From Serinibacter salmoneus (GTDB lineage: Bacteria; Actinomycetota; Actinomycetes; Actinomycetales; Beutenbergiaceae), in contig NZ_PDJD01000001.1 of the NCBI RefSeq assembly GCF_002563925.1, forward strand, positions 2,486,973 through 2,550,972: a stretch of DNA of 64,000 nucleotides, given 5' to 3'. The position numbers were made by a program, and so were the translations under genes. Of this stretch, positions 1 through 64,000 are shown piece by piece; the stretch's first letter is position 1, and each line of letters opens with the position of its first letter. The notes under the pieces are model-generated. The model was not told the origin of the DNA, searched no databases, and saw nothing but the letters and a program-made list of their open reading frames with translations.

Positions 1-583
1 GGGCGCCGCCCGCAAGCGCCGGGTTCCACAGGCGGTGCTCGGGGCCGAACACGAGGTGCTGGCCGTGGGTGGCGAACGCGCCGATGACCTCGCCGATCAC
101 CCCCGAGGTGACCGCGTCCACGCTGGCCCGGTAGTGCGGCAGGAACCGGGCCCACATCGCCTCCATCGCGAACAGGCCTGCGGAGGCTGCGGCGTCGAAC
201 ACCTCGCGCGCCTCGGCGGCGTTGCGGGTGACGGCCTTCTCGATGAGCACCGGCTTGCCTGCGCGCAGCGCGAGCAGGGCGTTGTCGCGGTGCTCGGAGT
301 GCGGGGTGGCGATGTAGATCGCGTCCAGGCTCGGGTCCGCGACGAGGTCCTCATACGAGCCGTAGGCCTGCGGGACCTGCATCTCGGCCGCGAAGGCCTG
401 CGCGCGGCCGAGGTCACGGGAGCCGATGGCCGCGATGGTGGAGGCGGTGTGGGCGGGGATGTCGGTGGCGAACTTCCGCGCGATGCCTCCTGCTCCGAGG
501 ATGCCCCACCGCAGCGCGGGCGCGGCCGCGGGGTCGGGGTAGTCGGCGGGTGTGTGCAGGAGGGCGGCGGCATCGGCGGTCAT
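1..583 (-). CDS. Gfo/Idh/MocA family NAD(P)-dependent oxidoreductase (partial)
   Basis: The gene runs off the left edge, so only the N-terminal 194 or so residues are present. The start is the ATG at 583. A Rossmann nucleotide-binding motif, GILGAGGIARKF, lies near residue 27, followed by the conserved ATPHSEH segment and an EKAV motif, a variant of the family's EKP whose Lys helps catalysis. The MEAMWARFLP stretch is typical of the dihydrodiol/sugar dehydrogenase branch of this family. Members oxidise or reduce sugars, inositols or related polyols in the cytoplasm. The substrate cannot be told from the fragment. The gene reads away from the window interior, and its upstream side holds repeat locus A1. 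Confidence 0.85.
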   Translation of the reverse strand, partial: MTADAAALLHTPADYPDPAAAPALRWGILGAGGIARKFATDIPAHTASTIAAIGSRDLGRAQAFAAEMQVPQAYGSYEDLVADPSLDAIYIATPHSEHRDNALLALRAGKPVLIEKAVTRNAAEAREVFDAAASAGLFAMEAMWARFLPHYRASVDAVTSGVIGEVIGAFATHGQHLVFGPEHRLWNPALAGGA

Positions 584-642
584 ACCCGCGAGCCTACGCC
601 GGGCGGCCGCGCCGCACCCGGCCGCGCGCCGCGCTGCGCCCG

Positions 643-808
643 CCCTCGCTCAGGGAGGTGGACCCCTCGCTCAGGGAGGAAGCACCGCTCTCCGTCGCCG
701 GCCCCTGGCGGAGTCGCCGCAGGTCAGGGGGATCTTGGGGCTGCGATTGGCGCCGCATCCACGCGTGTTCACCTCCCTGAGCGAGGGGTCTACCTCCTCT
801 AGCGAGGG
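643..808. repeat. Family A palindromic repeat, locus A1
   Basis: Two direct units with core CTCGCTCAGGGAGG (near 643-660 and 664-680, 21-bp period) are followed by the box AAGCACCGCTCTC. After roughly 90 bp come two units in the opposite orientation (771-789 and 792-808, the last degenerate). Each unit is itself nearly palindromic. Together with the sequence around it this fills the 314-bp gap between the oxidoreductase and the DUF559 gene; no other gene is seen here. The same architecture recurs at 1941-2197 and 32731-32895. Confidence 0.85.
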
Positions 809-897
809 CTGCCCCGACCTCTTCGGCGGGTCACCGGCCTCGGAGTTGTCCACAGGGCGCCAGCAGAGGTGTCGCGGTCGGCGCTAGGTTCCTGCGC

Positions 898-1950
898 ATG
901 ACACCGCTCGAGCGCATTCAGCACTTGGGAGGCGCCGCGCGCTTCTCCGAGATCGGAGCCTCTCGGTACGAACTGAACCGCCTCGTCGCACACGGCATTC
1001 TGACGCAACCGGCACGCGGTTGCTACGCGGTCCCTGGAGCGCCGGCCGACCTCGTGGCCGCGGTCCTCTCCAACACGCTCGTCTCGTGCGTGTCTGCCCT
1101 CCGCGTGTACGACAAGGAGATCCCGAGGGGCAATGCGGTCGGCCCGCACCTCTCGGCGCCACCGTCGCGGGGACACCGGGACCATCAGACAGGGGTGCGC
1201 GTGCACTACGAGCACGCCACACGACGCGGCGACCTTCGGCTCGTGTGCCTCCAGGATGCGGCAGCCCGCGCGGCACAGTGCCAGTCGTACGACTCCGCCG
1301 TTGCCATTCTGGATCGGTTGACTCACCGACACGGGCAGGAACTCCTGGACGACGTGCTCGCCCGGGTCCGCAAGAGACGCCCCGCTCGCGCGGCGGCGCT
1401 CCGACTCGACGTGGACGGTCGAGCGCGTTCGCCGATCGAGACCGCGGTGCGCCTCCACCTGCGCAGGAGCGGTTTCGCGGTTGCTGCCGCACCCGTGGTC
1501 CCCGGTGTGGGTGAGGTCGACTTCGTGGTGGAGGGTGCGCTCATTGTCGAGCTCGACGGCTTCCAGTTCCACAGTGATCGGCGAGCCTTCAAACAGGACC
1601 GACGCCGTGATCGCCAGGCTCTGCGGTACGGGTTCCCGACAATGCGGTTCGCATTCGAGGACTGCGACCCGGCACGTATCCAGCGCGAGATCACCCCGGT
1701 GTGCGAGGCGCTCCGGCTCGCTCCCGTGCGCCCGCGCCCGGATCTTCCCGGTGAGTTCCTCAGGTTCCTCCAGCACGAGCGCGAGTCGTGGACCGCACCG
1801 TCGTCGTTCGCGACGGGATGGCGTCATCTCACCGGCCTCGACGCCAGCGAAGTCCGTCGGACGATGGGGCCGATCGTCCCGTGGAGTGCGACCTCCGGGG
1901 TTCGCCCCGCGTCGGCGCTGACGGACAACGCGCCGCGAACCCCTCGCTGA
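898..1950 (+). CDS. DUF559 (Vsr-like nuclease fold) protein with AbiEi-like N-terminal winged helix, copy 1
   Basis: A 350-residue protein. The N-terminal part (about 1-60) looks like the winged-helix domain of AbiEi-type proteins (RYELNRLVAHGILTQPARGCYAV). The C-terminal half holds a DUF559 core resembling very-short-patch-repair endonucleases: D208 in GEVDFVV, E218 and D220 in IVELDG, then FHSDRRAF and a basic RRRDRQAL stretch. The predicted role is DNA binding and possibly cleavage. Biological function is not established for this family. A TAGGTT -10-like hexamer ends seven bases before the ATG, so the mRNA may be leaderless. The TGA stop lies inside a family A repeat unit, and repeat loci flank the gene on both sides. 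A second paralogue-like gene is at 40184-41092. Confidence 0.75.
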   Translation: MTPLERIQHLGGAARFSEIGASRYELNRLVAHGILTQPARGCYAVPGAPADLVAAVLSNTLVSCVSALRVYDKEIPRGNAVGPHLSAPPSRGHRDHQTGVRVHYEHATRRGDLRLVCLQDAAARAAQCQSYDSAVAILDRLTHRHGQELLDDVLARVRKRRPARAAALRLDVDGRARSPIETAVRLHLRRSGFAVAAAPVVPGVGEVDFVVEGALIVELDGFQFHSDRRAFKQDRRRDRQALRYGFPTMRFAFEDCDPARIQREITPVCEALRLAPVRPRPDLPGEFLRFLQHERESWTAPSSFATGWRHLTGLDASEVRRTMGPIVPWSATSGVRPASALTDNAPRTPR

Positions 1951-2197
1951 GGGAGGTGAACCCCTCGCTGAGGGAGGAAGCACCGCTCTCTGTTGTCCGC
2001 CCGAGCGGACGTTGTTACAGGTCAGCGGGACGCAGCAAGGCTCGCCGAGAGCCAAAGGACCAAGTCGACCTCCCTCAGCGAGGGGCCCACCTCCCACAGC
2101 GAGGCCGACGCCGGGCGCGGCGGCTCGCCCACAGCGAGGGGTCCACCGCCCACAGCGAGGCCCAGGCCGGGCGCGGCCGCTCGCCCTCAGCGAGGCG
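1941..2197. repeat. Family A palindromic repeat, locus A2
   Basis: Two direct units (1941-1958, 1962-1980) with core CTCGCTGAGGGAGG are followed by AAGCACCGCTCTC, a small hairpin (GTCCG...CGGAC, near 1995-2011) and an AGGTCAGCGGGA box that is also found in A1. From 2068 there is a run of at least five opposite-orientation units of the type CC(T)C(C)CTCAGCGAGGGG, some with CCACAGCGAGG variants. The first unit contains the stop codon of the DUF559 gene. The last inverted unit ends 16 bp short of the topA stop codon, so the element fills the whole gap between the convergent genes. Confidence 0.85.
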
Positions 2198-2213
2198 AGC
2201 CGCACCGAGCGCG

Positions 2214-5081
2214 TCAGGACTTCTTCGGAGCCGCCTTCTTCGCCGGTGCCTTCTTGGCGGGCGTCTTCTTCGCGGCGGTGCTGCGCGACCGCGAGGCCGG
2301 GCGCTTCGCCGGCCCCTTGGCGCGCTTCTCCGCCAGCAGTTCGAACCCGCGCTCCGGCGTGATCGCCTCGACCGAGTCGTCCTTACGCAGCGTGGCGTTG
2401 GTGGTGCCGTCGGTGACGTACGGACCGAACCGCCCGTCCTTGACCACCACGGGCTTCTCCGAGACCGGGTCGGTGCCGAGTTCACGCAGCGGCGCGGCGG
2501 CGGCGCGCTGCCCGCGGCGCTGCTTGGGCTGGGAGTAGATCGCCAGCGCCTGCTCCAGGGTGATGTCGAAGATCTGGTCCTCGGTCTCCAGCGATCGGGA
2601 GTCCGTGCCCTTCTTCAGGTAGGGCCCGTACCGGCCGTTCTGCGCGGTGATCTCCTCGCCCGACTCCGGGTCGGTTCCCACCACGCGCGGCAGCGTCAGC
2701 AGCCGCAGCGCCTGCTCCAGCGTGAGGGTCTCCAGGGACATCGAGGCGAACAGCGAGGAGGTCCGCGGCTTCGGCTTGGCCGGCGCCTTCTTGCGCGCCT
2801 TCGGCTTCTCACCCTCGGCGGGCGCCGTCTCCGCGGCCGCCGGCGGGTCCGGGATCACCTCGGTCACATACGGCCCGTAGCGTCCGTTCTTCGCGACGAT
2901 CTGGCGACCGGTCTCCGGGTCCTCGCCGAGCTCGATGTCGCCGTCGGAGCGCGTCTCCAGGATCTCCCGGGCCTTGGCCGGGGTGAGCTCATCGGGGGCG
3001 ACGTCGTCCGGCACCGAGGCGCGCAGCGCGCTGCCGTCCGAGCCCGCTCCCTCGAGGTAGGGCCCGTAGCGGCCCACGCGCAGCGTGATGCCGTCACCCA
3101 CGTCGATGGAGTTGATGGCGCGGGCGTCGATGTCCCCGAGGTTCTCCACCAACCGGCTGAGCCCGGCCTTCTCCACGCGGCCCAGGTCCTCCCCGGTCAC
3201 CTCGGCCACGGCCATGCCGGTCTCCTGCGAGCGGGCACCGTCGCCGTAGTAGAACCGCGTCAGCCACTCCACGCGGTCCTGGGTGCCGGCCGCGATGCGG
3301 TCCAGGTCGGATTCCATCGCGGCGGTGAAGTCGTAGTCCACGAGCGAGCCGAAGTGCTCCTCCAGCAGGCGGACCACCGAGAACGCCAGCCAGCTCGGCA
3401 CGAGCGCCTGCCCGCGCCGCAGCACGTAGCCGCGGTCCACGATCACCGAGATCGTCGCCGCGTAGGTGGAGGGGCGGCCGATGCCGCGTTCCTCAAGCGC
3501 CGCGGTGAGGGACGCCTCGGTGTAGCGCGGCGGCGGGGAGGTCTCGTGGCCGGCGGCCGTGAGGTCGCTGGAGGCGACGTCGTCGCCCTTCTCCAGGTCC
3601 GGCAGCCGGGCCTCGCCCTTGCTCGAGCCGGCTGCACCGGCGCCGTCCTCGTAGCGACCGGCGTCGCGACCCTCCTCGTACGCGGCGAGGAATCCGCGGA
3701 AGGTGATGACGGTGCCCGACGCGGTGAACTCGGCGGTGGCGCCCGGGGCGAGGTCCAGCGGGAGCGCCGCCGCCTCACCGGAGGTGACCTGCGCCGTCGT
3801 GCTCGCTCCGAGGCGGATCGACGCGGTCGACCCCTTGGCGTCGGCCATTTGGGAGGCGACGGTGCGCTTCCAGATCAACTCATACAGCTTGAACTCGTCG
3901 CCGGAAAGGGCGCCCGCCACCTGCGCGGGGGTGCGGAAGGAGTCCCCCGCGGGGCGGATCGCCTCGTGCGCCTCCTGGGCGTTCTTGGACTTGTTCGCGT
4001 ACACGCGGGGCTTCTCGGGCACGTACTCCGGGCCGTACAGGTCGGCCGCCTGCCGACGCGCCGCGGAGATCGCCTCCGCGGACAGCGTGGTGGAGTCGGT
4101 ACGCATGTAGGTGATGTAGCCGTTCTCGTACAGCGACTGCGCGGTGCGCATGGTCGCCCGGCTGTTCATCCGCAGCTTGCGGCTGGCCTCCTGCTGCAGG
4201 GTGGAGGTGGTGAACGGGGCGGCCGGACGGCGCGTGTAGGGCTTGGTGTCCACGCCCACGACGGCGAAACTCGCCTCGGTCAACGCCCCCACCAGCGCCT
4301 CGGCTGCGGTGGCATCGAGATGGGCCACCTCGCGCGACTTCAGTTGGCCGGCGTCATCGAAGTCGCGGCCGGTGGCCACCCGGCGGCCGTCCAGGGAGGC
4401 CAGGCGTGCGGTGAACGCGGTGCCCTCGGTCTCGCCGCGGCCTCCGGTGAACGTGCCGGTCACGTCCCAGTAGGTGGCACTGCGGAAGGCCATCCGCTCG
4501 CGCTCGCGCTCGACCACCAGGCGGGTGGCCACGGACTGCACGCGGCCGGCGGAGAGGCCCGGGCCGACCTTGCGCCACAGCACCGGGGAGACCTCGTAGC
4601 CGTAGAGGCGGTCCAGGATGCGGCGGGTCTCCTGCGCGTCCACCAGCCGGGTGTCGAGCTCGCGGGTGTTGGTCAGGGCGCGCTGGATGGCCTCGCGGGT
4701 GATCTCGTGGAAGACCATGCGCTTGACCGGCACCTTGGGCTTGAGGACCTCCAGGAGGTGCCAGGCAATGGCCTCGCCCTCGCGGTCCTCATCGGTGGCG
4801 AGGTAGAGCTCGTCGGCGTCCTTGAGCAGCCGCTTGAGCTCGGCGACCTTCTTCTTCTTGCCCGCGTCGACCACGTAGTACGGGTCGAACCCGTTCTCCA
4901 CATCGACCGCGAACTTCTTGTACGGCCCCTTCTTCATCTCGGCGGGCAACTCACTGGGCTGCGGCAGATCACGGATGTGGCCGACGCTCGCCTCGACCTC
5001 GTAGTCCGACCCGAGGAAGGGCGCGATGGTGCGCGCCTTGGTGGGGGACTCGACGATCACAAGCTTCTGGGACGTGGACAA
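2214..5081 (-). CDS. topA: DNA topoisomerase I (type IA)
   Basis: A 955-residue enzyme that relaxes negatively supercoiled DNA through a single-strand break. The Toprim domain starts at once (KLVIVESPTKA, later TDEDREGEAIAWHL). The gate domains carry SAGRVQSVATRLV, and the active-site tyrosine is Y325 in YMRTDST. The C-terminal third has four topoisomerase repeats marked by GRYGPY or GRFGPY motifs, followed by a Lys/Ala-rich tail (PAKKAPAKKAAPKKS). There are no zinc-finger cysteines, as usual in actinobacteria. The start chosen is TTG at 5081, because GGAAGG lies seven bases upstream and the protein then begins MSTSQKLVIVESPTK. An in-frame extension upstream has no support. It is the last gene of a minus-strand run after ku, ligD and the PAP2 gene. 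Confidence 0.97.
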   Translation of the reverse strand: MSTSQKLVIVESPTKARTIAPFLGSDYEVEASVGHIRDLPQPSELPAEMKKGPYKKFAVDVENGFDPYYVVDAGKKKKVAELKRLLKDADELYLATDEDREGEAIAWHLLEVLKPKVPVKRMVFHEITREAIQRALTNTRELDTRLVDAQETRRILDRLYGYEVSPVLWRKVGPGLSAGRVQSVATRLVVERERERMAFRSATYWDVTGTFTGGRGETEGTAFTARLASLDGRRVATGRDFDDAGQLKSREVAHLDATAAEALVGALTEASFAVVGVDTKPYTRRPAAPFTTSTLQQEASRKLRMNSRATMRTAQSLYENGYITYMRTDSTTLSAEAISAARRQAADLYGPEYVPEKPRVYANKSKNAQEAHEAIRPAGDSFRTPAQVAGALSGDEFKLYELIWKRTVASQMADAKGSTASIRLGASTTAQVTSGEAAALPLDLAPGATAEFTASGTVITFRGFLAAYEEGRDAGRYEDGAGAAGSSKGEARLPDLEKGDDVASSDLTAAGHETSPPPRYTEASLTAALEERGIGRPSTYAATISVIVDRGYVLRRGQALVPSWLAFSVVRLLEEHFGSLVDYDFTAAMESDLDRIAAGTQDRVEWLTRFYYGDGARSQETGMAVAEVTGEDLGRVEKAGLSRLVENLGDIDARAINSIDVGDGITLRVGRYGPYLEGAGSDGSALRASVPDDVAPDELTPAKAREILETRSDGDIELGEDPETGRQIVAKNGRYGPYVTEVIPDPPAAAETAPAEGEKPKARKKAPAKPKPRTSSLFASMSLETLTLEQALRLLTLPRVVGTDPESGEEITAQNGRYGPYLKKGTDSRSLETEDQIFDITLEQALAIYSQPKQRRGQRAAAAPLRELGTDPVSEKPVVVKDGRFGPYVTDGTTNATLRKDDSVEAITPERGFELLAEKRAKGPAKRPASRSRSTAAKKTPAKKAPAKKAAPKKS

Positions 5082-5217
5082 CGTGCGACCTTCCGCGCTC
5101 GGTGGGGTTGTGCGCACGGTACATCGCGACGATGGGGATCGTGCAACCGGATCGCTCCGCGCGGTGTGGACACGACGGGCACGGGCACGGCTCCCGCGCC
5201 CACCCGAGGGTGCCGTC

Positions 5218-6207
5218 TCAGCGCCGAGCGAGCAGCAACGCCCACTGCGCCAGGCAGCCCGCTCCCACGATGCCGAGGCTCGAGGAGAGGTAGGCGAGGT
5301 AGTACGTGGTCGCGGAGGCATCCGCCGGTGCCCCGGCCGCGGCGTTCGCGGCGACGAACGCCGCCACCGCCCCGATGGCCAGACCCGCCACGGCAAGCGC
5401 GCCCAGCAGCCACCCGACCACGACGCGCCCGGCTGTCCCCGGCTCACCGTCTGCCCTCGCGCCGCGGGTGGGGATCATCGCCAGCAACGACCAGGCCGTG
5501 ACGACGGCGAACGCGCCCACCACGTCGGAGGGTCGATGCCACGCCAGGGAGACGGTCGCCACGCCGGTCGCGATCATGTATCCGGCCCCGACCAGCGCGA
5601 CGGCGGGTCGCGCCACGCGCGGAGCGACCAGGAGCGCCACAGCGGCGAGCGAGGCCGCAACCGTGGTGTGCCCGGAGGGATAGGAGGCCATCCCCTTCCA
5701 CTCCTCGAGCAGTGCGGGGCGCTCGATCACGTCCTTGAGGACCTGGGTGGTCAGGTTGGCCCCGCCCACGATCACGGCGACACGGATCGCGTCGCCCCAA
5801 CGGCGCCGCACCAGAGCCACTGCCGCGCACGCAGCGGCGCCGGCCAGGAGGAAGGGGACAGAGACGAGTCCGAGCACGAACCTGGTCAGCGGTTGCACGC
5901 TCTCACGGCCCAGTTCGCTGCCGCGCAGTGCGACCTGCTCGACCCATTGCCCGGGAGTGGTGTTGACGAACACCGCGGCCAGGCCCACCACCACGGCCAT
6001 GCTCACGAGTCCACCCAGCAGGGCGAACAGCCAGCGGGTGGCCGGTGGAGTCGGGGAGAGATCGCTCACCGGAGAACCCGGCCCCCACGACGGCCCGGGA
6101 GTGCCGGGAGTGCCGGAGCCGGTAGCCGTGGGCACACCACGGTGGCCGACCGGCCCGGCGGAGCCTGGGTGGCCGGCCGACGTCGGCAGCGCGCGCGTCG
6201 AATCCAT
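5218..6207 (-). CDS. PAP2-family membrane phosphatase
   Basis: A 329-residue integral membrane protein with about eight hydrophobic segments after a Gly/Pro-rich N-terminus. It carries the PAP2 motifs: KDVIERPA (C1, KxxxxxxRP), PSGHTT (C2) and SLAWHRPSDVVGA (C3, catalytic His then Asp). Such enzymes dephosphorylate lipid phosphates such as phosphatidate or undecaprenyl diphosphate at the membrane. The usual Arg of the C3 motif (SRxxxxxHxxxD) is not in its normal place, so activity is uncertain. The ATG at 6207 has no clear ribosome-binding site; the ORF stays open upstream, but that part lacks family similarity. It sits between ligD and topA on the same strand. Confidence 0.85.
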   Translation of the reverse strand: MDSTRALPTSAGHPGSAGPVGHRGVPTATGSGTPGTPGPSWGPGSPVSDLSPTPPATRWLFALLGGLVSMAVVVGLAAVFVNTTPGQWVEQVALRGSELGRESVQPLTRFVLGLVSVPFLLAGAAACAAVALVRRRWGDAIRVAVIVGGANLTTQVLKDVIERPALLEEWKGMASYPSGHTTVAASLAAVALLVAPRVARPAVALVGAGYMIATGVATVSLAWHRPSDVVGAFAVVTAWSLLAMIPTRGARADGEPGTAGRVVVGWLLGALAVAGLAIGAVAAFVAANAAAGAPADASATTYYLAYLSSSLGIVGAGCLAQWALLLARR

Positions 6208-6319
6208 GGCGGATAACGATACGGCCACGATCCTGGAGATTCCCTGGAGACGCCCCGCGTGGTCCGGTTGTGCGCGAACTCTGCACACGATCGCCGCATG
6301 GCCTGCGCCCACCCGAGGG

Positions 6320-8323
6320 CTACGCCAGGCCGCGCCACCGGGCGGCGCGCAGCACGCCGTCGGGCGTCCAGGAGTCGAAGGTGACCTCACCGGTCACCTC
6401 GGGCCGCACCCACACCGCCACCCGGGCCTCCGGATCCGGGACCGGGGTGGTGAACGGGTTGGCATCCTCACGCAGCGGCTCCAGCAGCGCGAGCAACCGG
6501 TCCAGTTCCGCGTCAGTGAACCCGGTCCCGACCTTCCCGACATACCGCAGGTGGTCCCCCTCCCCCGCGATGCCGAGCAGCAGCGATCCGATGCCGCCCT
6601 CGCGCCGACCCTGCCCCGGCCGCCAGCCACCGACGACGACGCGCGCCTCGGCCTGGTGCTTCACCTTCACCCAGGCCGGACTGCGCCGTCCGGGCAGGTA
6701 GCGGGAGTCCAGCCGCTTGGCCATCACGCCCTCCCCGCCGACGGCGTGGCTCGCCTCGAGCGCATCGGCGAGGCTGCCGGGCAGGGCCGGGCTGGCGAGC
6801 CACCCGCCCTCGCCCTCGGGAAGGCCCTCACCGCGTGCGGGGAGGGCGGTGGGGAGGTCGAGTGCGGACAGGACCTCCGCGCGGGCGGCAAGCGGTTGGC
6901 CGGTGAGGTCCACGCCGTCGAGCTCGAGCACGTCGAAGACCACCAGGCGCAGCGGCGGCCGGGGCGGGGAGTCGCGGTGCTGCAGGGCGTGGAAGCTCAC
7001 CTGGTCGCCCGCGAGCGCCACGATCTCGGCGTCGAGCACCCCCTCGTGGGAGGCCAGCGGCTCCGGCGGCGTGAGCAGTTCGGGGAACTCGGCCCCGATC
7101 TCCCGGCCGGTGCGCGAGACCAGGCGAGCGGCGCCGTCGGGCCTCCCGGGGAGGACGACGAGGGCGCGGTAGCCGTCCCACTTGTGCTCCAGGCGCCAGC
7201 GCTGCGGGGTGATGTCGACGGCGAGGGGGTCGTAGCCGCTGGCGAGCATCGGCTCGGGGGCGCGGCGCCGGCTGGTCGGGCGGGCGGCGACCGGGGACGT
7301 GGTGCGAGCGGGGAAACCTGCAGAACCACCTCGCGGTGGCGGCACAACTGCCTCGCGAATGGTGTTCGGGGGCGGGGTGGGGGTGGGCGCGAGGGCGGCG
7401 AGGGGGTCGCCGTCCGCGGCGCGCTCCAGCACCTCCTCGATCCGCAGCTGGCCCAGGCCGCCGGCCTCGATCTCCTCCCAGGTGCGGGGCGCCGCTACCC
7501 AGGGTTCCAGTCGGCCCCGCACCGAGTAGGGCGAGACCGTGGTCTTGGCGGCGTTGTTCTGGGTGTGGTCCACGAAGACCTTGCCCTCGCGCAGGGAGCG
7601 CTTCATCTGCACGATCGCCAGCCGTGGCAGTTCGGAGGCGAGCGAGCTCGCCAGTTCGGCCGCGAACGCGCTCGCCTCGGCGGCGCCGAGGTCCTGCAGA
7701 TGCGCGTACAGGTGGATGCCCTTGCTGCCGGAGGTCACCGGCACGCAGGTCAGGCCGACGGCGGCCATCAGCTCCCGGGCCGCGAGCGCCACCTCGCAGC
7801 ACTCCCCCAGGCCTACGCCGGGTCCGGGGTCGAGGTCCACCACGAGCCGGTCGGGCCGGGTGTCCGCGCCGTCCAGCACGAAGGACTCCTCGCCCGCGCG
7901 CACCACCTCCGGAAGCCGCCACTGCGGCACGTGCAGTTCGATGCTGCCGAGCTGGGCGCACCAGGCCAGCGCCGCCTCCTCCTCCAGGAGCGGATAGGTG
8001 TTCGTGCGCTGGTGATGCACGACGGCGGCCCGCGGCACCCAGTCCGGGGTGCCGGAGTCGAGGTTCTTGGTGAAGAAGGGCTGCTGCCCCTCGGCGGTTC
8101 CGTGCGGCCAGCGCTTGCGGGTGACGATCCGCCCGTCCAGGTGCGGCAGCAGCACCGGCGCGATGCGCAGGTAGTAGTCGATCAGCTCGGCCTTGGTGGT
8201 ACCGAGCGCCCCCGGTTCGCTGCCGGGGAAGAGCACCTTGTCCGGGTTGGTCAGCCGCAGGGTGCGCTCGCCGACGCGCACGGCCTGCGCGCCCCGACCC
8301 GCCCCACCGGTGGAGCCGGCCAT
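6320..8323 (-). CDS. ligD: NHEJ DNA ligase LigD, polymerase plus ligase domains
   Basis: A 667-residue ATP-dependent ligase for non-homologous end joining with Ku. Residues about 15-300 are the LigD polymerase (primase-like) domain: DLDPGPGV, SGSKGIHLYAHL and HTQNNAAKTTVSPYSVR. Residues about 350-667 are the ligase domain: EPMLASG, adenylated Lys K381 in EHKWDGYR, VLDAEIVAL, GEGVMAKRLDSRYLPG, WVKVK, then the OB-fold. The 3'-phosphoesterase domain present in mycobacterial LigD is not seen. The Pro-rich interdomain linker contains an in-frame family B repeat at residues 322-336. Its ATG lies three bases after the ku stop, so the two are co-translated. Confidence 0.96.
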   Translation of the reverse strand: MAGSTGGAGRGAQAVRVGERTLRLTNPDKVLFPGSEPGALGTTKAELIDYYLRIAPVLLPHLDGRIVTRKRWPHGTAEGQQPFFTKNLDSGTPDWVPRAAVVHHQRTNTYPLLEEEAALAWCAQLGSIELHVPQWRLPEVVRAGEESFVLDGADTRPDRLVVDLDPGPGVGLGECCEVALAARELMAAVGLTCVPVTSGSKGIHLYAHLQDLGAAEASAFAAELASSLASELPRLAIVQMKRSLREGKVFVDHTQNNAAKTTVSPYSVRGRLEPWVAAPRTWEEIEAGGLGQLRIEEVLERAADGDPLAALAPTPTPPPNTIREAVVPPPRGGSAGFPARTTSPVAARPTSRRRAPEPMLASGYDPLAVDITPQRWRLEHKWDGYRALVVLPGRPDGAARLVSRTGREIGAEFPELLTPPEPLASHEGVLDAEIVALAGDQVSFHALQHRDSPPRPPLRLVVFDVLELDGVDLTGQPLAARAEVLSALDLPTALPARGEGLPEGEGGWLASPALPGSLADALEASHAVGGEGVMAKRLDSRYLPGRRSPAWVKVKHQAEARVVVGGWRPGQGRREGGIGSLLLGIAGEGDHLRYVGKVGTGFTDAELDRLLALLEPLREDANPFTTPVPDPEARVAVWVRPEVTGEVTFDSWTPDGVLRAARWRGLA
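7317..7360. repeat. Family B repeat inside ligD (locus B1)
   Basis: Two 22-bp units, the first an exact TGCAGAACCACCTCGCGG core and the second degenerate (GCGGCACAACTGCCTCGCG), lie in frame in the ligD linker. In the minus-strand protein they encode a REAVVPPPRGGSAGF segment. Two units total 44 bp, so the element with its flanks kept the frame. The degenerate unit resembles the middle unit at 40024-40086, which supports common origin rather than chance. Confidence 0.75.
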
Positions 8324-8326
8324 GGG

Positions 8327-9118
8327 TCAGGAGGCCTCGCGGGCCCGCTTGCGCTCCTCGACGCTGCGGCGCAGCGCGGCCACGAGGTCCACCACGTCGC
8401 CCGACTCCTTCTCCTCGGTCTCCGTGGCCGTGAAGGACTCCCCGCCGGAGAGCTTGTCCTCCAGCAGCTGCTTGAGCTCGGCGGTGTAGGTGTCGGTGAA
8501 GGCGCTCGGGTCGAAGTCCTCCGCCATGGACTCCACGAGGCTGGCGGACATCGCGAGTTCCTTGTCGGTGACGGCGGCCTCTTCCTGAAGCGCCGGGAAC
8601 TCGGCCTCGCGGACCTCATCGGGCCAGATCATGGTCTGCACCACGAGCACGTCGCCGCGCACCCGCAGCGCGGCCAACTTGGTCTTCTGCCGCAGGGAGA
8701 AGTGGACGACGGCGGTGCGGTCGGTCTCCTGCAGGGTGCGGCGCAGCAGGGTGTAGGCCTTGGGCGAGCGGGAGTCCGGCTCCAGGTAGTAGCTCTTGTC
8801 CAGCAGGATCGGGTCGATCTGCTCGTTCGGCACGAACTGCAGTACCTCGATCTCGTGCTTGATGCCCTCGGGGAGGCTCTTGAAGTCCTCCGCGGTGAGG
8901 ATCACCCGCTGGCCGTCCTCGGAGTCGTAGGCCTTGGCGATCTGGTCGTAGGAGACCACCTCACCGCAGACCTCGCAGCGGCGCTGGTAGCGCACCCGGC
9001 CGCCGTCCTCGGCGTGCACCTGGTGGAAGGAGACGTCGTGGTCCTCCGTGGCGGAGTAGACCTTCACCGGCACGTTCACCAGGCCGAAGGCCACCGATCC
9101 CTTCCAGATGCTGCGCAT
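8327..9118 (-). CDS. ku: Non-homologous end joining protein Ku
   Basis: A 263-residue bacterial Ku, the homodimeric ring that binds double-strand ends and recruits LigD. It starts with the family signature MRSIWKGSVAFGLVNVPV, so the ATG at 9118 is chosen and not the in-frame ATG 15 codons upstream. A CEVCG pair near residue 48 and the Ku core (LLDKSYYLEPD, PEGIKHEIEVLQFV) follow. The C-terminus is short and charged. It is first in the ku-ligD pair, with a three-base gap. Confidence 0.97.
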   Translation of the reverse strand: MRSIWKGSVAFGLVNVPVKVYSATEDHDVSFHQVHAEDGGRVRYQRRCEVCGEVVSYDQIAKAYDSEDGQRVILTAEDFKSLPEGIKHEIEVLQFVPNEQIDPILLDKSYYLEPDSRSPKAYTLLRRTLQETDRTAVVHFSLRQKTKLAALRVRGDVLVVQTMIWPDEVREAEFPALQEEAAVTDKELAMSASLVESMAEDFDPSAFTDTYTAELKQLLEDKLSGGESFTATETEEKESGDVVDLVAALRRSVEERKRAREAS

Positions 9119-9211
9119 CACGCCATTGTGACGCGGCGACACCTCCCAGGGGAACACCCCCATCCCGCCCGCGGCGGACGCAGGGTGGTCTCACTGCGCC
9201 CGTGGGCAGCG

Positions 9212-9475
9212 CTAGAGACTGTCGATCAGGTCCCGCATCACCTGCGACGGCGTGGTGTTGCGCGACCGCGCGGCGTCGGCCAGCTTGGCGCGCCGTGCGG
9301 CGTCCAATCGCAGCGTGAAGGGGCGCGCCTGCGCGCCGACGCTGATGGGGCGCCCGGGAACCGCGGGCCCGAGGTGCTCCCCCTCGTACCCCGCGCTCGA
9401 CTCGGCCTGTGCCGCCCACCGCTCGAGGTCCTCATCCGTGAACTCTGCGCCGTTCACGTCGGTGTACTTACCCAT
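9212..9475 (-). CDS. Small putative antitoxin with ribbon-helix-helix-like C-terminus
   Basis: An 87-residue protein. The C-terminal 40 residues (ARPFTLRLDAARRAKLADAARSRNTTPSQ, then VMRDLIDSL) look like a ribbon-helix-helix DNA-binding fold. The N-terminus begins MGKYTDVNGAEFTDEDLERW. It starts five bases after the preceding small ORF stops, so the two form an operon with toxin first and antitoxin second, the BrnTA order. The antitoxin role is inferred from fold and context. Confidence 0.6.
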   Translation of the reverse strand: MGKYTDVNGAEFTDEDLERWAAQAESSAGYEGEHLGPAVPGRPISVGAQARPFTLRLDAARRAKLADAARSRNTTPSQVMRDLIDSL

Positions 9476-9479
9476 GTCG

Positions 9480-9737
9480 CTACCTCCCTAGCCCCACCTC
9501 GACGAGCACCTTCCTCGTCACGGCCATCGCGTGGAAGACGAGCCAGCCGTCCGGCTCCACTTCCACCGCGATGTACTCCAGCAACCGGCCGTTGCTGTCC
9601 GGACCCACGCCGACCCACTGCACCGGGTGCGTGTCTCGCGCCCGGGACCGCAGGGTTCCCTCGAACGCGGCCACCACGTCTGCCGGCGAGACGTTGGGGT
9701 GCCTCGCGGTCACCCTCGGATGTACCCGGACACGCAT
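9480..9737 (-). CDS. Small putative toxin, BrnT-like
   Basis: An 85-residue protein from the ATG at 9737 (MRVRVHPRVTARHPNVS); a GTG at 9761 would add eight residues. A GGGGGTG stretch precedes the ATG. The order of elements (xHPNVSPADVVAAFE, VGVGPDSNGRLLEYIAVEVE, VFHAMAVTRK) matches the layout of BrnT-type RNase toxins (K-H-G-V, IG-x-x-x-G-R-x-L, then an R/K-rich end), but identity is weak. Confidence in a toxin role is moderate. It is the upstream partner of the RHH-like gene and is divergent from pepN. Confidence 0.5.
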   Translation of the reverse strand: MRVRVHPRVTARHPNVSPADVVAAFEGTLRSRARDTHPVQWVGVGPDSNGRLLEYIAVEVEPDGWLVFHAMAVTRKVLVEVGLGR

Positions 9738-9827
9738 CCACACCCCCAATACGTACGACACCAGCGTAGTACGAAAATGGACCGGTCACTAGGCCACCCA
9801 CCGTCCAGCACCTGAGATGATCGAGAC

Positions 9828-12455
9828 ATGACGAGCACTCCCGCCCCCGCTGACCCGATCGCCGATCTGACCCGCGAGGAGGCCGCCACCCGCGCGGGCG
9901 TGGTGCACGAGGTGAGCTACGCCGTCGACCTCGACCTCACCGCCAGCGGCGAGGAGTTCGTCTCCCGCACCACCGTGCGCTTCCTCGCCACCCCGGGTGC
10001 GAGCACGTTCCTGGACCTCATCGCGGCCCGCGTGCACCGCGTCACCCTCAACGGCGCAGCGCTGCCCGCCGAGGCCGTGGCGGCCGGGCGGATCGCCCTG
10101 ACGGACCTCGGCGAGCGGAATGAGGTGGTGGTGGAGGCCGACTGCCGCTACGTGCGCACCGGGCAGGGCCTGCACCGGTTCGTGGACCCCGCCGACGGCG
10201 AGACCTACCTGTACTCCCAGTTCGCCGAGATGGACGCGCGGCGGGTCTTCGCCTGCTTCGACCAGCCGGACATCAAGGCGTCCTGGCAGCTCGGCGTGCT
10301 CGCCCCCGCCCGCTGGGCCGTGATCTCCAACGCCCGCTCCCCCGAGCCCGAGGTGATCGCCGGCCACGGCGGCAGTGCGGCGGAGTCGAGCGACGCCGTC
10401 GCCCGCTGGTCCTTCGACGAGACCCCGCGGATGTCCACCTACGTGATGGCCGTGGTCGCCGGCCCGTACGCCTACGAGGAGACCACCCTGGAGACGCTGG
10501 CCGGCGCCGTGCCCGCCCGGGTGTGGGGCCGCCCCGCGCTGCGCGAGCACCTGGCCGCCGCGGAGGTCTTCGAGGCGACCCAGGCGGGCCTGCGGTTCTA
10601 CGAGGCCGCGATGGGCGTGCCGTTCCCGTACGACTCCTACGACCAGGTCTACGTGCCGGAGTACAACCTCGGCGCCATGGAGAACGTGGGCTGCGTGACC
10701 ATCTCCGAGGACTCCCTGCTCTTCCGCTCCCGCCCGAGCCAGGCGCAGGAGGAGTTCCGCACCGTGGTGGTGCTGCACGAGCTCGCCCACATGTGGTTCG
10801 GCGACCTGGTGACGATGCGCTGGTGGGACGACCTGTGGCTGAACGAGTCCTTCGCGGAGTTCGCCGGCACCCTGACCGGGGAGCGCGTCACCGAGCACGC
10901 CGATGCCTGGGTCTCCTTCGGGGTACACCGCAAGTCCGTGGCCTACCGGATCGACCAACTCCCCACCACCCACCCGGTCATCGGGGACGTGCCGAGCGTG
11001 GAGGCCACCACCGGCGCGTTCGACATGATCACCTACGCCAAGGGCGCCTCCGTGCTGCGCCAGCTCGCCCACACCCTGGGCGAGGAGGTCTTCTTCGCGG
11101 GGATCGGCGCCTACCTGCGCGCCTACGCGGAGGGGAACGCCACCCTCACCGAGCTGCTGGCCGAGCTGGAGCGCGCTTCCGGGCGTGACCTCGGGGAATG
11201 GTCGACGGCGTGGCTCGCCACGGCAGGGCTGTCCACCCTGACGGCCGAGATCAGTCAGGAGGAGTCCGGCGCGCTCGCCGCGATCCGGGTGGTCGAGTCG
11301 CTGCCGAGCGGCGAGGGCATCCCCGCCCCGCAGCCGCACCGTTCCCACCGTCTGAACGTGGCCGGCTACGCGCTGCGCGAGGGCGTGCTGGAACGGGAGT
11401 GGGTGGAGGACGTCTCGGTGACGGGCGGCGCCGGCGAGGTGCCGAACGTCGCCGGCCGAGCGCGCCCGGACCTGCTCATGGTCAACGACGACGACCTCAC
11501 CTACGCGAAGGTGGTGCTGGATGAGGTCTCCCTCGCCACGGTGCTTCAGCACCCGGGCGCGGTGGCCGCCCCGATGCTGCAGTCGCTGGTGCTCACCTCG
11601 CTGTGGCACGCCGTGCGGGACGGGCGCCTGGACGCCGAGGACTACCTCCCGGCGGCGCTCGGGATCCTCGCCGTGGCCGGGAACTCCACCACGATCTCCG
11701 CGACCTGCGGCCACCTCGCCACCGCGGTGGCGCAGTACGTGACGCCCGCGCGCTCGGCGCAGGTGCGAGCCTCGGTGGCCGACGCGCTGTGGGCGCTGGT
11801 GCTGGCCTCGGCCGAGGGCAGCGATGCGCAGTTGCAGCTGCTGCGGGGCTACCTCGCGGTGATGGGGACGACGGCGCAGGGCGAGCGGGCGATGGCGCTG
11901 CTGGCGGGCACGTCCCCGGTGGGCGGGGTGAGCGTGGACGTGGACCTGCGCTGGGAGATCCTGCAGGGCGCAGTGGCGTGCGGGGCCGCGAGCGAGGCCG
12001 ACGTCGCGGCGGCACTAGCGGCGGACGACACCGCGGCCGGGCGACGCCGCGCGGCCGGGGTGCGGGCCGCCGTCGGGACCCCCGAGGCGAAGGCCGCGGC
12101 GTGGCGCTCCCTGATCGGGGCCGACGGCGAGGAACTGGCCAACGCGACGATGTTCGCCGTGGCCGGCGGGCTGATGCGGGTCAGCGACCCGGCGGTCTTG
12201 GTGGACCTGGTGCCGCAGTGGTTCGACTCGCTGCGCGGTTTCTGGGCCTCCACCTCCCCGAACGTGGCCAAGCGCGTGGTGAACGCGACCTTCCCGCTGG
12301 TGACGGCCGGGCGACCCGGCGCCGATGTGGTCGAGCGTGCGCAGTCGTGGCTCGAGGCGAACGGCGACGCGCCCAGCGTGCTGCGCGCCTGCGTCGTGGA
12401 GGGCCTCACGGAGGCACGGCGCGCGATCGCGGCGCAGGAGCGCGCCGCCGGCTGA
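9828..12455 (+). CDS. pepN: Aminopeptidase N (M1 family zinc metallopeptidase)
   Basis: An 875-residue cytosolic aminopeptidase that removes N-terminal residues from peptides. The exopeptidase motif GAMEN is present (YNLGAMENVG). The zinc site is HELAH with ligands H317 and H321, catalytic E318, and the third ligand E340 in NESFAE. The length and the C-terminal ERAP1-like helical domain fit actinobacterial PepN. It begins with ATG at 9828. The downstream gene is 190 bp away and looks independently controlled. Confidence 0.96.
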   Translation: MTSTPAPADPIADLTREEAATRAGVVHEVSYAVDLDLTASGEEFVSRTTVRFLATPGASTFLDLIAARVHRVTLNGAALPAEAVAAGRIALTDLGERNEVVVEADCRYVRTGQGLHRFVDPADGETYLYSQFAEMDARRVFACFDQPDIKASWQLGVLAPARWAVISNARSPEPEVIAGHGGSAAESSDAVARWSFDETPRMSTYVMAVVAGPYAYEETTLETLAGAVPARVWGRPALREHLAAAEVFEATQAGLRFYEAAMGVPFPYDSYDQVYVPEYNLGAMENVGCVTISEDSLLFRSRPSQAQEEFRTVVVLHELAHMWFGDLVTMRWWDDLWLNESFAEFAGTLTGERVTEHADAWVSFGVHRKSVAYRIDQLPTTHPVIGDVPSVEATTGAFDMITYAKGASVLRQLAHTLGEEVFFAGIGAYLRAYAEGNATLTELLAELERASGRDLGEWSTAWLATAGLSTLTAEISQEESGALAAIRVVESLPSGEGIPAPQPHRSHRLNVAGYALREGVLEREWVEDVSVTGGAGEVPNVAGRARPDLLMVNDDDLTYAKVVLDEVSLATVLQHPGAVAAPMLQSLVLTSLWHAVRDGRLDAEDYLPAALGILAVAGNSTTISATCGHLATAVAQYVTPARSAQVRASVADALWALVLASAEGSDAQLQLLRGYLAVMGTTAQGERAMALLAGTSPVGGVSVDVDLRWEILQGAVACGAASEADVAAALAADDTAAGRRRAAGVRAAVGTPEAKAAAWRSLIGADGEELANATMFAVAGGLMRVSDPAVLVDLVPQWFDSLRGFWASTSPNVAKRVVNATFPLVTAGRPGADVVERAQSWLEANGDAPSVLRACVVEGLTEARRAIAAQERAAG

Positions 12456-12561
12456 GGTGGGGTCCGGGCGCAAGGGCGGCACTGCGCCGGCCATTCTCCC
12501 GATGCCAGGGATCTCCCGAGTTGCGGCGCGGCTCGCACGGGCGTCTCATAGGAATAGGTCA

Positions 12562-12578
12562 CGTTCCACCCGGGAACG
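12562..12578. promoter_or_regulatory. Inverted repeat upstream of the GH30 gene
   Basis: A perfect palindrome, CGTTCC-5-GGAACG, sits 69 bp before the glycosidase start codon in the 190-bp gap after pepN. It has the size and place of an operator for a carbohydrate-responsive repressor. No regulator gene is adjacent, so this is a guess. Confidence 0.3.
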
Positions 12579-12646
12579 CGCGCAGGGCGCTCCAGCATCA
12601 GGGGGCCAGCTCCTCACGGAGTTGCCAACCGAAAGGTCGGCACCTG

Positions 12647-14617
12647 ATGTCCCATCTCGGCTCACGCCTCATCCCGCGTCGACGCACGCACCCCACTCCT
12701 CGCACCGCGCCACTCCCGGGCCGACGACCTCGGCCCTCCCGATGCCACTCGCCGCTGCGCACAGCGACGGCGATCACCACTGGGCTCGCGCTCGGCGGCA
12801 CACTGGCCACGATGTCCCCCACCCCGCCCGCAGCCGCGGCGACCACACCCGTCTCGGTGACCGTGACGAGTTCCGACCGCGCCCTGCTCCTGGAGCCGGA
12901 CGAGGTGAGCTTCGAGGCGGGAGTCAGCGCCCTGCCCACCATCGTCGTCGACCCTCACACCACCTTCCAGACCTTCCGTGGCGTGGGTGCCTCGATCACG
13001 CACAGTTCGGCGGCGCTGATCAACGCGCTGCCGGACGCCCAGCGCCGCGAGGTCATGGAGATGCTGTTCGACCCAGAGGAGGGCATCGGGCTCTCGGTGC
13101 TGCGGCAGCCGATCGGGTCCAGCGACTTCACGCCCACGAGCGAGCACTTCACCCTCGCGGACTCCGCCGACGAGGATCCCGGTATCACCTCCTTCGACCT
13201 CTCCCCGGATGAGGAGACCGTGCTCCCGCTGCTGCGGGAGGCCCGGGAGATCAACCCGGAGCTGACGATCATCGCCACCCCGTGGAGCCCGCCGGCGTGG
13301 ATGAAGACCAGTGGGTCGCTCGACGGCGGCCGGTTGCGCAGCGACTCCGGGGTGCCGAAGGCCTACGCCCGCTACCTGGCCATGGCCGCCGAGGCATACG
13401 CGCAGGCGGGGGTGCCGATCGACTACCTCACGGTGCAGAACGAGCCGCAGCACGATGCCGCCGTCGGGTACACCACCTCGGGGCTGGATCCCCTGGCAGC
13501 GGCGGAGGTGATCCGGCACCTCGGCCCCCAGCTCTACCTGCGGGATCTAGACACCGCGGTACTCGGGTTCGACCACAACTGGGCACTGCACCCGAACGAC
13601 ACCACCAGCACCGACGGCGCGGCGAACGATCCCGACTACGCCCGCACTCTCATGGCACAGGAGGGCCTGTGGGCAATGGATGGCATCGCGTTCCATTGCT
13701 ACTACGGCGATCCGAGCGCAATGACCGACTTCCACGCCGATCATCCGGGTGAGGACCTGTGGGTCACGGAGTGCAGCGGCTCCCACGCCCCCGGCGACTC
13801 GGACGCGAAGGCGTTCCACGACACCTTCACCTGGCAGACCCGGATGCTCACCGTGGGCTCGATGCGCAACTGGGCGAGTGGCGTGGTCGGGTGGAACATT
13901 GCTCTGGACGCCGACCACGGCCCCTACCTGGGCGGCTGCGGCACCTGCACCGGATTCCTCACGATCGAGGGGATGACGGTGACGCCGAACGCGGAGTACT
14001 ACGCATTCGCGCACCTCTCGGCCTTCGTGGACGTGGGCGCGGTCCGGATCGACTCGACCTCCTGGGGCGCCACGAGCTGGGACGGGCGGCCGATGAGCGT
14101 CGCGTTCCGCAACCCCGATGGGACGTACGCGCTGCTCGTGCACAACCAGCACGACGACCCGCGCAGCGTCGCCGTTGCGTTCGGGGAGCAGGTCCTGGAG
14201 TACGAGCTGCCGGGCGGCGGCGTGGCGACCTTCACCTGGGACGCCGCCGGGATGCCCCAGCCCACCGCCCCGGTGGACCTGGCGGGGGCGGAGGTGACCA
14301 CCGAGCCCACGAGCGGGAGCCAGGCTGCGTCGTCGGGGGCCTCCGGCATGCGCACGGTGACCTTGGCGCTCGGGCGGGTGCGCTCGGTCTCCGCGGTCTC
14401 CCTCGATATCGGGGATGCGCGCGGCAGCGAGGCGGACCGGTGGGTCGTGGAGACCAGTTGGGACGGGCAGAAGTGGACGGAGGTGGCGCGCGGGGAGGGG
14501 CCCGCGCTGCGCGCCTACTCCGCCTTCGATCGGACGTGGGTCAAGTACGTGCGGGTGAGCGTGCCGGCGGACTCGGGCAATGCCTGGGACGCGGCAGAGT
14601 TCCGCGTGTTCCGTTGA
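12647..14617 (+). CDS. Secreted GH30 glycoside hydrolase with C-terminal discoidin-like domain
   Basis: A 656-residue exported enzyme. An Arg-rich N-region, a hydrophobic stretch and PPAAAATT form a long signal peptide. The GH30 barrel follows, with family landmarks FRGVGASITHSSA, TPWSPPAWMK, acid/base E266 in TVQNEPQ and nucleophile E375 in WVTECSG. GH30 members cleave beta-glucosyl, beta-1,6-glucan or xylan links. After the barrel's side beta-domain, the last 125 or so residues resemble an F5/8 (CBM32) carbohydrate-binding domain (WVVETSWDGQKWTEVARG, WVKYVRVSVP). The ATG at 12647 follows AAAGG. The frame stays open upstream through pepN in another phase, but that part is not coding. Confidence 0.9.
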   Translation: MSHLGSRLIPRRRTHPTPRTAPLPGRRPRPSRCHSPLRTATAITTGLALGGTLATMSPTPPAAAATTPVSVTVTSSDRALLLEPDEVSFEAGVSALPTIVVDPHTTFQTFRGVGASITHSSAALINALPDAQRREVMEMLFDPEEGIGLSVLRQPIGSSDFTPTSEHFTLADSADEDPGITSFDLSPDEETVLPLLREAREINPELTIIATPWSPPAWMKTSGSLDGGRLRSDSGVPKAYARYLAMAAEAYAQAGVPIDYLTVQNEPQHDAAVGYTTSGLDPLAAAEVIRHLGPQLYLRDLDTAVLGFDHNWALHPNDTTSTDGAANDPDYARTLMAQEGLWAMDGIAFHCYYGDPSAMTDFHADHPGEDLWVTECSGSHAPGDSDAKAFHDTFTWQTRMLTVGSMRNWASGVVGWNIALDADHGPYLGGCGTCTGFLTIEGMTVTPNAEYYAFAHLSAFVDVGAVRIDSTSWGATSWDGRPMSVAFRNPDGTYALLVHNQHDDPRSVAVAFGEQVLEYELPGGGVATFTWDAAGMPQPTAPVDLAGAEVTTEPTSGSQAASSGASGMRTVTLALGRVRSVSAVSLDIGDARGSEADRWVVETSWDGQKWTEVARGEGPALRAYSAFDRTWVKYVRVSVPADSGNAWDAAEFRVFR

Positions 14618-14619
14618 CC

Positions 14620-14706
14620 CCCTGAGGGAGGCGCCCGGATGGGCGTCTCGTGAGGGCGAGTTGGGGACTGGACCTTGTGGGGGGCCCAGCCCCCGGCTCG
14701 CCCTCA
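14620..14706. repeat. Hairpin pair after GH30, degenerate family A-like
   Basis: Immediately after the GH30 stop there is CCCTGAGGGAGG, then a small hairpin (GGCGCCC-GGAT-GGGCGTC). A long stem follows, made of TGAGGGCGAG (14651-14660) and CTCGCCCTCA (14697-14706), with further G/C pairing inside. No T-run follows. The stem arms match the CTCGCCCTCAGCGAGG units of locus A2, so this may be a decayed family A copy acting as a transcription end. Confidence 0.55.
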
Positions 14707-14815
14707 GAAGCCGTCGGCCGCACCCGGTGTTCCACTGGATGGCACGGCTGTTCCGTTGTCCGCTGTGCGCGAAGGTCTCGCGAGGGACTCCCACCAGCGG
14801 TCATGACCGCCGTAG

Positions 14816-15661
<846 letters not shown>

Positions 15662-15703
15662 GCCGGTTGACCTGATCCAGGTCGACTGAGTCCGACTCCG
15701 GAT

Positions 15704-18700
15704 CTAAGCAGCCCGCCGCGCCAGCAGTTCCATCTGCTCGATTACGAGCTGCACCGCGGCGGGCTGCTGGTCGGGCGGATAGCGGTGCTTGGCCAGGAGC
15801 CGTTTCACCGACGAGCGGAGCCTGGCCTTGACGTCCTCGCGCTGGCTCCAGTCGGTCTTGGCGTCGCGCCGCATCACGGCGACCAGGTCGCGCGCGATCG
15901 CGGCGAGGGTGTCCTTGCCCTGGAGCTCCAGCGCCGAGGGGTTGGTGGCGACGGCGTCGTAGAAGGCCAACTCGTCCGTGGTGAGCGGCGGGTCGAAGTC
16001 GTTGCCCCGTAATGCCTCGTGCCGCACCTCCTGCCCGAGTTCGAACAGAGCGGCCATGACCTCCGCGGAGGACAGGTTCGAGTTGGTGTACTTCGCCATG
16101 ATCTCGCCGAGCCGTGCGCTGAACGCCTGCTGGCGCACCAGATTCGCCCCGGTGACGCGCTGGGACTCGGCGGCCACGAGGTTGCGGAGTTGCTCGATCG
16201 CCACGTGCGGATCCGGCCGCTCGGCCAGGGCCGCGAGCGCCTGCTCCTTGAGCGTGTCGATCCGCACCGGTTCCACGCCGGCGGCACGGTAGATGTCGAG
16301 GCTGTCCTCGGAGTCCACCGAACGCGCCACGAGGCCCGCCAGTTGCTCCTCGATCTCCCCGGGCACGGCACCACCCTCGGAGCGCCGTTGTTCGGCGTCG
16401 AGCTTCCCGATGGTCACGCGCACGTCGGAGAGGAACACCACCTGCTCACGCAGGTCCCTCAATTCCGCCTGCCGGCCGCCGAGCGCCCAGGCGCGCTGCA
16501 GCCGCCCCGCCAGGGTGCGGAAGGTGACCGATCGAGACGGCGCGGCGCCCTGCTCCGGGTGCGCTGCGCCGTCGGCCACCTGCGGGTCCGGGGCGCGCAG
16601 GTAGTTCGCCACGGTGAGCATCGCCCGGGAGTAGGCGCGCACGCTGTCGCCGGCCTCGGCGAGGAGTCGCCGCCACCGGGTGGGCGCGAGGAGCAGGTCG
16701 ATCTCGGCGAGGAGTTCGTGCACGAGGGCGACCGCGGCGTCCACGCTGCGCCCCACGGGCCGGTCCTGCTGATCGTCGGCGCTGTACTCCTGGAGGGCGG
16801 CCGCGAGGTTCTCGGTGACGGGGGCGGTGGCCACGAGTAGCCCGGCGTTCTTGCGCCGGTAGGTGCGGTTCACGCGGGCGAGGGTCTGCATGAGCAGCGC
16901 CCCCTTCATGGGCCGGTCGAGGTAGAGGGTGTGCAGCGGCGGGGCGTCGAACCCGGTCAGCAGCATGTCCTTGACGATCGCGAGTTGGAGCGGATCATCC
17001 GGCTTCTTCAGGCGCTCCCGCACCGCCCGCATCGCGGACTCGGGGCGCACGTGCTTCGCGAGGGCCTCGGGGTCGGTGGCGTCCCCGGAGTAGATGACCT
17101 TGATGACGCCCTCGGCGTCCTGGTCGCTGTGCCAGTCTGGGCGCAGCGCCACGATCTCCTCATACAGGGCGGCGGCGATCTCGCGGGTGGCGGCGACGAT
17201 CAGTGCCTTCCCGGGAGCGATGTCGCTGTTCTCGGCGCGCACGAGCGCGTGCATTGCGTCCCGCCGTTCCTCCCAGTGCGTTACGATGTCCTCCGCGAGA
17301 GCGTGGACGCGCTTGGGTGCGCCGTAGACGGCGTTGACGCGCGCCACACCCTTCTCGATCCGGTCCCGTTCGGTCTCGTCCAGGCCGACGGTGGCGAGGT
17401 CGGCGAGTTCGTCAACCTCCTCGGCGGTGATCTCCTCGGACTGCAGCACACGGATGAGACGCGGCTCGAAGTAGACGGGCACGGTGGCACCGTCGATGAC
17501 GGCCTGCGTGAGGTCGTAGGTGTGGATCACGTTCCCGAAGACGGCGCGGGTGTCGCGGTCGTTCTCCCGCAGTGGGGTGCCGGTGAAGGCGATGAGGGTG
17601 GCGTTCGGCAGGGCATTCTTGAGGTGCCAGGCGTAGCCGTCGAGGTCGTCGTAGTGGCTGCGGTGGGCCTCGTCGACGATGAGGATGATGTTGCTGCGTT
17701 CGCTCAGCACGGGGTGGCTGGCACGCCGTTCCTTCTCCCCCGGTGTGAGGCCGAACTTCTGCAGGGTGGTGAAGAGGATCCCGCCGGTGCGCCGGGTGCT
17801 GAGTTCCTCTCGCAGTTCGTGACGGGTGAGGATGCGGCGGGGCTGCTCAGGCAGGAGTTCGCTTCGCTCGAAGGTGGCGTAGAGCTGGCCGTCGAGTTCG
17901 GTGCGGTCGGTCACCACCACGAGGGTGGGGTTGAGGAGCGCGTTCTCGCGCATCACCTTGGCGGCGTAGAGCTCCATCTCCATGGACTTCCCCGAGCCCT
18001 GGGTATGCCAGACGACTCCCGCGCGCCCGTCGCCGGCCACGGCGGCGAGAGTCGCGGCGACGGCCGCGTTGACGGCGGCGAACTGGTGGGGCTTCGCGAT
18101 CCGCTTGGTCAGGCCGTCCTCTCCGGCATCGAAGGCGATGAAGCCGTCGAGGAAGGCGAGGAACGTGGTGGGGTCGAGCAGTCCGTCGGTGAGGCGGTCG
18201 AGGGCGAGCTGGGGCGGGTCGTAGTCCGTGGTGAGCGACGGCGAAGGCTGGGCTGCGTCGGGGATCTCGCCATCCTGCCGGGTCACGCCGTCGGCGGCCT
18301 GCGCGCCCTGGCCGTCCTTGAGGGGGGTGCCCTCGTGGTCCACGTTCCACGGCGAGTAGTGCTCGAGCGGCGTGAAGGGGGTGCCGTAGCGGGCGGTGAT
18401 GCCGTCGGAGACAATCGTGGCGGCGCAGGCGCGGAAGGCGGTGGGGAACTCGCGTAGGTAGGTGGCGAGTTGGGCGTGCGCGGAGTCGATGGTGGCCTGG
18501 GGGTCGGCGGCGTCCTTGAGTTCCACGATCACGAGCGGGAGTCCGTTGACATACAGCACCACATCGAGGCGGCGCTCGTGTTCGCTGCTGCGGATGATCA
18601 CCTGGTTGACCGCGAGGAAGGTGTTCCCCTCGCGCGTGTGCAGGTCGAGCAGTCGGATGGTCGGATTGCGCTCCTGGCCGGTCTCGTCCACGTAGGTGAA

Positions 18701-19015
18701 GCGGAATCCTTGGACGACGGCGTTGTGCAGCCGGTGGTTCTCGGCCTGGGGATCGTTGGACTCGGGTCGGAGGAGCTCCGCGATGGCGGTGTCGAGGTGG
18801 CCGGTGGGCACCTCGGGGTTGAGTCGGCGGGCGGCGTCGCGCACGCGGGAGGGGATCGCGAGGTCGCCCCAGGACTCCCGGTTCGGTCGCTCCTGGCCCA
18901 CGGCGTCCTGCCAGGTGCTGCCGGGGGCGATCTGGTTGCCGTGCAGCGGCGTCCAGCCGAGGTCAGCGAGGTTCTCCAGGAAGATCTCCTCGAGGTCGGA
19001 CTCGTCGAAACTCAT
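15704..19015 (-). CDS. hsdR: Type I restriction endonuclease subunit R
   Basis: An 1103-residue motor/nuclease subunit of a type I R-M enzyme. The N-terminal nuclease motif is LPLVIVELKDA (PD-(D/E)xK type). The translocase has Walker A HTQGSGKS with K343, the DEAH box VDEAHRSHYDDL, and helicase C motifs including DMLLTGFDAPPLHTLYLD and LMQTLARVNRTYRRK. Length is typical. It overlaps the upstream HTH gene by four bases and is the last gene of the operon, separated from hsdM and hsdS by three unusual genes. Confidence 0.96.
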   Translation of the reverse strand: MSFDESDLEEIFLENLADLGWTPLHGNQIAPGSTWQDAVGQERPNRESWGDLAIPSRVRDAARRLNPEVPTGHLDTAIAELLRPESNDPQAENHRLHNAVVQGFRFTYVDETGQERNPTIRLLDLHTREGNTFLAVNQVIIRSSEHERRLDVVLYVNGLPLVIVELKDAADPQATIDSAHAQLATYLREFPTAFRACAATIVSDGITARYGTPFTPLEHYSPWNVDHEGTPLKDGQGAQAADGVTRQDGEIPDAAQPSPSLTTDYDPPQLALDRLTDGLLDPTTFLAFLDGFIAFDAGEDGLTKRIAKPHQFAAVNAAVAATLAAVAGDGRAGVVWHTQGSGKSMEMELYAAKVMRENALLNPTLVVVTDRTELDGQLYATFERSELLPEQPRRILTRHELREELSTRRTGGILFTTLQKFGLTPGEKERRASHPVLSERSNIILIVDEAHRSHYDDLDGYAWHLKNALPNATLIAFTGTPLRENDRDTRAVFGNVIHTYDLTQAVIDGATVPVYFEPRLIRVLQSEEITAEEVDELADLATVGLDETERDRIEKGVARVNAVYGAPKRVHALAEDIVTHWEERRDAMHALVRAENSDIAPGKALIVAATREIAAALYEEIVALRPDWHSDQDAEGVIKVIYSGDATDPEALAKHVRPESAMRAVRERLKKPDDPLQLAIVKDMLLTGFDAPPLHTLYLDRPMKGALLMQTLARVNRTYRRKNAGLLVATAPVTENLAAALQEYSADDQQDRPVGRSVDAAVALVHELLAEIDLLLAPTRWRRLLAEAGDSVRAYSRAMLTVANYLRAPDPQVADGAAHPEQGAAPSRSVTFRTLAGRLQRAWALGGRQAELRDLREQVVFLSDVRVTIGKLDAEQRRSEGGAVPGEIEEQLAGLVARSVDSEDSLDIYRAAGVEPVRIDTLKEQALAALAERPDPHVAIEQLRNLVAAESQRVTGANLVRQQAFSARLGEIMAKYTNSNLSSAEVMAALFELGQEVRHEALRGNDFDPPLTTDELAFYDAVATNPSALELQGKDTLAAIARDLVAVMRRDAKTDWSQREDVKARLRSSVKRLLAKHRYPPDQQPAAVQLVIEQMELLARRAA

Positions 19016-19608
19016 GATGCTCCTGGTGATTGCTGGTCGCGGAGGGCGTCGAGGTAGTCCTCCGGGGTGTCCTCGTAGAGTCCGTCCGCGGCTGCTTGCC
19101 GCGTCATCTCCGTGAGCTTGGCTGCGCGCTGGCGACTGCGCTCGTCGCGATAGGCAAGCACATCGTCGAGCCGGAGGAGTCGGTGCCGCCGAGGCTGCTC
19201 GTACGGGATCGCTCCATCCTGGAGGAGTTTGACCAGGGTCGGACGTGAGACGCCGAGGATGTCCGCCGCCTGACTCGTGGTGAGGCGGGTGGCGATGGGA
19301 GCGACCGTGACGGCATCACCATTACGCAGTGCGCTCACCACGTCGACGAGCAACTCCTGGATCTCGGGCGGAATCGCGGCGTGGGTGCCGTCGGGGCCGA
19401 CGAGGACGGCGCTCTCACTGCTGAGCGCAGCGCTCACCGCGTCCAGGGACGCGGGATCCTCGGGCGGGAGGACGGCCCTCGTGGTGCGATGACCGAGGCT
19501 CCGCGGTGAGTTCGGCATGGCATCACCCAACCACGAAACGAAAGAAGCGCAAGCACGGAGGGTAGATGTCGGCTCCTGTGCGGCCGGACGCGTGAGGAGG
19601 TCAGGCAT
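19012..19608 (-). CDS. Helix-turn-helix (excisionase-type) DNA-binding protein
   Basis: A 198-residue protein with a MerR/Xis-like HTH near residues 108-160 (LTTSQAADILGVSRPTLVKL, RRHRLLRLDDVLAYRDER). In other actinobacteria such proteins are often antitoxins beside PIN toxins; here the partner is hsdR, overlapped by four bases. It may control the R-M operon or limit HsdR. The listed start overlaps the upstream gene by eight bases; an alternative ATG at 19518 would remove 30 poorly conserved residues. Confidence 0.7.
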   Translation of the reverse strand: MPDLLTRPAAQEPTSTLRACASFVSWLGDAMPNSPRSLGHRTTRAVLPPEDPASLDAVSAALSSESAVLVGPDGTHAAIPPEIQELLVDVVSALRNGDAVTVAPIATRLTTSQAADILGVSRPTLVKLLQDGAIPYEQPRRHRLLRLDDVLAYRDERSRQRAAKLTEMTRQAAADGLYEDTPEDYLDALRDQQSPGAS

Positions 19609-21208
19609 GCGTCGGAGCCTGTCCTCCCGCTGAGGCCGCCACGATGTTCTGGCTCTGGTGGTACTCGAGTGCCTCGGGAAGCTCCGTGAAGGTGAGCACC
19701 TCGCCCGCGAGATCCTTGAGGTGCGCGAGGGCTTCGGTCGGCGTGGCGTAGAAGAACTCGCGGCGCAGGTTCACGCGGTTGACCCGGCGATCATCGAGCC
19801 TGCGGTGCATCTCGGCTTCGATTCCCACCGCGTCCTCGGCGAAGAAGAGGGCGTGCACGTCGAACCCGAAGGGCACGGAGGCGTCGCCGAGTTCACGAAC
19901 CCGATCCATGGGCTCGAGGCGGCGCGTCATCCCGATCTTGATCATGCCGGGACCCATGGCACCGAGGTTGGAGATGACGTAAACGTACCCCGCCCGCTGG
20001 TTGGCTGCGCGGTAGTCCACGTCTTCGATGGCCCGCGCGACGTCGGCGAGTTGTTCGTCCAGGCGCGCGGCCCCTTCGGCGTCGCCCTTGGCAAGGAGGG
20101 CCGCACGGGCATTCTCGTAGTGTTCGCGTTCCTTGGCGAGCTTCTCCCGCGCCGCAGCCATCTCCTTCTCGACCTTGCGCTGTTCGCGGAGTGCCTCCCG
20201 CGCTGCGCGCTGCTCTTCCTTCTCCTCCGCGACCTTGGCGAGGTAGTCCGCAGTGAGGCGGAGTTCCTCGACCCGGAGCCGGTGGTAGTAGTCGGAGATG
20301 CGGATCGACATGGACTTGCCGAGTTTGGCGATCGTCTCGCGGGTCTTCCCGAGCCGGTCGAGGCTCGCGTCGAGGCGGTGGGGCCTGAGGCTGCGGACCA
20401 GGTGATCGGCTTCGGCGTTGTATGCGCGCAACATCAGTTTGGAGGTCTGGGCCACCATGCGCTTGCCCTCCGCCTGGCTACCGTTCACGGTCCATCCGGT
20501 TGCCGCTTCGATCGCACCACCGTCCTTGCGCGCCGCCTCCTTCATGCGATCGCGGATCATCGTGAGCCGGTCCTTGTAGGCGGCTGCGTCGGCCAGAGGG
20601 TGGGCATACTCGTAGATGCCAACCTCCTGGAGGATGGCCGTCTCCTCCATCTGAACGATCTGGGCCTGGATCGCGGATGCGGTGCTGCGCAAGCGAGTGA
20701 TCTCGATGTCGATCTCGGCACGTTCCCGCAGTGCGTCGGCGTGCTCCCGAGCCCTCTGCTCGCGTAGCGCTTGGATCTCCTGCTGGATCTGCACGGATTC
20801 CATGGCGCCGAGCCGCTCGACCTCGGCGCGCAGGCGCCGCACCTCAGCGTCGAGTTCGCGTGCACGCTTCCGGGCGCCGAACACAGGGATGCTTGCCGGG
20901 GTGCCATCGACGCTGACGGCGGGCGGCGGGGCTGTCGAAGCCGCGGCGCCGGGCTCGCCAGCGCTCATGGCACGGCGCGACCTGCGGGTCTCCGCTACGG
21001 GTGTGGCTGCGACCCCCACGTCCGCGTCCGGGGGTGCACTCTCCTGCGGGTCGGCGTCGCTCTCCGGGTGGGGCTCCGCGGGCACCCAGAACTGCCAGCC
21101 GTCCGGCGCGGGCGGCCAGTCCGCAGGCGGCGTCCAGCCCTCCGGAGGCTGCCATCCTGCGGGTGGTTCGGGCCATCCGGGAGGGGAGTTGAATCTCCAG
21201 GTAGCCAT
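19601..21208 (-). CDS. DUF4041 / T5orf172 (GIY-YIG-like) coiled-coil protein
   Basis: A 535-residue protein from ATG 21208. The N-terminus repeats aromatic/Pro motifs (PPGWP, PAGWQPPEGWTPPADWPP). A long charged coiled coil (about 115-175) comes next, then the DUF4041 region with a second coiled coil (KVAEEKEEQRAAREALREQR). The C-terminal T5orf172 domain (GYVYVISN...IKIGMT) is related to GIY-YIG nucleases. Such proteins occur in phages and defence islands; the function is not established. Its ATG overlaps the TGA of the preceding gene by one base, so it is translationally coupled inside the R-M operon. Confidence 0.8.
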   Translation of the reverse strand: MATWRFNSPPGWPEPPAGWQPPEGWTPPADWPPAPDGWQFWVPAEPHPESDADPQESAPPDADVGVAATPVAETRRSRRAMSAGEPGAAASTAPPPAVSVDGTPASIPVFGARKRARELDAEVRRLRAEVERLGAMESVQIQQEIQALREQRAREHADALRERAEIDIEITRLRSTASAIQAQIVQMEETAILQEVGIYEYAHPLADAAAYKDRLTMIRDRMKEAARKDGGAIEAATGWTVNGSQAEGKRMVAQTSKLMLRAYNAEADHLVRSLRPHRLDASLDRLGKTRETIAKLGKSMSIRISDYYHRLRVEELRLTADYLAKVAEEKEEQRAAREALREQRKVEKEMAAAREKLAKEREHYENARAALLAKGDAEGAARLDEQLADVARAIEDVDYRAANQRAGYVYVISNLGAMGPGMIKIGMTRRLEPMDRVRELGDASVPFGFDVHALFFAEDAVGIEAEMHRRLDDRRVNRVNLRREFFYATPTEALAHLKDLAGEVLTFTELPEALEYHQSQNIVAASAGGQAPTHA

Positions 21209-21849
21209 CAGTCGTCCACCACCGTGATCACGCCGTCGAGTCCGCGGTCGGGGTGGTAGGACCACTGGATCTCGAGGTTGCCCCAGGTCGCGCTCTGGCG
21301 GCCGTCCATGGACGTAGTTTGGCCGATGTGACTGTCGACGCTTGCGGGCATCTCCAGCGCGCTGAAGAGGCAGTAGACATCAATCACGTTGGCTCCGGTT
21401 AACTCGTCCTCGCCTTGCATGTCGAAGGTGAGGCTCTGGCCGTCATCACCCAGTGTGATCCCCGGTGCACTGGCAGATCCGCAGGCTGCAACCGCGTCCG
21501 TCAGCACCGCTTGCTGGGCAGTGGCTTGCGACGCGCCGAGCGCTGCCGAGACACCAACGGTTCCCAGTACGCCCACGACGACTCCGGCTGCCCCGGTCAG
21601 AGTCGGAAGCACCCAGGCCGGGCGGGACGCGCTCGGCTGCGCGGGGGGCGGCGCTACCGGGTCTCCCGGCACTCCAGGCGCTTGCTCGAACGCAGTATTG
21701 CCGCCTCCCAGGCTCACGCCTTCGGCGAACGACGGCTTCTGTGCCGCACCTGCCGCCTGCTGGGCTGACTGCGAGCCTGGGCTCGCCGTTGAACCGCTGC
21801 CGCCCGTGGGGTGAGAGTCGGGGTATCGGGGATCATGGGGGGTAGTCAT
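21208..21849 (-). CDS. Single-pass membrane protein of unknown function in the R-M operon
   Basis: A 213-residue protein. A Gly/Ser/Pro/Gln-rich N-terminal 75 residues lead into one transmembrane segment (VLPTLTGAAGVVVGVLGTVGVSAAL). An external domain of about 100 residues follows, with two cysteines, and ends ITVVDD. No family is recognised. It starts 30 bp after hsdS ends and is coupled to the T5orf172 gene by a one-base overlap, so it likely works with that protein. Confidence 0.65.
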   Translation of the reverse strand: MTTPHDPRYPDSHPTGGSGSTASPGSQSAQQAAGAAQKPSFAEGVSLGGGNTAFEQAPGVPGDPVAPPPAQPSASRPAWVLPTLTGAAGVVVGVLGTVGVSAALGASQATAQQAVLTDAVAACGSASAPGITLGDDGQSLTFDMQGEDELTGANVIDVYCLFSALEMPASVDSHIGQTTSMDGRQSATWGNLEIQWSYHPDRGLDGVITVVDD

Positions 21850-21879
21850 GACGCTTCCTTGTTCGGGGGTGAGTGAGGC

Positions 21880-23064
21880 TCAAGTGACGTTCTCGGCGAC
21901 TCGCTCGGCCTCGCGAACCGTGAGGCGACCGCTCATGAGGGCAGGGAGCAGCGCGTCGCGGACCTCGGAGAGGCTGGCCGATTCAAGCTCCGCGAACTCC
22001 GCCCGAGCCATCAACGGCTCGAGTTGGCTCTCCAGCATTTCCGGGTTCGAGGGCCACCTAACTGCCCCGTTTCGCAAGTGAGGACCGCTGATTGAACCAA
22101 AGACCGTACCGGTCGAGTCGTACTCCGACCATAGCGACCCCTCCGCCTTCAGCGAGAAAAACAGCGTTCTCTTCAGCCCACCTATGGCCGTGAGTGCCGC
22201 GAGACCACGCCCAATCGAGCAGGATTCGGTCGCAAAGTTCAACTCACCAACGGGAGCCCGGACGCTAAGCAAAACGTCACCTTGCACTGCAGTGCGAACC
22301 GGTGCTGTGGTGTAGACCCTCCGCGAGGGAAAGAGCAGTCCAAAGTCACGAACCCCTTGGTAGAAGGGGAGTCCATTTCCCAACTCATTAAGCTCTGCAC
22401 CCTTCGGGGAGGTCCCCATCGTCACGACTGCCAGCTCCACCACTCTGCGCGAGGCACAGCCTTGAACCGCACGCTGGTGAAGACCGGCCGCGAGGCGCTG
22501 GGCGATGTCTGCAGTCCTAGCGTTGGCGGCGATCTTGTCGTCGAGGGCGCCCAGGACGTCGGCAATAGCTTGCTGCTGCGCGAGGGGTGGCAAGAGAAAC
22601 TGGAACGCTTGAATTCGCCCCGGACTCGTATGCCTAACAGTCGAGCCAGTGGCACCAGAGAGGACATACTTCCGGTAGTCGCCTAATCGAAGGCGATATT
22701 CCAGGAATCGCGGGATAACCCCTGGGTCACATTCGAGGAGACCAATGCGCTGATTGTGCAGGAAAGACTGCCCCCTTGGCAGCACCGCAACGGCGCCGAG
22801 AGTGTCGCTCGCCTTGCTCAGGTCCGTCATGGAAACGACCAACTCGCCACCCCTTAGGAGGAACTTCGCAGGATACTCTCCCTCGAAGGACTTTGGGCGT
22901 GCACTCTGGAATCCTCCACCGACACGAAAATTGCGAGGCGTCAGAACTTGTGGAGAATCGAGATTTGAGCCAAATCCCGCGCCAGGAAACGCAAAGCCAT
23001 GGGATATTGTGACGACGTCGCCCAGACGCACTCCCCGCCACCCCTCGGGCAGTGCCCCGCTCAC
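21880..23064 (-). CDS. hsdS: Type I restriction-modification specificity subunit S
   Basis: A 394-residue HsdS that sets the DNA target. It starts with GTG at 23064, overlapping the hsdM stop (GTGA), and begins VSGALPEGWRGVRLGDVV. Target recognition domain 1 is followed by the conserved spacer helix LPPLAQQQAIADVLGALDDK, then domain 2 and the terminal helix SEVRDALLPALMSGRLTVRE. Much of both recognition domains (about 22050-23000) is visibly less GC-rich than the neighbouring hsdM, consistent with exchange of these domains by transfer. Confidence 0.93.
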   Translation of the reverse strand: MSGALPEGWRGVRLGDVVTISHGFAFPGAGFGSNLDSPQVLTPRNFRVGGGFQSARPKSFEGEYPAKFLLRGGELVVSMTDLSKASDTLGAVAVLPRGQSFLHNQRIGLLECDPGVIPRFLEYRLRLGDYRKYVLSGATGSTVRHTSPGRIQAFQFLLPPLAQQQAIADVLGALDDKIAANARTADIAQRLAAGLHQRAVQGCASRRVVELAVVTMGTSPKGAELNELGNGLPFYQGVRDFGLLFPSRRVYTTAPVRTAVQGDVLLSVRAPVGELNFATESCSIGRGLAALTAIGGLKRTLFFSLKAEGSLWSEYDSTGTVFGSISGPHLRNGAVRWPSNPEMLESQLEPLMARAEFAELESASLSEVRDALLPALMSGRLTVREAERVAENVT

Positions 23065-24686
23065 TGGACCCTCCCGAGCTGCTCGCGCACCACGCGCTCC
23101 AGCCGAGCGGACTCGTCGAACGCCGCGAAGAGTTCCGCCTGTAGCCTGGCGATCTTCTCCTCGATGGGTTCGCCGTCCTCCTCCTCGGGGGCGCTTCCCA
23201 CGTACCGGCCGGGCGTGAGGGCGTAGCCCGCGTCCTTGATCTCCGCCGTCGTGGCGGAGTAGCAGAATCCCGGCACGTCTTCGTACTCGGTCCCCGCCTC
23301 GACCGCGGCGGCATGTCCGCGCCAGGCGCGGAACGTGTCCGCGATCCGGGCGATGTCCTCCTCGCCCAGCGCACACTCCGCGCGGTCCACCATGTGCCCC
23401 AGGTCGCGGGCGTCGATGAACAGCACCTGCCCGGAGCGGTCCGTCGCTCCCCCATCGCCCGCGGTCTTATCCTTCGCGAAGAACCACACACACACCGGGA
23501 TGGCAGTGGACCGGAAGAGTTGCCCGGGCAGCGCCACCATGCAGGAGACGAGATCAGTCTCCACGAGGTTCGCGCGGATGTCCCCCTCGCCGCCGGAGTT
23601 GGAGCTCATGGACCCGTTGGCCATCACCACGCCGGCGGTTCCCGATGGGCCGAGCTTGCTGATGATGTGCTGGATCCAGCCGTAGTTCGCGTTCCGTGCT
23701 GGCGGCACGCCGTACACCCAGCGCGCGTCCTCCTCGTTGCGCGACCAGTCCCTCACGTTGAACGGCGGGTTGGCCATCACGTAGTCCATTTGCACGCCCG
23801 GGTGCAGGTCACGCGCGAACGTGTCCTCCCACTTCGGGCCGAGGTTCGCCGTGAGGCCGTGCACCGCGAGGTTCATCTTCGCCAGGCGCCAGGTGCCGTT
23901 GTTCGACTCCTGCCCGTATACGCTGATTGCCTGCGGGTCCGCACCGTGCCGCTCGATGAACTTCTCCGCCTGCACGAACATGCCGCCGCTACCGCAGCAC
24001 GGGTCGTATACCCGCCCGGCGTAGGGCTCCAGCACCTCGACCAGCACCCGCACCACGCCCGGGGGCGTGTAGAACTCCCCGCCCCGCTTGCCCTCCGCGG
24101 CAGCGAACTTCCCGAGGAAGTACTCATACACCTCACCGAGCACGTCCCGCGCACGTGTGGAGCCCTCGCCGGTGAACCGGATCGCGTTGAACAGGTCGAT
24201 CAGTTCGCCGAGGCGGCGCTGGTCGATCGTGTCCCGGTTGTAGATCAGCGGGAGGGTGTTCGCCAGGCTCGGGTTGGAGCCCATCACGTGCTCCAGCGCG
24301 CCGTTCACCAACTCCCCGATGCTCGCGGCCGGCATGCCCACCGCCGCACTGCGGCCCTTGGCGTGCTGCGCAAGATATCCCCACCGCGAGGTCTCCGGCA
24401 CCCAGAACACCCCGGCGCCCCGGTACTCGTCGATGTCCTCAAGGAACGACTCGAGCTGGTCCTCACCGATGCCATCGGCATGCAGTTCCTCCGCGAGTGC
24501 GTCGCGGCGCTCCTGGAAGGAGTCCGAGACGTACTTGAGGAACACCAGCCCGAGCACCACGTCCTTGTACTCCGCAGCGCTCAGGGATCCGCGGAGCTTG
24601 TCCGCGGCCTTCCACAACGTGTCCTTCAGTTCCTTCATCGAGGAGGGCAGCGCGAGCTGCTCCACCACCTCACCGCGCTTGGCCAC
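23061..24686 (-). CDS. hsdM: Type I restriction-modification DNA methyltransferase subunit M
   Basis: A 541-residue N6-adenine methylase. The HsdM N-terminal helical domain (SSMKELKDTLWKAADKLRGS) is followed by GGEFYTPPGVVRVLV, the SAM-binding motif DPCCGSGGMF and the catalytic motif NPPF (N306). GTG at 24686 is the start: GAAGGGA lies six bases upstream, inside the end of the preceding gene, which overlaps it by 17 bases. Confidence 0.96.
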   Translation of the reverse strand: MAKRGEVVEQLALPSSMKELKDTLWKAADKLRGSLSAAEYKDVVLGLVFLKYVSDSFQERRDALAEELHADGIGEDQLESFLEDIDEYRGAGVFWVPETSRWGYLAQHAKGRSAAVGMPAASIGELVNGALEHVMGSNPSLANTLPLIYNRDTIDQRRLGELIDLFNAIRFTGEGSTRARDVLGEVYEYFLGKFAAAEGKRGGEFYTPPGVVRVLVEVLEPYAGRVYDPCCGSGGMFVQAEKFIERHGADPQAISVYGQESNNGTWRLAKMNLAVHGLTANLGPKWEDTFARDLHPGVQMDYVMANPPFNVRDWSRNEEDARWVYGVPPARNANYGWIQHIISKLGPSGTAGVVMANGSMSSNSGGEGDIRANLVETDLVSCMVALPGQLFRSTAIPVCVWFFAKDKTAGDGGATDRSGQVLFIDARDLGHMVDRAECALGEEDIARIADTFRAWRGHAAAVEAGTEYEDVPGFCYSATTAEIKDAGYALTPGRYVGSAPEEEDGEPIEEKIARLQAELFAAFDESARLERVVREQLGRVQ

Positions 24687-26664
24687 CGGCCATCCCTTCG
24701 TCCGTTGTGCTGCTGATCCTCATGGTTCCCACTGACATTCCGGCTACGAGACCCGCCGCCACCGCGTTCATCCGGAGCAGTTCCTCGCGGGCCTCGATCC
24801 GCCGCCGTTCGATTGCGAGCGACGCCTCGTGCAACTCCTGGGCCTGATCCGGTGCGAGCACCGGGATCTGCCAGGCCCGCCATCGCTTGTCCTGCGCACC
24901 GGCCGCGTGGACGGCATGGACCACGGCGCCGCCCGCCACTCCCTTGCCCGGCACCGGTCGAAGCACCCTGGCCGGGGCGAGGACCACATGGCCGCCCGCC
25001 ACATCGAGCACTGCGGCCGGGCGCGGCGCCGTCGCGATGATCACGTCGCCCGGTTCCGTCAGGCGCGCAGCGGGCATCCGCTGCCCGAGTTCCGCCGCGG
25101 TGGTCCGCAGTGACTCCGACTGATCGAGCACGCCCGCCGCGACGTCCGCGGCCGAGACCAGGCCGATGCCGCCGCCCTCCACCAGGCCGAGCCGCTCCGG
25201 GCGCCGGTTGCCCGGGAATGCACGCAGAGCACCCCGGGCCACCAGGTCGGCGACGCTCACTTCCCGGGCGGCTGCGCCGTCGTGCGCCTCCACCCGTAGC
25301 GGCAGTGCCTCCTGCCCCTCGCGGTGCGTGGCACGTACCAATTCGCCCACCTCGGCCACCCGGTCCCGGTTGGCACCGGCGCGGGAGACCGAGCGGTCCG
25401 GCAGGCCGGCCAGCAGGTCGCCGCCCTTGGCGAGCAGGCGCGAGGTGAGCACCACCCGAGAGCGGGCGAACGCGTGCCGCGCCATGGACTCCAGTCCCTC
25501 CACGGCGGCGAGCACGTCCGTGACCAGGTCGTTCACCACCCCGTACGGCAGCGTGCCACCAGGGGCCGCGAGCGGGCCAAGGTCCACCAGGGTGGTGCGG
25601 CGTTTCGCCAGCGGCATGCCGTCCATCGGGTCGCCGAGCACCCAGATCGCACTGATCTCCCGGGACCGGCCCGGCACCCACCCGGCCGGCGTGCGGGCGA
25701 TGGCCCGTACCCGACCGCTTCTCAGGAGGTCGGCGCGCACGGAGTCCGCTGCGCCGTCGAGCCGCGCGACAAGCGCCGACGCGCGGCCCAGGACCACGGC
25801 ACGGCTACCCTCGGGCAGGCTCAGAGCGATCCGCTCCGCGGCGGTCAGGGCCTCCTCCGGATCCGCCACGCCCGTGAGGTCACTAACCGTGAGCTCGCCG
25901 GGCTCGGGATCCCCCTCCGGCAGCTCACGAAGCAGCCACCCATGCGCGAGGAGTCGACGGCGTAGCCGTCGGGCCGCTCGACCCTCACCCAGGGGCGGGG
26001 TACTGAGCTCCGGAAGGTCCCAACCGCCGGCAGCGGCTGGCATCGCGGCCGGGAGGGCCCCCTCTGCGGGGAACGAATCGTGGAATCGTGCCGCCGCACC
26101 CGGCTCCCACTCGGCCAGGGCAAGCGCCAGGCGGGTGACGGTCTCCGCGGCGGCGGTGGCCAGCTCTGGTGAGGGATGCGAGCGGCGCCGCCGGACCTCC
26201 AGTGCCGCTCCGGCGTCGGGCACGGCATCGAGCATGGTGGCCACGAGGTTCGCCACCGCACCGGCGCTGCCGCCGAGGGCGAGGATCTCGGAGGTGAGGC
26301 TCCGGTCGTCGGGGTCGATGTCGTCGGCGAGGGAGTGCACACCCGCGGCGCCGAGGCTGCCCAGGGCCTCACCGCTCAGTCGGGCCAGGACGAGAAGCGC
26401 CTCCACGCCGTCGTCCACGATCTGCGCATTGAGGCCACGGACCACGAGCTCACCGTGCAGGGCGAGCACGGGGCCGACGCGGTCGGGCAGGCGGTCGGTG
26501 TGAGCGAGCCAGGCCTGGAGATCGTGCGAGGTCACGCGGTCTCCTTCCGGGAAAGGGTGAGGGCTCCCGGCGTAGCGGGAGCGCCACATCGAGATGAGGG
26601 GGCGCTGCACATCGAGGGCGCGAGCGATGTCGCTCGCGGCGAGCTCGATGTGGGGCGCGGTCAT
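24670..26664 (-). CDS. HTH - degenerate N6-methylase-like - TRD-like chimera, first gene of the R-M operon
   Basis: A 664-residue protein. Residues 1-55 form an HTH (IELAASDIARALDVQRPLIS, then W). The middle (about 270-370) looks like the part of N6 methylases after motif IV (ALTAAERIALSLPEGSRAVV, SISAIW-like ISAIWVLGDP), yet no DPxxGxG or NPPY/F motif is present. The last 150 residues (EPGDVIIATAPRPAAV, GGHVVLAPARVLRPVPG, then WQIPVLAPDQAQELHEASLA) resemble an HsdS target recognition domain. It is probably a non-catalytic DNA-binding accessory of the R-M system. The family reading is by eye and only moderately certain. Confidence 0.6.
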   Translation of the reverse strand: MTAPHIELAASDIARALDVQRPLISMWRSRYAGSPHPFPEGDRVTSHDLQAWLAHTDRLPDRVGPVLALHGELVVRGLNAQIVDDGVEALLVLARLSGEALGSLGAAGVHSLADDIDPDDRSLTSEILALGGSAGAVANLVATMLDAVPDAGAALEVRRRRSHPSPELATAAAETVTRLALALAEWEPGAAARFHDSFPAEGALPAAMPAAAGGWDLPELSTPPLGEGRAARRLRRRLLAHGWLLRELPEGDPEPGELTVSDLTGVADPEEALTAAERIALSLPEGSRAVVLGRASALVARLDGAADSVRADLLRSGRVRAIARTPAGWVPGRSREISAIWVLGDPMDGMPLAKRRTTLVDLGPLAAPGGTLPYGVVNDLVTDVLAAVEGLESMARHAFARSRVVLTSRLLAKGGDLLAGLPDRSVSRAGANRDRVAEVGELVRATHREGQEALPLRVEAHDGAAAREVSVADLVARGALRAFPGNRRPERLGLVEGGGIGLVSAADVAAGVLDQSESLRTTAAELGQRMPAARLTEPGDVIIATAPRPAAVLDVAGGHVVLAPARVLRPVPGKGVAGGAVVHAVHAAGAQDKRWRAWQIPVLAPDQAQELHEASLAIERRRIEAREELLRMNAVAAGLVAGMSVGTMRISSTTDEGMAGGQAR

Positions 26665-26862
26665 GGGGTGAGCCTATGGGAGCACCCAGTAGTTGCGCTC
26701 TACACCGTGCGTTATCTCCCCTTATCAGGGTTCGCATGGTCTTCGCTCTCCAGAGTCGGCACCATCGCTGTCACGCTCGGCGGTCGCTGCACCGGCCGCC
26801 GGGCGCATCCATCCCGAACCTGCCGGAACCCGGTCCGGCGCCGCATACCTGGAGGACTTCCC

Positions 26863-27144
26863 GTGAACACCATCGAGCGGGTACGTATGAGCGAACCCGG
26901 TTCCACGTGCGAACACATCACCTACGTGCGCTTCCGGCCCGCCGGCGGCGGCACCACGCGGTTCGCGAGCCGAGAACAGGTGCACGCCTGGATCCAACAG
27001 GGCCGGAGCTTCCGCACCGAGCACCCCGTCACCGGTGCAAGCGCCCAGGTCGACGCCCGGGTCAGCCCGGCGGGAACGCGGTACATCGCGACAGTCGCCA
27101 ACGGCCGCGAGACGGACAACCTCCTCACCCTCCCGTACTTCTGA
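26863..27144 (+). CDS. DUF3892 domain protein
   Basis: A 93-residue protein. GTG at 26863 lies seven bases after a strong GGAGG. The sequence fits the DUF3892 pattern: an ITYVRF start, a central IQQGRSF, and the end YIATVANGRETDNLLTLPYF. The molecular role of the family is unknown. It is first in a three-gene run with two lipoprotein genes, 40 bp before the next start. Confidence 0.8.
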   Translation: MNTIERVRMSEPGSTCEHITYVRFRPAGGGTTRFASREQVHAWIQQGRSFRTEHPVTGASAQVDARVSPAGTRYIATVANGRETDNLLTLPYF

Positions 27145-27184
27145 GTGCACGCCACCCCACCCTGAGACGAACGGAGCCACCACC

Positions 27185-27973
27185 GTGTCCATCCCCACCC
27201 GCGGCAGCCTGCGAGGCCGTGCCGCCTTCGCCACCCTCGGCGCCTCACTCGCACTCGTCCTCGCCGGATGCTCCTCGGAAGCGTTGACCGACGCCCTTGA
27301 GAGCGCCTCGGAGACCGAGTCCACGGAGGTCACCGAGGAGGTCACCAAGGACGAGACCACGCCCGAGCCGACGCAGGAGGCCACCTCCGAGCCCACGCAG
27401 GAGGCCACCACCCCCGAGCCGACTCCTACGCCGGAGCCGGAACCCACCGAGGATCCGAACGACTTCGAACCTGTGACGCACACCGGCGTGGGCGCGGGTG
27501 TCGTCGCCATGCCCGAGGGCTCCGACATCGGCATTGTCACCGCCACGCACGAGGGCTCGAGCAACTTCGCTCTCTGGAGCCTGGACGGGGACAACAACCA
27601 GGTGGACCTGCTGGTCAACACCATCGGCGCGTACTCCGGAACCACGCCGTGGGGACTGACCTACGACACCGAGGCCAGCTCCATCCAGGTGGAGGCTGAC
27701 GGGCCATGGTCGATCACCTTCGAACCGCTGCTCTCGGCCGCCGAGCTGGTCATGCCGCGCAGCGGCACCGGGGACAGCGTGCTGCTCTACCGTGGCGCCG
27801 CCGCGACGCCCACGTTCACCCACAGCGGCGAGAGCAACTTTGCGGTCTGGAGCTACGGCGACCAGCGGGACCTGCTGATCAACGAGATCGGCGCGTACTC
27901 CGGCACGCACGCGATCACGTCCGGCCCCGCCGTCATCGTCATCACCGCCGACGGCGACTGGAGCGTGGAGTGA
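27185..27973 (+). CDS. Lipoprotein with two copies of a beta-rich repeat domain
   Basis: A 262-residue exported lipoprotein with lipobox LVLAGC. A Glu/Thr/Pro-rich linker follows (TQEATSEPTQEATTPEPTPT). Two related units of about 70 residues come next; each holds TH-x-GxSNFA(L/V)WS, then DLLxNxIGAYSGT, and a short ending with W-S-(I/V). The repeated unit suggests a ligand-binding beta-sandwich outside the membrane, function unknown. GTG at 27185 follows GGAG. It overlaps the next gene by four bases. Confidence 0.75.
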   Translation: MSIPTRGSLRGRAAFATLGASLALVLAGCSSEALTDALESASETESTEVTEEVTKDETTPEPTQEATSEPTQEATTPEPTPTPEPEPTEDPNDFEPVTHTGVGAGVVAMPEGSDIGIVTATHEGSSNFALWSLDGDNNQVDLLVNTIGAYSGTTPWGLTYDTEASSIQVEADGPWSITFEPLLSAAELVMPRSGTGDSVLLYRGAAATPTFTHSGESNFAVWSYGDQRDLLINEIGAYSGTHAITSGPAVIVITADGDWSVE

Positions 27974-28437
27974 GTGTCGCGCGGGGCTGGGCAGCGACGT
28001 TTCTGCTCACCGCGCTGATGGCAGGCTGCTCGGCCGCGGAGGAGGCTCCGGCGGAGGTTGACGCAGGCGGGGAGGACCTCGGGGCGCCAGCAGGTGCGAG
28101 CGCCGAGCCTACGCCCGAGGACCCGCCCACCATGTCAGCGACGCCATCCCCCACCCCGACGAGCACCCCGACCCCCACGGCGAGCCCGGAGCCAAGCGAC
28201 ACGGCGCCGACCGAGGAGCCCCTGTCCGAGGACGACATGGTCGCCCTTCAGGCATACGGCCTGGCCACGGCCCTCCTGGAACGCCCAGCGGACGTCGTCG
28301 AGGACCTGTGCGCGACATTCGTCGCCGTGGGCCCGGAGGAGATTACCGTGGCCATTAACACGGACATGGCAGCAGACGAGCGCTACCCCGTGGCGGCGGT
28401 GGAGCGTGCCTTCACCGTCGTGTGCGAGCTCGGGTAG
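27970..28437 (+). CDS. Small lipoprotein of unknown function
   Basis: A 155-residue protein with signal peptide and lipobox LMAGC. A Pro/Thr/Ser-rich linker (TPSPTPTSTPTPTASPEPS) leads to a short C-terminal domain with two cysteines (EDLCATFV, FTVVCELG). GTG at 27970 overlaps the TGA of the preceding lipoprotein gene (GTGA). No family is recognised. Confidence 0.65.
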   Translation: MSVARGWAATFLLTALMAGCSAAEEAPAEVDAGGEDLGAPAGASAEPTPEDPPTMSATPSPTPTSTPTPTASPEPSDTAPTEEPLSEDDMVALQAYGLATALLERPADVVEDLCATFVAVGPEEITVAINTDMAADERYPVAAVERAFTVVCELG

Positions 28438-28511
28438 TGGGACGGGAGCGCCCCTCCACACGCCGCGCCGTTGGTCACCTTCGACACCTTGTGAGGGTGC
28501 TCGAGGGCCTG

Positions 28512-29582
28512 TCAGCGCTCGATGGAACCCGCCCTCCTCGAGGGGAGGATCGCGGGCGGCAGTTGAGCGGCGAGCGCGAGGGTCAGATCTCGAACGCCCA
28601 GCGTGGTCGCCATCCCAGGGTGCGACTCAAGCATCGACCGAATACGGGCAATGCCCTCACTCTCGCCGACCGACGCGATCCTGGCTTGCGCCTCCAAGAT
28701 GTGCACGTCCGCATCGCGGATCTCAGCCGTAACCAGGACGTCCCAGAGCTGGGCGGAGAGCGCGGTCGAGGTTGCCCAACCCTGGAAGCACTGCTGCCAC
28801 TCCTCACTGGTCATGACCGGGCGAGCCTGCGGTGTCGCAGGCGGAGCAGCACCCGGCTGCCACTGGGCCGCACCGCGCCCATGACCGTGGGTATGGGAGG
28901 TCCATGCACCTCCGTCCCAGTACCTGAGGTGGGCAGCGCCCCAGGGGTCTGGGTGCCAGCCCGCGGGCGGCGATGCTGGCCGCGCCTGCGCCACGCGGTC
29001 CGTCCACGCCGAGCCATCCCAATACCGGAGCTGCGAGCCGTCGTGCGTAGTGGGGTACCAGCCGGGCGACGCCTGCGTCGCGCCGGCGTGCTGCCGCATG
29101 CGGGCATCCTCTGCAGCGCGCTGCGCCTCTGCACGTTCGCGGGCTTGCTCACGGCGAATCTCCCGGCGCTCCAGGCGCGCTTCACGAGCCTCACGCTTCT
29201 CGCGCTTCTCCCGTGCCTTGGCCTCGCGCTCTTCACGCTCGCGCTGCTCTTGAAGCGCGCGGATGCTCTCTTGCTCGAGCCGTTTCTTCTCACCACGGTT
29301 AGCCAGGAACGCACCGACACCGACCGCGCCAGCGATGGCGAGCCCACCTACCACGACGGCTGCCTCGATGCCGCTGCTGTCGGGCTCGAGGGGGCGGTCG
29401 TCTCCCGCACTGAAGTACTGGGGCTCGCTGCCATCAGGATCGAACTCCTGGAGATCGAGATGCCCCGCGATCCTGCGTCCACCCGCATCTCGGAAATAGC
29501 CGCGCACACCTTCGGAGCTATCCGCTGACGATGCCAACTCGGCACCGTCCGGGACGTCAGCACTGAAGTATTTCCTCACCAT
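28512..29582 (-). CDS. DUF2510 membrane-anchored coiled-coil protein
   Basis: A 356-residue protein. An N-terminal domain of about 70 residues is followed by one transmembrane helix (AAVVVGGLAIAGAVGVGAFL) and a highly charged coiled coil of about 70 residues (REREEREAKAREKREKREAR). Two DUF2510 modules come next (PGWYPTTHDGSQLRYWDGSAW, cut here, and PAGWHPDPWGAAHLRYWDG), then a helical C-terminal domain. DUF2510 modules occur in actinobacterial membrane proteins and their role is unknown. ATG follows AAGGGG by four bases. The layout recalls the T5orf172 gene at 19601. Confidence 0.75.
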   Translation of the reverse strand: MVRKYFSADVPDGAELASSADSSEGVRGYFRDAGGRRIAGHLDLQEFDPDGSEPQYFSAGDDRPLEPDSSGIEAAVVVGGLAIAGAVGVGAFLANRGEKKRLEQESIRALQEQREREEREAKAREKREKREAREARLERREIRREQARERAEAQRAAEDARMRQHAGATQASPGWYPTTHDGSQLRYWDGSAWTDRVAQARPASPPAGWHPDPWGAAHLRYWDGGAWTSHTHGHGRGAAQWQPGAAPPATPQARPVMTSEEWQQCFQGWATSTALSAQLWDVLVTAEIRDADVHILEAQARIASVGESEGIARIRSMLESHPGMATTLGVRDLTLALAAQLPPAILPSRRAGSIER

Positions 29583-29662
29583 GGTGCCCCTTGGAGTCTT
29601 CGCGAATGGCGTGTTGCAGAGACCCTAGCCACGATCAACGCATCCCACCAGAGCAGGCGGGC

Positions 29663-29680
29663 GGTATGACACGGTATGAT
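29663..29680 (+). promoter_or_regulatory. Direct-repeat operator and -10 for the MazEF-like operon
   Basis: GGTATGA occurs at 29663-29669 and again at 29673-29679, exactly one helical turn apart. The second copy contains TATGAT, a good -10 hexamer seven bases before the ATG at 29687. Transcription would therefore start at the start codon (leaderless), and the antitoxin could bind the repeats to repress the operon. Confidence 0.5.
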
Positions 29681-29686
29681 CCGGGC

Positions 29687-29938
29687 ATGAAGGTCGCCAT
29701 CTCGCTGCCGGACGAGGCACTGCGTCGCATCGACGACGCCGCAGCCGCGCTCGGGCAGAACCGCTCGGAGTTCTTCCGCACCGCAGGGCTGAAGTACGCC
29801 GTCGAGGTGGAGGCGGGTGCGCTCACGCATCGGATCGACCAGCACCTCGCACGCCTCGACGGCGACACGCGGGACTCCTGGGTGACGGCCCGCTCCCGAG
29901 CGCACCTCGCGGAGACCGCCGAGGGCGAAGACTGGTGA
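29687..29938 (+). CDS. Ribbon-helix-helix antitoxin (MazE-like partner)
   Basis: An 83-residue protein. The N-terminal RHH fold is clear (MKVAISLPDEALRRIDDAAA, then RSEFFRTAGLKY). The acidic C-terminus (AETAEGEDW) would wrap the toxin. ATG 29687 is favoured because the -10 places the transcript start there. Its TGA overlaps the toxin GTG by four bases. Confidence 0.85.
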   Translation: MKVAISLPDEALRRIDDAAAALGQNRSEFFRTAGLKYAVEVEAGALTHRIDQHLARLDGDTRDSWVTARSRAHLAETAEGEDW

Positions 29939-30324
29939 TCACGCGCGGCGGCATCCACTGGGTGGACAACATCCACTGGGTGGACTCGGGAGACACGACC
30001 CCGGGCGACCACCGCCCAGCCAAGCGCCGACCCGTCCTGGTGATCCAGGCTGATGCCTTCAACGCCTCGCGCCTGCCGACCGTCGTCGTCGTCGCAATCA
30101 CCTCGAACCTCGCGCGGGCAGGCCTGCCCGGGAACGTGCTGCTGCCCGCCGCCGAGTCGGGGCTGCCGCGGGACAGCGTCATCGCGGTCACGGAGGCAGT
30201 GACCCTCAATCGTTACGAACTGGAGGACCCCGCCGCGGGGAGGATGCCGCCGCACCTGATGACGCAGGTCGACGCCGGGCTCGGGCTGGCGCTCGGACTG
30301 GCTCCCAGCGCACCCGCCGCCTGA
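29935..30324 (+). CDS. mazF: MazF/PemK-family endoribonuclease toxin with N-terminal duplication
   Basis: A 129-residue toxin predicted to cut RNA. Family landmarks are RGxIHWVD, RRPVLVIQADAFN, VVVVAITSNL, GNVLLPAAESGLPRDSVI and VTLNRYEL. Near the N-terminus IHWVDN is directly repeated as IHWVDS, because an 18-bp stretch is duplicated in tandem (about 29953-29986). This adds six residues to the first strand and loop beside the catalytic region. GTG at 29935 overlaps the antitoxin stop. Confidence 0.88.
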   Translation: MITRGGIHWVDNIHWVDSGDTTPGDHRPAKRRPVLVIQADAFNASRLPTVVVVAITSNLARAGLPGNVLLPAAESGLPRDSVIAVTEAVTLNRYELEDPAAGRMPPHLMTQVDAGLGLALGLAPSAPAA

Positions 30325-30349
30325 GCCCCGTCGCCGCGACCATGCCGAC

Positions 30350-30366
30350 GGTATCATCATGATACC
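30350..30366. promoter_or_regulatory. 17-bp perfect palindromic operator of the RHH-Doc operon
   Basis: GGTATCATCATGATACC is perfectly symmetric about its central C. It lies 20 bp before the antitoxin ATG and includes TATCAT, a possible -10. It fits an autoregulatory site for the RHH antitoxin. Confidence 0.65.
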
Positions 30367-30385
30367 AACCCGAGGGAGGCGCACC

Positions 30386-30589
30386 ATGGCGATGACACTC
30401 AGGCTCGACGACGAGTCGCAGGCCGCGCTGGATCTGCTGGCCGAGCAGGACGGGATCAGCAAGCAGGAGGCAGTGCGCAGGGCGATCGTGGAAAGCGCCT
30501 CGCGCCGCCATCACCGCGCGACAGTCGCGGCGCTCGGAGAACGGGGGATCGAGCGCTACCGTGACCTGCTCGATCGGCTCGGCCAGTGA
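30386..30589 (+). CDS. Ribbon-helix-helix antitoxin of a Doc-type toxin
   Basis: A 67-residue protein, MAMTLRLDDESQAALDLLAE then ISKQEAVRRAI, a CopG-like RHH DNA-binding fold. The helical C-terminus (IERYRDLLDRLGQ) likely blocks the Fic toxin. ATG at 30386 is preceded by GGGAGG. An upstream in-frame ATG at 30359 lies within the palindrome and is disfavoured. Overlaps the toxin by four bases. Confidence 0.87.
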   Translation: MAMTLRLDDESQAALDLLAEQDGISKQEAVRRAIVESASRRHHRATVAALGERGIERYRDLLDRLGQ

Positions 30590-30960
30590 CCGACTACCTC
30601 AGCGCCGAGGACCTCAACGACCTCGTGGATCTGCTCCACGTACGCCCGGTGCGGGACCTGGGCCTTCTGGCTGCGGCCGCCGATCGACCCGCGGCAACGT
30701 GGCGGGGCACCGCGGTGTACGGCGACGTCCACACCAAGGCCGCTGTGCTGATGGAGTCGATCGTGCGCAACCACCCACTCCTGGACGGGAACAAGCGTCT
30801 GGGGTGGCTCGCCGTCGTCGTCTTCTACGGCCTCAACGGTCTGGAACTCGACGCTCCGGACGACCCGGCGTACGACCTCGTGATCTCGGTCGCTGCCGGA
30901 CATCGGCCCTACGACGAGGTCGCCGCCGAGCTGCAGCGCTGGGTCACGACCGCTCCCTGA
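30586..30960 (+). CDS. doc: Doc-type Fic-domain toxin
   Basis: A 124-residue toxin. The Fic motif is HPLLDGNKR (H63 to R71), the site that in Doc transfers phosphate from nucleotides to elongation factor Tu. The usual Phe of HPFxDGNKR is Leu, as in many Doc proteins. GTG at 30586 overlaps the antitoxin stop (GTGA). The small size and RHH partner support Doc over a general Fic protein. Confidence 0.88.
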   Translation: MTDYLSAEDLNDLVDLLHVRPVRDLGLLAAAADRPAATWRGTAVYGDVHTKAAVLMESIVRNHPLLDGNKRLGWLAVVVFYGLNGLELDAPDDPAYDLVISVAAGHRPYDEVAAELQRWVTTAP

Positions 30961-31003
30961 GGGCCGCCCGCAGTCGCTTGGAGTCCGTCTCGCGGCCAGA
31001 GCC

Positions 31004-31939
31004 TCATGGGACGAGCACGACGGCGCGGTCGCGGACCGCGACGTCTCGGGAGTTGACCAGGTCGAGCGGAATCATCCCGGATTCCCCACCACCGGACCAC
31101 TCCACCTCCCACGAAGAGGACACTGTCAGTGCGTAGACGCCCGCGGGCTGCTCGTAGCTCGTACGCTCCCAGGCCACTGAGCAGATCCCCGCACCCTCCA
31201 GGGCACGCTGCTCGGTCGCAAGCTGATCGGCAGTGCACGCCACCGACGGTGTGCCGTCGCCAGCGTCCACCATCACCTCAACGAGGCTGGCCGTCGCCGT
31301 GACCGTCACCCCACCCGCCGATGCCGAGGCTGAGTTCGGACCCGTGGTCTGCGGGCCGGCGTCCGCAGCGAACACCTGGTTCGGCATCCGGATCAAGATG
31401 TTCGGATCCGCGTTGTCCGGCTCCGGCGCCATACCGATCTCAACAGCACGCAACTCCATCGAATCCACCGCGCGCTGCGCCAGGACTGCCGGCGAGGGCG
31501 GGGTCTCCGCAACTGGGGCCACGGGGAGTCAGATCAGCCTCGAGACACCGCTGACTGTCTGTTCCGGACCACCCAAATAGCACCGGAATGTCCCGCCGCT
31601 ACCGTCGCCCTCAAGAGTGACGGGCGCCGGGTCGACATAGCATTGCTCGCTCGACACCCACACGAGGCCATTCACTTCACAGGGAACCTCGACACGAGTG
31701 ACGGGCGAGACGCACACGCGGGGTTCATCGGGTGAGCCACCGCCAGCATTGCGATCTTCGTCGCCCTCGTCCACGATCGGATGAATCGTGTCGCCGCCCG
31801 AGCCGCCTACACCGACGTCCACGTCACAAGCTCCCAGGCGGCAATCAGTCTCGGGATCTGCCGTGGCCGCAGGCCCATGTGCGACCAGGAACGCGAGCAT
31901 CAGCGAGACGGCGGCTGCGCGTGGGCGGCCTCTCAGCAT
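31004..31939 (-). pseudogene. Secreted protein gene interrupted by an in-frame TGA
   Basis: Upstream half (31939-31529, 136 aa): signal peptide (AAAVSLMLAFLVAHGPAATA), acidic linker and a Cys-containing domain ending VSGVSRLI. Then a TGA. Two codons later, in the same frame, a GTG opens the downstream half (31522-31004, 172 aa), starting VAPVAETPPSPAVLAQRAV and continuing with PNSASASAGGVTVTATASL and WEVEWSGGGESG. That domain is known from actinobacterial secreted proteins that join a signal peptide and this C-terminal part in one chain. A single ancestral gene with a nonsense change is the simplest reading; coupled re-initiation is possible. Confidence 0.6.
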
Positions 31940-32589
31940 TCGCGCTCACCTGAGTCCAGCCCACCATCGATCACCCACGCGGTGCCGTCAAATACCACGG
32001 GATCGCGTAGCTCGTACGTCAGGCCAGTGGACGGGTTACCTTCGCCGTCGTCGTCGACGAACACCACACCCGTTGAATCAACGCATGAAGCGAGAATGAC
32101 TGTCGCCCCGTCGCCGTCCAGGACGACGGACTCCGCGACCGTGTCCCAAATGCGCGGTGTACCTTCCATGTGCAGCCCAGCTTCCCTCACGCGTCCCATC
32201 AGAGACCACACCTGATCTGCAGCGTCTCCGCTGTACATCTCCATCAGACGAGTAGCAGCTGAGTCGTCTTGGAAACCCGCCTGCGCCTGTCGGACGTACG
32301 CGTCATTCGCTTCTGCATAGAACGCCTCGGCCTCATCGATGAGGGCCTGCTCCTCCGCCGTCCACTCGGAGGTCTCCGTCTCGGTCGAGGTGGGCTCCGC
32401 CGTCGTCTCCGGTTCTGCCGGTTCCGTGGTCGCAGGCGCTGCCGGGGTAGCCTCGGCCGCGCTGGCCGCGGGGTCGGCGCCCTCGGCGTCGCCACCGCCG
32501 TCCGAACAAGCAGCCAGAGCGCCGACGGACACCAAGACCGCCGCCGATGTGGTCGCAATCCGCAGGCCGCGGCCCGTCCATCCCTGCAT
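31933..32589 (-). CDS. Lipoprotein of unknown function
   Basis: A 218-residue lipoprotein with lipobox ALAACS. An Ala/Glu/Thr-rich linker follows, then a helical-plus-beta domain (LIDEAEAFYAEANDAYVRQA, then YELRDPVVFDGTAWVIDGG) of a type often found in actinobacterial operons of secreted proteins. It overlaps the start of the downstream interrupted gene by seven bases, so the two are one operon. Confidence 0.7.
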   Translation of the reverse strand: MQGWTGRGLRIATTSAAVLVSVGALAACSDGGGDAEGADPAASAAEATPAAPATTEPAEPETTAEPTSTETETSEWTAEEQALIDEAEAFYAEANDAYVRQAQAGFQDDSAATRLMEMYSGDAADQVWSLMGRVREAGLHMEGTPRIWDTVAESVVLDGDGATVILASCVDSTGVVFVDDDGEGNPSTGLTYELRDPVVFDGTAWVIDGGLDSGEREC

Positions 32590-32730
32590 GGTTGTCCCCT
32601 CCCGCGCGTTGACGCCACGCTATGGGAACCATCGAGACCGTGGGGGAAACGAGTTCGCCCCCTGTGGAGAACCGAGCGACCGAATCGCACGGACCGCGCG
32701 ACAGATCGGGCATCACGCGTCGTCGCGGGG

Positions 32731-32895
32731 AGGCTCGCTCAGGGAGGTGAGGCCCTCGCTCAGGGAGGTGGACTTGCCCGACTGCGCATCCCGATCCACA
32801 CCCTCAACCCCGTGACCAGCGAGGATGCGGCTGCGCACGGAGAAGAGAGAGCGGTGCTTCCTCCCTGAGCGAGGGGTCGACCTCCCTCAGCGAGG
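32731..32895. repeat. Family A palindromic repeat, locus A3
   Basis: Two units CTCGCTCAGGGAGG (32734-32748 and 32755-32769) and, after about 90 bp, the complement of AAGCACCGCTCTC (32849-32861) followed by two opposite-orientation units (32860-32895). The element is thus A1/A2 turned round. The inner box GTGACCAGCG recurs at 35499-35508. It lies in the 357-bp gap between divergent-function minus-strand genes; the rest of that gap shows only a TTCTCCACA box (complement, 32663-32671). Confidence 0.85.
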
Positions 32896-32946
32896 CTCGG
32901 CGCCGGAGGTCCGTTCTCACGGCACTTTCCCGTCCCGCCCACAGAC

Positions 32947-34602
32947 TCACGTGCAGACGGCGCCCTCCGCGGGCAACTCCCCCGTCACCAGGTACTCGTC
33001 CACGGCGACATCCACGCACGCAGACCGGCCGCCGTAGATCGCGTGACCGTCGCCGTCGTAGGTGAGCAGGCGGGCGGAGGTCAACTGATCCGCCAGCGAC
33101 ACCGACCACGCGTACGGCGTCGCGGGGTCGCCGATGCTCCCGATGATGAGGATCGGCGCGGCGCCCTCCCCCGAGACCGGACCGCGCTCCGCGGTCGGAT
33201 TGGAGGGCCACGCGACGCAGGAGGCCTCGGCCAGCGAGCCGGCGCCGAACACCGGCGAGGCCTCCGCCAACTCCAGGCTGTGCTGCACGACCTCCGCGAA
33301 CGTGGACGTCACCGGGTAGTCGCTGCAGTCCACGGCCGTGAACCACAGGGCCCAGTTCGGATCGTCCGAGGCGAGGTCGCCGGGAGAGGCGGCATCGCCG
33401 TCGTCCCCCGATTCGTCGTCCAGCTCGCTCTCGTCCCAGTCGAGATCCCCCACCTCGAGATCCTCCAAACCCTCGGGGTCCCCGAGCAGCGCGGTCAGGT
33501 CCTCGGTGACCACCGGCCACAATTCGGGTGAGTACAGCGAGTCGCTGAGTTCGGCGATCAGGTCGGCCCCGGTGAGGTCGTCCTCGTCCACCGCCGACTC
33601 GTCCAGCTCGGCCGCGATCTCCTCGATCTCGGCGGTCGCGGCCGCGGGGTCGGCATCGAGCGGGCAGCCCTCCTGTTCGTGGCACTCGGCGAGATAGCGG
33701 GCGAACGCGGCGTCGAACGCCTCGACCTGCTCACGCTGCAACGTCTCGTAGTCCAGCGCTGGGTCCACCGCGGAGTCCAGCACCATCCGCCCCACCCGCT
33801 CGGGGTAGCGGTCGGCGTACAGTGCGCCCAGCAGCGTGCCGTAGGAGTAGCCCAGGTAGTTCAGGGTGTCCTCGCCGAGCAGGCCGCGCAGGGCCTCCAT
33901 GTCCTGCACCACCTCGTCACTGCCGACGAAGTCCAGGAGCGCGCCCGAACGCTCGTGACACAGCGCCGCGAGCTGTTGGTAGGCGGCGCGCAGGGTCTGC
34001 ACCCCGAGTTCGGTGGTCAGGTCCACGTCCACGGCGGTCGGATCGTCCTGCCCCTCCCGCAGGCACACCACCGAGGTGGACGCCCCCACGCCGCGCGGGT
34101 CGAAGCCGACGATGTCGTACCGGTCCCGCACGTCCGGGTCCATCACGTACTCGGCGGACTCCACGAACTCCACCCCCGACTCGCCCGGCCCGCCCGGGTT
34201 CACCAACAGGGAGCCGAGCGCGTCTCCAGAGGCGGGCAGGCGCTTCAGCGCGATCTCGACCTGGGAACCCTCGGGGTCGGCGTAGTCCAGCGGGAGGAGC
34301 ACGGTGGCGCACTCGAACCGGCCGCCGCAGTTCTCCCAGTCGATGCTGGTGGAACTCGGGCCCGCGAGCAGGTGCACATCCGTGCCCGAGCCGGCGGCGG
34401 CGGTGGGGGTCGCGGTCGGCTCCGCGGTGGTGGTCTCTGGCGCAGCCGAGGTGCCCGACGGCGCAGCCTCCTGGGTGCAGCCGGCCAGTCCCAGCGTGCT
34501 TGCCAGGGCGAGGGCCGCGAGCGCGCGGAGGGGCCGAGGGCGGTGCGGGGTGTGGGGCACACGTCGTCGGGGCACGGCTCCATTCTGCGGGAACGTCGCC
34601 AT
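32947..34602 (-). CDS. Lipoprotein alpha/beta hydrolase, tripeptidyl aminopeptidase (S33) type
   Basis: A 551-residue exported enzyme with lipobox LGLAGC and a Thr/Ala-rich linker. The hydrolase core has VNPGGPGESG (oxyanion), IVGFDPRGVGAS, nucleophile elbow GYSYG, and near the C-terminus GDPATPY (Asp) and DGDGHAIY (His) of the TAP-like domain. A very acidic insert (DLDWDESELDDESGDDGDAA) lies before the last domain. It releases short peptides from the N-termini of substrates outside the membrane. It is divergent from the MNT/HEPN operon with only 34 bp between the starts. Confidence 0.92.
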   Translation of the reverse strand: MATFPQNGAVPRRRVPHTPHRPRPLRALAALALASTLGLAGCTQEAAPSGTSAAPETTTAEPTATPTAAAGSGTDVHLLAGPSSTSIDWENCGGRFECATVLLPLDYADPEGSQVEIALKRLPASGDALGSLLVNPGGPGESGVEFVESAEYVMDPDVRDRYDIVGFDPRGVGASTSVVCLREGQDDPTAVDVDLTTELGVQTLRAAYQQLAALCHERSGALLDFVGSDEVVQDMEALRGLLGEDTLNYLGYSYGTLLGALYADRYPERVGRMVLDSAVDPALDYETLQREQVEAFDAAFARYLAECHEQEGCPLDADPAAATAEIEEIAAELDESAVDEDDLTGADLIAELSDSLYSPELWPVVTEDLTALLGDPEGLEDLEVGDLDWDESELDDESGDDGDAASPGDLASDDPNWALWFTAVDCSDYPVTSTFAEVVQHSLELAEASPVFGAGSLAEASCVAWPSNPTAERGPVSGEGAAPILIIGSIGDPATPYAWSVSLADQLTSARLLTYDGDGHAIYGGRSACVDVAVDEYLVTGELPAEGAVCT

Positions 34603-34611
34603 GACTGCCGC

Positions 34612-34628
34612 GATAGCGCGGCGCTATC
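34612..34628. promoter_or_regulatory. 17-bp perfect palindrome between the hydrolase and MNT/HEPN operons
   Basis: GATAGCGCGGCGCTATC is symmetric about a central G. It overlaps TATCAT (34625-34630), a -10 hexamer that ends six bases before the GTG of the MNT gene, so that gene should be leaderless. The HTH fused to the MNT protein is the likely binder; the divergent hydrolase promoter would be covered too. Confidence 0.65.
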
Positions 34629-34636
34629 ATGGGTCC

Positions 34637-35086
34637 GTGGAGGCCACCGAGTTGCGCGAGCGCCGCCACCAGCGCGGCCTAACACAGCGCGCGCTCGCGA
34701 GGCTTGCCGACGTACCGCAGCCGAACATCGCGGCGTACGAGACCGGGCGCCGCCGCCCCGACCCGGCCACCTCGGCGCGCCTCGATCGAGCACTCCGCGC
34801 GCCAGCACTCGACTCCGTGCGCCGGTATCGTCACGAGCTCGAGCGCCTCGCGGAGGCGCGCCACCTCACGAACCTTCGCGTCTTCGGCTCCCTCGCCCGC
34901 GGCCAGGGCCACGCGGACTCCGACGTCGACCTCCTGGTCACCCCGTCCGCCGAAGCGTCCCTGTTCGACCTCGCCGGATTCCAGGACGAGGCCGCAGCAC
35001 TCCTGGGCGTCCCCGTGGACGTGGTCTCCGACCGCGGCTCGGCGCCGTTCCAGGACCGCATCCGCGCCGAGGCCGTACCCCTGTGA
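34637..35086 (+). CDS. mntA: HTH-nucleotidyltransferase fusion (MntA-type antitoxin)
   Basis: A 149-residue protein. Residues 1-60 are an XRE-type HTH (LRERRHQRGLTQRALARLAD, then YETGRRRPDP). Residues 75-149 are a minimal nucleotidyltransferase: GSLARG (G84, S85) and DSDVDLLV with catalytic D96 and D98. In HepT/MntA systems the MNT protein AMPylates and neutralises the HEPN toxin; here the fused HTH adds self-regulation. GTG 34637 is preferred over upstream starts because of the -10 position. Overlaps the HEPN gene by four bases. Confidence 0.85.
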   Translation: MEATELRERRHQRGLTQRALARLADVPQPNIAAYETGRRRPDPATSARLDRALRAPALDSVRRYRHELERLAEARHLTNLRVFGSLARGQGHADSDVDLLVTPSAEASLFDLAGFQDEAAALLGVPVDVVSDRGSAPFQDRIRAEAVPL

Positions 35087-35448
35087 GGACGCGCGACGAC
35101 CACGACGACCGCGTGCCCGCCCTGTTGGCGGACATCGCGCGGTTCGGCCGATCGGCGGCCCGGGTGACCGCCCGCGGGACCGAGCGCTTCCATGATCCGG
35201 ATGACGACGATCAGCGGCGCATCGCCCGCTCTCTCGCCGTCGACCTGTCGGCGGCCGCCGATCGCCTCCCGCAGCACGTGCGCGACGCCCATCCCGACGT
35301 GGACTGGCTCGGCATCCGCGCGGTGCGCAACTTCGTGGCGCACGACTACGACGGCACCGACGAGAACCTGCTGTGGCGGGTGGTCGCGGTCGAGTTCCCC
35401 CGAATCCTCGCGGCCCTCGGCCTCACCGAGTCCGACGGACCTCGCTGA
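35083..35448 (+). CDS. hepT: HEPN-domain RNase toxin (HepT/DUF86-like)
   Basis: A 121-residue helical protein with the HEPN catalytic motif RNFVAHDY (R82, H87 and Y89), the RX4HXY form whose tyrosine is the AMPylation target in studied HepT proteins. GTG at 35083 overlaps the MNT stop (GTGA). The TGA stop lies inside the CCTCGCTGAGG of the repeat that starts here, so the last residues may be set by that insertion. Confidence 0.85.
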   Translation: MRTRDDHDDRVPALLADIARFGRSAARVTARGTERFHDPDDDDQRRIARSLAVDLSAAADRLPQHVRDAHPDVDWLGIRAVRNFVAHDYDGTDENLLWRVVAVEFPRILAALGLTESDGPR

Positions 35449-35560
35449 GGACGGAGAATCCGTCGGCTCCGACGCCATCGCACGAACCCTCGACCCCGTG
35501 ACCAGCGGCGATGCCGGGCGGCTACCGGGCAGTACGCGAATTCTCCGTCCTGGACGAGGC
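35440..35560. repeat. Family A-related element A4 with terminal inverted repeats
   Basis: The left end CCTCGCTGAGGACGGAGAAT (35440-35459) matches the complement of the right end, ATTCTCCGTCCTGGACGAGG, at 17 of 20 positions. The interior holds ACCCTCGACCCCGTGACCAG, almost the same as the inner part of locus A3. The element is about 120 bp and starts inside the HEPN stop codon. It occupies the first quarter of the 468-bp gap before gcvT; the glycine riboswitch fills the second half. Confidence 0.7.
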
Positions 35561-35666
35561 CGACACCGCCCAGCACGGCCCGGTCCCGGCCGGAGCGGAC
35601 CCCACCGGGCTAGACTCACACCCGAGCGTCACCCACAACCGCATACCGTGCATCACCGGCCACATC

Positions 35667-35860
35667 GCCGCGCGGGAGAGCCCGGGTCCGTCCCGGCACC
35701 GAAGGAGCAAGCGCCCCGCCAACCTCTCAGGTCCCCCGTACCGCGCGTCGAGGCCACTCTGGAAAGCAGTCGATTCCGTGTCGGCTCGCCCACGGTGTAA
35801 CCCGCCCCGCCACGCGCAGGGCGGCGAATCTCTCAGGCACCCATGACAGAGGGGGAGTCC
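35667..35860 (+). ncRNA. Tandem glycine riboswitch
   Basis: Two aptamers in series ahead of gcvT. The first has GCGGGAGAG, then CACCGAAGGAGCAAGC and CCTCTCAGG. The second, after a short linker (GGCCACTCTGGAAAGCAG), ends with ATCTCTCAGGCACCCATGACA and GAGGGGGAGT. These are the conserved strands of the gcvT-class RNA. Glycine binding normally turns on the glycine cleavage genes. A -10-like TAGACT lies at 35611-35616, about 55 bp upstream. Confidence 0.88.
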
Positions 35861-35916
35861 GACCCTACGGACGGCGCCAACCGGCCCGCCCGCTCGGCCC
35901 CACGAGAGGACTCCGC

Positions 35917-37131
35917 ATGTCCACCGACGACCTCCAGCACACCGCCCTGCACGCCGCGCACGTCGCGGCCGGCGCCACGATGGTCCCCTTCGCCGGCTGG
36001 TCCATGCCGGTGAAGTACACCTCCGACGTGGCCGAGCACACCGCCTCCCGCACCGCCGCGGGCCTCTTCGACATCTCCCACATGGCGCAGATCTCCGTGA
36101 CCGGCGCGGACGCCGCCGCCTTCCTCGACCACGCGCTGGCGGGCCGAATGAGTGCCCTGGCGCCGCTGCAGTCGAAGTACACGATGATGCTGACCGAGCA
36201 GGGCGGGATCGTGGACGACCTCATCGTCACCCACGCCGCCACGCCGGCCGAGGCAGCCGAGCACCAGAGCGCTGACCACACCGCACCGCAGCACTACCTC
36301 GTGGTCGCCAACGCCGCGAACCGCGACGCCGTCCTGACCGGCCTGGCGCAGCGCGTCGAGCACTTCCACGTGACCGTGACCGACACCCACCGCGCCCTCA
36401 TCGCCGTGCAGGGCCCGGCCGCGCAGGCGATCCTCGAGGCCCTCGGCGAGCGTCTGACGCTCTCCGAGCAGGCCCTCGACAAGGAGGGCAACCCCGTCAC
36501 GCTGGCCACGGTGCGCTACTACCGCACCGCCCCCGGCACCTTCGACGGCGAGCCGCTCACCCTCTCCCGCACCGGCTACACCGGGGAGGACGGCTTCGAG
36601 CTCTCCATCGACCCGGCCCACGCCGTCGCCCTGTGGGAGGCCCTGCTCGAGGTCGGCGAGCCGCTCGGGCTGGTCCGCGCCGGCCTCGCCGCACGCGACA
36701 CCCTGCGCCTGGAGGCCGGGATGCCGCTGTACGGGCACGAGCTGACCACCGAGACCCTGCCCGCCCAGGCTGGCCTGGGCCGTGTGGTGGTGACCGCCAA
36801 GGAGGAGTTCGTGGGCCGCGAGGCCACCCTGGCCGGCCCCGCCGCCGACGCCCCCGTGCTCGTGGGCCTGGCGATGACCGGCCGCCGGGCCGGCCGCGCC
36901 GGCTACCCGGTGCTCCACCCCACCGAGCACACCTCCGACGGCGCATCCCTCGTGGTCGGCGAGGTCACCTCGGGCGTCCTCTCCCCCACTCTCGGGCACC
37001 CGATCGCGATGGCCTACGTCCGCCCGGACCTGGCCGCCGAGGGCACCGAACTCGCCATCGACGTGCGCGGCACCGCGCTGCCCGCCACCGTCGTCGCCCT
37101 GCCGTTCTACCGCCGCAGCAAGGAGTCCTGA
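35917..37131 (+). CDS. gcvT: Glycine cleavage system T protein (aminomethyltransferase)
   Basis: A 404-residue tetrahydrofolate-dependent enzyme that takes the aminomethyl group from the lipoyl H protein and releases ammonia and methylene-THF. Landmarks are [56 protein letters not shown] and, near the C-terminus, [23 protein letters not shown] follows GAGAGG by seven bases. It is under the glycine riboswitch and is four bases from gcvP. Confidence 0.97.
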
Positions 37132-37135
37132 GCAC

Positions 37136-40018
<2,883 letters not shown>

Positions 40019-40023
40019 CCTTT

Positions 40024-40086
40024 CGCGAGGTGGTTCTGCAGGCACCGCGAGGCAGTTCCGCAGGCACCGCGAGGTGGTTCTGCAGG
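40024..40086. repeat. Family B repeat, locus B2 (left of DUF559 copy 2)
   Basis: Three units of 22 bp, in the reverse sense relative to B3 and B4 (core CCGCGAGGTGGTTCTGCA). The middle unit carries GGCAGTTCCG, a variant also seen in ligD. It starts a few bases after the gcvP stop. With locus B3 it forms an inverted pair around the DUF559 gene. Confidence 0.85.
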
Positions 40087-40183
40087 TCGTCGCGCGCTGT
40101 CCACTGGGGTCTCGCCATCCGGGTTTTCCACACCTTGCGGAAGGGCCAGCCGCGTTCGGGCCAGGTTCCGCCACGATCCGTGC

Positions 40184-41092
40184 ATGGACCTCATCAACGA
40201 CGGCGAGCCCTTCCGATCCGGAGACGCGGCCGGTCTCGGCCTCACCCGATACCGCTGCGAGCGTCTGGTGCGCACCGGATCCTTGCGCCGCGTGGTACGC
40301 GGGGTCCTGGTCGACGGCGGTGTCCCCGACTCGCGCGAACTGCGCGCCAGGGCACTGGCGCTCGTGCTCCCACCCGACGCGATCGTCTCTGACCACTCGG
40401 CTGCGTGGATCTACGGGGTGGACACCTTTCCGCCGGGCGAGTTCCGCGAGATACGTCCGCATTGCCTCGTGCGCCACGGGAAGGGTCGACCTGCCGCCAC
40501 CCGGGCGATCGTGCGGCAGACCACAGTGCCCGACCCCGACGTCGTCCTCATCGGCGGCATTCCGGTGACCTCACCCCTGCGGACCTGCGTGGACCTCCTT
40601 CGTCTGCAGTGGCGTCCGTACGCGCTCGCCGCCGGCGACGCCATGGTGCGCTCCGGCGTCGTCACCCCCGAGGACGTCGCGGTGAGCGTGTCGCAACTAC
40701 GTCGGCTCCCCGGCACCAAGCAGGCGATGGAACTCGCCCCGCGCCTGAATCCGCTCGCCGAGAGTCACGGTGAGTCCTGGATGCGGTGCCGCATCCTCGA
40801 CGCCGGCCTCCCGAACCCGGAGCTCCAGGTCCCCATGGTGGTCGACGGCGTGGAGCGCCGCCTGGATTCGTACTTCCGATCGCAGCGGGTCGCCGCCGAG
40901 TACGACGGCCGCGAGAACCACACCGATCGCCACGACGTGGCGTTCGATGACGAACGCCGAGCGGCCATCTCCCGTCGGCACAGCGTGGCGTTCGTCGTCG
41001 CGACGAGGGAGCGCATCTTCGGGGAGGACGACTCGTTCGAACGTGAGCTGGGCGAGAAGCTGGGCTGCGCCGTCCGCCCTCGCGAGTGGTGA
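40184..41092 (+). CDS. DUF559 (Vsr-like nuclease fold) protein with AbiEi-like N-terminal winged helix, copy 2
   Basis: A 302-residue protein of the same layout as the gene at 898. The N-terminal winged helix is GLGLTRYRCERLVRTGSLRR. The AbiEi-like middle has a SDHSAAWIYGVD segment. The C-terminal nuclease-like core has D228 (RRLDSYF), E239 and D241 (AAEYDGRENH), then DERRAAISRR. The three acidic positions match D208, E218 and D220 of copy 1, but the two proteins are not close overall. A TTTTCCACA box lies 60 bp upstream; copy 1 has TTGTCCACA at 52 bp. The stop codon directly abuts family B repeats, and others lie before the promoter. Confidence 0.75.
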   Translation: MDLINDGEPFRSGDAAGLGLTRYRCERLVRTGSLRRVVRGVLVDGGVPDSRELRARALALVLPPDAIVSDHSAAWIYGVDTFPPGEFREIRPHCLVRHGKGRPAATRAIVRQTTVPDPDVVLIGGIPVTSPLRTCVDLLRLQWRPYALAAGDAMVRSGVVTPEDVAVSVSQLRRLPGTKQAMELAPRLNPLAESHGESWMRCRILDAGLPNPELQVPMVVDGVERRLDSYFRSQRVAAEYDGRENHTDRHDVAFDDERRAAISRRHSVAFVVATRERIFGEDDSFERELGEKLGCAVRPREW

Positions 41093-41157
41093 CCTGCAGA
41101 ACCACCTCGCGGTGCCTGCAGAACCACCTCGCGGTGCCTGCAGAACCACCTCGCGGG
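41093..41157. repeat. Family B repeat, locus B3 (right of DUF559 copy 2)
   Basis: Three almost identical 22-bp units with core TGCAGAACCACCTCGCGG, beginning at the base after the DUF559 stop codon and ending three bases before the stop of the convergent methyltransferase gene. Each unit contains the PstI-like palindrome CTGCAG and an arm pair CCACCTCGCGG, so it can fold only weakly. The opposite orientation relative to B2 is evident. Confidence 0.9.
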
Positions 41158-41160
41158 GGG

Positions 41161-42783
41161 TCAGGCGGGGAGCAGCAGGCCGTCGGTGATCAGGCCCCGC
41201 ACCTGCGGGACCAGTTCGGCGGCCAGGTCGTCGGCGGCGACCTCCAGGAGCGCCCCGAGCGCGCCGACGATCTGCCCACCGGTGAGTTCGCCGTCGCACG
41301 CCCCGACGAACGCCGACAGGGCCGTGTCACACCGCACGGTCCGCCCGAAACCGCCGCCGGCGCGCAGCAGGATCACCCGCGGCTGCGGTTCGCCCGGGGT
41401 GAAGTAGCGCTCGTCGGTGACGTCGGGCGCCACCCTCCAGCGCTCCTCCAGCACCGAGACATCCCTCGCATCCAGGTCCGCGAGGTGGTCCACGGCGGCG
41501 AGTACCTCACCGATCACCGGGCCGAGCGGCTGCCGCACCGCCCCGGTCGCCTCCTCGACCCGGCGCCACCGCTCGCGCGAGTGCCCGGCCGGCCGCCGCA
41601 GGGTGATGAACCCGAAGCCCACGGCCTCCACGCCGCGCTCGGCGAAGTCGCGCAGCCACGCCTCATAGGCATCGTCCCGGGCACGGACCTCCGCCTCGCC
41701 CCCACCCCGGCCGGTCCCCCCGTCGCGCAGCCACATCTCGGCGTACTCGGCCGGGTCGAGCACCTCGCGCTGCACCACCCAGCCGTCCAGGCCCGACTCC
41801 TCCAGCCAGCCGTGCAGGCGCTCGTCCCACTCCTGGCCCCGCACGTGTTCCCAGTTCCCGAGCAGCTGCGCCACCCCGCCGGGTTCGAGGTGCTCCCCGA
41901 CACCGGCGACCAGCGCGTGCACGAGATCGTCGCCACGCCGACCACCGTCGCGGTAGGTGTACTCCGAGACCGCGCCAGAACGGGGTGTGATCACGAACGG
42001 CGGGTTGGAGACCACGAGGTCGAACCGCTCCGAGACCGGGTCGAACATCGAGCCGCGTCGCAGGTCCACCTCGACCCCGGCGAGCATCGCATTCATCCTG
42101 GCGAACTCGAGGGCTCGCGGCGAGACGTCGGTCGCGACCACGCGTCGGGCATGCTGGGCGGCGTGCAGGGCCTGGATGCCGCACCCGGTCCCGAGGTCGA
42201 GCACGCTGACATCGGGGCGCCGCACTGTCACCTGGGCGAGGGTGCGGGAGGCCCGGGAGACGCCGAGCACGTAGTCCTCGGGCAGCGCCCTCCCCCGCGC
42301 CCCGACCCCCAGGTCGGAGGCGATCCACCAGTCCCGGTCCCCGTCGGCCTCCTGTGAGGAATAGGCGAGCAGCCCGACGGCGCCACGCACCTCGTCGTCG
42401 TCCCCGGTGCCCTGGGCGGTGACCCAGCCGAGCGACGCGAGCGTCGAGACACCCGCCCGTGGGAAGGCAGCCTCCACCTGGGCGCGCGTCACCGGTTCAC
42501 CGAGCCGGAACAGGCGAAGCATCACGCCCAGGGGGCTGGCCCCGACCTCGTGCGACTGACGGTCCTGGGCGTCAGCACCCCGGATGTCGGCGCCGCACCC
42601 GAGAGCAAGCCGCGCGGGTAGCAACTCCTCACGCTCGAGCGACTCCGCCGCCACCGGACCGAGCGCTGCGGCCACGCCGTCGAGCGTGTACCCACTGGCT
42701 TCGAGATCACCTCGAAGCGCACGTCGCAACGCTTCCGAATCGCTCTGATCCGCGTCGATTGCACCCAATTGTTTCCCTGTCAT
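41161..42783 (-). CDS. SAM-dependent methyltransferase, HemK/RsmC-like core (DUF7059/DUF7782 type)
   Basis: A 540-residue protein. After an N-terminal helical region, the Rossmann methylase has VLDLGTGCGIQAL (motif I) and VVSNPPFVI (motif IV), as in N5-glutamine or N2-guanine/N6-adenine methylases. The C-terminal 120 residues form an extra domain found in the actinobacterial version. The substrate is unknown; rRNA or a protein Gln are possibilities. ATG at 42783 is chosen because the in-frame ORF upstream reads against the divergent regulator gene. Confidence 0.85.
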   Translation of the reverse strand: MTGKQLGAIDADQSDSEALRRALRGDLEASGYTLDGVAAALGPVAAESLEREELLPARLALGCGADIRGADAQDRQSHEVGASPLGVMLRLFRLGEPVTRAQVEAAFPRAGVSTLASLGWVTAQGTGDDDEVRGAVGLLAYSSQEADGDRDWWIASDLGVGARGRALPEDYVLGVSRASRTLAQVTVRRPDVSVLDLGTGCGIQALHAAQHARRVVATDVSPRALEFARMNAMLAGVEVDLRRGSMFDPVSERFDLVVSNPPFVITPRSGAVSEYTYRDGGRRGDDLVHALVAGVGEHLEPGGVAQLLGNWEHVRGQEWDERLHGWLEESGLDGWVVQREVLDPAEYAEMWLRDGGTGRGGGEAEVRARDDAYEAWLRDFAERGVEAVGFGFITLRRPAGHSRERWRRVEEATGAVRQPLGPVIGEVLAAVDHLADLDARDVSVLEERWRVAPDVTDERYFTPGEPQPRVILLRAGGGFGRTVRCDTALSAFVGACDGELTGGQIVGALGALLEVAADDLAAELVPQVRGLITDGLLLPA

Positions 42784-42849
42784 GCGATCCCCGATAGTCT
42801 GGAAGACGACTCGCGGATCGTACAGTCCGGTGTCAGGGGGTGACAGGCA

Positions 42850-43554
42850 GTGATGAGCGAACGCGCGCGGACCAGCGGGGAGAGCAGGGACCGCGCCACC
42901 GAACGCCTCAGGCTCATCCTGCAACGACTGGGGGACGACCCACTCGTGGACTTCCACCGGCTGGAGCGCACGCTCGAGATCGTGCACCTCGAACGCGGTG
43001 ACGTGGTGGACGACCGGAACCTGACGCGCCCACCCGCGTACTTCGTGCACTCGGGCCTGGCGAAGACCCGCCTCGAGCGCGCGGGCGGCAGGCCCACACT
43101 GCGGTTCTACGGCGAGGGTGAGTTCATCACCGGTCACTCCTGCGCCGTCGCGATGCTCGAGAGCGTGGCCGCCGCCACCGAGCTCACGGAGACATTGCCC
43201 ACCCTTGTGCTGGACGAGTTGCGCCCGAGGCCGTCCGACACCGTGGCAGTGGAGCCGAGCCTGCTGGTGCGCATCGATACCTGCGTCCTGGAGGAGCTCG
43301 CATCGGGGAGCCTGCCCTGGGCCCAGGTGGCGCGCGGACTGCTGTCGATCACCTATCTCCAGGTGTACAGCGACCTGCAACGACACGTCGCCACGCGACC
43401 CGAGGAGCGCTACCGCAACCTGGTGACGGACCGACCCGACCTGGTGCGTCGTCTGTCCCAACGGGAGATAGCGAGCCACCTCGGTATCACCGAGGTGTCC
43501 ATGAGTCGCATCATCAAGCGTGTCAACCAGCGCGTGACCACTCCGCCGCGCTGA
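42850..43554 (+). CDS. Crp/Fnr-family transcriptional regulator
   Basis: A 234-residue protein. An N-terminal cyclic-nucleotide-binding-like beta domain (GDVVDDRNLTRPPAYFVHSG, RFYGEGEFITGHS) leads through a dimer helix to a C-terminal winged HTH (LSQREIASHLGITEVSMSRI). The ligand is not evident, and there is no Fe-S cysteine cluster. GTG at 42850 lies eight bases after GGGGGT. It is divergent from the methyltransferase and ahead of the MFS gene. Confidence 0.82.
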   Translation: MMSERARTSGESRDRATERLRLILQRLGDDPLVDFHRLERTLEIVHLERGDVVDDRNLTRPPAYFVHSGLAKTRLERAGGRPTLRFYGEGEFITGHSCAVAMLESVAAATELTETLPTLVLDELRPRPSDTVAVEPSLLVRIDTCVLEELASGSLPWAQVARGLLSITYLQVYSDLQRHVATRPEERYRNLVTDRPDLVRRLSQREIASHLGITEVSMSRIIKRVNQRVTTPPR

Positions 43555-43556
43555 GT

Positions 43557-43580
43557 ACCTCTCCCGTTCATCCGGGAGGT
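43557..43580 (+). terminator. Hairpin after the Crp/Fnr-like gene
   Basis: ACCTCTCCCG and CGGGAGGT pair around a TTCATC loop with one bulge. It starts three bases after the stop codon and lies 37 bp before the next GTG, so it probably ends the regulator transcript. It has no T-tract. Confidence 0.5.
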
Positions 43581-43616
43581 CTAGCCGCGGAGCCCGTCTG
43601 GCTCTACTGTCACGGG

Positions 43617-44939
43617 GTGGACCACGACGACGCACCATCGCCCGCCGAGCCCGAGGCGCCGGGGCTCGCCCACGAACCTGCGCCCCGCCGCGTGGTCCGG
43701 GCATGGGGCCTGTGGGACTGGGGACAGCAGACCTTCAACACGGTGATGCTGACCTTCGTCTTCTCGGTCTACATCACCGACGGCATCGCCGCCGACGTCG
43801 ACTCCGGCTCGGCAGCCTTCTCCTCCGCCCAGACGATCGCCGGCATCGCGATCGCCTTGCTGTGCCCCCTCATGGGTGTGGCGGCTGACCGAGTCGGGCA
43901 TCGCCGTCGACTCCTGGCCGTGTTCACGATGCTGCTGGCCGCCTCGATGGCCCTGCTCTTCCTCGCCGAACCCGAGGAGAGCTGGCTGCTGTTCGCCGTC
44001 ACGATGATGGCGCTGGCCTCGGTGTTCTCCGAGATCGCGGGGGTCTTCTACAACGGGATGCTGCTGCAGATCGCCACCCCGGCGACCTTCGGACGGATCT
44101 CCGGCATGGGCTGGGGCCTGGGCTACCTCGGCGGACTGGTCGCGCTGGTCGCCTGCCTGTTCCTGTTCGTGCTGGACCCGGTGGTGCCGGAGACCGACGC
44201 GCTGAACCTGCGCGCCGTCGCCCTGTTCTGCGCGGCCTGGACGGCGATCTTCTGCCTCCCGTTGCTCATCGTCGGCCCCGACACCCCGCCCGCCCCGGGT
44301 ACCGAGAAGTTCACCGTGGTCGGCGCGTACCGTGACATCGGCCGTCGGATCGCGAGCCTGTGGCGCACCCAGCGCAGCCTGCTGCACTTCTTCGTCGCCT
44401 CGGCCATCTACCGCGACGCGCTCGGCGCCGTCTTCGCCTTCGCCGGGATCATCGCGGCGGGTTCGTTCGGGTTCTCCACCCAGGAAGTGATCTACCTCGG
44501 CATCGCCGCGAACCTCGTGGCCGGCGCGTCCACCTGGCTCCTGGGGCGGTTGGATGACCGCCTCGGCCCGCACCGCCTGATCATCTGGGGCCTGGCGGTG
44601 ATGATCGTGGCCGCGATCGCGGTGTTCGCGACCACCTCCTCCGCCGTCTTCTGGGCTGCGGCCATCATCATCTCGGCGTGCGTGGGGCCGGTGCAGTCCG
44701 CCTCCCGTTCCCTGCTGGCGCGCCTGACCCCGCACGGCAGCGAGAACGAGAACTTCGGGCTGTACGCCACCGCCGGGCGCGCGGTCTCCTTCCTCGCACC
44801 GTTCGCCTTCACGGTCGCGATCGGGATCGGCGGCGCACAGAAGGCCGGGATCCTGGGGATCGTGGCGGTGGCGCTCCTGGGCCTGGCGACGTTCTGGCCG
44901 CTGGCGCGCCGCGCTGCCGCGGCCCGGGCAGGGCGCTAG
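43617..44939 (+). CDS. MFS transporter, UMF1/Atg22-like
   Basis: A 440-residue, roughly 12-helix membrane protein. It has the UMF1 family opening WGLWDWGQQTFNTVMLTFVF, a GVAADRVGHRRR loop between helices 2 and 3, and FGRISGMGWGLGYLGGL. The family resembles yeast vacuolar amino-acid effluxer Atg22; bacterial substrates are unknown. GTG at 43617; a TACTGT -10 ends seven bases before it, so it looks leaderless. Followed by family B repeats. Confidence 0.85.
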   Translation: MDHDDAPSPAEPEAPGLAHEPAPRRVVRAWGLWDWGQQTFNTVMLTFVFSVYITDGIAADVDSGSAAFSSAQTIAGIAIALLCPLMGVAADRVGHRRRLLAVFTMLLAASMALLFLAEPEESWLLFAVTMMALASVFSEIAGVFYNGMLLQIATPATFGRISGMGWGLGYLGGLVALVACLFLFVLDPVVPETDALNLRAVALFCAAWTAIFCLPLLIVGPDTPPAPGTEKFTVVGAYRDIGRRIASLWRTQRSLLHFFVASAIYRDALGAVFAFAGIIAAGSFGFSTQEVIYLGIAANLVAGASTWLLGRLDDRLGPHRLIIWGLAVMIVAAIAVFATTSSAVFWAAAIIISACVGPVQSASRSLLARLTPHGSENENFGLYATAGRAVSFLAPFAFTVAIGIGGAQKAGILGIVAVALLGLATFWPLARRAAAARAGR

Positions 44940-44942
44940 CGG

Positions 44943-45009
44943 ACCTGCAGAACCACCTCGCGGTACCTGCAGAACCACCTCGCGGTACCTGCAGAACCAC
45001 CTCGCGGGG
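44943..45009. repeat. Family B repeat, locus B4
   Basis: Three near-identical 22-bp units (core TGCAGAACCACCTCGCGG, joined by TACC) start four bases after the stop of the UMF1-like gene. They lie between convergent genes. There is no DUF559 gene next to this copy, so it would be a non-autonomous copy of the B2/B3 family. Confidence 0.9.
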
Positions 45010-45050
45010 TGTGGGGCGTGGCGGGGTGTGGGGCGGGGCGGGGTGTGGGG
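45006..45050 (+). repeat. G-tract tandem repeat between convergent genes
   Basis: GGGGTGTGGGGC is repeated three times with GTGGC and GGGGC spacers, giving at least six GGGG runs on the plus strand. This could fold as a G-quadruplex. It abuts locus B4 and ends just before the stop codon of the M20 peptidase. Confidence 0.7.
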
Positions 45051-45052
45051 CG

Positions 45053-46441
45053 TCAGGGGCGCGGAGCGGTGAGCAGCGCGCGGTAGAACCGCACGCCTCG
45101 CCCGAGGCTCTCCACCTCCACGCGCTCGTCGTTGCCGTGCACGCTGTGGCGCTGGGAGGCCGACATCCGCAGCGGTGCGAACCGGTACACCGCATCGGTC
45201 AGCCCCGTCATGTGCCGCGCGTCGCTGGCGGCGAGCATCACGTAGGGCACCGCGACGGCCTCGGGGTAGGACTCCCCGATCGCCGCGACGATGGCGCGCC
45301 ACCGCGGGTCGGCGCCCGAGGGGGAGACCGGCGAGGGCTCGCTGGACTCCTTCACACGCACCTCGATGCGCTTGCCCACGATGCGCCGCACCCGGGCCAC
45401 CACCTCCTCGCAGGTGCTGCCGACCGCCACGCGCAGGTTCACGACGGCGAGGGCCCGGTTGGCCAGGACATTGTCACCGGGGCTGCCCTGCAGCCGGGTG
45501 ATGGCCGAGGTGGTGCGGACCATGGCGTTCATCTCCACCCCGGCCAGGGGGAGCACCCGGGCCAGTAGCCGGCGCGCCCGGCCGGCGCGGGAGAGCACGA
45601 ACCGCAGCGGTCCGCGCAGGTGCGGCGCCACGGTCTCGAACATCTCCACCGACACGTCGTTCACCGCGGCGGGGTGCGGGTGCCGCTCGAGCGTCACCAG
45701 CGCCTCGGCCAGCAGCCCCGAGGCGGTGTGGCGCGGCGGCGTGGAGGCGTGACCTCCGCCGGACTCGGCCGTCAGGGTCAGGGTCAGCACCCCCTTCTCC
45801 GAGGTGCCGACCACGGCCATCTCCCCCGCCAGGCCGGGGAAGGCGCCCGTGGCCACCGCGCCACCCTCGTCCAGCACCATCCAGGGCCGCACGCCGTCGG
45901 CCTGCAGCATCGCCGCGGCCTCCACCGCCGCGGAACCATAGGACTCCTCATCGGCCCCGAAGGAGAGGTACAGGTCGTGCTCGGGCTGCCACCCCTGCCC
46001 CAGCAGCGACTCCACGGCCTCGAGGATGACCACGAGCTCGCCCTTGTCGTCCAGTGCACCGCGGCCGAAGACCCAGCCGTCGCGGATCACGCCGTCGAAC
46101 GGTGGGTGCTGCCAGCCCTCGGCCTGCCAGTCCTCGGGCGTGGGCACCACGTCCTGGTGCGCCATGAGCACCAGCGGGGCCTCGCTCGATTCCCCGGGCA
46201 GGTGCAGGAGCAGGCCCGCCCGCCCCGCGATCCGCACGCTCGCGGCCGCGGCGAACACCCGGGGGTACAACTCACGCAGCGCCGCGTGCAGGTCCGCGAA
46301 GGACGCGGCGACCTGCGGGCTCAGCGGCCCGGAATCGGGAGGCGTGATGGTCGCGATCCGGATCAACCGTGCCAGGTGCTCGGCGACATCCCCGTCGGAG
46401 GGGATGCCATCGGTGCGATTCGAGGCAGCGGGGGCGGTCAT
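45053..46441 (-). CDS. M20-family metallopeptidase (carboxypeptidase PM20D1-like)
   Basis: A 462-residue di-zinc peptidase/amidohydrolase. Metal ligands and catalytic residues are visible: H95 in MAHQDVVP, D131 in GALDDKGE, E165-E166 in GADEES, D191, and a His near the C-terminus (QRHSVHGNDER). The central dimerisation domain (GGGHASTPP) is present. It splits amide bonds of peptides or N-acyl amino acids. ATG overlaps the MFS stop by four bases (ATGA), so transport and hydrolysis may be linked. Confidence 0.9.
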   Translation of the reverse strand: MTAPAASNRTDGIPSDGDVAEHLARLIRIATITPPDSGPLSPQVAASFADLHAALRELYPRVFAAAASVRIAGRAGLLLHLPGESSEAPLVLMAHQDVVPTPEDWQAEGWQHPPFDGVIRDGWVFGRGALDDKGELVVILEAVESLLGQGWQPEHDLYLSFGADEESYGSAAVEAAAMLQADGVRPWMVLDEGGAVATGAFPGLAGEMAVVGTSEKGVLTLTLTAESGGGHASTPPRHTASGLLAEALVTLERHPHPAAVNDVSVEMFETVAPHLRGPLRFVLSRAGRARRLLARVLPLAGVEMNAMVRTTSAITRLQGSPGDNVLANRALAVVNLRVAVGSTCEEVVARVRRIVGKRIEVRVKESSEPSPVSPSGADPRWRAIVAAIGESYPEAVAVPYVMLAASDARHMTGLTDAVYRFAPLRMSASQRHSVHGNDERVEVESLGRGVRFYRALLTAPRP

Positions 46442-48006
46442 GCCGGTTCTCCTGTCGTCTGGGAGGGTGGGTCCGTGGGGATGCTCGACGGCGCGGCCGG
46501 GTCCGCGCCGGGCGCCCCCGTGACGTTGTGGCCGGGGGCCTCCGGCTCGTCGTGGGTGAAGGCTGCACCGGGCACGGTCATCAGGCAGACGGCGGCCACG
46601 ATCGCGGCGCCACCGCAGATCAGCCAGACGGTGATGTAGCCCGAGAGCGACCCGGCCGTGGACTCACCGCCCGTGGTCATGGCCACGGCCCCCGTGGCCA
46701 AGGCGATCGCGAACGCGGAGGAGGCGAAGGAGCCTCCGATGGTCTTGGTGGTGTTCGTCAGTCCGGTGGCCACGCCGGTCTGGTGCGGTGGAGCACCCGC
46801 GGCCGCGGCGGCCGGCAGGGCCGCGACCAGCGCCCCCGAGCCGAGCCCGGCCACCACCATGCACACCAGGACCTGCACCAGGGTGTCGTGCAACGGGACC
46901 AGGGCCAGGTAGCCGGCCGCGACCACGAACGCGGCGCCGATCAGCGTGCGGCGCGGCGAGAAGAGCAGGGACACCCTGGCGAACAGACCCGCACCGACCA
47001 GCAGGGAGAACACGTACGCGCCGACCACGTAGGAGGCGCTCGCAGAATCCATCCCGAGCCCGTATCCGACCTCGGCGGGATCGGTGCGCACGAAGGTGGA
47101 CAGCGGCACCTGGGCGCCGAGCACGCTGATCCCGAACAGCGCCGAGGTGAGGATGACCGGCCACATCGTGGGCCGCGCCACCAGGCGCATGTCCACCAGG
47201 GGGTCGGGGGACCGCAGTTCCACCCGGACGAAGAGCGCGAGCAGGAGGACCCCGATGAGGATCATCCCGAACACCCAGGCGGTGACGCCGGTCAGCCGCA
47301 CCAGGGAGAGGCCACCCGTGATCGCGAGCAGTGCCAGGGTGAGCACCACGGTGCCGGGGGTGTCGATCGACCCGCCCGCGCGCGCCCCCGGGTCGGGCAC
47401 GGCACGCCAGACCACCACGAGCGCGATGGTCACCATCAGCGCCGGCACGCACAGGGTGGCCCACAGCGGCAGCAGGGTTCCGAGCTGACCGGCCAGCAGC
47501 GCCCCGACGATGGCGCCGGCCTCGAGCGCCACCACGATCAGACCGGTGGCGCGGCGCGTGATGGCGGTGGAGTCGGGCCTCCCGCGCGCCCGGGAGTAGA
47601 TGATCGAGACGTTCATCGGGAGCCACACCACGTAGAAGCCCTGCATCGCCCAGGCGAGCAAGAACAGCGGGAAGCTCGGGGCGAACGCGATCGCCCAACT
47701 CGCCAGCATCGTCACGATGAGGGAACCGATGAGCACCTTGCGGTGACCGACCATGTCGCCCAGTCGGGCGAGCACGGGCACGACGATCGCGGAGAGCAGC
47801 AACTGGGCGGCCTCGAACCAGTTCACATCGGCGTCGTGGATGCCGAGGTTGCGGGCGATGTCCGTCAGGAGGGGTGTGTAGTACCCCTGGATCACACCGG
47901 AGGTCCCCTCGACGATCACCAGGGCGCCCACGATGCCCCCGGCGAGAGTCAGGCGGGAGCGCGGGGAGGGGCCACTCTGCGCGGCGGATTCGTGCGAGGT
48001 CACCAT
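46438..48006 (-). CDS. MFS drug-efflux-type transporter (DHA2-like, about 14 helices)
   Basis: A 522-residue membrane protein. The helix 2-3 loop has LARLGDMVGHRKVLIGS (motif A), and a later GATG-like segment has TGVATGLTNTTKTIGGSFAS. The C-terminal tail is hydrophilic. It is predicted to export small compounds by proton antiport. It is first in a two-gene operon with the M20 peptidase; the intergenic region upstream holds an 18-bp palindrome. Confidence 0.87.
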   Translation of the reverse strand: MVTSHESAAQSGPSPRSRLTLAGGIVGALVIVEGTSGVIQGYYTPLLTDIARNLGIHDADVNWFEAAQLLLSAIVVPVLARLGDMVGHRKVLIGSLIVTMLASWAIAFAPSFPLFLLAWAMQGFYVVWLPMNVSIIYSRARGRPDSTAITRRATGLIVVALEAGAIVGALLAGQLGTLLPLWATLCVPALMVTIALVVVWRAVPDPGARAGGSIDTPGTVVLTLALLAITGGLSLVRLTGVTAWVFGMILIGVLLLALFVRVELRSPDPLVDMRLVARPTMWPVILTSALFGISVLGAQVPLSTFVRTDPAEVGYGLGMDSASASYVVGAYVFSLLVGAGLFARVSLLFSPRRTLIGAAFVVAAGYLALVPLHDTLVQVLVCMVVAGLGSGALVAALPAAAAAGAPPHQTGVATGLTNTTKTIGGSFASSAFAIALATGAVAMTTGGESTAGSLSGYITVWLICGGAAIVAAVCLMTVPGAAFTHDEPEAPGHNVTGAPGADPAAPSSIPTDPPSQTTGEPA

Positions 48007-48122
48007 GTGATGCTGCCACCCTCTCGTGCCATGTGCAGGTCAGGCGCGTGTCAAGAACGTTTCACAGCTGGTCGGCGCGACGTGGAGGATCGGAGCCCGG
48101 CCGCCGTGGGGCGAGGCGGGGC

Positions 48123-48140
48123 ATGGGGAGTTCTCCCCAT
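48123..48140. promoter_or_regulatory. 18-bp palindrome between divergent transporter and hypothetical genes
   Basis: ATGGGGAGTTCTCCCCAT is a perfect 8-2-8 palindrome in the 169-bp gap between the two divergent starts (48006 and 48176). It is about 22 bp before a TAGCGT -10-like sequence for the rightward gene. It is most likely an operator; no regulator is next to it. Confidence 0.45.
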
Positions 48141-48175
48141 CGACGCCATCGCGAACCGCGCCTAGCGTCGCAGAC

Positions 48176-48748
48176 ATGTCAGTCACCGCGTACGTCCCAG
48201 GGTCCATTGCTCCGCAGCCCGTCCCGGCCCGGACTGCCCCGACCCGGATCGGGAACTCCCGTCCCCGGCTGCGACTGCTGCCCGCCCTGGCGCCGGAGAG
48301 CGAGCCCGAGGCCTCGCCGATCGACACGAACCTGGACCCGGCTGAGCTGCGGCTCGAACTCGACGCCGAGAAGTCCCGGCTCGAGCGGTTCGCCCGTCAC
48401 GCGGGCCTGCTCGTCGGGATCCGCGGCGTCTGGGGCGCCACTCGGTGGCGAGCCTGCGAGGAGCGCCTCGATTGCGTGGTCCCGACGTTCGACATCCAGG
48501 TGGCCGGAGCGGCACCGACCGCGAGCGTCGCCGGCCGCATCGGCGCCCGCCTCGCGAGGGCCGGGTGGACGGGCGGTGTGCGCAGCACGAGCCCGCTCTT
48601 CCGGATGGATGCACGCCGCGAGGGCCACAGACTTCGTCTCCTCGCTCAGCACGACGTCATCACCTTCTCCGTAGCCGGGCCGCCGCTGGCGGTCGGTGCC
48701 GGCCGCGTGCGGGAGGTGCTCGACGGCGTGCACGAGGAAGACGAGTAG
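48176..48748 (+). CDS. Hypothetical protein, Rv3269/secretory-accessory-like size, unknown function
   Basis: A 190-residue soluble protein with no signal peptide or membrane helix and no family that I recognise; the Rv3269 comparison in the call is size only. A low-complexity Pro/Arg N-terminus (about 60 residues) leads to a domain with two cysteines and pattern TFDIQVAGAAPTASVAGRIG, ending LDGVHEEDE. ATG 48176 is nine bases after TAGCGT, so it may be leaderless. Transcription would end at the strong hairpin at 48781. Confidence 0.6.
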   Translation: MSVTAYVPGSIAPQPVPARTAPTRIGNSRPRLRLLPALAPESEPEASPIDTNLDPAELRLELDAEKSRLERFARHAGLLVGIRGVWGATRWRACEERLDCVVPTFDIQVAGAAPTASVAGRIGARLARAGWTGGVRSTSPLFRMDARREGHRLRLLAQHDVITFSVAGPPLAVGAGRVREVLDGVHEEDE

Positions 48749-48780
48749 GTCGCCGGGGAGAGAGGGGGCCCGGCGCGCGC

Positions 48781-48814
48781 GGATCGCGGCCGACCACACG
48801 CTCGGCCGCGATCC
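48781..48814. terminator. Strong bidirectional terminator hairpin
   Basis: A perfect 13-bp stem, GGATCGCGGCCGA pairing with TCGGCCGCGATCC around an 8-base loop, lies between the convergent hypothetical gene and hppA. There is no T-run, as is usual in such GC-rich genomes. Confidence 0.8.
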
Positions 48815-48848
48815 GGGTCGATGCCGTCCCTCGCCCGCCCCGGCCTCC

Positions 48849-51161
48849 TCACCTGACGGAGGCACCGAGCGCGTCGCGTTCCGCACTGGCGGCCGCCTCC
48901 CGGTCCACGCGGGTCGCCCGGAGCCGGGACGCGAGCACCGCGCCACCGGCGACGAGCGCCGCAGCCACCGCCACCGCGATGCGCAGCATGTGGTTGGCGT
49001 CGGCGGGTGCGCTCATGGCCACGACGGCGGGTGCGATGAGCACGGCCACCAGGTTCATCACCTTGATCAGCGGGTTGATCGCCGGACCCGCGGTGTCCTT
49101 GAAGGGATCGCCGACCGTATCGCCGATGACGGCCGCCGCGTGCTCGGGGGAACCCTTCCCCCCGAACTCGCCGTCCTCCACGATCTTCTTGGCGTTGTCC
49201 CACGCACCGCCGGAGTTGGCCAGGAAGACAGCCATGAGCACACCGGCGCCGATCGCGCCGGCGAGGAACCCCGCGAGCGGCCCCACCCCGAGGCCGAAAC
49301 CCACCGCGATCGGCGCGAACGCCGCCAGCAGGCCCGGCGTGGCCAGTTCCCGAAGCGAGTCCCGGGTGCAGATGTCCACCACGCGGCCGTACTCCGGGCG
49401 CTGCTTGCCGGTCATGATCCCGGGCATCTCGCGGAACTGGCGCCGCACCTCCAGCACGATCGCTCCGGCGGCGCGCGTCACGGCGTCCACCGCCAACCCG
49501 GAGAACAGGAACACGGTGGCGGCACCCAGGATCACCCCGACCAGGGTGATCGGGGAGATGATCGAGTAGTTCATCATCGCGGCGACCAGGCCGTCACCGG
49601 CGTCGGCCACACCGCCGGAGATGTCGGCCAAAGCATGGGAGACGGCGTCCGCGTAGGAGCCGAACAGCGCCGTCGCGGCCAGCACGGCGGTGGCGATCGC
49701 GATGCCCTTGGTGATCGCCTTGGTGGTGTTCCCCACCGCGTCGAGTTCCGTCAGGCCCGCGGCGCCCTGCTCGCTGACCTCCCCCGACATCTCCGCGATG
49801 CCCTGGGCGTTGTCGCTGACCGGCCCGAAGGTGTCCATCGCGACGATCACACCCACGGTGGTCAGCAGGCCGCAGCCGGCAACGGCGATGAGGAACAGGG
49901 ACAGCCACACCGAACCCCCGGCGAGCAGGAACACGCCACAGATCGCGGCCGCGATCACCCCCGCGGTGTACACCGCGGACTCGAAGCCGACACCCACACC
50001 CGAGAGGACCACCGTGGCCGCACCCGTGCGGGTGGTGGCCGCGACATGGCGGGTGGGCCGCGTCGTCGTGCCCGTGTAGTAGCCGGTGATCGCCAGGATC
50101 ACTGCGGCCAGCACCACACCGATGAGCACCGCGAGCGCCACGATCACGCGTGGGTCGCCGGAGACGTCCCCGATGTCGGCGGTGCCCTGCAGGTCGGCGA
50201 AGGAGGCCGGCAGGTAGGCGAAGGCGGCGATCCCGGCGAGCACCACGCCGGCCGCCGCGGAGAGCCCGAACCCGCGGTAGATGGCACGCAGCCCGTTCTC
50301 CCCGGCGCGCATCCGGGTGAGCCACACCCCCAGGACCGCAACGATCGCACCCACGGCCGTGACGATCAGCGGGAAGACCATGCCCTCCTCGCCGAGCGCC
50401 GCCCGCCCGAGAATGAGGGCGGCGACCAGGGTCACCGCATAGGACTCGAAGAGGTCCGCGGCCATCCCTGCGCAGTCGCCCACGTTGTCACCCACGTTGT
50501 CGGCGATCGTGGCGGCGTTGCGCGGGTCGTCCTCGGGAATACCCTGCTCCACCTTGCCCACCAGGTCGGCGCCGACGTCGGCCGCCTTGGTGAAGATGCC
50601 GCCGCCCACGCGCATGAACATCGCCAGCAGCGCCGCGCCGAATCCGAAGCCCTCGAGCACGGCGGGCGCCTCGATCCCGAACACGAGCACCACCCCGCAG
50701 GCGCCCAGGAGTCCGAGACCCACCACGCTCATCCCGACCACGCCCCCGGTGCGGAAGGCGATGCGTGCTCCCACCTGCGTGCCCCGGGGCTGGTCGGCCG
50801 CCGCTGCGACCCGCACGTTCGCCCGCACCGCCAGCCACATGCCGAGGTAGCCGATCGCCGCGCTGAACGCCGCCCCGAGCAGGAAGGCCACGGATCGACC
50901 GACCCGGATGCCGCCGTCGCCGGGGAGCAGGAACAGCAGCGCGAAGACGATCGCGGCGAACAGCGCAAGCGTGCGCAGCTGCCGGGACAGGTAGGCGGAG
51001 GCGCCCTCCTGCACGGCGCCGGCGATCTCCTGCATCCGGGGGGAACCCTCGGGCGCGGCGAGGACCTGGCGGCGCAGCACTCCGGCGATGACCAGGGCGA
51101 TGAGGGCGAGCGCCGCGATCACGGCGACGATGGTGAGAGACGCGCTCCCGAGTTCTGGCAT
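48849..51161 (-). CDS. hppA: K+-independent membrane H+-translocating pyrophosphatase
   Basis: A 770-residue membrane protein with about 16 helices that pumps protons using pyrophosphate. Family motifs include GGGIFTKAADVGADLVGKVE, DNVGDNVGDCAGMAADLFES and GDTVGDPFKDTAGPAINPL. The determinant GNTTKAITKG has Lys where K+-dependent enzymes have Ala, so this should be the K+-independent type. ATG at 51161 follows GGAGG by seven bases; the in-frame extension upstream is not needed. Confidence 0.96.
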   Translation of the reverse strand: MPELGSASLTIVAVIAALALIALVIAGVLRRQVLAAPEGSPRMQEIAGAVQEGASAYLSRQLRTLALFAAIVFALLFLLPGDGGIRVGRSVAFLLGAAFSAAIGYLGMWLAVRANVRVAAAADQPRGTQVGARIAFRTGGVVGMSVVGLGLLGACGVVLVFGIEAPAVLEGFGFGAALLAMFMRVGGGIFTKAADVGADLVGKVEQGIPEDDPRNAATIADNVGDNVGDCAGMAADLFESYAVTLVAALILGRAALGEEGMVFPLIVTAVGAIVAVLGVWLTRMRAGENGLRAIYRGFGLSAAAGVVLAGIAAFAYLPASFADLQGTADIGDVSGDPRVIVALAVLIGVVLAAVILAITGYYTGTTTRPTRHVAATTRTGAATVVLSGVGVGFESAVYTAGVIAAAICGVFLLAGGSVWLSLFLIAVAGCGLLTTVGVIVAMDTFGPVSDNAQGIAEMSGEVSEQGAAGLTELDAVGNTTKAITKGIAIATAVLAATALFGSYADAVSHALADISGGVADAGDGLVAAMMNYSIISPITLVGVILGAATVFLFSGLAVDAVTRAAGAIVLEVRRQFREMPGIMTGKQRPEYGRVVDICTRDSLRELATPGLLAAFAPIAVGFGLGVGPLAGFLAGAIGAGVLMAVFLANSGGAWDNAKKIVEDGEFGGKGSPEHAAAVIGDTVGDPFKDTAGPAINPLIKVMNLVAVLIAPAVVAMSAPADANHMLRIAVAVAAALVAGGAVLASRLRATRVDREAAASAERDALGASVR

Positions 51162-51400
51162 GAGTGTCCTCCTCGACACATCGCCGGACTCCTCCGGCAC
51201 CGGGCGGCGTTGCCCGGTCCGAACACTCTAGGGGGTGCCCGTGCGCCACGCGTGTCCACATCCGGGACTTTCCCCCGCCTCCTTGCGTTTTCGCCGCCGG
51301 TGCGTTGCCATGGTGCAGCAAGGGGGACTCGATCGTGTGCGGCCGGGCGGTGCAGGGACGCTCGGCTCCGGCCGTTGGACACTCGCGATGGGAGCCACCG

Positions 51401-52438
51401 ATGACCGCTGGGCACGAGTGCAGCCGCGCGCAGCGCAGTCCTGCGCGCGCGCTCGCGGGCGCGCTCGCCACTCCCCTGGTCCTGGCCCTGCTGACCGGGT
51501 GCTCCTCCTACAGCGAACTCGCTGGCGACCCCGCGGCGCACTCCGAGCCCGGCTACCCCGCCTACTCCGGCGACACGGGCACCACCGAGACCGGCACGGG
51601 TGGTGCCGAGACCATCGCCCCGTCCTCGACCGGGGCACCCGGGCAGGAGTCGTCCTCATCCCAGCCGACTGCGCGTTCCGAGGGCGAGGAACCACGACCG
51701 ACCGGCTCACGGTCACCGGACCCGAGCGCCGATCCCACGCCGCTGCCGAGCGCGGGTCCCGACCCGGGCATCACCACGGCGCCGACGGCGACACCGAGCG
51801 CTACCGCGGGCACGACACCCGCACCCACCCCCACTCCCACCAGCGCGGTACGGGCGTTGCTGCGGGTGGACGCCTGGGATCCGGTGTGCGGGAGTCCCTT
51901 CTCGCCGCCGGCGCCCGGCAACCGGGTGGAACTGGCGGTCACCTCGCTCACCTCGGCGCACGCGACCCTGTGGGTGGAGGCCACGCTGACCTCGGGCTAC
52001 GACACCGTGCTCGCGGACGAGCGCTACGCCGCGCGCACGGTTCTGGTGCACGACGGGGCCATCGTGGCGGTCGGCGCCTCGGCCACGCCCACCACGGCGG
52101 TCCCTGTGGCGCCGGGTGACTCCCTGGTGCTCCCGGCCTCCCTCGACCTGGCACAGCCGTGCCCGGGGGCGACGGCGCAGCCCGAGCGGGTGGGCGCGGA
52201 CGCACCGGCCGGGGACGACGGCGCAGGTGGTGGCACTGGGGAGGGCAGCGGCGAGGGCGCGGGCAGCGAACGGGACTCGGCTCCGAGCACGCCGCCCGCG
52301 AGCGGTGAGCCGTCGGCGCAGGCGACGCGTGCCCTCGCCCCCGGGGAGTACGCGACGGTCGTCGTCGTGGAGGTGGTGCGGGACGGCGCCCCCGTGGTCG
52401 CCGCGGTCAGTTCCCCCGCGCCGGTGACGATTCCCTGA
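51401..52438 (+). CDS. Large Ser/Pro/Thr-rich lipoprotein of unknown function
   Basis: A 345-residue protein with lipobox LLTGCSS. A disordered region of about 110 residues follows, then a beta-type domain (VDAWDPVCGSPFSPPAPGNR to QPCPGA, two cysteines likely bonded). A Gly/Glu linker and a short beta tail end it. ATG 51401 follows GGGAG by seven bases. No specific family is recognised; it is divergent from hppA. Confidence 0.65.
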   Translation: MTAGHECSRAQRSPARALAGALATPLVLALLTGCSSYSELAGDPAAHSEPGYPAYSGDTGTTETGTGGAETIAPSSTGAPGQESSSSQPTARSEGEEPRPTGSRSPDPSADPTPLPSAGPDPGITTAPTATPSATAGTTPAPTPTPTSAVRALLRVDAWDPVCGSPFSPPAPGNRVELAVTSLTSAHATLWVEATLTSGYDTVLADERYAARTVLVHDGAIVAVGASATPTTAVPVAPGDSLVLPASLDLAQPCPGATAQPERVGADAPAGDDGAGGGTGEGSGEGAGSERDSAPSTPPASGEPSAQATRALAPGEYATVVVVEVVRDGAPVVAAVSSPAPVTIP

Positions 52439-52453
52439 GGCGCGCCGGGGGCG

Positions 52454-54199
52454 CTACATCTGCTCCGGGGCCCGAATGCCCAACAGGTCCAGACCCGCCG
52501 TCAGCACCCGCAGCGTGGCGGCGGTCAGCGTGAGCCGGGACTCCCGCGTCACCTCGTCCGGGGCGGTCAGCACCGGGCAGGCGTCGTAGAAGCTCGTGAA
52601 GGCCTGCGCGAGCTCGAACAGATACGCAGCCAGGCGGTGGGGCACCTGCTGGTCACCGACCAACGCCACCGTGGCGCCGTACCCCAGCAGCGCCATCGCC
52701 AGCGCCCGCTCCGCGGGCTCGGTGATGCTCACCGGGGCGCTCGCCTGCTCCGGGTCCACCTCGGCGCGGCGGAAGATCGAGCGGATCCGCGCCGTCGCGT
52801 ACTGCAGGTACGGCCCGGTGTTGCCGGTGAAGGCGAGCATCCGCTCCATGTCGAAGACGTAGTCGGTGTCGTGCGCCACGGAGAGGTCGGCGTACTTCAC
52901 CGCCCCCACCCCGACCTCCTGCGCGATCACGGCACGCTCGGCCTCGGGCAGGTCCGGTCGGGTCTCGGCGACGGCGGCGCCGGCCGCGGTGATCGCCTCC
53001 TGCACCAGCGCGGACAGCCTCACCGGCGCGCCGGAGCGGGTGCGCAGGATCTTGCCGTCCTCCCCCAGCACCGACCCGATCTGCACGTGCACCGGGGTCA
53101 CGGTGGAGCCGTCCGGCCGACTCAGCCACCCCGCCTTCTCCGCCGTGGCGAACAGCATCCGGAAGTGCAGCGCCTGGGAGGCGCCCACCACATAGAGGAT
53201 CTCGTCGGCACCCAGGGTCTGCGCGCGGTAACGGATGGCCGCCATGTCGGTGGTGGCGTAGCCGAAGCCGCCGTCGGACTTGCGCACGATCAGCGGCACG
53301 GGATTGCCGTCCCGTCCGGTGAAGCCCTCCGGGAACACGCACAGCGCACCGTCGGACTCCACGGCCAGGCCCTTGTCGATGAGTTCCTGGCACACGTCGG
53401 CGAGCATCGGGTCGTAGAAGGACTCCCCCGCCAGGTCCTCATCGGTGAGGGTGACGTCCAACGCGGAGTAGATCGCATGGAAGTACTCCACCGAGTGGGC
53501 GATCATGCCCTTCCAGATCTCGATCGTCTCGGGGTCCTTGGCCTGCAGCAGCACCACCCGCTCACGGGCCTTGCGGGCCCAGGCTCCGCCGTCCTCGGTG
53601 TTGTCGAACTTCACCCGGGCGGCCTGGTAGAACGCGTTCGGGTCGGTGCGCAGCAGGTCGGCCTCCGCGGAGTCGGCCCCGACCTCGAGGTAGTGCTCGA
53701 TGAGCATCCCGAACGGGGTGCCCCAGTCCCCGATGTGGTTCTGCCGGATCACGCGGTGCCCGAGGGCCTCCAGGGTGCGCGCGAGGCTGTCGCCCACGAT
53801 CGTGGTGCGCAGGTGCCCCACATGCATCTCCTTGGCCACGTTCGGCGCGGAGTAGTCGATGGGGATCGTGCGCGGCTCCTGCCGCGGCACGCCGAGCCGC
53901 TCATCGGCGACGAGGGTGGCGATCTGACCGGCGATCCACTGCGGGCTCACGGTGATGTTGAGGAAGCCGGGTCCGGAGACCTCCACCTCGCCGACGTCCG
54001 CGATGTCCAGCTTCTCCAGGATCGCGGCGGCCACCGCCCGGGGATTGCTGCCCACGCGCTTGGCCAGCGCGAGGGCGGCGTTCGCCTGGGTGTCGGCGAA
54101 CTGGGAGGGGCGCAGCACCGGGTCGACCCCCTCGAGGTCGAAGGCGGCGTGGATGGCGGCGGTGAGACGGTCACCGAGCACGGAGGCGGCGTCGAGCAT
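52454..54199 (-). CDS. argS: Arginine-tRNA ligase
   Basis: A 581-residue class I aminoacyl-tRNA synthetase that charges tRNA-Arg. The N-terminal Add-1 domain is followed by the HIGH motif as HVGHLRTT (AKEMHVGHLR). A canonical KMSKS is missing, as in many ArgRS, with DGKILRTRSGAPVRL in its place. The C-terminal DALR anticodon-binding domain ends LLGIRAPEQM. The bacterial length is normal. It is convergent with the lipoprotein gene, only 15 bp apart. Confidence 0.97.
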   Translation of the reverse strand: MLDAASVLGDRLTAAIHAAFDLEGVDPVLRPSQFADTQANAALALAKRVGSNPRAVAAAILEKLDIADVGEVEVSGPGFLNITVSPQWIAGQIATLVADERLGVPRQEPRTIPIDYSAPNVAKEMHVGHLRTTIVGDSLARTLEALGHRVIRQNHIGDWGTPFGMLIEHYLEVGADSAEADLLRTDPNAFYQAARVKFDNTEDGGAWARKARERVVLLQAKDPETIEIWKGMIAHSVEYFHAIYSALDVTLTDEDLAGESFYDPMLADVCQELIDKGLAVESDGALCVFPEGFTGRDGNPVPLIVRKSDGGFGYATTDMAAIRYRAQTLGADEILYVVGASQALHFRMLFATAEKAGWLSRPDGSTVTPVHVQIGSVLGEDGKILRTRSGAPVRLSALVQEAITAAGAAVAETRPDLPEAERAVIAQEVGVGAVKYADLSVAHDTDYVFDMERMLAFTGNTGPYLQYATARIRSIFRRAEVDPEQASAPVSITEPAERALAMALLGYGATVALVGDQQVPHRLAAYLFELAQAFTSFYDACPVLTAPDEVTRESRLTLTAATLRVLTAGLDLLGIRAPEQM

Positions 54200-54296
54200 G
54201 GCCCCAACCTACTGCGCCGATCGGGGGCGTTCACACGCGCACCGGATGCCGGACCGCTCGCTGCGCTCGAGCCACGGCCGGTGGGAGAATCCTGCG

Positions 54297-56765
54297 GTGA
54301 CCCAGGACCCCACGCAGCCCGGCGACGCCCTCGAGGTGCTCCTGGGCACCCCGGGGCACCGCGAGAGCCTGCGGCACCTGGCGGAACTACCGGCACGGGA
54401 GGGGCAGCGCGCGCCCTGGCCGGCATGGGCCGCGCCCGAACTGGTCGCCGGCTATCGTTCCCGCGGTGTCAGCGAACCCTGGGTGCACCAGGTGGAGGCC
54501 GCCGAGCACGTGCATGCCGGGCGCCACACCGCGCTCGCGACCGGCACGGGGTCGGGGAAGTCGCTCGCAGCGTGGTTGCCGGCGCTCTCGGCGATCCTGG
54601 CAGGCACGGAGCGCGGCGGCAGCGTGGCGCGAATGCGGCGCCGCCCCACCGTGCTGTACCTCTCCCCGACCAAGGCCCTGGCCGCGGACCAGCTCTCCGC
54701 CCTGCACGAGCTGCTCGGTGCGGGTGGGCTGCGCTCGGACATCCGCGCCGCGACCTGCGACGGCGACACCGCCCCCGAGGAGCGGGACTGGGTGCGCGCG
54801 CACGCCGATGTGGTGCTGACGAACCCGGACTTCCTGCACTTCTCCCTGCTGCCGGGGCACGAGCGCTGGGACCGGATGCTGCGCGGCCTGCGCTACATCG
54901 TGATCGACGAGTGCCACGCCTACCGCGGGGTGCTGGGTGCGCACGTGGCCCTGGTGCTGCGACGCCTGCTGCGCGTGGCGCGCCACCTGGGAGCGGCACC
55001 GGTGGTGATCGCGGCCTCCGCGACGACCGGGGAACCGGCCGCGACGTTGGCTCGACTGATCGCGGTTCCGGTGGGCGATGTCGCCGCCGTCACCCGGGAC
55101 ACCGCGCCCCAGGGTCGACGGCGCATCGCGCTGTGGGAACCGGCCCCGCTGGAGGGGGTGGCGGACCCGGGCGCCCTGGAGGATCTGCGGCACGACGGCG
55201 CTGACGACCCCTGGGCGACGCTGACGGGGGTACCCGACGATCTGCCTCGCCGCAGCGCCACCACGGAGTCCGCGGAGTTGCTGACCGACCTCGTGGCGGC
55301 CGGTCGACGCACCCTGGCCTTCGTCCGCTCCCGGGTGGGTGTGGAGACGGTGGCCGCGCTGACCGCCGAGAGCCTGCGCGAGCGCGGCGCCCAGGTGCCC
55401 ACCGCCCCGGGCCTGGCCGGGGTGCCGGGGGTGACCGGCGCCGTCGCCGCCTATCGCGGCGGATACCTGCCCGAGGAGCGGCGGGCGCTGGAGCGGGGAC
55501 TGCGCCGCGGGGACCTGCTGGGCCTGGCCACCACGAACGCCCTGGAACTGGGGGTGGACGTGTCGGGGCTGGACGCCGTGCTGATCAGCGGGTGGCCCGG
55601 CACCCGCGTCTCGTTCTGGCAGCAGGCCGGGCGGGCCGGGCGGGCGGGGGCCGACGGCGTGGCCGTGCTGATCGCGAGCGCCAACCCGCTCGACACCTAC
55701 CTCGTGCACCACCCCGAGGCCATCCTGGAGGAGGCGGTGGAGGCCACCACCTTCGACCCCACGAACACCTACGTGCTGGGTCCGCACCTGTGCGCGGCCG
55801 CCGCGGAGGTCCCGCTCACCGAGGCGGACCTGCCGCTGTTCGACCTGCCGGACACCACGCTGCTGGAGGCGCTGACGGCGCGTGGCCTGCTGCGGCGCAG
55901 GCCCGCCGGGTGGTTCTGGAACCACGCGCGCCCCGAGCGCCCCAGCCGGCTGACGTCGCTGCGGGGGTCCACGAACGCCGGGGTGCAGATCGTGGAGGGC
56001 GAGACCGGCACGGTGCTCGGTACGGTGGACGGCGGCCGGGCCGATGCGGTGGTGCACCCGGGCGCCGTGTACGTGCACCAGGGCGCCACGTTCGTGGTGG
56101 ACCAGCTGGACGAGCACGCCGCCCTGGTGCACCGCGATGCCGTGGAGCACCGCACGATGGCCACAGTGGACCACCACGCGAGCCTGCTCGGGGTGACCCA
56201 CCGCGCGCAGTGGGGGCCGGTGACCTGGGCGACCGGACCCGTGGAGGTCACCAGCCAGGTCACGGGCTTCGATGTGCGCCGCCCGCCCTCGATGGAGATC
56301 CTCGGTTCGCACCCCCTGGAGATGCCGGTGCGCACGCTGCCCACACGCGGGGTCTGGTGGTCGGCGCCGGAGGATGTGCTGCGGGAGGAGACCGGCCTGG
56401 CACCCGGGGACCTGCCCGGCGCCCTGCACGCCGCGGAGCATGCCGCGATCGGGGTGCTTCCGCTGCTGGCCACCTGTGACCGGTGGGACATCGGGGGCCT
56501 GTCCACGGCGCTGCACCCCGATACCGGGATGCCCACGGTGATCGTGCACGACGGGTACCCCGGAGGGGCGGGGTTCGCCGAGCGGGGGTTCGACGCCGCG
56601 GCCCGGTGGATCGAGGCCACGTTCGGCGCGATCGCCTCTTGCAGGTGCGCTCACGGCTGCCCGCGCTGCGTGTACTCCCCCAAGTGCGGCAACGGGAACT
56701 CCCCGCTGGACAAGGCGGGCGCCCTCGCGGTGCTGCGTTTCCTGCGCGAGGTCACGCCCCCGTGA
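54297..56765 (+). CDS. MrfA/YprA-type DEAD/H helicase with DUF1998 Cys cluster
   Basis: An 822-residue SF2 helicase. Walker A is ATGTGSGKS (K88), motif II is DECH (D204-H207), motif III ASATT, and the C-lobe has LATTNALELGVDVSGLDAVL and WQQAGRAGRAG. The C-terminal DUF1998/MZB domain holds five cysteines (C782, C784, C788, C791, C797). B. subtilis MrfA, with this architecture, repairs mitomycin damage. GTG 54297 is preceded by GGGAGA; the longer ORF overlaps argS antisense and is rejected. Confidence 0.92.
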   Translation: MTQDPTQPGDALEVLLGTPGHRESLRHLAELPAREGQRAPWPAWAAPELVAGYRSRGVSEPWVHQVEAAEHVHAGRHTALATGTGSGKSLAAWLPALSAILAGTERGGSVARMRRRPTVLYLSPTKALAADQLSALHELLGAGGLRSDIRAATCDGDTAPEERDWVRAHADVVLTNPDFLHFSLLPGHERWDRMLRGLRYIVIDECHAYRGVLGAHVALVLRRLLRVARHLGAAPVVIAASATTGEPAATLARLIAVPVGDVAAVTRDTAPQGRRRIALWEPAPLEGVADPGALEDLRHDGADDPWATLTGVPDDLPRRSATTESAELLTDLVAAGRRTLAFVRSRVGVETVAALTAESLRERGAQVPTAPGLAGVPGVTGAVAAYRGGYLPEERRALERGLRRGDLLGLATTNALELGVDVSGLDAVLISGWPGTRVSFWQQAGRAGRAGADGVAVLIASANPLDTYLVHHPEAILEEAVEATTFDPTNTYVLGPHLCAAAAEVPLTEADLPLFDLPDTTLLEALTARGLLRRRPAGWFWNHARPERPSRLTSLRGSTNAGVQIVEGETGTVLGTVDGGRADAVVHPGAVYVHQGATFVVDQLDEHAALVHRDAVEHRTMATVDHHASLLGVTHRAQWGPVTWATGPVEVTSQVTGFDVRRPPSMEILGSHPLEMPVRTLPTRGVWWSAPEDVLREETGLAPGDLPGALHAAEHAAIGVLPLLATCDRWDIGGLSTALHPDTGMPTVIVHDGYPGGAGFAERGFDAAARWIEATFGAIASCRCAHGCPRCVYSPKCGNGNSPLDKAGALAVLRFLREVTPP

Positions 56766-56834
56766 CACAGTCGCACCCCCGGTGCCACACCTGACGGTGG
56801 CGACCGCGGCGTCGCCCTCCCCACGGTCGGGTTG

Positions 56835-57194
56835 TCAGGCGGGGCCGGCGCGAGCGGTGGCCCGCGCATCCCCCACCCGGGTCGGCACCGCCGCGGTGAC
56901 CACCACGTCCTCGCCACTGACCTCGCACGAGACCAGGTACGCCCCGTGCTCGACCAGCACCCGTCCCGCCACTGCACAGGGCGCACCACCGCCGTGGTCG
57001 TGCCAGGCCGTGGCACCGGCGATCGCCGCGAGATCCGCGGCACCCTGCGCGGTGGCACGCGCGCCCGCGATCGACGCGAGCAGCACCAACGGGATCAGCA
57101 ACGCCGCCGCGACCCCGAGCAACCCCACCACGAGCACCGTGCCGGAGCCCCGCTCCGAGTGGTCCGCGCCGTCGACGGCAGCAGCGGCGCTCAC
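56835..57194 (-). CDS. TadE/TadG-like secretion-associated membrane protein
   Basis: A 119-residue protein. ERGSGTVLVVGLLGVAAALLIPL, then ARATAQGAADLAAIAGA, is the signature of the helicase/secretion-neighbourhood TadE-like family: a type-IV-pilin-like N-terminal helix with the conserved AQGAADLAA. GTG overlaps the TadE gene stop (GTGA). It is the last gene of the tad (Flp pilus) operon remnant. Confidence 0.85.
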   Translation of the reverse strand: MSAAAAVDGADHSERGSGTVLVVGLLGVAAALLIPLVLLASIAGARATAQGAADLAAIAGATAWHDHGGGAPCAVAGRVLVEHGAYLVSCEVSGEDVVVTAAVPTRVGDARATARAGPA

Positions 57195-57598
57195 GGCACC
57201 ACCACCGGCGCCGGCCCCTGGGGTTCAGGAACCGCTGCGGCCTCGCCTGACACCACCAGGTCGCCGAGGACGAGGTCGACCGGACTCGACACCCGCACGC
57301 GGACCCACTCACCCCCCGCGTCGATCGACACGGTGCCCTCCCGGGCGAGCGCGCTCAGCGCCACCTGCCGCACCTCACCCGCGGACGCCCCCAGGGAGGC
57401 CTGGCGCGCCGCCACACGCGCCGCATCGGCGCACTCCACCTGCACTCGACCCACCACCGCTGCCCCCAGGATCGTCATCAGCAGGAGCACCACCGCCGGC
57501 AGGGCGACGGCGAGCTCCGCCGTCACGCCCCCGCGCTCCGTCTGGTGACCCGGGCCGGCGCACCGCCCGGCCGCGCGGGCACCGGCCCGGGCGCTCAT
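57191..57598 (-). CDS. TadE-family pilus assembly protein
   Basis: A 135-residue minor pseudopilin. After an unusual Arg/Ala-rich leader, the motif RGGVTAELAVALPAVVLLLM has the G/E-type pilin cleavage context and the hydrophobic helix; VQVECADAARVAARQASLG follows. ATG overlaps the upstream gene's stop by four bases (ATGA), so it lies in one operon with the truncated gene and the TadE-like gene. Confidence 0.85.
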   Translation of the reverse strand: MSARAGARAAGRCAGPGHQTERGGVTAELAVALPAVVLLLMTILGAAVVGRVQVECADAARVAARQASLGASAGEVRQVALSALAREGTVSIDAGGEWVRVRVSSPVDLVLGDLVVSGEAAAVPEPQGPAPVVVP

Positions 57599-57795
57599 CG
57601 GGACAACGCCTCGCGGATGATGCCCATGAGCATCCCCCGCACCTCATCGCTGCGCATGATCACCAGCAACAACCCCGCGAACGCCACGGCGGCAGCCGTG
57701 ATCGGAATGAGGCGTACTCGTCTGCCGCACGGGGCAACAAGATTGACGAGGAGCGCTGCCCGTTGCGACTCGCTACTCGACGCAGTACCCGGCAT
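57595..57795 (-). pseudogene. 5'-truncated DUF4244 (Flp-pilin-like) gene at the island junction
   Basis: The C-terminal 35 residues (ITAAAVAFAGLLLVIMRSDE, then VRGMLMGIIREALSR) are the end of the short DUF4244 protein of actinobacterial tad operons. The usual N-terminal part (a TAEYA-type pilin motif) is missing: upstream of about 57705 the sequence encodes unrelated residues in the same frame and overlaps the next gene. The ATG at 57795 could start a hybrid product of 66 residues. The break marks where the island joins the operon. Confidence 0.7.
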
Positions 57796-58597
57796 GTGTG
57801 AGAGCGGCACGGTTGGAGAGACCCAAGACAGAAACGCAGGTCGCCAACTCTTCCCAGGCACGCTCGTGGTGGAAACCGATACGGAACGGCGTTGGGCCTT
57901 TTCCGTCTGGGTGAATCAGGGTGGCGCCTGGCAGCACGAAGTTGGGCCAGGGCAAAGCGTGTGCGTAGCCACTAGAAATCTGCCAGGTGGCAAGAAAGGT
58001 GGACACCGCGTCCGACTCAGCCGTGAACTCATTCTCGGCAGCCCAGGAGATCATCTCCGTTGTGGTGGGCTGGCGTGGCACCGGCGGCAAGCCTACTAAT
58101 GCCCGATCAATCTCACGAATCCGCGCACCCCAGAACTCTATGATGTGGGCGGCGTGGGCCGCACGGTCGGGATCAGTGCTACGTGCTTGGGACTTGTGGA
58201 ACTTCATCCGCTGCGAATGGTCGTGGCGCAGCACCGTGAGGGTCCGCGCTTGGCGTAACTGCGGCTCCCCTGCGTTCACCAACCACAGCGCCTGGGAAGC
58301 TCCGACAAGCGTGCAGCGCGCCATCGTGTAGAAGGCAACTTGCGCGGGCGGGACATCGGCCTCGAGCAACGCCAGCGCGTGGTTCGCACTCTCGTGTGCG
58401 GTCAAGACGGAGGTTCGGACGACGTCCGAGAGTGGCGTGTGGGGCCAGACCGTGTCTTCTCGTGCAGCAAGCGAGTTCGCACGCGGACCTACCCAGCCAC
58501 TCTGCTCCACTGCGATCGCACCAAGGAAGCGCTGGGTGATGCTGCGCGGGAGGTGGGCGAACACGTCTGCGAGGCTACCCGCGGCGGCTGCGACCAA
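57773..58597 (-). CDS. Hypothetical island protein
   Basis: A 274-residue helical soluble protein with no family I can name. Features are HESANHALALLEAD, TMARCTLVGASQALWLV and ISSGYAHALPWPNF near the C-terminus; the last resembles the helix-His pattern seen in some HEPN-like proteins, which is only a hint. The frame opens with TTG at 58597; a GTG 11 codons in is an alternative. It overlaps the broken DUF4244 frame. Confidence 0.55.
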   Translation of the reverse strand: MVAAAAGSLADVFAHLPRSITQRFLGAIAVEQSGWVGPRANSLAAREDTVWPHTPLSDVVRTSVLTAHESANHALALLEADVPPAQVAFYTMARCTLVGASQALWLVNAGEPQLRQARTLTVLRHDHSQRMKFHKSQARSTDPDRAAHAAHIIEFWGARIREIDRALVGLPPVPRQPTTTEMISWAAENEFTAESDAVSTFLATWQISSGYAHALPWPNFVLPGATLIHPDGKGPTPFRIGFHHERAWEELATCVSVLGLSNRAALTHAGYCVE

Positions 58598-58864
58598 ACT
58601 TCACTGGGCCTGCACGGCGCGCCGCCGCCCAGAACGCAGGCATGGCGCGAGCCGTCCCTCGCGCATTGGTCACGGCCCAGCTCTAGCCCGCCATCGCGAG
58701 CACAGCGGCTTGCCTCAAGCCGCCCAAGGCAGCTACCCGCGCCTGAAGGTCGAGTCCGCACCTCGGTCGGTATGGCCTGAGTGCCCGACCACCTGAAGAC
58801 CCTCAGCTCGCCTGCACAAGCGGACGTGGCCCGTGCGAACGGCCTGATGTAGGACACTGAACCT

Positions 58865-59686
58865 GTGAATGCACACGCCATGGGGGGAGTCGCGGGAGTT
58901 CCGCGAACTTGGGGAGGCCTCAAGCCGCGTCACGATCCTGCAGCGGCTCCGATCTCATTCAACGTGGGAGACGAGGATGCAGAACTAGTGCTACCGCCGG
59001 GAAATCTTGCGGGCGTCTGCCCTTGGTGCCAAGGTGCGCTCGCTGGCAAGCAAGCTCGTTGCGTTAACTGCGAGGAGAACGCAGGGGCGCTCGGTGGTAC
59101 AGTCGAACCTATCATTCCGATCTCCTTGTACGCAAAGCCAAGCCCCCTGCGCGACTGGCTTACATTTTATAAGGATGACGGCGAGGCGCCCGCCGACCCG
59201 CTCGCTAGGGAAGCCATCGGAACCATTCTCGAGCGCTTCTTCGCCGAGAATGAAGCGTGGATATCGAGACTCGGAGCAGATGGCTTGGTCATTGTTCCTT
59301 CAACGAGACGACCTCCACCTCACCCGCTCGCAGTTCTCGCCTCTGAACGTATCAGGCCGCCGCTTACGGTGAAGAGTGGACTCATGCGGACAACGGCGAG
59401 CCTCGGCCACAACAAGCCGAACGCCCAAGCGTTTGAGGTATCGAGAGAGCTCCACGGAAGACGAATCGTACTACTCGAGGACGTCTACACTTCTGGAGCG
59501 CGGGCGCAGAGCGCAGCACACGCCCTCCGTTGCGTTGATACGCAGATTTCAGCACTCTTTGTCATCGGTCGCCGGTACAATCCAGGGTACAGCGAACAGA
59601 GCAACGCAGTGTTTGCTCGACAGAAAGCCATGGACTTCGAATGGTCGGCCGAACTTCGCGACGTCACTCGAACATTAGACGCTTGA
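58865..59686 (+). CDS. ComF-like phosphoribosyltransferase with N-terminal zinc ribbon
   Basis: A 273-residue protein. CPWC and CVNC (near residues 52-70) form a ComF-type zinc ribbon. The C-terminal PRTase fold has IVLLEDVYTSGARAQSAAHA, the PRPP-binding loop (D/E-D-x-x-T-S/T-G). ComF proteins act in DNA uptake, but such domains also occur in defence loci. GTG at 58865 follows a TAGGAC -10 nine bases away, so it may be leaderless. Its 3' end overlaps the convergent SIR2 gene by 23 bases. Confidence 0.8.
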   Translation: MNAHAMGGVAGVPRTWGGLKPRHDPAAAPISFNVGDEDAELVLPPGNLAGVCPWCQGALAGKQARCVNCEENAGALGGTVEPIIPISLYAKPSPLRDWLTFYKDDGEAPADPLAREAIGTILERFFAENEAWISRLGADGLVIVPSTRRPPPHPLAVLASERIRPPLTVKSGLMRTTASLGHNKPNAQAFEVSRELHGRRIVLLEDVYTSGARAQSAAHALRCVDTQISALFVIGRRYNPGYSEQSNAVFARQKAMDFEWSAELRDVTRTLDA

Positions 59687-61094
59687 TCAATTTCGAAGCG
59701 GCATGGGCAGCGAGAGTTGCCGACCCGGATCCCAGTTGCCCCCACCAAGCCAGCTCGTCTCCCGTATTCAATCCGATGGATCCTGGCGATAGTCTATCCC
59801 AGATCCGTCTTGCCGCCCCGCCTGTTACCCCAATGGGGACCACAAGTACGCCGTGATCCTGCGCTCTCGCGACCTCCTCCTCGGTTCGCGCGCCGCCGCC
59901 AATAACGACCAGTGCGCGAATCTGAGGAAATACGAAGTCGCGCATTTCATCTAGACTTCGCTCGGTGAAGATCGCCGTGCCCACGCGATGGTCGACCGGA
60001 ATCGACTCGTCGCCGCTCACTGCTTTCCGGTAGTAGAATCGCACCAATTCCGGTCGATACTCGCTCGGGGAAAGGGCGTCTCGGAAATGGCGGCTCACTA
60101 CCTGACCCGCGGGGCCGCCAAACGACACGAGGTTTGGTCGGATCACTTGGTCCATGCCGGAGAGAGCTACCGCAAGACTCTGGGCTACCTGCTTAGTGAG
60201 TCGCCCCGCTTCGGATTTGTCATCCATATCGAAACTTCCCGAGACGAACAGGAGCTCCGGTCGGCACCTCACTTCGAGTCGACTCAGAAGAATGGGGAGG
60301 TCTGAATAGGAGTCCATCATGTGCACATTCACCCCAGAGTGCTCGAGATCATCAATCCGAAGCTGCTGCAAGCGGTGCTCGACAGGGTCAGATTTTGCTG
60401 TGAAGACCACGTAGTGCGGCGGTGCGTCAATGTGTTCCGGAAGCGATCTTGACAGCCGCAGGAGAAGGTTGAGATTTGGATCATCAAAACTCAACCCGAG
60501 AAACAAGAAACTGTTGGTCAGCCAGGACGCGCGGAGTCGCATCCAGGTTATCGGATGCAATTCTTCGAATCGCTCAAAATCGGACCGCGTGATTATTGGG
60601 GCAGCCTTCCAATTGCGGAAGCCCGTTTCACCTCTGGTGAGCGACCCGTGCATCTTTGTGACACGCTTTGCCCGAGTTCCGGCGGCCGGGCGAGTAGCAT
60701 AGTCTTGCTCCCCGACCACCCACTGGAAGTCCACCTGGCGCGCTTCGAGAGCTTCCTCTATCAACAGGTCATAGTTCGTCGTCCAGTAGTCGCGGATCGG
60801 CAGATGCGATAGTGCCCTGTGCACCTCCGTCGGTGCAGCTGGAATATCGATCATTCGTTTTATCGAAGCGTGTAGCGCTCCCTCGCCGTCGGCGTTTGCG
60901 ATGTACTGTGCAGCGAGTGGCGCATCTGTGAGTTCACAGGGCACTCTCGCGGTCTTCCGCGCTTCGTCGATCAGGGTGTTCCAGTCGGGAAGTCCAGCGC
61001 CGACAGACGTGCCTGCGCCTATGAACACAGCGGCATCCCCAACCGCAACGGCTTCTGCGAACTTCCCGACAAGCTCTTTTGCTGTCACAGTCAC
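59664..61094 (-). CDS. SIR2-SLOG effector, ThsA-like
   Basis: A 476-residue protein. The SIR2 NADase domain (1-280) has FIGAGTSVGAG, TTNYD (N107, D109), catalytic H149 in KMHGSL and FLGLSFDDPNLNLLL. The C-terminal domain (about 285-476: LLFVSGSFD, SFGGPAGQVVSRHF, ALVVIGGGARTEEEVARAQD) is a SLOG/STALD type. Domain order and length match ThsA of the Thoeris system, which destroys NAD+ when a cyclic ADP-ribose signal binds SLOG. No TIR (ThsB) gene is nearby. GTG 61094 follows GGGAGGA and overlaps the upstream gene by four bases. Confidence 0.83.
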   Translation of the reverse strand: MTVTAKELVGKFAEAVAVGDAAVFIGAGTSVGAGLPDWNTLIDEARKTARVPCELTDAPLAAQYIANADGEGALHASIKRMIDIPAAPTEVHRALSHLPIRDYWTTNYDLLIEEALEARQVDFQWVVGEQDYATRPAAGTRAKRVTKMHGSLTRGETGFRNWKAAPIITRSDFERFEELHPITWMRLRASWLTNSFLFLGLSFDDPNLNLLLRLSRSLPEHIDAPPHYVVFTAKSDPVEHRLQQLRIDDLEHSGVNVHMMDSYSDLPILLSRLEVRCRPELLFVSGSFDMDDKSEAGRLTKQVAQSLAVALSGMDQVIRPNLVSFGGPAGQVVSRHFRDALSPSEYRPELVRFYYRKAVSGDESIPVDHRVGTAIFTERSLDEMRDFVFPQIRALVVIGGGARTEEEVARAQDHGVLVVPIGVTGGAARRIWDRLSPGSIGLNTGDELAWWGQLGSGSATLAAHAASKLIKRLMFE

Positions 61095-61843
61095 GGTCGC
61101 TCCTCCCTGTCCTGGCCTCGGACTATTTCCCGGACTACTCTAGGAACAAAGCCGCGCTCGTTGGCCGAGAAGCGAAGTGCGCCCACCTGACTCCTTATTT
61201 GGTGCGCTATCCACCGCTCGTCGACGATCGGCGTTAGGAGCAGAGCGCGAGCCCAAAAATCTAGTTGCTCCTCGCGCGTCACAAGATCGCGTCCATAGAA
61301 ATGGAACGAGCGGGCGGAAGAGCATAGGATGCCAGCTGTATCGAGCGCCTCGGCAGCGACCCGCACTGTGGCCTCAGATCCCGGTCGAGTAGCCTTCGAA
61401 GTGAAGTCGAGCATTGGCAGATAGCGCTCTCTGCCACTCGCCGTGGTTACCCTTGACTGGAGCGCGATTGTGTCACGTCCGTGCACCTCGGCCCGGAACG
61501 CAAGGTCAGCCAACTCGATTGGCGTGCGTTTGTTCACGACGAATTGAAGCGTCTTGTTTTGGGTTGGGTCCTGGTGAAATAGGGCTGAACGGATAATTGC
61601 CGGCGGGACCCCTTCGGAATCCAGTTCGCCAGCGATGAAGAGAGCGTGCCAGAACGGGATTCCCTCAGCCGACCGGATCGCGCGCGCTTGTTCGATCAAG
61701 AGCTGGCTCGATTGAGCGCTCGAGACTCGCTGCTGCACCCGGGGAGCGGCGGGAATGAAGGTCACCCGGATCGTGCTCCCGTAGGGAACGCTGCTGAGGA
61801 TCGCGGCCGTCAGCGCCTCAACGTCCTTGTGCAGTTGGGTCAT
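61091..61843 (-). CDS. Primase-like (AEP-fold?) partner of the SIR2-SLOG gene
   Basis: A 250-residue protein coupled to the SIR2-SLOG gene (GTGA overlap). The second half has three spots like archaeo-eukaryotic primase motifs: YLPMLDFTSK (a single Asp, not DxD), SARSFHFYGRDLV (S-x-H) and PIVDERWIAHQ (hD). The pattern recalls proteins annotated primase 1D-like, probably non-polymerising. Function here is unknown; sensing or nucleotide signalling would fit the SLOG partner. AAGG before ATG 61843. It is divergent from the recombinase. Confidence 0.5.
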   Translation of the reverse strand: MTQLHKDVEALTAAILSSVPYGSTIRVTFIPAAPRVQQRVSSAQSSQLLIEQARAIRSAEGIPFWHALFIAGELDSEGVPPAIIRSALFHQDPTQNKTLQFVVNKRTPIELADLAFRAEVHGRDTIALQSRVTTASGRERYLPMLDFTSKATRPGSEATVRVAAEALDTAGILCSSARSFHFYGRDLVTREEQLDFWARALLLTPIVDERWIAHQIRSQVGALRFSANERGFVPRVVREIVRGQDREERP

Positions 61844-61954
61844 GGTGGAGCACCTTCCCTTCTTGGCCCATGATCCCTGAACCTAGCGTCGGTGTCTGAC
61901 ATCGCGCACCGGGTCAAGCCACAGCGACCGCCGCCAGTTCCCTAGACTCACCGT

Positions 61955-63442
61955 GTGCCCACTCCTTCTACCCGCGTGGTCCCTCGCGCCGTCGCGTATC
62001 TGCGGCAGTCCGTCACAGAGGACCAGGGTATCCAGCAGCAGCTCGACGACCTCCAGGCCGAGGTTGCTCGCCGTGGTTGGACGCTGCTGCGGACCTACGT
62101 GGACAACGACGTCTCGGCCACCAAGGCGCGTGGTGAGAGCACTGCGTGGGCCAAGATGCTGGGCGACTTCGACGCCGGTGACTTCGACACGCTGCTGGTC
62201 ACAGAGACGTCCAGGCTCACGCGTTCGCTCACTGACGTCCTGGAGGTCAGGCCACCCCGCCGCAACATCCGCGTGGTCACCGTCCGCGAAGGCATCGATA
62301 CCGCGAACGATGACTTCTCGCTGAAGATCCTCGTGCTGGTTGCCGAGAAGGAGATCGAGACCAAGAGGCAGCGCGCGGCCAGATACGCGGCTGAGCGGCG
62401 CCTGCAGGGGCATCCCACGGCGGGCCTGACGCCGCACGGGTATAGGTGGGTGCCCGCGGGCGAGCGAGACGCCTCCGGAGCCCGTTATGCCGTGGTGGCC
62501 GACGAGGCTGCAGACGTGAAGAGGATCTACTCTGAGTACCTTGGAGGTGCCCCCCTCGCGCAGATTGCTCGCGACCTCAACAGTGCGGGACGGCGCACGC
62601 GAGCAGGTGCCCGGTGGGCGGCACCAACGGTGCGCCGGGTGCTGCTGAACCCGGTCTACGCAGCGCTGCTGCAGTCCTCCCAGGAGTCGGGCAAGCATTC
62701 CCTGGCAGCCATTGACCTCGCCGAGTGTCGCCCCGGGGCGTGGCCGCCGATCATCGAGCGATCCCAACTCGAGGCCGCCCGTGGCCGGCTGTTGGGAGTG
62801 AAGCCGAACCACGCAGGGACAGCTCGCGCGTGGTTGTTGTCTGGCCTGGCCCTGTGCGCGGTGTGTCGTGAGCCGGTGCGGTCAGCTCGCGGCGAGACAC
62901 ACCCCACACCACGCCGCGACGGCTCGGGGGCTGCTACCAGTCAGCGCTACCACGCCTACAGGTGCGTCAACGGCCACTTCATGCGGAACGGCGACATCAT
63001 CGACAAGTTCGTCGCTGTCGTGGCTACGGCTCGGATCGCGCAGGCAGACACGCGGCCGCTGGTGCAACCCGCAGCGGACGAGGTCGACGTCGGTGCGCTG
63101 AGCGCCCACCGCGAAGAGCTCCGTGGTCGGCGCAGTGCTATCGCCGGGCTCATCGCTGCTGGCCACATGAGCAGCGCCGATGCGGAGGAAGCCCTGGTTG
63201 GCCTCGACCGCGACATCGCCGAGGTGGAGACGTCGATCGCGCGGGCGCTGATGGCCGAGCCGCTGGCGGAGTTCTCCGGGGTGCAGGACGCTCAGCAGTG
63301 GTGGGATGAGGCCACGCTAGCGCGGCGCCGCTCGTTCATCGAGCAGACCATGGAAGTTCTGATCCACCCCGTGGGCAAGGGCCGGCGGGTGACGAGCCTG
63401 GAGGCGTGCGCCGACACCGTGACCATCGAGTGGCTCCGGTGA
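61955..63442 (+). CDS. Large serine recombinase (integrase)
   Basis: A 495-residue site-specific recombinase. The resolvase domain has catalytic S19 in AYLRQSVTE, then VTETSRLTRSLTDV and the long helix region. The recombinase domain follows (LQGHPTAGLTPHGYRWVPAG, IARDLNSAGRRTRAGARWAA), then a zinc ribbon (CAVC, then CVNGH) and a coiled coil. Compared with phage integrases the motif RPPRRNIRVVTV is short. GTG 61955 follows TAGACT by six bases, so it is likely leaderless. It presumably integrated this island. Confidence 0.92.
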   Translation: MPTPSTRVVPRAVAYLRQSVTEDQGIQQQLDDLQAEVARRGWTLLRTYVDNDVSATKARGESTAWAKMLGDFDAGDFDTLLVTETSRLTRSLTDVLEVRPPRRNIRVVTVREGIDTANDDFSLKILVLVAEKEIETKRQRAARYAAERRLQGHPTAGLTPHGYRWVPAGERDASGARYAVVADEAADVKRIYSEYLGGAPLAQIARDLNSAGRRTRAGARWAAPTVRRVLLNPVYAALLQSSQESGKHSLAAIDLAECRPGAWPPIIERSQLEAARGRLLGVKPNHAGTARAWLLSGLALCAVCREPVRSARGETHPTPRRDGSGAATSQRYHAYRCVNGHFMRNGDIIDKFVAVVATARIAQADTRPLVQPAADEVDVGALSAHREELRGRRSAIAGLIAAGHMSSADAEEALVGLDRDIAEVETSIARALMAEPLAEFSGVQDAQQWWDEATLARRRSFIEQTMEVLIHPVGKGRRVTSLEACADTVTIEWLR

Positions 63443-63473
63443 GGATGTCAGGGGCCGGTGCGATGGTGCTGTC

Positions 63474-64000
63474 ATGGAGCGCGTAGAGGTAGCCACCGAT
63501 GATGTCGATGTCGAACTCGAGTTGCGGCGGTGGGGGGACGAGTACGACGTGACCCGTGGGCTGCGGGGCCGGATCGTCGACTACGGGTCAGGTCCGGAGA
63601 CGATCGAACTCGGCGGGTTCGCTGGACTGGTTTCCAGGCGTCCATACGACCCGAACCTCTGGAACGCCGGAGACTCTCTCGACGGTGACTCTGCAGCACT
63701 CGCCGAGGCAGCGATAGCCATCCTCGACGAGTTGGATCGCGAGGTCGAGGTCCTCTTCATGCTGGAGCATCTGGTCGTGAAGCCTCAGTACCGCGGCAAC
63801 GGCCTGACGGGCCGGGTAATCGAGGACGCGCTGGAGGTCCTCCAGTGCCCTGAGGCCCTCGCTCTGGTGGTGGTGATCCCCGAGCCACTGCAGGAGGACG
63901 GGACCGTGCTGGTGAGCGAGGAGCCTGGGTATGACGAGTCCCGGGAGAAGGTCATCGCCGCCTACGAGGCCGCTGGGTTCGAGCGGTGGCAGGACACCAA
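63474..64000 (+). CDS. GNAT-like acetyltransferase (partial)
   Basis: The gene starts with ATG at 63474 and runs off the right edge after 175 codons. Acetyl-CoA-binding motif A is recognisable (FMLEHLVVKPQYRGNGLTGR, then VIEDALE) and the end YEAAGFERWQD fits motif B. The substrate is unknown. It follows the recombinase by 31 bp on the same strand and may be island cargo. Confidence 0.65.
   Translation, partial: MERVEVATDDVDVELELRRWGDEYDVTRGLRGRIVDYGSGPETIELGGFAGLVSRRPYDPNLWNAGDSLDGDSAALAEAAIAILDELDREVEVLFMLEHLVVKPQYRGNGLTGRVIEDALEVLQCPEALALVVVIPEPLQEDGTVLVSEEPGYDESREKVIAAYEAAGFERWQDT

Follow-up and report, generated by a model that had tools for sequence, protein, structure and literature searches.

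A predicted AbiEi-like/Vsr-type nuclease gene of Serinibacter salmoneus and its dispersed 22-bp tandem repeat family

Repeat-associated enzymes and the gene 2 protein

REP/RAYT systems are the known case in which an enzyme that passes down vertically is paired with a dispersed repeat. RAYT genes carry inverted flanking copies of REP, and the REP sequences are dispersed, extragenic and clustered, with an abundance that goes with the cognate gene (parts of PMC2817692, PMC3686654, PMC8049555). The same parts of these papers describe syntenic orthologues that have different repeat classes ("orthoswitch"), broken gene copies and long vertical inheritance. The comparison made here also draws on part of PMC3116915.

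Two protein families are relevant to the locus described here. AbiEi proteins recognise repeats of 23 bp, and of two members that were tested neither bound the repeats of the other; AbiEi bends DNA and autoregulates through promoter repeats of similar size (part of PMC7319586). The part of PMC3710099 used here classes the MTES_1575 domain among the Vsr-type REases; there the domain sits in a HEPN-containing protein, and no link with genome repeats is mentioned.

The genome of S. salmoneus (G000) is a single contig of 3.27 Mb, from within which a stretch of 64,000 nucleotides (the window) was analysed. Gene 2 (40184–41092, + strand) encodes a 302-aa protein and ends in TGA. Residues 15–195 match AbiEi (PADLOC, E 5.6e-15), and residues 7–41 match Pfam AbiEi_4, the sole family above cut-off, so that the initial annotation's label of DUF559 is fair for the set of homologues and does not hold for the gene 2 protein alone, which matches no nuclease family. 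Among 44 aligned members, MTES_1575 is matched by 32, AbiEi_4 by 16, AbiEi_1 by 14 and DUF559 by six at E 0.01, and the AbiEi profile PDLC02228 is matched by all 44 at the same threshold. E197, E239, D241 and H246 are invariant in this alignment and D228 is nearly so. The C-terminal region is assigned as a putative nuclease through the MTES_1575 and DUF559 matches of the homologues, and it is in these matches and in the conserved acidic pattern that the family resembles Vsr-type/MTES_1575/DUF559 proteins. The gene 2 protein is therefore predicted to consist of an AbiEi-like winged-helix region fused to a Vsr/MTES_1575-type nuclease region. A search of PDB sequences gave a single match, weak and unrelated (E 0.27).

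The family shares the N-terminal winged helix and an AbiEi_1-like region with the AbiEi antitoxins of type IV AbiE systems. It differs from them in the fused nuclease region and in having no AbiEii toxin next to gene 2, whose neighbours are gcvP and a methyltransferase gene. The repeats of AbiEi lie in one promoter, whereas those of gene 2 are dispersed behind genes. Recognition of a 22-bp unit by the AbiEi-like region is plausible, since AbiEi proteins bind 23-bp repeats (part of PMC7319586).

Like a RAYT gene, gene 2 has inverted flanking copies of a dispersed, cognate, extragenic repeat, and its family includes orthologues with switched repeats and broken copies. Clustering of the repeats, their abundance alongside the cognate gene and long vertical inheritance are further points of agreement. 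Unlike the Y1/HUH enzyme of RAYT, the gene 2 enzyme would combine an AbiEi-like winged helix with a Vsr/MTES_1575-type nuclease. The Y1 (HUH) transposase family PF01797 is absent among the Pfam families matched by the 44 members, and a PF01797 search of G000 gave no match, the same search being positive in ten of 14 control genomes. REP sequences are palindromes with a GT(A/G)G head, whereas the gene 2 units are non-palindromic, lie head-to-tail at 22 bp and have no such head. Since both enzyme and repeat are unrelated to those of REP/RAYT, gene 2 and its repeats work like that system without being a member of it and are new in kind; if any pair of repeat and enzyme were counted as one kind, they would be a variant of that kind. 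In the open-access literature, judged by title and the start of the abstract, with preprints and most subscription papers outside it, no paper was found that describes dispersed repeats as partners of a DUF559 or AbiEi-Vsr gene.

Locus layout and distribution of the 22-bp arrays

The left array (40024–40086, + strand) is made up of three units of 22 bp whose + strand sequence is CGCGAGG...CTGCAGG, and it starts after a gap of 5 bp from the stop codon of gcvP (37136–40018, + strand). Its pitch is 22, and its middle unit is 84% identical to the reference. The right array (41093–41156, − strand) has three units of the same pitch in the opposite sense. Its first base is immediately 3' of the gene 2 TGA, which ends at 41092, and its end is 4 bp short of the end of the convergent class I methyltransferase gene (MTS / DUF7059 / DUF7782; 41161–42654, − strand). 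The flanks of gene 2 pair as an 86-nt inverted repeat that is 88% complementary, and the left flank scores 60 against the reverse-complemented right flank, compared with 14 for the top of 60 shuffles. The coordinates and this pairing confirm what had been noticed initially, three units on the left, three inverted units on the right and a right array beginning at the base after the stop. A third array (44945–45007, − strand) of three units lies directly past the stop of an MFS gene, 3.8 kb off gene 2 and with no nuclease gene alongside. Upstream, a tandem glycine riboswitch (two RF00504 matches, 35663–35856) precedes the gene run that ends in gcvP; an Rfam scan of the window found glycine riboswitches only.

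The repeats are not confined to this locus, and their dispersal across the genome, which the initial annotation had missed, changes what gene 2 and its repeats are. The sequence CTGCAGAACCACCTCGCGG has 215 sites in G000 at up to three mismatches, compared with six for the reversed control. Among the 197 of these sites that were listed, 165 form 47 arrays, and 109 of the 111 steps between same-sense neighbouring units measure 22 bp. A unit profile was built from 191 units in 59 runs, taken within five mismatches of an 18-mer, the array list being compiled by eye. Positions C2, G3, G5, T11 and G14 are invariant in it, and positions 7, 8 and 18–22 are variable. Units differ by a mean of 2.43 bases inside runs and 3.80 across runs, which points to local tandem growth. 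The dispersal of the unit across the genome rules out simple slippage tandem repeats.

The two gene 2 arrays show no excess of folding over shuffled sequences (z −0.34 and −0.95), which rules out transcription terminators, and single units, eight from eight families, do not fold above shuffles either (z −0.86 to 0.90). The listed 5' junctions of arrays have no strong motif except a C-rich stretch, hence no footprint of transposition. Back-to-back R-F composites of the gene 2 repeat occur in G000 at 278306, 330011, 688595 and 2832430, with a start offset of about 31–33 bp and an unconserved spacer.

Arrays lie behind genes. Gene positions for this analysis and, below, for the array pairs, the element-poor region, the comparison of loci, the flanking gene pairs and the random-gene control came from an author-made codon-usage gene caller, and the background consists of 187 intergenic gaps of at least 40 bp. 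Convergent junctions hold 26 of 48 arrays, compared with 26 of the 187 background gaps (p 2.7e-8), divergent junctions two of 48 compared with 44 (p 0.002), and co-oriented junctions 20 of 48 compared with 117. The 3' end of a gene is within 22 bp for 43 of 49 arrays, and a few pairs of gene 2 repeats fall inside predicted coding sequence. A classical regulon is ruled out by the location of arrays at gene 3' ends and by their near absence from divergent regions. Array orientation shows no dependence on that of the neighbouring gene (25 against 17, p 0.28). It is consistent with the replichore in 29 of 40 pure arrays of G000, seven mixed arrays being excluded (p 0.006; switch point near 1.45 Mb, judged by GC skew).

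A cargo transposon was also considered and rejected: five F...R array pairs in G000 and one in G006 are neighbouring arrays around ordinary-looking genes. Three of the five pairs in G000 enclose genes that resemble, by eye, MGMT, GNAT and OsmC. Between 0.951 and 1.698 Mb of G000 there is no listed array or paired element of the gene 2 family or of the gene 1 and L065 families described below (lists made by eye), and a laxer scan added one gene 2 pair at 1.5747 Mb. The p value of the largest gap is 1.5e-4 for gene 2, with that pair left aside, 0.21 for gene 1 and 0.075 for L065. Convergent junctions are present inside this element-poor region.

Homologues, co-divergence and mini-elements

Homologues of gene 2 are widespread. 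The protein is matched in 18 of 24 genomes of the bacterial family, G000 included, at E 1e-10 and in 41 of 394 genomes of the class at E 1e-40; the named homologue loci (n=13) include Miniimonas, Mumia, Serinibacter, Actinotalea and Propionibacteriaceae MAGs. Inverted flanking repeats score above shuffles in 42 of 44 full-length members, in 39 of them by at least 5. The 44 include gene 2 of the window and L054, a broken copy that accounts for one of the two failures. Left out were L075 (flank too short), repeat entries of a gene present in two collections, and 27 entries that are truncated, broken or distant; the flank score of L071 is inflated by masked N stretches. Among random genes, flanking repeats score above shuffles in 15 of 297 and by at least 5 in three, two of which sit in loci that also hold family members. 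Of the 27 truncated, broken or more distant entries 25 were testable, and 13 of these have flanking repeats.

The tandem pitch is 21–22 in most clear cases and 26 in L178. In the close group nearly all units begin with a GCGAG-like sequence and vary in the rest; those of L074, L082 and more distant members differ. Distant AbiEi_4/DUF559-like genes (L062, L002, L060, L044, L056) have flank repeats of their own, some of them palindromic (L062 by eye). At about 4020–4105 of L092 (G006), an array of the L052 repeat lies at the 3' end of a gene that resembles topA by eye; a topoisomerase gene also adjoins gene 1 in the window.

Five repeat families proved largely specific to their own genome. In 400-kb samples of G000, G005, G006, G001 and G002, at up to four mismatches, the gene 2 unit has 26 sites in the G000 sample and none in the others. 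The L052 and L035 units have 17 and 11 sites in the G006 sample, the L053 unit six in the G001 sample and the L037 unit 21 in the G005 sample, and each of these units has none in the four other samples. With other unit registers the own-genome samples give 28 for gene 2, nine for L052, 13 for L035 and six for L053, off-diagonal counts being at most two. Whole-genome counts for the L052 pattern are 134 in G006 and two to nine in each of seven others, the controls giving one to five per genome. The L038 (G001) and L057 (G006) families have no sites in the 400-kb samples of their own genomes, so that not every pair of protein and repeat is abundant; one L057-like array was seen by eye in a de novo search for short-period arrays. 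In that search ten of 14 rows in G006 come from its three cognate families (by eye), five of ten rows in G000 are of gene 2 type, two of five rows in G001 are clear cognate cases, and there are none of three in G002, which has no close homologue.

The distance between repeats tracks the distance between proteins (Mantel r 0.38–0.43, p 0.0005, n=33; units for this and the covariation test were read by eye and typed), and the pairing survives the refuting condition that the initial annotation had set, a swapped or random association of clades and repeats. That each protein goes with one repeat, as that annotation had proposed, is supported: five families occur in quantity in their own genome and hardly at all in the other genomes sampled, flanking repeats are near-universal in full-length members and distances co-vary. 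The initial annotation had also singled out the N-terminal winged helix for comparison with the flanking repeats. In 19 close members a partial correlation, corrected for the remainder of the protein, is kept by the N-terminal 60 residues only (r 0.26, p 0.002); in the set of 33 both N-terminus (0.142) and nuclease region (0.152) keep one. In the residue–base covariation test, pairs exceeding z = 3 make up a fraction of 0.033 in residues 1–60 and of 0.024, 0.024 and 0.017 elsewhere, too small a difference to single out one region. In G005, repeat diversity is much the same for the family of a broken gene (0.329) and for that of an intact one (0.307; hand-made unit patterns), which gives no sign that the repeats depend on a live gene. 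The gene family and the repeats almost certainly belong together.

Syntenic orthologues have different repeats. At the methyltransferase, five of 22 family loci carry a homologue of gene 2 (G000, G004, G005, G006 and G007), and their repeats differ; the gene is reduced to its C-terminal part in G004 and is a broken copy in G005. In G023, gcvP faces the methyltransferase gene with neither gene nor repeats between them (repeats judged by eye), and there is no protein match at 1e-10; this is an empty site of the kind that the initial annotation had suggested looking for. One dispersed array of G000 lies between genes that overlap in G006, where the site is array-free. The genome-specific sequence of the repeat favours gain in G000 rather than loss. 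Four flanking gene pairs were recovered in other genomes, three of them rearranged and so uninformative on empty sites. Among 72,556 plasmid records there are three weak matches to the gene, and among 50,697 phage records there is none.

Gene 1 of the window (898–1950, + strand) encodes a second AbiEi_4 + MTES_1575/DUF559 protein, of 350 aa. Its repeats had initially been called unrelated to those of gene 2, which is nearly right: GCGAGG is common to both and the rest of the sequence differs. The two repeats also differ in arrangement and in pitch (22 vs 21). Gene 1 sits between two whole mini-elements. The left one (642–788) consists of inverted 21-bp units around a core, GTCGCCGCAGGTCA, and the right one (1940–2106) has the same layout around ACAGGTCA, with one mismatch. 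The stop codon of gene 1 (1948–1950) lies inside the first right-hand repeat unit (1937–1957). A dispersed copy (32752–32897) has the core GCTGGTCA, with one mismatch and on the other strand, away from gene 1.

The gene 1 unit has 78 sites in G000 (control five) and the unit of a third nuclease gene, at L065, has 57 (control two). Repeats of both families form R...F mini-elements with offsets of mostly about 107 and 110 bp, respectively; many carry two units per end, long hairpins are predicted and the size is about 110–170 bp. Mini-elements of these families also occur at loci L254–L273. They resemble MITEs and REPINs in their inverted ends and long hairpins, and differ from them in that the ends are often two tandem units and that an oriented core is common to families with differing end repeats.

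This core, near GC(A/G)TCGNNGCAGGTCA, lies in the middle of the elements of both the gene 1 and the L065 families. Among paired elements, picked by eye from listings, GCAGGTCA is present within one mismatch in 12 of 15 elements of gene 1 and eight of nine of L065, compared with 8% and 6% of shuffles. Its offset is 37–38 of an 89–90-base interior in 11 of 12 gene 1 elements and 34 of 72 in all eight of L065. L167, a locus of another bacterial family whose repeats are TGATCATGCA, has the extended core in each of its flanks, as do two G006 elements that have other end repeats (L098:12786, L095:12917). In all, the core is accompanied by four different end repeats, and the genomes concerned belong to two bacterial families. 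Sites of GCAGGTCA inside such elements number two of 36 in the G000 sample, two of 14 in G006, none of 21 in G001, none of 20 in G002 and one of seven in the window; for a control 8-mer the count is none of 60 in four samples. The core was rejected as part of gene 2 arrays: in 406 kb around these arrays, only four of 35 GCAGGTCA sites have a unit within 150 bp, and three of these four are TGA joined to the unit's own CCTGC. At gene 2 itself, the TGA and the first unit spell TGACCTGC (41090–41097), which is complementary to GCAGGTCA, the word found in the core of the other families. Two more gene 2 arrays (L199, L216) also produce it, and chance may be the reason.

Proposed mechanism, alternatives and meaning

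Gene 2 is probably a chromosomal repeat-associated nuclease gene that is paired with its own dispersed 22-bp tandem repeat family and operates in the following way. The protein would most likely bind cognate 22-bp units side by side through its N-terminal region and would nick or cut DNA at the bound units. Host repair or replication may then copy units into new places, where copies would be tolerated mainly just behind stop codons and above all between convergent genes, and units would multiply locally in tandem. The gene would keep a fixed chromosomal site over long times, and the specificities of protein and repeat would drift together, so that orthologues in other genera would serve different repeats. 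Judged from sequence comparison, recognition of the repeats by the gene 2 protein is very likely, and it is moderately likely that the protein drives their spread; cleavage would be one step of that process.

In an unlikely alternative, though the one that fares best, a system that organises the chromosome or binds DNA at gene 3' ends would use the arrays as anchoring sites. The arrays would benefit the host and be kept by selection instead of spreading, and the nuclease region would be structural or rarely used. The regular pitch of 22 bp would suit such a positional role, as would the replichore-consistent orientation, which was seen in one genome with mixed arrays excluded, and the large region of G000 that is nearly free of elements; the bending of DNA by AbiEi also fits (part of PMC7319586). 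However, in related genera the homologue at this site goes with a different repeat, so that the whole set of sites turns over, the catalytic-looking residues are invariant in 44 members, and insertion tolerance explains the placement behind stop codons well.

It is improbable that gene 2 is a passive associate, that is, that other machinery spreads the repeats and the gene merely lies in a repeat-rich junction or uses its flanking units as an operator. Arrays are found at many junctions without a gene, and AbiEi autoregulates through promoter repeats of similar size (part of PMC7319586). Such an association is, however, at odds with flanking repeats in 42 of 44 members as against 15 of 297 random genes, with repeats that change along with the protein and with arrays that avoid divergent promoter regions (2/48), and the one transposase type searched for, Y1, has no match in G000. 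Least probable is a defence or self-marking role, with a nuclease directed against incoming DNA and arrays around the genome that either titrate the enzyme or label the chromosome as self: AbiEi (PADLOC matches) and Vsr-type domains occur in conflict systems (part of PMC3710099) and diversification of specificity is typical of conflict, but the neighbours gcvP and methyltransferase include no toxin partner, nothing in the analysis links gene 2 to phage exclusion, and the three weak plasmid matches and absence of phage matches also count against it, although they bear on mobility more than on defence.

The reading of gene 2 as a nuclease that replicates its own repeat has a wider form, which has about an even chance of being right. 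Actinomycetes would then possess a second, independently evolved REP-like system, made up of diversifying AbiEi-like winged-helix/Vsr-type nucleases that each replicate a private repeat with freely evolving specificity. A part of them would mobilise mini-elements of cognate inverted repeats around a common core, and together they would form a large natural set of specificity pairs that look programmable. An unrelated nuclease with the life-style of REP/RAYT would make general rules testable, such as those on repeat persistence, post-stop location and joint change of specificity. It would be a likely reason for many of the short repeats in actinomycete genomes and would give a role to proteins that are at present annotated as AbiEi antitoxin or DUF559. 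The natural pairs of protein and repeat, which number in the dozens, may be usable for working out a recognition code.
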